In this document: piece after piece, positions 1 to 22,806 of the stretch
Layout: each line of letters begins with the position of its first letter
Numbering within the stretch: the stretch's first letter is position 1
DNA from: a virus
IMG/VR virus record: IMGVR_UViG_3300030329_001830
Location: 1-22,806 of that record
Reading direction: 5' to 3' (one strand)
DNA length: 22,806 nucleotides
Made by a program: the position numbers and the translations under genes
Notes under the pieces: generated by a model
Seen by the model: the letters and a program-made list of their open reading frames with translations, nothing else
Database searches by the model: none
Told to the model about the DNA's origin: nothing

Positions 1-1181
1 TGAACGATTTTAAAGTGATCTGGGAGCCAATGGAATATAGCAGAAAAGAAGTTCCTGAAGAACGTAAGGTTCTTAGTAATTCTAAATACCCTACAAATAG
101 TGACGTTACATGTGGACAACACATAACAAATAACGGTGCTAGGGTAGCCAATAGGCACTTAACATTACTTAGGCTAGTGTCTATATGGCGTAGGAAAGGC
201 TTTACGCAGGAACAATGTATTTTACTTGCAAAGAACTGGATAGCTACATATCCAGACGATTTCCCTGATGAAGAAGTAGAAAGAGTAGTAATAGACACTT
301 TTAAACAAGGATATCAATATACTTGTCAAGATGAAATACTAGAAAAACACTGTGATCCTAAATGTAAATACTACAGTCTTAAGGACTATGGACATGGTGT
401 CAAATTAAAGAATGTTGACCAAATGATAGAATCTTATAAGAAATATATAGAAGAATCTAAATACAATAGTCAATTCAACTTTAAAGACATCATGGCTTTG
501 TCCGATGATTATGTATTCAAGGCTGGAGAACTTGCTATTCTTGGTGGAAACACTAAGATAGGTAAGACAGCATTTGTACAATGGATCATATCACAATTTC
601 CCGATGTAAAGACAGCGTTCATGTCATTGGAGGTAAACGAAGATCTGATATGTAGAAGATTCTTTCAATGTGCTTTAAGCATCAACAAAGAAAGCTTCGA
701 TAATTGGAATCATGAGTATGATGAGTACCTAAGAGAAAGTATGAATCATATACATGTAACTGACGATTCTCCTGACATACGTGATTATGATAAGGTAATA
801 GAAACTTATTCACCAAAAATGCTGGTAATAGACACTATAGACACCATACCCGCTAAGTATTACAATGATGAATATGAACGACAAAACTTTATCATAAAGG
901 AACTAAAAAGCCTAGCCAATAGACATAAGATAATAATCTTTGGCATATCTCACATATCAAAGTATGCTGCACAGCAACTAGAGAATGGAGAAAGACTAGG
1001 TATTCATAGTTTCAAGGGAAACTCTGTTATAGAACAAAAAGCTGATAAGGTCATAGGATTTGAACAAGGCGTGGAAAACGACAACATGAGAATAATATCG
1101 TCTCTTGGTACAAGGGATGAAAGCTCATTTGAAGTTAAAATGTCATTCGACTACAATACCTTTAGTTTTCAACAAATATAA
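1..1181 (+). CDS. Primase-C-terminal/DnaB-like replicative helicase, 5' partial
   Basis: Probably the replicative helicase, an ATP-driven hexamer that unwinds the fork. The frame is open to the left edge, so the GTG at 15 need not be the start and the gene probably begins outside the window. Numbering from that GTG, residues 41-100 look like the helical PriCT segment found after phage primases (NRHLTLLRL and a Pro/Asp-rich turn). A Cys cluster follows (C104, C113, C117). The RecA-like core comes next: Walker A GGNTKIGKT at 177-185 (K184, T185), Walker B MLVID ending at D273, a sensor-like ISHISK at 311-316 where DnaB has a Gln, and R367 in GTRDE, in the place of the arginine that precedes the last strands of DnaB. 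The family assignment rests on motif order. A primase catalytic part may lie upstream, but I cannot see it. It heads the + strand replication block. Confidence 0.85.
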   Translation, partial: NDFKVIWEPMEYSRKEVPEERKVLSNSKYPTNSDVTCGQHITNNGARVANRHLTLLRLVSIWRRKGFTQEQCILLAKNWIATYPDDFPDEEVERVVIDTFKQGYQYTCQDEILEKHCDPKCKYYSLKDYGHGVKLKNVDQMIESYKKYIEESKYNSQFNFKDIMALSDDYVFKAGELAILGGNTKIGKTAFVQWIISQFPDVKTAFMSLEVNEDLICRRFFQCALSINKESFDNWNHEYDEYLRESMNHIHVTDDSPDIRDYDKVIETYSPKMLVIDTIDTIPAKYYNDEYERQNFIIKELKSLANRHKIIIFGISHISKYAAQQLENGERLGIHSFKGNSVIEQKADKVIGFEQGVENDNMRIISSLGTRDESSFEVKMSFDYNTFSFQQI

Positions 1182-1186
1182 ACCTC

Positions 1187-1255
1187 AAGGGAGAGGGACA
1201 ATGTTTTGCTCCTATATTGATAGATTCCGCACTTTCAATATCAACCCTCTCCCTT
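1187..1255 (+). promoter_or_regulatory. Long inverted repeat / structured leader before the 69-aa gene
   Basis: An 11-bp perfect inverted repeat, AAGGGAGAGGG at 1187-1197 and CCCTCTCCCTT at 1245-1255, encloses a second pair, TTGATA (1217-1222) and TATCAA (1239-1244), that stacks directly on the 3' arm. No clear U-run follows, so it is a poor intrinsic terminator. The 5' arm is also a strong Shine-Dalgarno-like sequence for a 23-codon ORF inside the element. A translational switch, a processing site or a small structured RNA are all possible. The repeat is seen directly; the role is unknown. Confidence 0.6.
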
Positions 1256-1272
1256 ATCTTTCAATTAATTAA
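1201..1272 (+). CDS. Possible 23-aa leader ORF
   Basis: ATG at 1201 follows a purine-rich GGGAGAGGG ribosome binding site and runs to TAA at 1270. The product begins MFCSYIDRFR and has no recognisable domain. It ends 8 bases before the ATG of the 69-aa gene, so it could couple translation to that gene. Its ribosome binding site is one arm of the 1187-1255 hairpin and its codons contain the other arm. Length and position suit a leader peptide, but an ORF this short can arise by chance and no conservation can be checked here. Confidence 0.3.
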   Translation: MFCSYIDRFRTFNINPLPYLSIN

Positions 1273-1280
1273 GGATAAAG

Positions 1281-1490
1281 ATGAATCTTCAAATATTTGG
1301 ATTACCTATATTCAAGTATGCTAGAATACTGAGAAATGACTATAAAGGAATAAAACTGGTACTATTTGGAGTTTTCTTGTTCACAGTTGGAATAGGAAAA
1401 CACAAAGGATACCATCACCACATGTCCATAGGACTGTTCAATCTAGAACTCTTCTTTGGATTTGCATTTAAGGATAAAATGTTACCATGA
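1281..1490 (+). CDS. Small hydrophobic protein of unknown function (69 aa)
   Basis: I do not recognise this protein. It is rich in Phe, Leu, Ile and Gly, with a hydrophobic stretch at about residues 25-40 (KLVLFGVFLFTVGIG), a basic middle containing three consecutive His (residues 45-47), and a second hydrophobic patch near the C-terminus (FNLELFFGFAF). One or two membrane passes or a small beta-rich fold are possible. AAGG lies 6 bases before the ATG. Its last codons overlap the next gene in an ATGA arrangement (ATG at 1487, TGA at 1488-1490), so it is probably translationally coupled to the nuclease. Confidence 0.7.
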   Translation: MNLQIFGLPIFKYARILRNDYKGIKLVLFGVFLFTVGIGKHKGYHHHMSIGLFNLELFFGFAFKDKMLP

Positions 1491-1828
1491 GTGGAAAAGC
1501 ACCAAAACAAAAAGGAAACAGAATTGAACGAGAATGTGTAAAACTAGCCAAAGAATTTGGCTTTGAATCACGTAGAGCTTGGGGATCTGATGGAAGATCA
1601 CTAGGCTGGCATGAAGAAGTTGACATAGTAGTAGAACTACCCTGCAGTGAAAACGCAGTAAAAAGTCACCCTTTTAAATTTCAAGTAAAAGGTCGTAAGT
1701 CTATTGCGAACTATCTAAAGCCATGTGATGAAGTATATGGACAGATTCTCAAAGAAGATCGTAAAGAACCATTAGTAACAATACGATACGGAGACTTGTT
1801 AACGCTCTTTAAGAGGTTAACGGGCTAA
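1487..1828 (+). CDS. PD-(D/E)XK-type endonuclease, Holliday-junction-resolvase-like
   Basis: A small basic nuclease of 113 aa. Visible features in order are an N-terminal helix GNRIERECVKL with Glu14 and Glu16, the block WHEEVDIVV with Asp46 as probable metal ligand, and FQVKGRKS at 64-71, where Gln66-x-Lys68 fits the (D/E/Q)-x-K half of the motif. This order, the length and the basic N-terminus match Hjc-like resolvases and small phage PD-(D/E)XK nucleases acting on branched DNA or recombination intermediates. Next to a helicase, a role in replication, recombination or processing before packaging is reasonable. The substrate cannot be told from sequence. The TAA lies inside a hairpin (1811-1835). 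Confidence 0.75.
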   Translation: MSGKAPKQKGNRIERECVKLAKEFGFESRRAWGSDGRSLGWHEEVDIVVELPCSENAVKSHPFKFQVKGRKSIANYLKPCDEVYGQILKEDRKEPLVTIRYGDLLTLFKRLTG

Positions 1829-1835
1829 CCCTCTT
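1811..1835 (+). terminator. Hairpin overlapping the nuclease stop codon
   Basis: AAGAGGTTA pairs with TAACCCTCTT around a short loop, with one bulged base. The nuclease TAA (1826-1828) sits in the right arm. Only three T follow, so it may be a weak terminator, an mRNA 3'-end stabiliser or a processing site rather than a full intrinsic terminator. Confidence 0.4.
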
Positions 1836-1890
1836 TGTCTGAAGATTGGATTTTCCATAGGAAAAGACGGTTAAGAAAAGAGGACGGCAA

Positions 1891-1947
1891 ATGTGGCAAG
1901 GGACAGGTTGGCGTTTGTCCCTTGTCAAAAACTGGAGAATAATATGA
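1891..1947 (+). CDS. Possible 18-aa leader peptide ORF
   Basis: ATG at 1891 follows an AGAGGA ribosome binding site and ends at a TGA (1945-1947) overlapping the ATG at 1944 of the next gene. The product is MWQGTGWRLSLVKNWRII, with no domain. Almost the whole reading frame lies within the hairpin at 1894-1927, so a translating ribosome would open it. This is the usual layout of a translational-coupling leader, but an 18-codon ORF is weak evidence by itself. Confidence 0.3.
   Translation: MWQGTGWRLSLVKNWRII
1894..1927 (+). promoter_or_regulatory. 12-bp hairpin in the leader of the 66-aa gene
   Basis: TGGCAAGGGACA (1894-1905) pairs with TGTCCCTTGTCA (1916-1927) around a 10-base loop, with one G-U pair if read as RNA. 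It starts just after the ATG of a short ORF at 1891 and ends about 6 bases before the GGAG that serves the ATG at 1944. No U-run follows. It is well placed to control translation of the 1944 gene. The structure is seen directly; the function is inferred. Confidence 0.5.
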
Positions 1948-2144
1948 GATATTACTGGGAAGTTTTATTTAGTACGGAATATTTCCCGTACTGGGAATTC
2001 ACTATGCTTATGATGCTTGCATTGCAACTAAGTCAACTATGGAGACTGCATAGAATAGAAAACAAATTAGACGAGTATCAAACAATGTATCATGAATTAC
2101 TTGAGGAGATCGAAAACATAATGGACAAATTCGATAATGAATAA
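1944..2144 (+). CDS. Small membrane protein with coiled coil (66 aa)
   Basis: I chose the ATG at 1944 because GGAG lies 7 bases before it. The upstream GTG at 1893 would place that site and the 1894-1927 hairpin inside the gene. The protein has an aromatic N-terminus (MRYYWEVLF), a single hydrophobic segment at about residues 17-32 (EFTMLMMLALQLSQLW), then a charged amphipathic helix ending in DKFDNE that looks like a short coiled coil. A type of bitopic inner-membrane protein is likely; no family is recognised. Its end overlaps the next gene by 8 bases. Confidence 0.65.
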   Translation: MRYYWEVLFSTEYFPYWEFTMLMMLALQLSQLWRLHRIENKLDEYQTMYHELLEEIENIMDKFDNE

Positions 2145-2547
2145 ATACACTATCAGTAAACCTATCTGGGATGGTGGATATAAAGAAAGATGTATAGGTA
2201 TAGCTGAATTCAGACTACCATGTGTAGTAGATATATCCTATACAGATAAACACGACAATCTAGTATATCCAGATAAATATTTGGTTACACGTGAATTTGC
2301 ACAAAAGTTTGATAAGAAAAAGGTAGGAGCCAATGTTGAACTAAGGGTCATACCTGTTAGCAAACTAGAGAAATACGAGGAACCTAAAGACAAGAAAGAT
2401 AAAGAGATAGATGAACTCGCTGCTATGTTGTCAAGAGCATTAGAATGCTTAGATGAGATCATAACAACACAAGCGAGCAGTGCAAAGTATCGTAAAATGG
2501 CTAAGGATGCTATACAGAAGATACTAAAGGATAAAAACAATGAGTAA
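2137..2547 (+). CDS. Hypothetical phage protein (136 aa)
   Basis: I do not recognise a family. The first ~85 residues look like a beta-rich module (KYTISKPIW, CIGIAEFRL, CVVDISYTD, VELRVIPVSKL), followed by a charged linker (residues about 87-100, KYEEPKDKKDKE) and a helical C-terminal region with heptad-like Leu/Ile spacing. The start overlaps the preceding stop by 8 bases (ATGAATAA), and its own end overlaps the next gene in the same way (ATGAGTAA), so three genes appear translationally coupled. No catalytic motif is visible. It may be a DNA-metabolism accessory protein, judging only from its neighbours. Confidence 0.7.
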   Translation: MNKYTISKPIWDGGYKERCIGIAEFRLPCVVDISYTDKHDNLVYPDKYLVTREFAQKFDKKKVGANVELRVIPVSKLEKYEEPKDKKDKEIDELAAMLSRALECLDEIITTQASSAKYRKMAKDAIQKILKDKNNE

Positions 2548-2824
2548 ACCAGAACATGATTATGGTTACGGATTCAATGAAACAAACTCAATACGAATAG
2601 TGTGGTGTATTGATGATGTAAAAGACATGTCTAAGAATATGGAGTTACCTATCAAGCTAACAGATGATGACTGTATGGATATATTATCAATAGTAGACAG
2701 CCAACACGATGCAAGTATTGGCGTGAATTGGAATACTATACAGTGGGCTATTGAAAGTCATGTTGAAAAAAACTTGGGATACCCAGACCACTGGGATACC
2801 GCAGCAAAAACAATGAGGAGCTAA
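2540..2824 (+). CDS. Conserved-type small phage protein (94 aa)
   Basis: An acidic protein with the pattern IRIVWCIDDVKDM (18-30), a helix-rich middle DDDCMDILSIV, and HDASIGVNWNTI (56-67). I associate the combination of a VW.IDDV start, a central helix and HDA.IG.NW with a recurrent uncharacterised family of small phage early proteins, but the function is not known to me. AAGGATAAAAAC upstream supplies a ribosome binding site, and the start overlaps the preceding gene by 8 bases. The next gene follows with no gap (TAA then ATG). Confidence 0.65.
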   Translation: MSKPEHDYGYGFNETNSIRIVWCIDDVKDMSKNMELPIKLTDDDCMDILSIVDSQHDASIGVNWNTIQWAIESHVEKNLGYPDHWDTAAKTMRS

Positions 2825-2920
2825 ATGGTAAGTGATTGTTGTAATGCAGAAATAAAATATCAGGACATATGTTCTAGCTGCTTAGAACATTGCGATATAA
2901 TATATGAGGAGGAGGAATAA
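2825..2920 (+). CDS. 31-aa cysteine-rich mini-protein, putative zinc binder
   Basis: The ATG at 2825 directly follows the previous stop. The 31-residue product has five Cys: C5-C6 near the start, C16-x2-C19 in DICSSCLEHCD, and C23. The spacing suits one zinc site, as in the tiny Cys-rich proteins common in phage early regions, and the tail is acidic (YEEEE). The GAG-rich codons at its end form the ribosome binding site of the next gene, and its TAA overlaps that gene's ATG (TAATG). It is probably real given the tight packing; its role is unknown. Confidence 0.6.
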   Translation: MVSDCCNAEIKYQDICSSCLEHCDIIYEEEE

Positions 2921-3063
2921 TGCTCATAATAGACATACCAAACTGGATCATGCTAGTATCATGGTTTGTTGTATTGAACTTCTCTCTTATAGTAATACTA
3001 ATACTGTGGATAATATTCTTAAACAAACGTGATATGCGTAAAGAAAACAAAAGGCTCTCTTAA
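2920..3063 (+). CDS. 47-aa single-pass membrane protein
   Basis: Starts at the ATG in TAATG with a very strong GAGGAGGAGG ribosome binding site. Residues about 9-36 are a long hydrophobic helix (WIMLVSWFVVLNFSLIVILI and onward), followed by a basic tail (NKRDMRKENKRLS). This predicts one membrane pass with a cytoplasmic C-terminus by the positive-inside rule. The TAA is in the loop of the terminator at 3053-3078 and shares two bases with the stop of the converging metallophosphoesterase gene. Phage inner-membrane proteins of this size may be exclusion or host-takeover factors, but nothing here is diagnostic. Confidence 0.65.
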   Translation: MLIIDIPNWIMLVSWFVVLNFSLIVILILWIIFLNKRDMRKENKRLS

Positions 3064-3078
3064 CCGAGAGCCTTTTTT
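3053..3078. terminator. Bidirectional intrinsic terminator between converging operons
   Basis: GGCTCTC (3053-3059) and GAGAGCC (3066-3072) form a perfect 7-bp stem around a 6-base loop. On the + strand six T follow (3073-3078); on the - strand the stem is followed by TTTTGTTTTC. It therefore works as an intrinsic terminator in both directions and ends both transcription blocks. Both flanking stop codons lie in the loop. Confidence 0.9.
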
Positions 3079-4106
3079 CTTTTATACGTAAGGTATTCTG
3101 CACCCTCGTAAGGATTAAATATGGTAGTGATCAATCTATTATCGTCATCATCGTACTTAGGATCGATGATCGTAACAGGAGCGTTGAATATATTTTTATC
3201 ATCTAGACCAAGCTTATCTGCATATTGATCTATCATTTTAAATGATGCTACCTGTAAAGCATGTGATATCAAACCCGATGCTGGGTCTTTAAGAACCTGA
3301 TAACCTGAAACATGTGTATGACCACACGTAAGAATGTGGTCTTTCCATCCCATCTGTGCTGCTTTAGCTACACCATGAGCAGTATTCCACATTGAATTAC
3401 CTTTGAATACATGCCTAGCATTTATTCTTACTTTTTTTCCATTTGGAAAAGAAAGATTAAGCCTAGCACCCCATTGTTCATAGACTCCCTTGTGATCTCG
3501 CATAATAAATTCTAAAGGATCACCATCCCCTGACCAAACATCATGATTACCAGCAACCAGATATAACCATTCAACTTGATTTACAAAATGCTCTGTTAGT
3601 CTCCAGCTTTCTTTTGCTGATGTAGATTGCTGTCCGTATAAATAGGATAATCTACCTATCCAGTTATTTTGTACATCACCAAGATTCCCACCAAAAAGAC
3701 CTTCTGTTTTATTTATAAGATTACACAAAGAATATATTTCAGCGATGTTAGTACCATCGTCATCAATATGAGGATCACCAAAATGGCATATCCCTATAGG
3801 ACCTTTCATGTTGATCTTTATATTGTATAGTTTTCTATCTTCTTTTGATCTGGTCTTTTGCTCATACTTTTTCTTACGCATTTCAATGAGTTCGTCAATA
3901 TTTAATAACTCACTTTCTTTTTTCTCGCCAGAAAAAGGAGATTCTTCAAGAATGCTAGGTTTTAATGTTTTCCTGCCGCAAGCAGTACATAACCATTGTT
4001 GTTTTTTTGATTCGGCTCTATAAACAAAACCGCTTTTATGAATAGAACGTGATCCGCAATGACGGCAACCTATTATATTACCATCTGAGTCTTTAACTAT
4101 CTTCAT
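3060..4106 (-). CDS. Metallophosphoesterase with N-terminal zinc ribbon
   Basis: A calcineurin-like metallophosphoesterase, a two-metal enzyme hydrolysing phosphoesters. The N-terminus has a four-Cys zinc ribbon (C14-x2-C17 and C40-x2-C43) like those at the start of transposases and other DNA-binding phage proteins. A charged linker (about 55-95) follows. The catalytic motifs are GDPHID (D111, H113), GNLGDVQNN (D144), GNHD (N187, H188), a lone ARH at 230-232 and GHTH (H263, H265), which is the standard metal-ligand order. The substrate may be nucleic acid, given the zinc ribbon, but this is inference. It is the last gene of the - strand block, downstream of a strong internal terminator (4227-4285), so it may be expressed at a lower level or by read-through. 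Its TAA (3062-3060) is in the shared terminator loop. Confidence 0.85.
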   Translation of the reverse strand: MKIVKDSDGNIIGCRHCGSRSIHKSGFVYRAESKKQQWLCTACGRKTLKPSILEESPFSGEKKESELLNIDELIEMRKKKYEQKTRSKEDRKLYNIKINMKGPIGICHFGDPHIDDDGTNIAEIYSLCNLINKTEGLFGGNLGDVQNNWIGRLSYLYGQQSTSAKESWRLTEHFVNQVEWLYLVAGNHDVWSGDGDPLEFIMRDHKGVYEQWGARLNLSFPNGKKVRINARHVFKGNSMWNTAHGVAKAAQMGWKDHILTCGHTHVSGYQVLKDPASGLISHALQVASFKMIDQYADKLGLDDKNIFNAPVTIIDPKYDDDDNRLITTIFNPYEGAEYLTYKRKKALG

Positions 4107-4117
4107 CTTATGATCAG

Positions 4118-4216
4118 TTATTTAGACTTATTAGAACGTGATCTGGTTTTTTTACTATCTTTTATATGTTTTCTTCTGTCAATTATAAGATCTGACAGGT
4201 TTTTATGAGTTGGCAT
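4118..4216 (-). CDS. 32-aa basic protein
   Basis: The ATG at 4216 has a good ribosome binding site (TAGGAG, 5 bases before it), and the TAA is 11 bases before the metallophosphoesterase start. The product begins MPTHKNLSDLIIDRRK and ends in a Lys/Arg/Ser-rich tail (KDSKKTRSRSNKSK) with no hydrophobic segment. The composition suits a small nucleic-acid-binding protein. It follows the terminator/attenuator at 4227-4285 immediately. Confidence 0.55.
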   Translation of the reverse strand: MPTHKNLSDLIIDRRKHIKDSKKTRSRSNKSK

Positions 4217-4226
4217 ATGTTCTCCT

Positions 4227-4285
4227 AAAAAAAGTAGGTCTAATTTGCCCTATATGGACGTTTCTCCATAATAGGCATACCTACT
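4227..4285 (-). terminator. Strong long-stem intrinsic terminator/attenuator within the - strand operon
   Basis: On the - strand AGTAGGT (4285-4279) pairs with ACCTACT (4239-4233). An inner imperfect stem, ATTATGGA against TCCATATAG around GAAACG, stacks inside it. Seven T follow directly (4233-4227). It lies 13 bases after the 64-aa gene and just before the ribosome binding site of the 32-aa gene, so it should end the long structural operon, with the last two genes reached by read-through or anti-termination. Confidence 0.75.
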
Positions 4286-4298
4286 ATAGCTTTAAATA

Positions 4299-4493
4299 TC
4301 ATTGTTTTTTCTTACGTCTATTAGCCATCTTCTTTAAGGTGTTAGCTAATCTAGACTGTTTTTTGGCTTTAGTATCAACATATTTGGATACGAGTATATC
4401 AGATGCCTCTGTAAAAACTACAGGTTCTTTGGTTGGCTCTTGTATCCATGCCTTTTTGCCTTTGGTCTGGTTATATGTTCTTGATCCGGGCAC
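4299..4493 (-). CDS. 64-aa basic protein, GTG start
   Basis: Starts with GTG at 4493, overlapping the TAG of the previous gene by one base (TAGTG). The product begins MPGSRTYNQT, has a hydrophilic middle containing KEPVVFTEA, and ends in a strongly basic helix (SRLANTLKKMANRRKKKQ). There is no membrane segment. The composition suggests binding to nucleic acid or to acidic virion surfaces; no family is recognised. The TGA is followed within 13 bases by the terminator. Confidence 0.6.
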   Translation of the reverse strand: MPGSRTYNQTKGKKAWIQEPTKEPVVFTEASDILVSKYVDTKAKKQSRLANTLKKMANRRKKKQ

Positions 4494-4912
4494 TATGCTT
4501 TTTTAATGTAGCCTTGATCTAAAAGATTGTCAAAGACATCTTGCATGTTGAACATGGTAGCACTTTGCATTACTTCCTGAACCTCTGGAATATTTGCAAG
4601 TTTATATTTTTCTCCTTTATGTTCAACATCAAGCCAATCAGAATCTCTAAGCTTAACAGTACCGTATCCAAAAGAATCTTTATCCCCTTTGCTTCTTTCA
4701 TACGCCTCTTCTTGTTTCTTTTTGCTTCTTTGATAAGCTTCTTCTTCTATATACTTTGAACCAAGATCTCTTTCATAGGCTTCTCTTTTCTCACCCCAAG
4801 GATCAAATTGTATTCCACCACCTGTCATGGCTTCAGTAGCCTTGTCTACTCCGTATGCTCCCGCACCTGCTGCGAGTGCTCCGGGTCCAAGTAGTTTAAG
4901 TAATCCCATCAT
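4493..4912 (-). CDS. Hypothetical virion-associated protein (139 aa)
   Basis: The N-terminus has a short Gly/Ala-rich hydrophobic segment (residues 3-20, GLLKLLGPGALAAGAGAY) like those of phage internal virion proteins. A charged helical region with two near-repeats of (EE)AYxRSK follows (about 57-75), then a small C-terminal domain (VKLRDSDWLDVEHKGEKYKL onward). There are two adjacent ATG codons at 4912 and 4909 and I keep the first. It starts 2 bases after the previous stop. No family is recognised; an ejected or head-associated accessory protein is plausible from the Gly/Ala segment and the neighbours. Confidence 0.65.
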   Translation of the reverse strand: MMGLLKLLGPGALAAGAGAYGVDKATEAMTGGGIQFDPWGEKREAYERDLGSKYIEEEAYQRSKKKQEEAYERSKGDKDSFGYGTVKLRDSDWLDVEHKGEKYKLANIPEVQEVMQSATMFNMQDVFDNLLDQGYIKKA

Positions 4913-4914
4913 AG

Positions 4915-5187
4915 TTAATACCTTTTTGCACCTTCTGAGCTTACCCCAAATAATTCAAATTCATCTTTATTTGATGGCTGTATGTTTGAAACAACTCCAG
5001 TGCTCTTTGCCTTCTCAATTCCAGATATAGTATCCTGTAATTGTTTGTACATTCTAGTGAACTCTTCTTGAGTTATCTCTCCCATAGACAAAAGCTTATC
5101 CAGCTTAGATCGTTCCATCTTTAATAGATCTTCTTGGCTTATTGGTTGCTCTGTACCAAAACCAAATTGATCTTTTCTAAATGCCAT
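4915..5187 (-). CDS. Small protein with SHOCT-like segment (90 aa)
   Basis: A strong AAGGAG precedes the ATG, starting right after the stop of the giant gene. Residues about 24-46 (MERSKLDKLLSMGEITQEEF and the following helix) have the Leu-x-x-Leu, Gly-x-Ile-Thr-x-x-Glu-Phe pattern of SHOCT domains, short helical modules usually found at the ends of other proteins. The C-terminal third is hydrophilic. Its position between the giant virion protein and the Gly/Ala-rich 139-aa protein suggests a virion accessory or chaperone role, which is unproven. Confidence 0.65.
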   Translation of the reverse strand: MAFRKDQFGFGTEQPISQEDLLKMERSKLDKLLSMGEITQEEFTRMYKQLQDTISGIEKAKSTGVVSNIQPSNKDEFELFGVSSEGAKRY

Positions 5188-5189
5188 TT

Positions 5190-8100
5190 TTAATTCTCCT
5201 TATTGTCCCAATCTTCACCTTCAGATTCATAAAGGTCATCGATGGTTGATTCTATGTATTCTTTACGCATTTTTTCCAACTGTGCTCTGTCATAATCCCG
5301 TCTGAATTTATCTGTTGGGATCCTTACAAACTGTTGCATACCCCTACCAAAGGTTGTGCCGTAAGGTTCGTTGAATGTTTTATCAACAGACCTTGCGAAT
5401 CTTCCAAAAGGAAATAATGTCCAAGCTTGGTAATCTGCAAATCTTTCCCAATCTCCATTGAGTAACATTACTAAACTTTGAGGTATACGTGCAATAGGTG
5501 GAGTAATGATTTGGAGCGGTGCAATAGCCCTAGGATATGTACCAAAGAAAGCTCTTTCTCGCTCTCTCTTATCTCCCCACATCAATTCACCAGTCTCGAT
5601 CATCCAGTCAAATGGAGGAGGAGTAGCTACATCAAAAAGGCTATATGCATATGCAGAGCCTAATGCCATAAGCATTGCATTGATAACAAATAGACGTTGA
5701 AAATCATCATGAGCTTTAGTACCGGGTTTGAACCCGTACAACTTAGCCTGTCTATATATCTCTCTTTGAAATGCTATTTGATTCTGGACATAGTTCTTGA
5801 ATCTTGTAAGGACCTTACCAGTAGCAGTACGCATAAAAGCACTTCTGCCAACACTATGATAAACGAATTGCGTTGCTTCCACACCTTTCAATGCATGTTT
5901 TATAACTGCATCACTATTCAGATCTAATTGACCTGCCATACCATTAAAACTATCTCTCATCTGCAGCATGTGAGATAAGAATGCATTAGCCCTAAGCCAT
6001 CTTTCAGATGCCTGCATGGGGAATGCTCCTAGCTCAAGTATCTTTTCAGTAAGACCGTGCCTACGGGCAAGCTCCATGATCGTTTCTTTATTAGGATCTG
6101 GATTCTTTAATAAGAGCTTATTGAAATCTTTAGCGAACTCATAAAGAGCTTTCTTGTTTTTCATCACCCTTACTTTTGGGTTGAAATCAAGTTCGTTCTT
6201 TATATATTGTTCTATAACACCTTTCTCAATGATCCACCTCTTCAGGTCTTTCTTTGTTTTTACAAAGCTTCCATCTTTAAATTTTAATTGATAGTCGCCA
6301 TTCTCATTCTTAAGGATATTCTTTTCAAGATATTTAAAATTTGTAGACCTTAGAAAATTTCTAAGACCTGTCTTTGTAACTGTATTCAAAGAACCACCAA
6401 ATAAATTACCAGTAGCAACACCAGTATTAGCAAGTAATGTCAATAACTGAAACTTTGCTTCTACTGCACCTAGGTCATGTATGATCCTAGCCAATTTCTC
6501 AGCTCTCGCTTGATCGTTCTTAGGAAGATTAAATGGGAGTTTATCAGTGCCAAAGAATTTTAATATACGGTCAAGCTTCTGTATCATCTCATGATCGCTT
6601 GTCTGATAGTACATATTCTTTTTTAATTTTAGAGGGTCACTATTCTCCATTGACCTCAATACCCAATCAGAAAATGTTGTTTTGTATCCAAGAGAATCCC
6701 GTAGGTACATGCGGTAAAATTCAGCATGATCCTTTGTGTACTTACCAAAAGGTTCTTTTGCTGTCATTCTGTCTATTTCAACATCTCCCATAAGTGCAGC
6801 AAGGTTTTTTAACCTAGACTTAACAACGCCTTCTTTATACATTTTAATAGCATCATATTCTTTCATATAGGCTGGATATTCTGATTGTCTTTCAAGTATA
6901 TTTTTAGGTCTTGAAAAGAAACCGATACGAACTAAGTCGGAAATAATACCAGCAACATCTTTAGATGTCATATCTACCTGTACAAGTGCTTCATGCATAT
7001 GAGACTCACCAAACTTTGTTGGATGTGACATAGCATCACTTAAGTATTGGTACTTACTTCTTAAAGCAGGCTCTAGAACAGAGCGTAACAGATCAATATT
7101 CTTTGTATCTTTATAAGCATCTATGATCTTAGTTAATTTTTCAGAGGATTCTGGATTCATTAATCTAGCTTGAGCTTCTAGATATTCTATAACCTCTTCT
7201 GGTTTGCTCAAGGCTTTTGATAATTCTGCTTCATAAAGCTCTTGTTCATGAGCTTGTAGCTTTCTTTTCTCTGCTTTGGTTAGCCTAGTTCTCCAAACAT
7301 GTGGAAAATATGTTTCCTTATTATATCTTCCTATAGGTCTAAACTTTGTATCTAATTTCTTACCATCTTTGTTTTTAAGATTACCCTCTCTGTATGCCTT
7401 TCTAATATCCGATCCTTTACTTAATCCACTAGCTTTGAATAATTCATTTTTATTCTTATTGCCTATAATCTGCTCAAGCCTGTACTCGTACTGTGCTCTG
7501 TATATAGCTTCAAGGGGTATATTTTTTATGTCCTTACCTTCCCAAGCTGGTCTAATTACTTTCTTATAAAAATTCTCAAAATCAAACTTTCCATTACGCC
7601 ATATCATATAGTCATTTAATTTTACAACAGTAGCTGTATTTATATCAGTCTCTACCTTATCCCATTTATCTGAAAGATAAACATACTCATTCCCAAATTC
7701 TTCAAGATCATCACGTATCCTTCTGGTCAAAGATTCAAGCATTTGCTTGCCAGTAAATTTCTTTTGCTGACCTTTTTCTTCTATATTGAATGTTCTATTT
7801 AAATATTCTTTAGGTATCTTATCAAGTGTGGTCTTGCCTTCCATTATATCTACAGCCTTATTGAACAATTCAACTCGTTCATTAGGCGTAAGACCTGATA
7901 AGGTTCTGTATGTAGACTCATCCATCTTATTTAATACTGTAGAAACCTCATTCTCAGATTGACTCACCATCTTACTTAACCATTCACGCATCGCACCGTG
8001 CGTAGACATAACACGCTTTACATCTCTTATAACAACCCTGTCCTTACTTTTTACAGGCATATTGGCTTGCTTGAATATATTGACCTCATAAGCCAGTGTC

Positions 8101-11100
8101 TTTTTATCTAAGGTTGTAGGTCTATTATAATAGAATATCCTTTGTATACGCATAGGATCTCTATCTTTAGTTGATGGAAAATTGTCTTTTACAAATCTAT
8201 CTATCCAACCTTCTTTGAACTTTGGATTATAGTATTCAAAGAATCTTAAGAGGTTTGAAACATCGTTCTTTGTCATGGTGCTAAAGTCTCTAGGAGCAGC
8301 CTCGAATTCATACGTATACATAATGAAAGCATCTTCTGGATGTTCAGCCCAGTAAGGATGTTCTGCCATGTGATCTTTTAATCGCTTGACCTTAGCATCA
8401 AATACAGGATCACCTACAAAGTCTTGTCCCATGAACTTGGTAAAACTATCATCTATTTTAGCATAGTTAGATGGTCTATGTAGATATTCTTTAAAAGCCT
8501 CTATTTTATCTGCCTGTTTAACTGCAGGTTTCTTAGCTAATGTTGTTACAACATCTAGCTCATTGAACACATCTTTAACAGCTTTGTTACCTATCTGTGG
8601 AGACTGCCAAGGTATCCTACTGAAGATCCCAAAACGCTGACCTTTTGCAAATGGACTAAGTAAATATATATCTAAATATTCTTCAAATTTTGTAGGGTCT
8701 ATACCTTTCTCACCCAGTTCTTGTCTTATGCTATTTTTAAGAGCAACAACTTCGCTATCATAATCTGTAAAATAAGTATTCTTATGTTCGCCTTCTGGGT
8801 CACGGTCGATATTTTGATATTTCTTTTTTATAATATCTGCTTTATCTGCAAGTGATTTTAAATTTCTTTTAACGTCTGCAGCATTACCACCCTCAGCAAG
8901 TATCTTAGCTTCTATAGCATGAGCTTTTTTAACCAAAGCCATAAAGCTTGCTATTTTAAGATTCTCTTTCTGTAGCATTTCAGTAAGGTTTTTCCAGTCT
9001 CCTGTTAACGCTGCCTTCTGCCTTAATGCTTCTAGGTTCTTTGATAAAGATATCAATCTATCTCCAGCAAGTTCTCTTGCTAATGGATCTTCTGCTATGA
9101 GCTTATCTAAAGACTTAATAAGGTTTATATTTGAATCGTGAGGATGTGTGAATATCATTTTATGCACACCATCCTTACGTGCCTTATAAGTAATAAGGGT
9201 CATTATATTTGGAAACTTGTATTTAAAATTGGGACCAACTTGAGTATCACCAAAAAGCCTTTCTTGGAATTCTGCAAGATCCATTGATTCTCCAGTTCCC
9301 TTTTTACTCATAGCATTAGGCTTCATTGTTTGACCCATCTTATAAAGCTTTCCAAGGTCTGTATTGCTTTTAATTCTTTGATAATCTGCCTGAGCAAATG
9401 TATCTCTCATTGCTTCATACTTAGGATCATTCATCCAAGACGCAGGCTTGAATTCTACATCAAAAGCCTGTTCAAATAACAACCTAGGAAACCGCACATA
9501 TGATCTCATTTTAGGATAATTACCAGCATCTGCAGAACGGTTAAGCATTTCTCTACCATAAAGCCTTACGTTCTCACCTGCATTCGGCTTAAGGGTTAAT
9601 ATGTATTGTCCAAGATTTCTTTCATAATTCAATTTGAATGTTTCTTTTCCAGCATCATTCTTTAATTTGGGATGTATATCAACTACAAGCTTTCCGTCAT
9701 TTGCTGCTGCCATGTCAACCAAAGCTTGGATAGTTGTTCTATTATTGATAGCCCAGCCTATACCATTATTGCCTTCATATACATTCCTTGCAACCTCTTT
9801 TCTCATAGATGGAGAAAATATACTAGCTGGATGTAGGTAAGTATCTTGGTCGGAAACGTCATTGAATATAGGATCCATGTCCTTAGACTTTCCGTCTATG
9901 ACCTTACCGTCTTTTTCCCATTCATTCTTAACTTTCTTATAAGCATTCTTTACCTTACTGTCGAACCCATGATAAATAAATACTGAATCTGAATCCTTAT
10001 CCATACCGCCTAGATAAGCATCGTCTTTAGGGTGAGTTAAAACAGCGTTACCTTTTCTACCTGTAAACCCTTTAAAGACAAGAACCCTAGCACCACTTGA
10101 TGAATCAGCAGGGACACGTATAACAACAAATTCGCTATCAAACTTATCAATAGCTTTCTTTACTTTACTATAGATACCAGCTTCTTTCATTTTATTTACC
10201 TTAGCTGGGTTGTTAAGCATCTGTTTAATACGCCAAATTTCGCCAAGGTAGGCTTTATTTCCTTTTTTCTTAGGTAGTATAGCCTTTACTATTTTAGCGT
10301 CAAAATCAACGGGAAATCTTTTCATCCCGTCATCCATCATGAACTCGCCTTCATTGATCTTCATGGTTCTTAATTCTTCTACACCATATGGCATAGCCCA
10401 ACCCTTGCCAGAGTATTTCCATTTAGGTCTTAAATACCTATCTATCATATATCTTTTGTAAGTATGTTCCCAAAACTTACTAGTTGCTTTAAAGCCATCA
10501 GCAACTGCGTCTGTTGTTCCTACGGTATGAAATATTCTTTTATTTCTAAATATATAGTCCCGCCATTGGTCATCTGTGAAATTAAGATCAGCTTCCCCTT
10601 GATCACGTTCTGTGGATACACGCATGATATGATCACGTATGTGTGTTCTTAAATCTTTTAATTCTTTACCCTCAGATGTTAGGATAGAATGAATATTTTT
10701 AAGTGATATCTGGTCTACGTTTAATTTTTTAAAGTCTATACCAGATGTTGGATCTTTAATGTATTGTTCTATTTTTGCATTCTGAATTGGGTCTCCATCG
10801 ATAAGAGGTTCATAAAAAGTTTTAAATACATGCTCAGATATCTTACCATGTTGCTGTTCATTAAGGTTTCCAAATAACTGTCTTACTATCATTTGAGGAG
10901 ATACAGACTTGATAGGATTTTCATAGACACCAAGGTCTAGTCTAAAGTCTGAAATAGGCATTTGTCTAATATCTAATTCGCCTAACGCCACATGTCTTCC
11001 ATCTACATAATCGTATTTACTTTCTTTAATACCGCCTTTATGTTTTGCGGCTGAAGACATTAGAATCACATCAAGATCATTCTGTAACATAAACTCATTC

Positions 11101-13466
11101 ATAGAATCTGATGCTTTTCTACCAGCAGACTTACCTATTAAAACACCCGTTTCTGTTCTGGTCACAATACTAGGCTTAAGCATTCCAGAATCTTCCATGA
11201 GATCTCTAACGAATTCTTCACCTTTTTTAAATCCTGAATTCTTTACTATCTCATTCCAAACGTCTTGTCTTATATATATAGTTCCATCTGTTTGAGATTC
11301 ATATGGATACTTATATGTTTTAACGCTACCGTCTGCTTCTTTAACGTCTTGTTTGTACCACATATCTGGGAATTCATTTTCCTTGGGTACATAATCTTTT
11401 AACACAGTAATGTTTAAAGTATTCTTTCCATTGATATCAAAATTCAAAGGAATATTCTTAGTGTGGAACATTTGTTCACGTTTATTTCTGTCAACAACAT
11501 TCCTAGCACCAACTTTACTATTCATAAGATTACCTATCATAGTAAAGCCACGTTCATCTCCACCTACTGTATATAATCCATGACGCTGTGCTTCCCATAA
11601 AACATTGCTTTTCCAAGATTTTTTATGTCTATCGATTATATTACGTTCCATAACCTCTGATTCAATAGCATCTCCGAACCATTCTAATTCTTTGCGTTCA
11701 CTTTGATTGTAGTTATCATATAGTTCGCTTTTATATTGGTTCAATAATCTTTTCTGCTCACCAGCAGATAGGTTAGGATTTTTTTCTAAGGCTTCTCTTA
11801 ATTGACCCCTTGCTAAATTTTCAACCATTGTATCAAATCTGATCTGATTAATATCAGGGTGAAAAACACTTACTTTTAAAATACCCTTATCTTTAACACC
11901 TCCATCTATATACATATTATTTGAAGCAAGGTGATCTTCTATTGCATACCAGTCATGTTCTTTTACATTGTAATCAAGCTTACCAGTCTTAAAGTTTGGA
12001 ACGCCCTTGAAGGGCTTTGTTACAATGATACGACCATCAGAATCTTTTCTACCAGAAACATTGATATATTGAAGGGTTATTAATTCTCTACCATCTAGTA
12101 TATCTGCTGGAATATCCCACGCTTTACCATCTTTTGTAACGGGAGAGATACCATCCATTTTAGTACCTTTATAATCACCGCCTCTGGGAATAGCTTCTAT
12201 GCCTATTATTGGTCCATCGGGTTTACCATCTTTTCTAAAGATCTGAACAAGCATCTGTTCTCTTGCAGATGACCTAGGGTCTGATTCTTGCTCTGGAAAT
12301 GGATCTTCCCATTCTTTAAGGTCAATAACAATACCACCTTGAACTATCCTACCAGCCTGTTCACGTGCTATGTTATTTATATCTTCTTCGGTTGGCTTTC
12401 TGCCATATCTTTTTTCTGCGGCAGTAGCTAAATGGATCTCCAATTCTTCTTTTGTTTCCCAAGCACCTGTCTTCATCATGCTGATACGAGCCTGATCTGC
12501 TGCCTGTTTATATACATATGATTTTGTATCTTTAGATAGCTTGTCAAACTCAGGATTCTTCTCAGGATAGAATACCCTATCTGGTCTACCTGATGCAATA
12601 TCCTCTGCGTAGAATTTCATTCCCTCTTTTTCATAAGAAGGTCTTGCTTGGTATCCAAAGAATCCGCCTAATAAATATTGATATAACTGCATTTCTATAG
12701 GCATATCTTGAAGAGTTGTAGGCAGTCCTGTTATCATTGAGCCAATACCAGTCTTGATCATGCGTTCTGCTCTTTCATGATTCGCATAATTTTTACTTTG
12801 TAATAAAGTACCTATCTGCTTAAAGTTTCCAAGACCGCCAAATGCACCACCTGCTATTGTACCATGTATCATTGAATTAAGTATCTGATCTGGTCCGCCC
12901 CAGAAACTACTAACACCACTAGCAACGCCTAAGTGAACAGCATCGTTGAAAACACCACGAGCTGCACTACCACGTTTCATATATTCAAGGGATTCAAGAC
13001 CAGCTTTGGATATACCTTTGTTTACAAGGTCACTTGCTTTATCACCAAATAGCATAGGAACAGAGAACTTGTTAACAACCTGTGCACCAAAAGCACCTTT
13101 TTCTAATGCTCTTTCTACGCCCATCATACCAAGTTTGGATGCACCCCTAGCCATTCCTTTAAGAGGGATAGCTGCTATACCGGGAGCGAAACCAACTAAG
13201 TGACCAAGGGAATGTGCGATAGCCTCATATGTATTACGAGGTTCTCTGCCAACTGGAATAGTAGTAAAGCCTTCGGCTACACCACCGATAGCTGTTTCTA
13301 CTGTATTACGAAGATTGAAATCTGAAGATACTCGATTGAACTTGAGATCTACTTGCTGTGCTATTTCCTGAAGCTCATCAACCTGTTCTTCTGTGAACTG
13401 CATAGGATTAGCCCTATACATGTCAATAAGCTTTTTGACACGATATGACTCGCTATAGAGTGCCAT
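5190..13466 (-). CDS. Giant virion protein with candidate double-psi-barrel RNA polymerase core (2758 aa)
   Basis: One uninterrupted 2758-codon frame ends the virion gene series. Residues 1-45 match the N-terminus of the 226-aa protein encoded upstream. Residues about 55-290 are Gly/Ala-rich with amphipathic stretches, as in injected internal proteins. SSAAKHKGG (804-812) and RVPADSSSG (1117-1125) leading to GGMDKDSDSVFIY (1153-1165) resemble the lysine barrel and the metal-binding D-x-D-x-D barrel (D1156, D1158, D1160) of single-chain RNA polymerases. The usual form is DFDGD or close to it; DKDSD keeps all three Asp but has Ser for Gly. The rest is mostly helical and unassigned. A hydrophobic segment lies near 2590-2612 (NAMLMALGSAYAYSLF). 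The gene is certainly real; virion location is inferred from context and the polymerase reading from motifs alone. A simple scaffold or ejection protein is the alternative. Confidence 0.9.
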   Translation of the reverse strand: MALYSESYRVKKLIDMYRANPMQFTEEQVDELQEIAQQVDLKFNRVSSDFNLRNTVETAIGGVAEGFTTIPVGREPRNTYEAIAHSLGHLVGFAPGIAAIPLKGMARGASKLGMMGVERALEKGAFGAQVVNKFSVPMLFGDKASDLVNKGISKAGLESLEYMKRGSAARGVFNDAVHLGVASGVSSFWGGPDQILNSMIHGTIAGGAFGGLGNFKQIGTLLQSKNYANHERAERMIKTGIGSMITGLPTTLQDMPIEMQLYQYLLGGFFGYQARPSYEKEGMKFYAEDIASGRPDRVFYPEKNPEFDKLSKDTKSYVYKQAADQARISMMKTGAWETKEELEIHLATAAEKRYGRKPTEEDINNIAREQAGRIVQGGIVIDLKEWEDPFPEQESDPRSSAREQMLVQIFRKDGKPDGPIIGIEAIPRGGDYKGTKMDGISPVTKDGKAWDIPADILDGRELITLQYINVSGRKDSDGRIIVTKPFKGVPNFKTGKLDYNVKEHDWYAIEDHLASNNMYIDGGVKDKGILKVSVFHPDINQIRFDTMVENLARGQLREALEKNPNLSAGEQKRLLNQYKSELYDNYNQSERKELEWFGDAIESEVMERNIIDRHKKSWKSNVLWEAQRHGLYTVGGDERGFTMIGNLMNSKVGARNVVDRNKREQMFHTKNIPLNFDINGKNTLNITVLKDYVPKENEFPDMWYKQDVKEADGSVKTYKYPYESQTDGTIYIRQDVWNEIVKNSGFKKGEEFVRDLMEDSGMLKPSIVTRTETGVLIGKSAGRKASDSMNEFMLQNDLDVILMSSAAKHKGGIKESKYDYVDGRHVALGELDIRQMPISDFRLDLGVYENPIKSVSPQMIVRQLFGNLNEQQHGKISEHVFKTFYEPLIDGDPIQNAKIEQYIKDPTSGIDFKKLNVDQISLKNIHSILTSEGKELKDLRTHIRDHIMRVSTERDQGEADLNFTDDQWRDYIFRNKRIFHTVGTTDAVADGFKATSKFWEHTYKRYMIDRYLRPKWKYSGKGWAMPYGVEELRTMKINEGEFMMDDGMKRFPVDFDAKIVKAILPKKKGNKAYLGEIWRIKQMLNNPAKVNKMKEAGIYSKVKKAIDKFDSEFVVIRVPADSSSGARVLVFKGFTGRKGNAVLTHPKDDAYLGGMDKDSDSVFIYHGFDSKVKNAYKKVKNEWEKDGKVIDGKSKDMDPIFNDVSDQDTYLHPASIFSPSMRKEVARNVYEGNNGIGWAINNRTTIQALVDMAAANDGKLVVDIHPKLKNDAGKETFKLNYERNLGQYILTLKPNAGENVRLYGREMLNRSADAGNYPKMRSYVRFPRLLFEQAFDVEFKPASWMNDPKYEAMRDTFAQADYQRIKSNTDLGKLYKMGQTMKPNAMSKKGTGESMDLAEFQERLFGDTQVGPNFKYKFPNIMTLITYKARKDGVHKMIFTHPHDSNINLIKSLDKLIAEDPLARELAGDRLISLSKNLEALRQKAALTGDWKNLTEMLQKENLKIASFMALVKKAHAIEAKILAEGGNAADVKRNLKSLADKADIIKKKYQNIDRDPEGEHKNTYFTDYDSEVVALKNSIRQELGEKGIDPTKFEEYLDIYLLSPFAKGQRFGIFSRIPWQSPQIGNKAVKDVFNELDVVTTLAKKPAVKQADKIEAFKEYLHRPSNYAKIDDSFTKFMGQDFVGDPVFDAKVKRLKDHMAEHPYWAEHPEDAFIMYTYEFEAAPRDFSTMTKNDVSNLLRFFEYYNPKFKEGWIDRFVKDNFPSTKDRDPMRIQRIFYYNRPTTLDKKTLAYEVNIFKQANMPVKSKDRVVIRDVKRVMSTHGAMREWLSKMVSQSENEVSTVLNKMDESTYRTLSGLTPNERVELFNKAVDIMEGKTTLDKIPKEYLNRTFNIEEKGQQKKFTGKQMLESLTRRIRDDLEEFGNEYVYLSDKWDKVETDINTATVVKLNDYMIWRNGKFDFENFYKKVIRPAWEGKDIKNIPLEAIYRAQYEYRLEQIIGNKNKNELFKASGLSKGSDIRKAYREGNLKNKDGKKLDTKFRPIGRYNKETYFPHVWRTRLTKAEKRKLQAHEQELYEAELSKALSKPEEVIEYLEAQARLMNPESSEKLTKIIDAYKDTKNIDLLRSVLEPALRSKYQYLSDAMSHPTKFGESHMHEALVQVDMTSKDVAGIISDLVRIGFFSRPKNILERQSEYPAYMKEYDAIKMYKEGVVKSRLKNLAALMGDVEIDRMTAKEPFGKYTKDHAEFYRMYLRDSLGYKTTFSDWVLRSMENSDPLKLKKNMYYQTSDHEMIQKLDRILKFFGTDKLPFNLPKNDQARAEKLARIIHDLGAVEAKFQLLTLLANTGVATGNLFGGSLNTVTKTGLRNFLRSTNFKYLEKNILKNENGDYQLKFKDGSFVKTKKDLKRWIIEKGVIEQYIKNELDFNPKVRVMKNKKALYEFAKDFNKLLLKNPDPNKETIMELARRHGLTEKILELGAFPMQASERWLRANAFLSHMLQMRDSFNGMAGQLDLNSDAVIKHALKGVEATQFVYHSVGRSAFMRTATGKVLTRFKNYVQNQIAFQREIYRQAKLYGFKPGTKAHDDFQRLFVINAMLMALGSAYAYSLFDVATPPPFDWMIETGELMWGDKRERERAFFGTYPRAIAPLQIITPPIARIPQSLVMLLNGDWERFADYQAWTLFPFGRFARSVDKTFNEPYGTTFGRGMQQFVRIPTDKFRRDYDRAQLEKMRKEYIESTIDDLYESEGEDWDNKEN

Positions 13467-13490
13467 TGTTTAACCTACAAATACGTAGGT
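13467..13490 (-). promoter_or_regulatory. Hairpin covering the ribosome binding site of the giant gene
   Basis: On the - strand ACCTAC (13490-13485) and GTAGGT (13478-13473) form a 6-bp perfect stem with a 6-base loop. The right arm contains both the TAG of the 226-aa gene and the weak AGG ribosome binding site located about 7 bases before the giant gene's ATG. A ribosome finishing the upstream gene would melt the stem, so the two genes are probably translationally coupled. Confidence 0.5.
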
Positions 13491-14155
13491 CCGAAACTCA
13501 TATTTGGAGATGCTCCCTGTCCAATTAATAGGTCATTAATTCTTGTTTGCATATAGTCACCTACACTGCTTGTTCTATAAGGAGGTAGAAGATTGCGACC
13601 ACCAGCAGTTAATTGAAGTGGAGTTGGTGGACTAGGTAATCCTAGCCTACCAGTTAATTGTAAAGGAGCTGGAACCAAAGCACCACCACCTTCGTAAGGA
13701 GGTAATAAGCCTCGACCTGTATTCGTAATACCTTCAGATGATTTACGAACTATATCTCCTGCGGGTGCTGTTCCACCACCTTCTGGGCTAAAGCCGGGAG
13801 CTTTTTTCATTGCTCGATATCCTCTGATGCCACGATATATACCTGTAGCAGTACCCACTGCACCAAGTAATCCACCTAAAGAACCTACATCACCAGCTAA
13901 TTTATCACGACCAGTTTCTCCGTATACAGTTTCGCCTCTGGTTGTAGGTCGCCATTCATTCGGCAATAAACCAAAAGCTGCTATATCAGCAAAATCAAAC
14001 GCTCCTTTTTGAAGAGGCTTTGATTCTCGTTGAAATTCTAGACCAAATTGATTAGAAAGACCCGCTATCATTTCAGCCTCTTGGTCTGTAAAAGACCGAG
14101 GGTCTTCATTGTATCTACGATTTAATTCTTGTACAGCTACAAAACTTAATGCCAT
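13475..14155 (-). CDS. Virion-type protein sharing its N-terminus with the giant protein (226 aa)
   Basis: Residues 1-45 follow the same pattern as the giant protein: MAL, then L-x3-Y-x2-(N/D)P-x2-FT(D/E)(Q/E), then L-(E/K)-F-x-R-x-S. A Gly-rich hydrophobic patch comes next (about 89-110, VGSLGGLLGAVGTATG). The C-terminal half is Pro/Gly-rich with mirrored motifs, LLPPY at 150-154, PLQLT at 164-168 and 179-183, and LLPPY again at 189-193. No catalytic residues are visible. It is likely a virion component or a docking partner of the giant protein, since the genes are adjacent and share a module. AAGGAG lies 5 bases before the ATG. Confidence 0.75.
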   Translation of the reverse strand: MALSFVAVQELNRRYNEDPRSFTDQEAEMIAGLSNQFGLEFQRESKPLQKGAFDFADIAAFGLLPNEWRPTTRGETVYGETGRDKLAGDVGSLGGLLGAVGTATGIYRGIRGYRAMKKAPGFSPEGGGTAPAGDIVRKSSEGITNTGRGLLPPYEGGGALVPAPLQLTGRLGLPSPPTPLQLTAGGRNLLPPYRTSSVGDYMQTRINDLLIGQGASPNMSFGPTYL

Positions 14156-14164
14156 AATAACTCC

Positions 14165-14794
14165 TTAAGGATAATATCCACCTGCCATTGGTGCAGACGC
14201 AAGCCCCATAAGCCCTGTTTTACCAAGCATTTGTGGTTGAAAATATGGATTGCTATATATACTCATGAATTGCTCTGGGGAAAGGTCTTTACTAATAGAC
14301 TCAACGTCTCCAAAAACTTCACTAGCTTCTTTTGGCTTTCCATATTTTTCTTCTGCAATATCTTTAGCGATCTGCCTTTCGGACTTGATTATATCTTTTC
14401 CGAATATTTGCCAACTTTCTTCATTTGGTCGCCACCAATGTTTAAACGGCATATCTTCTTTTTGCTTTCTATATTCTTCATCTAATTGCATTCTTTGTTT
14501 CATTGCTTGGGTTAATGGTTCTTTTACCTTTCTCCAAGCTTGACGACCTTTCTTTTCTTCTGCAAATAACTCACCAGCTCTACCAGCTTCGGCTTCCATA
14601 ATATTCATTTGCCTATCTCTCATAGTAGAATCAAAAGCAAATCTTTGTGCATCAAGATTGATAACCCTGTCTTGTTGATCTAGCTTTCTTGTCTGTAGCA
14701 TTTGGTCTACATCCATCTTACGCATAGTAAGAAGAAGCGTAGGCATTTGATTTAAGAATTCATTTATATATTCGCCTGATTGATATTGTGACAT
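14165..14794 (-). CDS. Helical virion/internal protein (209 aa)
   Basis: The middle of the protein (about 20-135) is almost wholly charged helix with heptad-like spacing (MRKMDVDQMLQTRKLDQQD, then EAEAGRAGELFAEEKKGRQ), predicting long coiled coils. The last ~35 residues are Gly/Pro/Met-rich (QPQMLGKTGLMGLASAPMAG). Long helices with a flexible Gly tail are usual in ejected core proteins of podoviruses. No sequence family is recognised. The strong AAGGAG at its stop serves the next gene. Confidence 0.7.
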   Translation of the reverse strand: MSQYQSGEYINEFLNQMPTLLLTMRKMDVDQMLQTRKLDQQDRVINLDAQRFAFDSTMRDRQMNIMEAEAGRAGELFAEEKKGRQAWRKVKEPLTQAMKQRMQLDEEYRKQKEDMPFKHWWRPNEESWQIFGKDIIKSERQIAKDIAEEKYGKPKEASEVFGDVESISKDLSPEQFMSIYSNPYFQPQMLGKTGLMGLASAPMAGGYYP

Positions 14795-14806
14795 TATATA
14801 CTCCTT

Positions 14807-15343
14807 TTAACGAAACCAGTCTTGATCTGACTGTTCATCGTAATCGTCCGGTTGCATATCTGGTGCTCTATAGTTACCTATTCCAGCTGCGTCTCTTGCT
14901 AATAATCCGCTTGCAACATCCATAAATTGTGATTCCATTCTTCTTTTTGCACTTAAGCTATCTTGTGCAAATCCTAAAAGACCTGATTCCATATTTTGAC
15001 CATAAGCTGTATTGATACCACCAATACTTCTATTAAGGTTATAACCTTGCCTTCCAAAACCTCCGCCTCCTACAGAACCAAAACCTTGACCACCACCTAA
15101 TCCAAACATTTGACCCATAGCACCAGCTCTTGCTTGATCCCATGTCTGTTGAAGACCTGCTCTAGCCATTCCAATATCTTGTTGATATTCGTCTGATATA
15201 CCAGTAAAGAACTTTCCTAGTTTCGTAGGATCAACTTCAATTCCTCTGCTTTCTAGAAAGCTTTGAAAGTCCATATTGGGATTAGTTGTATTACCAAGAG
15301 CAGATTGAAGCCAAGGATTTGTATGTTGAGGATTACCGTTCAT
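14807..15343 (-). CDS. Gly-rich virion protein (178 aa)
   Basis: Starts at an ATG overlapping the preceding TAA by one base (TAATG). There is a predominantly helical first half (NPWLQSALGN, DFQSFLESRGIEVD), a dense glycine tract at about 76-110 (MGQMFGLGGGQGFGSVGGGG), and an acidic C-terminus (QPDDYDEQSDQDWF). Gly-rich linkers of this type occur in phage internal and tail-tip proteins. I recognise no family and see no enzyme motif. The gene is grouped with virion proteins on both sides. Confidence 0.7.
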   Translation of the reverse strand: MNGNPQHTNPWLQSALGNTTNPNMDFQSFLESRGIEVDPTKLGKFFTGISDEYQQDIGMARAGLQQTWDQARAGAMGQMFGLGGGQGFGSVGGGGFGRQGYNLNRSIGGINTAYGQNMESGLLGFAQDSLSAKRRMESQFMDVASGLLARDAAGIGNYRAPDMQPDDYDEQSDQDWFR

Positions 15344-16404
15344 TAATATATTGTCATTGGTTGAGGTGTTGTTTGATATGGATTAAATTGCTGGTTCATT
15401 TGATAAGGATTACCACCAGTCAAGTCTAACAAGTTCCCATCTTGTGCATTCATCATTGCATCAAATTCATCTAGGCTCATATTTGAAAGCTGTGCATAAT
15501 TATTTGCATAAGCATTGCTCATAACCTGATCTGCTTGACTGGTCAAACCTAAAGACTGTCTAATTTCAGGACTTAACATTCCTTGATCGCTCATTGCCTG
15601 AGCTCTTGCAACAGCATTAGAATAATTCTCTGCAGAACTTCCATACAGGTCTGGTGCAGTTGGACTATAAGGACTAGGTACATTACTTAACGGATCATCA
15701 TTTACACCTAATGGGTCTGTTCCAAATTGTTGGACAGGGTCAACCCCATAAGGTCCAACCGTATTAACGGGACCGGGATCTGTCATTGGACCAAGAGTAG
15801 ATGCAGCAGGAGTTCTAGCCCAGCTAGTTGGATCGGCTTTGCTAAATCCAGCTTCCCCAAACATTCCCGCATCTGCACCAGCTAAATATTCAGAAGCACC
15901 TTTTGCCCTTGCTATTTCTTCTGCCATTTCAGGCGGAAGACCAGTACCGGCTCCTCCTATTCCAAGCGATGCTTTTGCTTTTGCAAGATGAGGTTTAAAA
16001 TATTTAGCCATAGTAAAAGCAGAGAAAGCATCTTTCCCAGCATCTACCAGCATTCTTTCTCTTGTACCTTTTTGATAATCTTCAATATTCTCTTTAAATG
16101 CCTCTTGATCGCCTTGACGAAAAAGAGCATCTATATTCTTGTCAGCATCACGTTCTCTTCCACCCGCTGCCGCTCTACCAATAGAACGACCAGCTAATCC
16201 ACCTAAGCCAATAAGACCAGCTTGAATAAGCGGAGCCATTCCACCAGTTGCAAGACCAGCTAAACCCATACCGAGAAGCCTTCCCCAGCCACCAGCTTTC
16301 GCTGCTCTGCCACGCCTAGAAGATTCTTTTCTTTCAGCGGCTTTAAAAGCAGCTCTATCTTGTGCTTCTTGAGCTGCCATTGCGAGTTGTGCGTAACTTG
16401 ACAT
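15343..16404 (-). CDS. Putative internal virion/ejection protein with glycine-zipper segment (353 aa)
   Basis: The N-terminus is an Ala-rich basic helix (residues 1-38), followed by a long glycine-zipper-like hydrophobic stretch at about 41-80 (LLGMGLAGLATGGMAPLIQA and onward) able to insert into membranes. A charged helix follows (84-120). The last ~130 residues are Pro/Asn/Gln/Tyr-rich and low in complexity (PSPYSPTAPDLYGSS; NPYQMNQQFNPYQTTPQPM). This layout is common in podovirus ejection proteins that form the trans-envelope channel. The function is inferred from architecture and position, not from a family match. Confidence 0.7.
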   Translation of the reverse strand: MSSYAQLAMAAQEAQDRAAFKAAERKESSRRGRAAKAGGWGRLLGMGLAGLATGGMAPLIQAGLIGLGGLAGRSIGRAAAGGRERDADKNIDALFRQGDQEAFKENIEDYQKGTRERMLVDAGKDAFSAFTMAKYFKPHLAKAKASLGIGGAGTGLPPEMAEEIARAKGASEYLAGADAGMFGEAGFSKADPTSWARTPAASTLGPMTDPGPVNTVGPYGVDPVQQFGTDPLGVNDDPLSNVPSPYSPTAPDLYGSSAENYSNAVARAQAMSDQGMLSPEIRQSLGLTSQADQVMSNAYANNYAQLSNMSLDEFDAMMNAQDGNLLDLTGGNPYQMNQQFNPYQTTPQPMTIY

Positions 16405-16451
16405 ATTATTATTCCTAATCTAATAAAATATTTTCTTATTTAACATTGTCA

Positions 16452-17126
16452 TTATATACTTATGGTCACTTTCCATACAGAAGTTATAAACCAATCTATA
16501 GTTCCAGATGGATCAGTGCTTGCGTCTAAATAAATAGAAACCTTGTCTCCAGCTTCTACAGTTGGAGAATTATCCCAATCTGATTGATTTATCTCTATCA
16601 ATGTATCGCTAGAAAGTGTTGTTGTGTATGTAAAAGTAGAAACAGTATCCCTTGTTGTATCTCCATCATCTTGCTTTACTATCTTAAATTCAAAGTCAGC
16701 TGTTGCGTCAGACAAAGTTTCAGGTCTAAATAATATTTTATGACAGGTCATTTTGTAAGGAACTAAAAAAGAAGATGTTGAATTATCTGGAGACGTTTGT
16801 TCTCCAGTTCCTTGCCAAGGAATATAATGAGTATCTGTATTTATATCGTCTGAAAAATTATGTATAAAATATCTGTAGTCTATAAAGGTTGAAGAGTATT
16901 TTAAATTGGAAGCATTGAGAGTTTCTTCAACATTTAGATCGTTGTTCTTATACATATCAGAACGCCATAATATGCCTCGTTCTTTTCTATACCTCGAAAG
17001 CACTCCCTTACGATTAAAGAATAACACCTCTTCGCCTTCTCTCATAGACTGTAAAGATGGTTGAGCATTTACAACTCGTATCTTATCTTGCTTTCTATTA
17101 TTTATAAACCTAGAAACCCTATCCAT
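16452..17126 (-). CDS. Tail appendage / fibre-like virion protein (224 aa)
   Basis: Residues about 10-60 carry a signature I associate with tail-fibre-type proteins of aquatic phages: a basic start (INNRKQDKIRV), then SMREGEEVLF and KGVLSRYRKERGILWRSDM. The C-terminal ~130 residues are Thr/Ser/Asp-rich beta strands (DTVSTFTYTTTLSSDTLIEI; WFITSVWKVTISI), fitting a beta-sandwich that may bind a receptor or cap a trimer. Its ATG overlaps the tail nozzle gene by one base (TAATG). No enzyme motif. The 47-base gap after it to the 353-aa gene is AT-rich and empty. Confidence 0.65.
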   Translation of the reverse strand: MDRVSRFINNRKQDKIRVVNAQPSLQSMREGEEVLFFNRKGVLSRYRKERGILWRSDMYKNNDLNVEETLNASNLKYSSTFIDYRYFIHNFSDDINTDTHYIPWQGTGEQTSPDNSTSSFLVPYKMTCHKILFRPETLSDATADFEFKIVKQDDGDTTRDTVSTFTYTTTLSSDTLIEINQSDWDNSPTVEAGDKVSIYLDASTDPSGTIDWFITSVWKVTISI

Positions 17127-19855
17127 TAACCAGCTCTTTTCTTAAGCATTCTATATTCAATACCTATATCGTTAATATAAACCTTTCTATTATTTGAGCT
17201 TGTATCCATTTTTACTGCTATCTTATTGCATACAACTGGAGAACTTGGAGTAAGCTTTACAGTTGCCCAATTCGTAGCAGATGAAGCAATAGTACCACTT
17301 AAAGCATGCGATGAACCATCGTCTTCTTGTAATGTAAAATAACCAGTTAAAGCATTGTCTGATTTATAGGTTACGTAAACAGCATATACTTTTTTTGTGG
17401 TAGATGGATCACCGAAATCATATTCTTTTGTTTCAAATTCACAAGTATTAGCAGCCACTGTTCGGTACAGCTTGTAAAAATCAACAGCAGCTCCGCTATC
17501 ATTTGCTATTAAAATATTATTATCTGTATCTATTGGGTTTGTATTTCCGTCATTAGCAACGCTTACAAAATCTGTTGTTTTGACAAAGGTTCCTTTTCTA
17601 AGATCTACTGTTATACCAGACGCTGCACCACTTAAGCTCTTGATAATATAGGCAAGAGATTCTAGTTCGTCATATATGATACCTGTAGAAGTAGTTACCA
17701 ACCCACTTATTGTTGATGGGCTTAATTTATTCTCTGATAAATTTTGTATCTGTTGACCATTATATAAATAGATCCCTTGCTGATTTATCCATAAAACACC
17801 ATACTGAGTTCGTTTAACAGCTTCAGGATTGCCTACGCCCATGTATTTTCTAGATTCTTCTAAGAACCAGCTTGTATCATCTGGATTGGCTATGTTGATA
17901 ATGTCAAGACTGTATCGTTTAAAGGCTAATAGCCTATCGCCATATGAATCTATTGCAGTATATGAATCTGCATCACCTTTAGCGGCTTCGATAAAATTAT
18001 GATAAGGAAATGTATCATATCTATGTGGCATTGAATACATGATCCTATCTGGGAAATGTGTTGTTGTTGACCCTTCTTTTGTTAAACCTGTATTTTCATC
18101 TTTTATATTTACGTTGCAAACAAAAGCCCTATTATTAGCGACAACAACATCTTTCCAATATTCACCACTATCACCTATAGCATGACTAAATATATTAGAA
18201 GAAAAACCATTGATCATTTCGTAAGTAATAGCACCTAGTTGCTTTACTATAAAATTATTAGCAGCATGATTAAAATCTGGACAAGAATATACTCCACCAG
18301 ATATGGTCAATGTGGTAGAGCCACCACCACTACTTGCAGTATTTTGAGATAAAGTAATAACATTACTTCCATTATGACTTGCTATTGTTGTGCCCGCTTC
18401 TATATTGCCACCAGTTATGGTCATCCCATCTACTAAATAAGTAACATCAGATACGCTCGTTATGGATGTACTGCTATTGCCCGTTGTTCCAGTAGGTGTA
18501 AATATACCATTATCCCATACACTATGATCGTCTGTGAACTTGGTTCTACATCCTTTTGTAAGGTCGATATCTACAAGCATTACCCATTCTTCATCTGTAT
18601 CCTGCTTTCTTATATATATCCTACCACCAGATATTCTAGGATCAAACGGTCCAACTGTTCCAATACATAATGAAAGAACTTTAAGGTCATCTGATTCGGT
18701 TATTGTATGTGTATCAGTATAGACAGTTGGTAGCGATTCTTGATTTCCATCATATACAAATGTTTGAGCAAGTTCATATATACCAGAAGATATAAGCCCG
18801 TCTACGTCTGTTTCGGTGGTTATGGCTACATTGAATCCAGTACCAGCGTCTAAAGAATCGTACGTTGCACCATCTGAGCTTTTGTACTTAACAAGAACTC
18901 CAGCTGTTCCTGTGGATGATTTTACATGTCCTTGAGTTGGCTTTGCTAACGTATTATCTTTTGCGTAATATGCTAAATAAGAGTTATCTCCAGTATCGCC
19001 TTTCCAGCTACTTGCAGCAGCCGTTTTTTCAAAGTGTCTTCTCTGTATCCATCCATACCACTGTATCTTAGAATTGTTCTTATCTGCAGTATCACAACAC
19101 CTAATAGCATCTTCAACTGTATAATATTTTACCTTTGAATTCGTTCCACTAGCATCTGACCTTAATGTTATGCTGTCTTCTTGCCAATTTGTACCAGCTG
19201 TATTAACAGAATAAGTATCTATTTTATGCTCTGCTGGATTGGCTAATAATATAACTTGATCCCCATAAGCAGTTCCTTTAAGGGTTGCACCCCAAAAGTC
19301 TTGAGGTGCTGTTTCGATATTAATAGATAAAGCTTTATCAAATATGATATTGCTACCATTTGTATCAACTACAGTATATACACCTTGAGACTCAGGGCTT
19401 AGTCCATCTGCTGTAAACGTTGTGGACGTAAGCAATACTTGAGTTCCAATAGGAAATGAACTAGCTAGATTTTGCTGAGTACCGTTTGATCTGTATTCTA
19501 ATTCTTTATATTCACCACCAACTTGACGTGCAATAAATCCATAGGCAGAACCTTCATTGTCATCATCTCCTGCTATAGAACTTGTTTGAGAAACTGTAAC
19601 AGGATCTCTTACGTGATCTGTTTCAAGATATCCAAGACCATACCCAGCTTCTATTGTTGAAATGTGTGAACTGTTATAAGCACTTACCTTATTATTGGTA
19701 GAGTCTGTATTGATATAAGCAGCAGATATAGAACCTTGTTTATCGACCCTAAGATTTTCAATATCTTGGAGTTCGTTATTTGCTATATCAGCAGGGTCCT
19801 TTAAAGTGTTCAGTCCACCACTGAAATCTTTTATTTGAAATATCTGCTTTGGCAT
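17126..19855 (-). CDS. Tail tube/nozzle protein, T7 gp12 / P22 gp10-like (909 aa)
   Basis: The N-terminus FSGGLNT (11-17), with a Pro/Asn-rich turn, ELQDIENLRVDKQGSI (28-43) and Gly/Ala, is the usual opening of podovirus tail nozzle (tail tubular B, P22 stabilisation-type) proteins. Later blocks are also typical: DRIMYSMPHRYDTFP (near 600), YGDRLLAFKRYSLDIINI (near 640) and YGVLWINQQGIYLYNGQQI (near 690), the beta-propeller part. An inserted beta module at about 452-522 is rich in Ser, Thr and Gly (TSITSVSDVTYLVDGMTITG) and looks like the small Ig-like or adhesive repeats decorating phage tails. At 909 aa it is longer than T7 gp12 (about 790), in line with the insertion. The gene lies between the endolysin and the tail appendage gene. 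Confidence 0.8.
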   Translation of the reverse strand: MPKQIFQIKDFSGGLNTLKDPADIANNELQDIENLRVDKQGSISAAYINTDSTNNKVSAYNSSHISTIEAGYGLGYLETDHVRDPVTVSQTSSIAGDDDNEGSAYGFIARQVGGEYKELEYRSNGTQQNLASSFPIGTQVLLTSTTFTADGLSPESQGVYTVVDTNGSNIIFDKALSINIETAPQDFWGATLKGTAYGDQVILLANPAEHKIDTYSVNTAGTNWQEDSITLRSDASGTNSKVKYYTVEDAIRCCDTADKNNSKIQWYGWIQRRHFEKTAAASSWKGDTGDNSYLAYYAKDNTLAKPTQGHVKSSTGTAGVLVKYKSSDGATYDSLDAGTGFNVAITTETDVDGLISSGIYELAQTFVYDGNQESLPTVYTDTHTITESDDLKVLSLCIGTVGPFDPRISGGRIYIRKQDTDEEWVMLVDIDLTKGCRTKFTDDHSVWDNGIFTPTGTTGNSSTSITSVSDVTYLVDGMTITGGNIEAGTTIASHNGSNVITLSQNTASSGGGSTTLTISGGVYSCPDFNHAANNFIVKQLGAITYEMINGFSSNIFSHAIGDSGEYWKDVVVANNRAFVCNVNIKDENTGLTKEGSTTTHFPDRIMYSMPHRYDTFPYHNFIEAAKGDADSYTAIDSYGDRLLAFKRYSLDIINIANPDDTSWFLEESRKYMGVGNPEAVKRTQYGVLWINQQGIYLYNGQQIQNLSENKLSPSTISGLVTTSTGIIYDELESLAYIIKSLSGAASGITVDLRKGTFVKTTDFVSVANDGNTNPIDTDNNILIANDSGAAVDFYKLYRTVAANTCEFETKEYDFGDPSTTKKVYAVYVTYKSDNALTGYFTLQEDDGSSHALSGTIASSATNWATVKLTPSSPVVCNKIAVKMDTSSNNRKVYINDIGIEYRMLKKRAG

Positions 19856-19858
19856 ACA

Positions 19859-20257
19859 TTACTCTTTCAATTCAAAATGCACAAGGTCATCAAAATTGTT
19901 ATCTTTTGTTGTTCTTTTACCTTTATACATACTTGATGCATTCCAGTCTCCACCCCATCTTACATCAACCCCCAACTTTGAGGCGATTCCCAAAACGAAA
20001 CCGCCCAAATAATGGAAATCATCACGAGCATCCCAGTCAATAGGATAAGGAGCGATATCCACAGCTTTTCCGAGAACATGTTTACCAAATTTTGTTTTAG
20101 ACTTTCCTTGCTTAACAAGTTCATTTTGCCTCTCTTGACTTCTAAGACCCTCTATTACAGTGATATCAAAGTGTTTAACTACCTCGTTTAAGACATTAAC
20201 AAGTTTAGAATCGACACCACGCAATCTTTCCCTACTTCTTTTTCCGAACTTTGGCAT
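19859..20257 (-). CDS. Endolysin, M15 L-alanyl-D-glutamate peptidase
   Basis: Cleaves peptide cross-bridges of peptidoglycan at lysis, as a zinc enzyme of the M15C family of the T5 endolysin type. Metal ligands are H60 and D67 in GKHVLGKAVD, and H127 in HFEL. D124, three residues before H127, is in the place of the catalytic acid. The spacings H60-D67 (7) and D67-H127 (60) equal those I recall for T5 Lys, and the length (132 aa) is close to the 137 of T5. GLRSQERQ (37-44) is the usual arginine-containing substrate block. There is no signal peptide, so release depends on a holin. It is the last lysis gene before the tail genes. Confidence 0.9.
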   Translation of the reverse strand: MPKFGKRSRERLRGVDSKLVNVLNEVVKHFDITVIEGLRSQERQNELVKQGKSKTKFGKHVLGKAVDIAPYPIDWDARDDFHYLGGFVLGIASKLGVDVRWGGDWNASSMYKGKRTTKDNNFDDLVHFELKE

Positions 20258-20259
20258 AG

Positions 20260-20487
20260 TTATTTTCCTTTAAATACACCTTCTAATACATCCGTAACAA
20301 CATCTACTACTTTTTCAAAAAATATCTGTTCTTTATCTTCAGACACAAACGGAATGTCAATTCTTTTATTGATAGCACTAGCTATTTTTTCTGTCATCTC
20401 TTCAGATCCAAGATGATTAACAGCTTCTTCTCTCATTTTATCTGCTTGAGCTTCAGCTAGTTCAACTAACATTTTCTTTAGGTCCAT
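20260..20487 (-). CDS. Small helical protein in the lysis cluster (75 aa)
   Basis: A charged, helical, soluble protein without membrane segment or motif (KKMLVELAEAQADKMREEAV; VEFF-like amphipathic helix VVDVVTDVLEGVFKG at the C-terminus). It lies two bases before the endolysin and one base after the 48-aa membrane gene, so it is cotranscribed with the lysis genes. A holin partner or lysis-timing factor is possible, but nothing in it is specific. Confidence 0.6.
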   Translation of the reverse strand: MDLKKMLVELAEAQADKMREEAVNHLGSEEMTEKIASAINKRIDIPFVSEDKEQIFFEKVVDVVTDVLEGVFKGK

Positions 20488-20488
20488 A

Positions 20489-20635
20489 TTAAGACTCCTT
20501 CATTTTCTTTGCTTTTAATATTAAGTAATAGATATTGATCGCAAACATAATGCACATCAATACTCCTGATATAAGATCTGTATAGTAGACCATACCTAAG
20601 CCCGTACTTAATCCTGTTACTTTTAAACTATCCAT
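20489..20635 (-). CDS. 48-aa single-pass membrane protein, holin-like candidate
   Basis: Its ATG overlaps the stop of the 105-aa gene by one base (TAATG), and its TAA is one base before the next gene. The product has a Gly/Ser/Thr N-terminus (MDSLKVTGLSTGLGM), a hydrophobic helix at about residues 15-40 (YYTDLISGVLMCIMFAINIY) and a basic tail (KAKKMKES). Small size, one TM helix, a basic C-terminus and a place between a TM/coiled-coil gene and the endolysin suit a holin or antiholin. No family is recognised. Confidence 0.6.
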   Translation of the reverse strand: MDSLKVTGLSTGLGMVYYTDLISGVLMCIMFAINIYYLILKAKKMKES

Positions 20636-20952
20636 TAGCTCCTTCCATTTATACGACTCATAGAGCCTTTTAATTCTGATACCTGATTATCAAGATCATT
20701 TATTTCTTTGGTGATAGCATCAAACTTTCTATCTAGTTTATCATCTGATTGGTTCCACCTGTTGATAAGTTTTATTACCATGCCTTCCATGTTTTCAAGT
20801 GTTTCACTCTGACCTTTATTCTCGATCTTTAAATTTTCTAATGCTTGTTGCTGTGCTTCTGATTTTTTAGATAAGGACATAACAAGATATACAAACATAA
20901 CTCCAACCACACCGATCATTCCTGCTTCACCATATATTGCCATAAAATCCAT
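20635..20952 (-). CDS. Holin-like protein, N-terminal TM plus coiled coil (105 aa)
   Basis: The N-terminus (MDFMAIYGEAGMIGVVGVMF) is a short stub leading into a transmembrane helix (about residues 9-28). The remaining ~75 residues are charged helix with heptads (QQQALENLKIENKGQSETL; DAITKEINDLDNQVSELKG) typical of a coiled coil. This layout matches BhlA/UviB-like holins and holin-like proteins of marine phages. Position two genes before the endolysin supports this. The ATG and the upstream gene's stop overlap by one base. An i-spanin is less likely because the TM is so close to the N-terminus. Confidence 0.65.
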   Translation of the reverse strand: MDFMAIYGEAGMIGVVGVMFVYLVMSLSKKSEAQQQALENLKIENKGQSETLENMEGMVIKLINRWNQSDDKLDRKFDAITKEINDLDNQVSELKGSMSRINGRS

Positions 20953-21251
20953 TATTTCTTCTTCTTTTTACCTAAAGCTTTTTCGTACCACTTTAACTCT
21001 TCTTCCATCTCAGCAAATCTTTCTTGCTCTTCTACTATGTGTTTTTCAACTAACTCTGTAATTGTATTATTAGCGTCTGACATTTTTCTCTCTAACTCTG
21101 CGATCCTTTGAATAACTGAGTAATATGAATAAACAAGACCTGCAATAACCACCGCTGATTGAAGTAGCCATTTAATATTAATTGATATAACGGCATTATC
21201 ATCAACGACTGTACCTCTGTAGCTTCGTGCAGTTTCAGGCTTCCCACTCAC
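20952..21251 (-). CDS. TM-plus-coiled-coil lysis-cluster protein, GTG start (99 aa)
   Basis: Starts with GTG at 21251 inside GTGA, overlapping the stop of the lipopeptide ORF by four bases. A hydrophilic N-terminus (1-25) precedes one transmembrane helix at about 26-46 (IKWLLQSAVVIAGLVYSYYS). A long coiled coil follows (VIQRIAELERKMSDANNTI onward), ending in KALGKKKKK. This is the outline of an inner-membrane spanin (Rz-like), with a periplasmic coiled coil, or of a second holin. Direct coupling to a lipoprotein ORF favours a spanin pair, though the gene order is the reverse of the usual Rz then Rz1. Confidence 0.6.
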   Translation of the reverse strand: MSGKPETARSYRGTVVDDNAVISINIKWLLQSAVVIAGLVYSYYSVIQRIAELERKMSDANNTITELVEKHIVEEQERFAEMEEELKWYEKALGKKKKK

Positions 21252-21349
21252 TTAACCTCCCAGCCACATACTGACCAACCAGAATCGCATCCAGTTAAAC
21301 TAATCAATATAAACATAATTAATAGGAATGTCATAACTCGTACTAACAA
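21248..21349 (-). CDS. 33-aa lipopeptide candidate (lysis lipoprotein or spanin-like)
   Basis: The frame begins at TTG 21349, with GGAG nine bases upstream; an internal ATG at 21334 has no site near it. The product (from the ATG MTFLLIMFILISLTGC) has a hydrophobic core and a lipobox LTGC, so the mature chain would be a 13-residue lipopeptide starting Cys-Asp-Ser-Gly-Trp. The TTG start adds MLVRV, giving a positive n-region. Asp at +2 would retain it in the inner membrane under the E. coli Lol rule, which fits a colicin-lysis-type lipopeptide better than an o-spanin. It lies mostly inside the 21300-21392 ORF in another frame and ends in the GTGA start of the 99-aa gene. The start is uncertain. 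Confidence 0.45.
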   Translation of the reverse strand: MLVRVMTFLLIMFILISLTGCDSGWSVCGWEVK

Positions 21350-21392
21350 CTTTAAAATCTCCGCTTTTTAATTTTTTTATCTTATAGTTCAT
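21300..21392 (-). CDS. 30-aa ORF overlapping the lipopeptide
   Basis: The ATG at 21392 has GGAG six bases upstream and overlaps the preceding TGA (ATGA). The product begins MNYKIKKLKSGDFKVVSTSY and ends with hydrophobic/Tyr residues (DIPINYVYID). No domain is visible. It carries the lipopeptide reading frame within it in another frame, so either both are made from overlapping frames or one is a shadow. Its ribosome binding site is the better of the two. Confidence 0.4.
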   Translation of the reverse strand: MNYKIKKLKSGDFKVVSTSYDIPINYVYID

Positions 21393-21502
21393 TTAGAACT
21401 CCACAGTTTAGACTTGAACCATTTTTTAAGCCTTTGAAACAAACTTAATTTTTTAGGCTTCATCATGTTTAGCCTTTTCTTTATTCGCTTTGTTCTTCTC
21501 AT
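21389..21502 (-). CDS. 37-aa highly cationic peptide, disruptin-like candidate
   Basis: Starts with the ATG in GGATGA, overlapping the stop of the preceding 105-aa gene, and ends in ATGA with the next ORF. The product has 16 Lys/Arg of 37 and no acidic residue, with basic clusters alternating with Leu/Phe/Trp (MRRTKRIKKRLNMMKPKKLS, then LFQRLKKWFKSKLW). The C-terminal half can form an amphipathic helix like that of cationic antimicrobial peptides. A known class of phage lysis protein, the disruptins, is a cationic peptide acting on the outer membrane; this reading here is inference. A later start at the ATG at 21466 would give 25 aa. A nucleic-acid-binding peptide is the alternative. Confidence 0.5.
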   Translation of the reverse strand: MRRTKRIKKRLNMMKPKKLSLFQRLKKWFKSKLWSSK

Positions 21503-21816
21503 CCTCTGTAAGCTATGCATGTTGCTGTAGAATCTGTATGATTAAGGATAGTTGCAAAATTACCATATAGGATCTCTCCCGGTATCAAATAAAAATAAGC
21601 AGAATTAAGATTGTCTCCAATATTGCAAGTTGCTTTTAATTTTAAAAATTCAGTAGTTCCACTACTATCTTTACCTAACGCCTGTATTGCAACCCAAGAA
21701 CCTGAGTCTGGACTTGAATAATTTGTATCATGTTCTGCGATAAGATCAAATCCCATTTGACCAATAGCCAAAGACGTTGCTTCAGCTGCAGTATATTTTC
21801 TAATTCCTTTAGCCAT
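21499..21816 (-). CDS. Small beta-rich virion-type protein (105 aa)
   Basis: After a short helix (MAKGIRKYTAAEATSLAIGQ), the rest is strand-forming and Gly/Ser/Thr-rich (SGSWVAIQALGKDSSGTTEF; LIPGEILYGNFATIL). This resembles small decoration, head-fibre or tail proteins often lying near phage lysis genes, but I cannot name the family. AGGAG precedes the ATG. It has no membrane segment. Its stop overlaps the start of the cationic 37-aa ORF by four bases. Confidence 0.65.
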   Translation of the reverse strand: MAKGIRKYTAAEATSLAIGQMGFDLIAEHDTNYSSPDSGSWVAIQALGKDSSGTTEFLKLKATCNIGDNLNSAYFYLIPGEILYGNFATILNHTDSTATCIAYRG

Positions 21817-21825
21817 TACTAACTC

Positions 21826-22119
21826 CTACAATACCATCCACCATGCCATAGCAGTTTCTACTATGAGATCAGATGCTGTGTTATACGCCCATTTTTCTTT
21901 GGAGCCATAGGTTTCCTCGTCTCCTTCAACAAACCACTCAAATATCTCCCATAGAACGCCAATAATGAATACTCCCATCACACACCAAAAATCACTCCAG
22001 TTGAACCATTGGAATATTTTACATAAAAATGCACCTGCTGCTAAATGATAACTGGTCCAGCAATCAAGCTGCCCTGTTCTTATCTGCCATGATACTAATT
22101 TCGCTACTGGATTGTTCAT
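21826..22119 (-). CDS. Polytopic membrane protein, WEIFEW motif (97 aa)
   Basis: Trp-rich, with three hydrophobic segments at about 23-38, 43-62 and 82-97. The central helix contains GVLWEIFEWF (54-63) and the end has NTASDLIVETAMAWW. The pairing of a W-E-x-x-E-W helix with a D-x-x-x-x-T/A-x-A-W helix recalls small integral membrane proteins of the DUF2238/YjdF type, but I hold this only loosely. It may act in the cell envelope during infection. It starts one base before the end of the upstream gene (22119). Confidence 0.6.
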   Translation of the reverse strand: MNNPVAKLVSWQIRTGQLDCWTSYHLAAGAFLCKIFQWFNWSDFWCVMGVFIIGVLWEIFEWFVEGDEETYGSKEKWAYNTASDLIVETAMAWWMVL

Positions 22120-22571
22120 TATCTCTTTATAAAATTTGCTATTATATTATCGTTTACATCGTAATGATGTCCTATCCTAGATAATAACTGAGCTTTTGTT
22201 TCAGTGTTTCCATAAGATATATTTCTTTTATCATAAAAATCTTTTATTTCTGCTTTTGTATTGGAATCTGAAGGGTAGTCATTTTGATCTGTCGCTATTC
22301 CATTTATCAAATGGTGTTTACCAATAAGCAGTCTTCCATGCCCATCTCCGTGTTTTTTAGCACATTCAGATACATAGAACTCTTCGATAACCTTAAAGCT
22401 ATTGCTTCTTTTTTCAATCTCGCCATCTACATCTACAAAATATGAATAAGACGAAGGGTATGTCAGAGTCTCCTTGGTTCCATCAGGATAGGTCTTTACA
22501 CGGGTAGCACCCGGGGTTGTATTTTTATGGAGCCTAATATGATGACCCTGACTACACCTTCTTATGATCAT
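22119..22571 (-). CDS. Protein with C-terminal HeH/LEM-like DNA-binding module (150 aa)
   Basis: Residues 1-95 do not match anything I recognise. They include HLHK-like basic patches, several Tyr, and DGHGRLLIGKHHLING. Residues about 100-133 (PSDSNTKAEIKDFYDKRNIS then a turn and KAQLLSRIG) have the helix-extended-helix pattern with Ser/Thr caps, AEIK, Tyr-Gly and KAQLL that defines HeH/LEM/SAP-type motifs. These are common at the ends of phage head and tail proteins and usually bind nucleic acid. It could be a head-completion or genome-contact protein. The start at ATG 22571 follows the 27-aa gene by 19 bases. Confidence 0.65.
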   Translation of the reverse strand: MIIRRCSQGHHIRLHKNTTPGATRVKTYPDGTKETLTYPSSYSYFVDVDGEIEKRSNSFKVIEEFYVSECAKKHGDGHGRLLIGKHHLINGIATDQNDYPSDSNTKAEIKDFYDKRNISYGNTETKAQLLSRIGHHYDVNDNIIANFIKR

Positions 22572-22590
22572 TGTTTACCAGCTTTCTTTA

Positions 22591-22674
22591 TTAATAACCA
22601 CTACGCTTTTTGGTTTTCTTTTTAGTTTGTGTCTTTTTTTTCTTAGACGATTTGCCGTATGTTCCTTTAGGCAT
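22591..22674 (-). CDS. 27-aa Lys-rich peptide
   Basis: The ATG at 22674 has AGGAG about 10 bases upstream. The product is MPKGTYGKSSKKKKTQTKK followed by a further basic run and RSGY, about half Lys/Arg with no acidic residue. Small Lys-rich ORFs of this kind recur between head genes of marine phages and may condense DNA. Chance is also possible at this length, but spacing and ribosome binding site support it. Confidence 0.5.
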   Translation of the reverse strand: MPKGTYGKSSKKKKTQTKKKTKKRSGY

Positions 22675-22693
22675 AATTATAATCTCCTATTTG

Positions 22694-22806
22694 TTATTTA
22701 CCAACTTTCTTCATTGCTAATTTATGAGAGTCAGTAAATGTTTTACCTTTTTTCATTAAAGAAACCATTTCTTTTAAATGCTTACCAGTATGATGCTTAG
22801 AATGTC
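22694..22806 (-). CDS. Partial gene at right edge, His/Lys-rich C-terminus
   Basis: The frame enters from the right edge and ends at TAA 22696-22694. The visible end is HSKHHTGKHLKEMVSLMKK and then GKTFTDSHKLAMKKVGK. It is basic, with four His near the edge and a helix. The start is outside the window, so length and function are unknown. An internal ATG could start a shorter protein, but the open frame to the edge suggests a longer one. Confidence 0.55.
   Translation of the reverse strand, partial: HSKHHTGKHLKEMVSLMKKGKTFTDSHKLAMKKVGK

Follow-up and report, generated by a model that had tools for sequence, protein, structure and literature searches.

Does the 2758-aa protein encoded near the end of the structural genes of this uncultured phage contain an RNA polymerase, and does the phage carry it in its particle? 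The gene lies in the window, i.e., the whole analyzed stretch of 22,806 nucleotides from the IMG/VR virus record IMGVR_UViG_3300030329_001830. ORF listing and translation confirm a real reading frame. An earlier note, made from the sequence alone, had read the protein as a cryptic single-chain polymerase of the two-barrel type, in which a double-psi beta-barrel with a catalytic lysine precedes a second one with a DxDxD motif. All the motif positions it named are present (Table 1), and DKDSD is the sole DxDxD in the protein. The barrel order and the spacing of roughly 350 residues given there also fit, as 348 residues separate K808 from D1156, compared with 296 between the counterparts K1065 and D1361 in gp66 of the crAss-like phage phi14:2.

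Table 1. Features of the giant protein, its operon and the early-gene element; nucleotide positions refer to the window unless another sequence is named, residues to the 2758-aa protein.
Feature	Position	Strand	Basis
Giant protein: candidate N-terminal tag and Gly/Ala-rich region, RNA polymerase core, mostly helical C-terminal half	5190..13466	-	ORF and homologous ORFs
N-terminal segment of ~50 aa (Y..nP..F.d.q.d.L..a....i.F.R)	13317..13466	-	common to upstream gene
Gly/Ala-rich hydrophobic region, residues 80-275	12642..13229	-	sequence
RNA polymerase core as modelled, residues 397-1596	8679..12278	-	AlphaFold2, Foldseek
Residues 653-1166, profile-aligned to crAss gp66 relatives	9969..11510	-	hhalign
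First barrel (DPBB-B type), ~residues 761-849	10920..11186	-	model beta strands; gp66 alignment, K808 = gp66 K1065
K808, putative catalytic lysine of DPBB-B	11043..11045	-	invariance
R-x-P to metal loop of second barrel (DPBB-A type), residues 1111-1166	9969..10136	-	hhalign, model strands
DKDSD (D1156, D1158, D1160), putative metal-binding catalytic loop	9987..10001	-	invariance; aligned to gp66 D1361-D1365
Candidate bridge helix, 37-residue helix, residues 1219-1255	9702..9812	-	AlphaFold2 model; weak hhalign to gp66 1526-1621
Candidate trigger-loop region, residues 1296-1334, with D1313	9465..9581	-	D1313 invariance; weak hhalign
C-terminal half, residues 1561-2758, mostly helical	5193..8786	-	AlphaFold2, BFVD matches
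SSAAKHKGG	residues 804-812		
SDFRLDLGVYENP	residues 839-851		
R1117-x-P1119, start of second-barrel segment	residues 1117-1119		
SSGAR	residues 1123-1127		
THP	residues 1144-1146		
GGMDKDSDSVFIYHGF	contains D1156/D1158/D1160		
226-aa neighbour with shared N-terminal segment	13475..14155	-	blastp
909-aa protein, same operon	17126..19855	-	ORF and position
CTTACCCTTTTTT...TTTATTAAC element, upstream of five consecutive small early genes	G000 37,100-38,620 (L004:14400-15918)		

The note had expected the polymerase to be hidden in a protein that would be called hypothetical. This agrees with the database searches, as Pfam and PHROG scans of the protein gave nothing significant and tblastn against 50,697 annotated phage records gave no match. 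Two relatives of the protein gave no match of the core in annotated phages either, so that this collection holds no phage of the subfamily detectable by tblastn. A search of PDB sequences with the family profile (hmmsearch) recovered no polymerase, and profile-profile and fold comparisons were therefore needed.

Residues 397-1596 were modelled with AlphaFold2 from a 46-row alignment, reaching a pLDDT of 86.1 and a pTM of 0.84. In a Foldseek search of the PDB the top match of this core model was 6VR4 (phi14:2 gp66; E 1.5e-10, probability 1.00), followed by QDE-1 (2J7N/7Y7S), Arabidopsis RDR2 (7RQS) and P74-26 gp62 (8F5M), with maize RDR2, P32 gp64, AR9 nvRNAP (7S01) and bacterial beta' subunits among the further matches. 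The fold check proposed by the earlier note thus leads to gp66 first, then to QDE-1, RDR2, P74-26 gp62 and AR9 nvRNAP. TM-scores are modest (0.39 of the query for gp66), as is expected at about 10% identity and with inserted domains. The two double-psi barrels were read from the fold match (Foldseek to 6VR4, 2J7N, 7RQS and 8F5M) together with the strand pattern, the strands of the second barrel being residues 1112-1116, 1126-1134, 1141-1144 and 1161-1165 of the model. Behind it, a 37-residue helix sits at the place of the bridge helix, in a region where the alignment to gp66 is weak. Further downstream, a similarly weak hhalign pairing sets NRSADAGNYP against LNAFVDNAKDP of gp66. Among predicted structures in BFVD, the best-scoring matches of the core (E down to 2.6e-27) are viral proteins without a name, and others are crAss-like proteins and a Podoviridae sp. 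ctxqo3 protein already named RNA-dependent RNA polymerase.

Alignments with hhalign against the single sequences of gp66, P23-45 gp96 and gp64 were not significant, and for gp66 significance was reached only with a family alignment of gp66 and 12 crAss-like relatives (13 sequences). With this alignment the first barrel was matched at a probability of 95-96% (E 3.9e-8 to 2.3e-9), and the second-barrel segment alone (residues 1111-1166) at E 5.6e-5. Using the expanded family of 82 sequences, both motifs fall within a single 442-column alignment (probability 96.6%, E 4.9e-10), which places K808 on gp66 K1065 and D1156-D1160 on D1361-D1365. The controls reached at most 0.2% in 25 column shuffles and 0.8% with a reversed profile. 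For the T7-type polymerase family PF00940 there was no match in the protein or the genome, and the control genomes gave none either.

The genomic setting bears on the second part of the question. The record has 45,971 bp and is near-complete but not fully closed, as the helicase ORF runs off both ends; judged by the helicase homologue in locus L003, about 0.3 kb seems to be missing. On the minus strand, terminase-, portal- and capsid-type genes are followed by tail genes, the gene of a 226-aa protein and the giant gene, which belongs to the structural (morphogenesis) operon. Terminase and portal were assigned by tblastn, the capsid gene by size and position. The best portal matches are P22-like podoviruses, which suggests from sequence comparison a short-tailed phage. 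The 909-aa protein of the operon, for which no homologue was found, is probably a tail or tail-tip component, judged by ORF and position. The giant protein and the 226-aa protein encoded upstream have their N-terminal 40-50 residues in common (blastp E 3e-4 over 38 residues), and in many relatives the product of the upstream gene begins with a similar sequence. This segment is a possible virion targeting or ejection tag, and the 226-aa neighbour is probably a co-packaged virion protein. In residues 80-275 many Gly, Ala and Pro are invariant across nine representatives, and the region is possibly membrane-active. The C-terminal half, modelled at a lower pLDDT (70.6) than the core and mostly helical, resembles giant phage proteins in BFVD that are named for a 'large polyvalent protein-associated domain'. 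Gene position, the shared N-terminal segment and the ejection-protein-like C-terminal half argue for packaging and ejection, and the polymerase is likely to be a virion protein.

A metallophosphoesterase-like gene (window 3060-4106; phrog_7339, E 7e-41) stands beside the polymerase block, and phi14:2 likewise has such a gene among its structural genes.

The strongest competing explanation is a two-barrel RNA polymerase which is made in the infected cell for middle or late genes and is not part of the virion, like P23-45 gp64 or YonO. Such enzymes exist (PMC10770324, PMC5467207), and one of them, P74-26 gp62, is among the fold matches. However, the known non-virion enzymes are compact and lack fusions of the kind found here, where the polymerase is joined to a long ejection-protein-like half, shares its N-terminal segment with its neighbour and is encoded in the structural operon behind capsid and tail genes. 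This explanation is thus improbable, though less so than the two others weighed below. No second RNA polymerase was found in the near-complete 46-kb record, and of 17 records searched with the polymerase profile, 16 gave a single match each, so that the giant gene appears to be the only RNA polymerase of this record. The 89.8-kb record G016 has, besides a full match, a second partial one in a 3444-aa frame (G016:C1:72255-73916), which is either a second polymerase or the product of a joined assembly.

The conservation of the catalytic residues was followed through the family. Searches for relatives with the whole protein or a long stretch of the core gave two loci only, and it was a short motif segment that opened the family. 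With the DxDxD segment 19 loci were found in IMG/VR, and a wider alignment search matched 94 stretches, 80 of which were kept. Homologous ORFs of about 2450-3440 aa occur in many IMG/VR contigs, complete ones having mostly 2500-3300 aa. In the first alignment of 46 cluster representatives, with a mean column identity of only 17%, D1156, D1158, D1160, K808, R1117 and P1119 are invariant (46/46), as are, among others, K662, D727, K764, K779, G1125, R1127, Y1151-G1154 and D1313. Because the pattern of the first search contained DKD, a second, independent search was seeded with a C-terminal segment, which lies about 1400 residues from the motif, and made no use of the motif itself. It matched 277 stretches as relatives. 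The core was present in 36 of 48 new ORFs examined, while the remaining 12 end at a contig edge; every relative with enough of its ORF on the contig has the polymerase core. In these relatives the three aspartates, R1117 and P1119 are again invariant (36/36), as is K808 (35/35), and D1313 is found in 34 of 35. Since the motif residues are invariant in 46 representatives and in up to 36 relatives found without the motif, they are more than a chance agreement, and the three aspartates and K808 came through the conservation check that the note had set as a refuting test.

Two peculiarities of the motif had been pointed out along with the polymerase reading, namely a serine for the usual glycine of DFDGD and a lysine at the second position. 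Both are present, and each calls for a correction. The fourth position is free, with S, I, A or G in the family and I or V in crAss-like phages, so that the serine is unremarkable and was rejected as a significant feature. The lysine marks one subgroup only (L or V stands there in others), and the search pattern partly explains why it is invariant in the first set. Of the relatives found via the C-terminal segment, most have Leu at the second position and most have Gly at the fourth, giving DLDGD, which is near the classical DFDGD. The unusual lysine and the variable residue after the second aspartate could be taken as signs of a polymerase-derived protein which has lost catalysis and serves purely in ejection or structure. 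However, even very divergent sequences keep every catalytic position, which would not be expected after a loss of activity, and this explanation is highly improbable. That the motifs match by chance in a giant structural protein unrelated to polymerases, a reading that the lack of a significant Pfam or PHROG family match would allow, is refuted in practice by the fold search, the profile alignment with its controls and the invariance, and its probability is negligible. With fold, profile alignment and invariant catalytic residues in agreement, it is practically certain that the 2758-aa protein contains a single-chain two-barrel RNA polymerase, as first proposed.

Among known systems, gp66, of the polymerase type that crAss-like phages inject into host cells, is the closest though distant relative and P23-45 gp96 the closest functional model (PMC10770324, PMC7886860); both sources also give the phage precedents for two-barrel RNA polymerases. 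Like the window protein, gp66 is a long single-chain protein of a virion operon with the lysine barrel before the DxDxD barrel, and the motifs vDxxKR, TDxxxYI, SAxKxG, RxP and GxDxDxD are aligned between them. It differs by an identity of only about 10-14% and a genome of about 100 kb (here about 46 kb), whereas the window protein has its polymerase in mid-chain, followed by a C-terminal half of about 1200 aa, and its subgroup has the motif lysine. The phage does not group with the Crassvirales, as no match of the window protein was found in the 50,697 phage records, the portal is P22-like, and the genome has 46 kb compared with about 90-100 kb. In the Thermus phage P23-45, gp96 likewise joins a two-barrel polymerase to a giant virion protein that is injected. 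In this 5002-aa tape measure, however, the polymerase lies close to the N-terminus, and the phage is long-tailed and makes a second polymerase, gp64, while here one polymerase and a P22-like portal were found and there is no significant sequence match to gp96. QDE-1 and plant RDR2 belong to the same single-chain fold class but are eukaryotic enzymes of RNA silencing and not virion-associated. The virion RNA polymerase of phage N4 is also part of a giant ejected virion protein, but it is of the T7 type, with a fold unrelated to the two-barrel enzymes.

A possible target of the polymerase lies in the early region. The sequence CTTACCCTTTT occurs in five copies in the record (0.02 expected from shuffles), all upstream of five consecutive small plus-strand early genes beside the divergent spacer. 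The relatives G001, G003 and G005 have the same element at early genes, with the consensus (hairpin)-CTTACCCTTTTTT-TTTGTGTTTATTAACAAA-AAGGAG-ATG across the record and relatives. In some copies TTACCC is located outside the hairpin stem and is thus not merely half of it. In G006 (L117), whose polymerase is about 30% identical, a parallel element GCTCTTTTTTTATGTTAAC is found nine times in the early region. The hairpins included in several copies of the early element could mean that it is a terminator and not a promoter, and it is best described as a candidate promoter, terminator or both. In P23-45, specific motifs are used for promoters and for terminators (PMC10770324).

The best joint explanation, with a probability of roughly 0.88, is a DNA-dependent polymerase of the gp66 type which is packaged, ejected and transcribes the early genes. 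Its chemistry is deduced from the homology, fold and residue invariance established above: D1156, D1158 and D1160 would hold the catalytic Mg2+, with K808 opposite, as in QDE-1 and gp66. The N- and C-terminal regions would anchor the giant protein in the particle; it would reach the cell before the DNA or together with it, threading in with its flanking regions touching the envelope. There the polymerase would transcribe the block of small early genes with the shared upstream element. Later genes would be left to the RNA polymerase of the host, as no further polymerase of the phage was identified. More tentative, and somewhat short of an even chance, is a fuller model in which the giant protein is ejection conduit and polymerase in one, acting on a dedicated element (hairpin, CTTACCCTTTTTT and AT-rich stretch) before each early gene and driving early transcription during DNA entry in a phage of about 46 kb without a second polymerase. 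Such a system would be common to hundreds of uncultured phages, the sequence of the element being lineage-specific.

The two-barrel virion RNA polymerase is a known kind of enzyme, of which the proteins described here form a new and widespread family. In the literature searched, mainly open-access, the family was not found described. Only a handful of such polymerases have been characterized, from crAss-like phages and P23-45, and the family adds a numerous and very divergent group from phages of half the crAss-like size, invisible to Pfam and PHROGs. It provides defined catalytic residues together with a candidate promoter or terminator, and widens the sampling of phage polymerases related to those of RNA silencing. 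This large family of uncultured phages probably carries its own transcription enzyme into the cell, which suggests that in many uncultured phages transcription begins independently of the host polymerase.

In BFVD, the ctxqo3 protein and the A0A516... proteins are the top predicted-structure matches and are uncharacterized, automatically named or unnamed; some of them look like members of the same or a sister family. A0A516LUR1, which matches the core, and A0A516LUR3, which matches the C-terminal half, have accession numbers close together, and A0A516KXJ8/KXK0 are a second such pair. This hints that in some uncultured viruses polymerase and C-terminal half can be encoded by two adjacent genes.

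In some relatives an insert of about 115 aa shares about 44% identity with proteins of Pseudomonas jumbo phages. In L018 it follows the DxDxD (core residues 832-961), and the matches of L018 in annotated phages are due to this segment and not to the polymerase core. Finally, a whole member genome is found as one 46,061-bp contig in the Prochlorococcus single-cell genome AG-436-M02 (L095/L053), and a fragment (L096) lies within a Flavobacteriaceae MAG.
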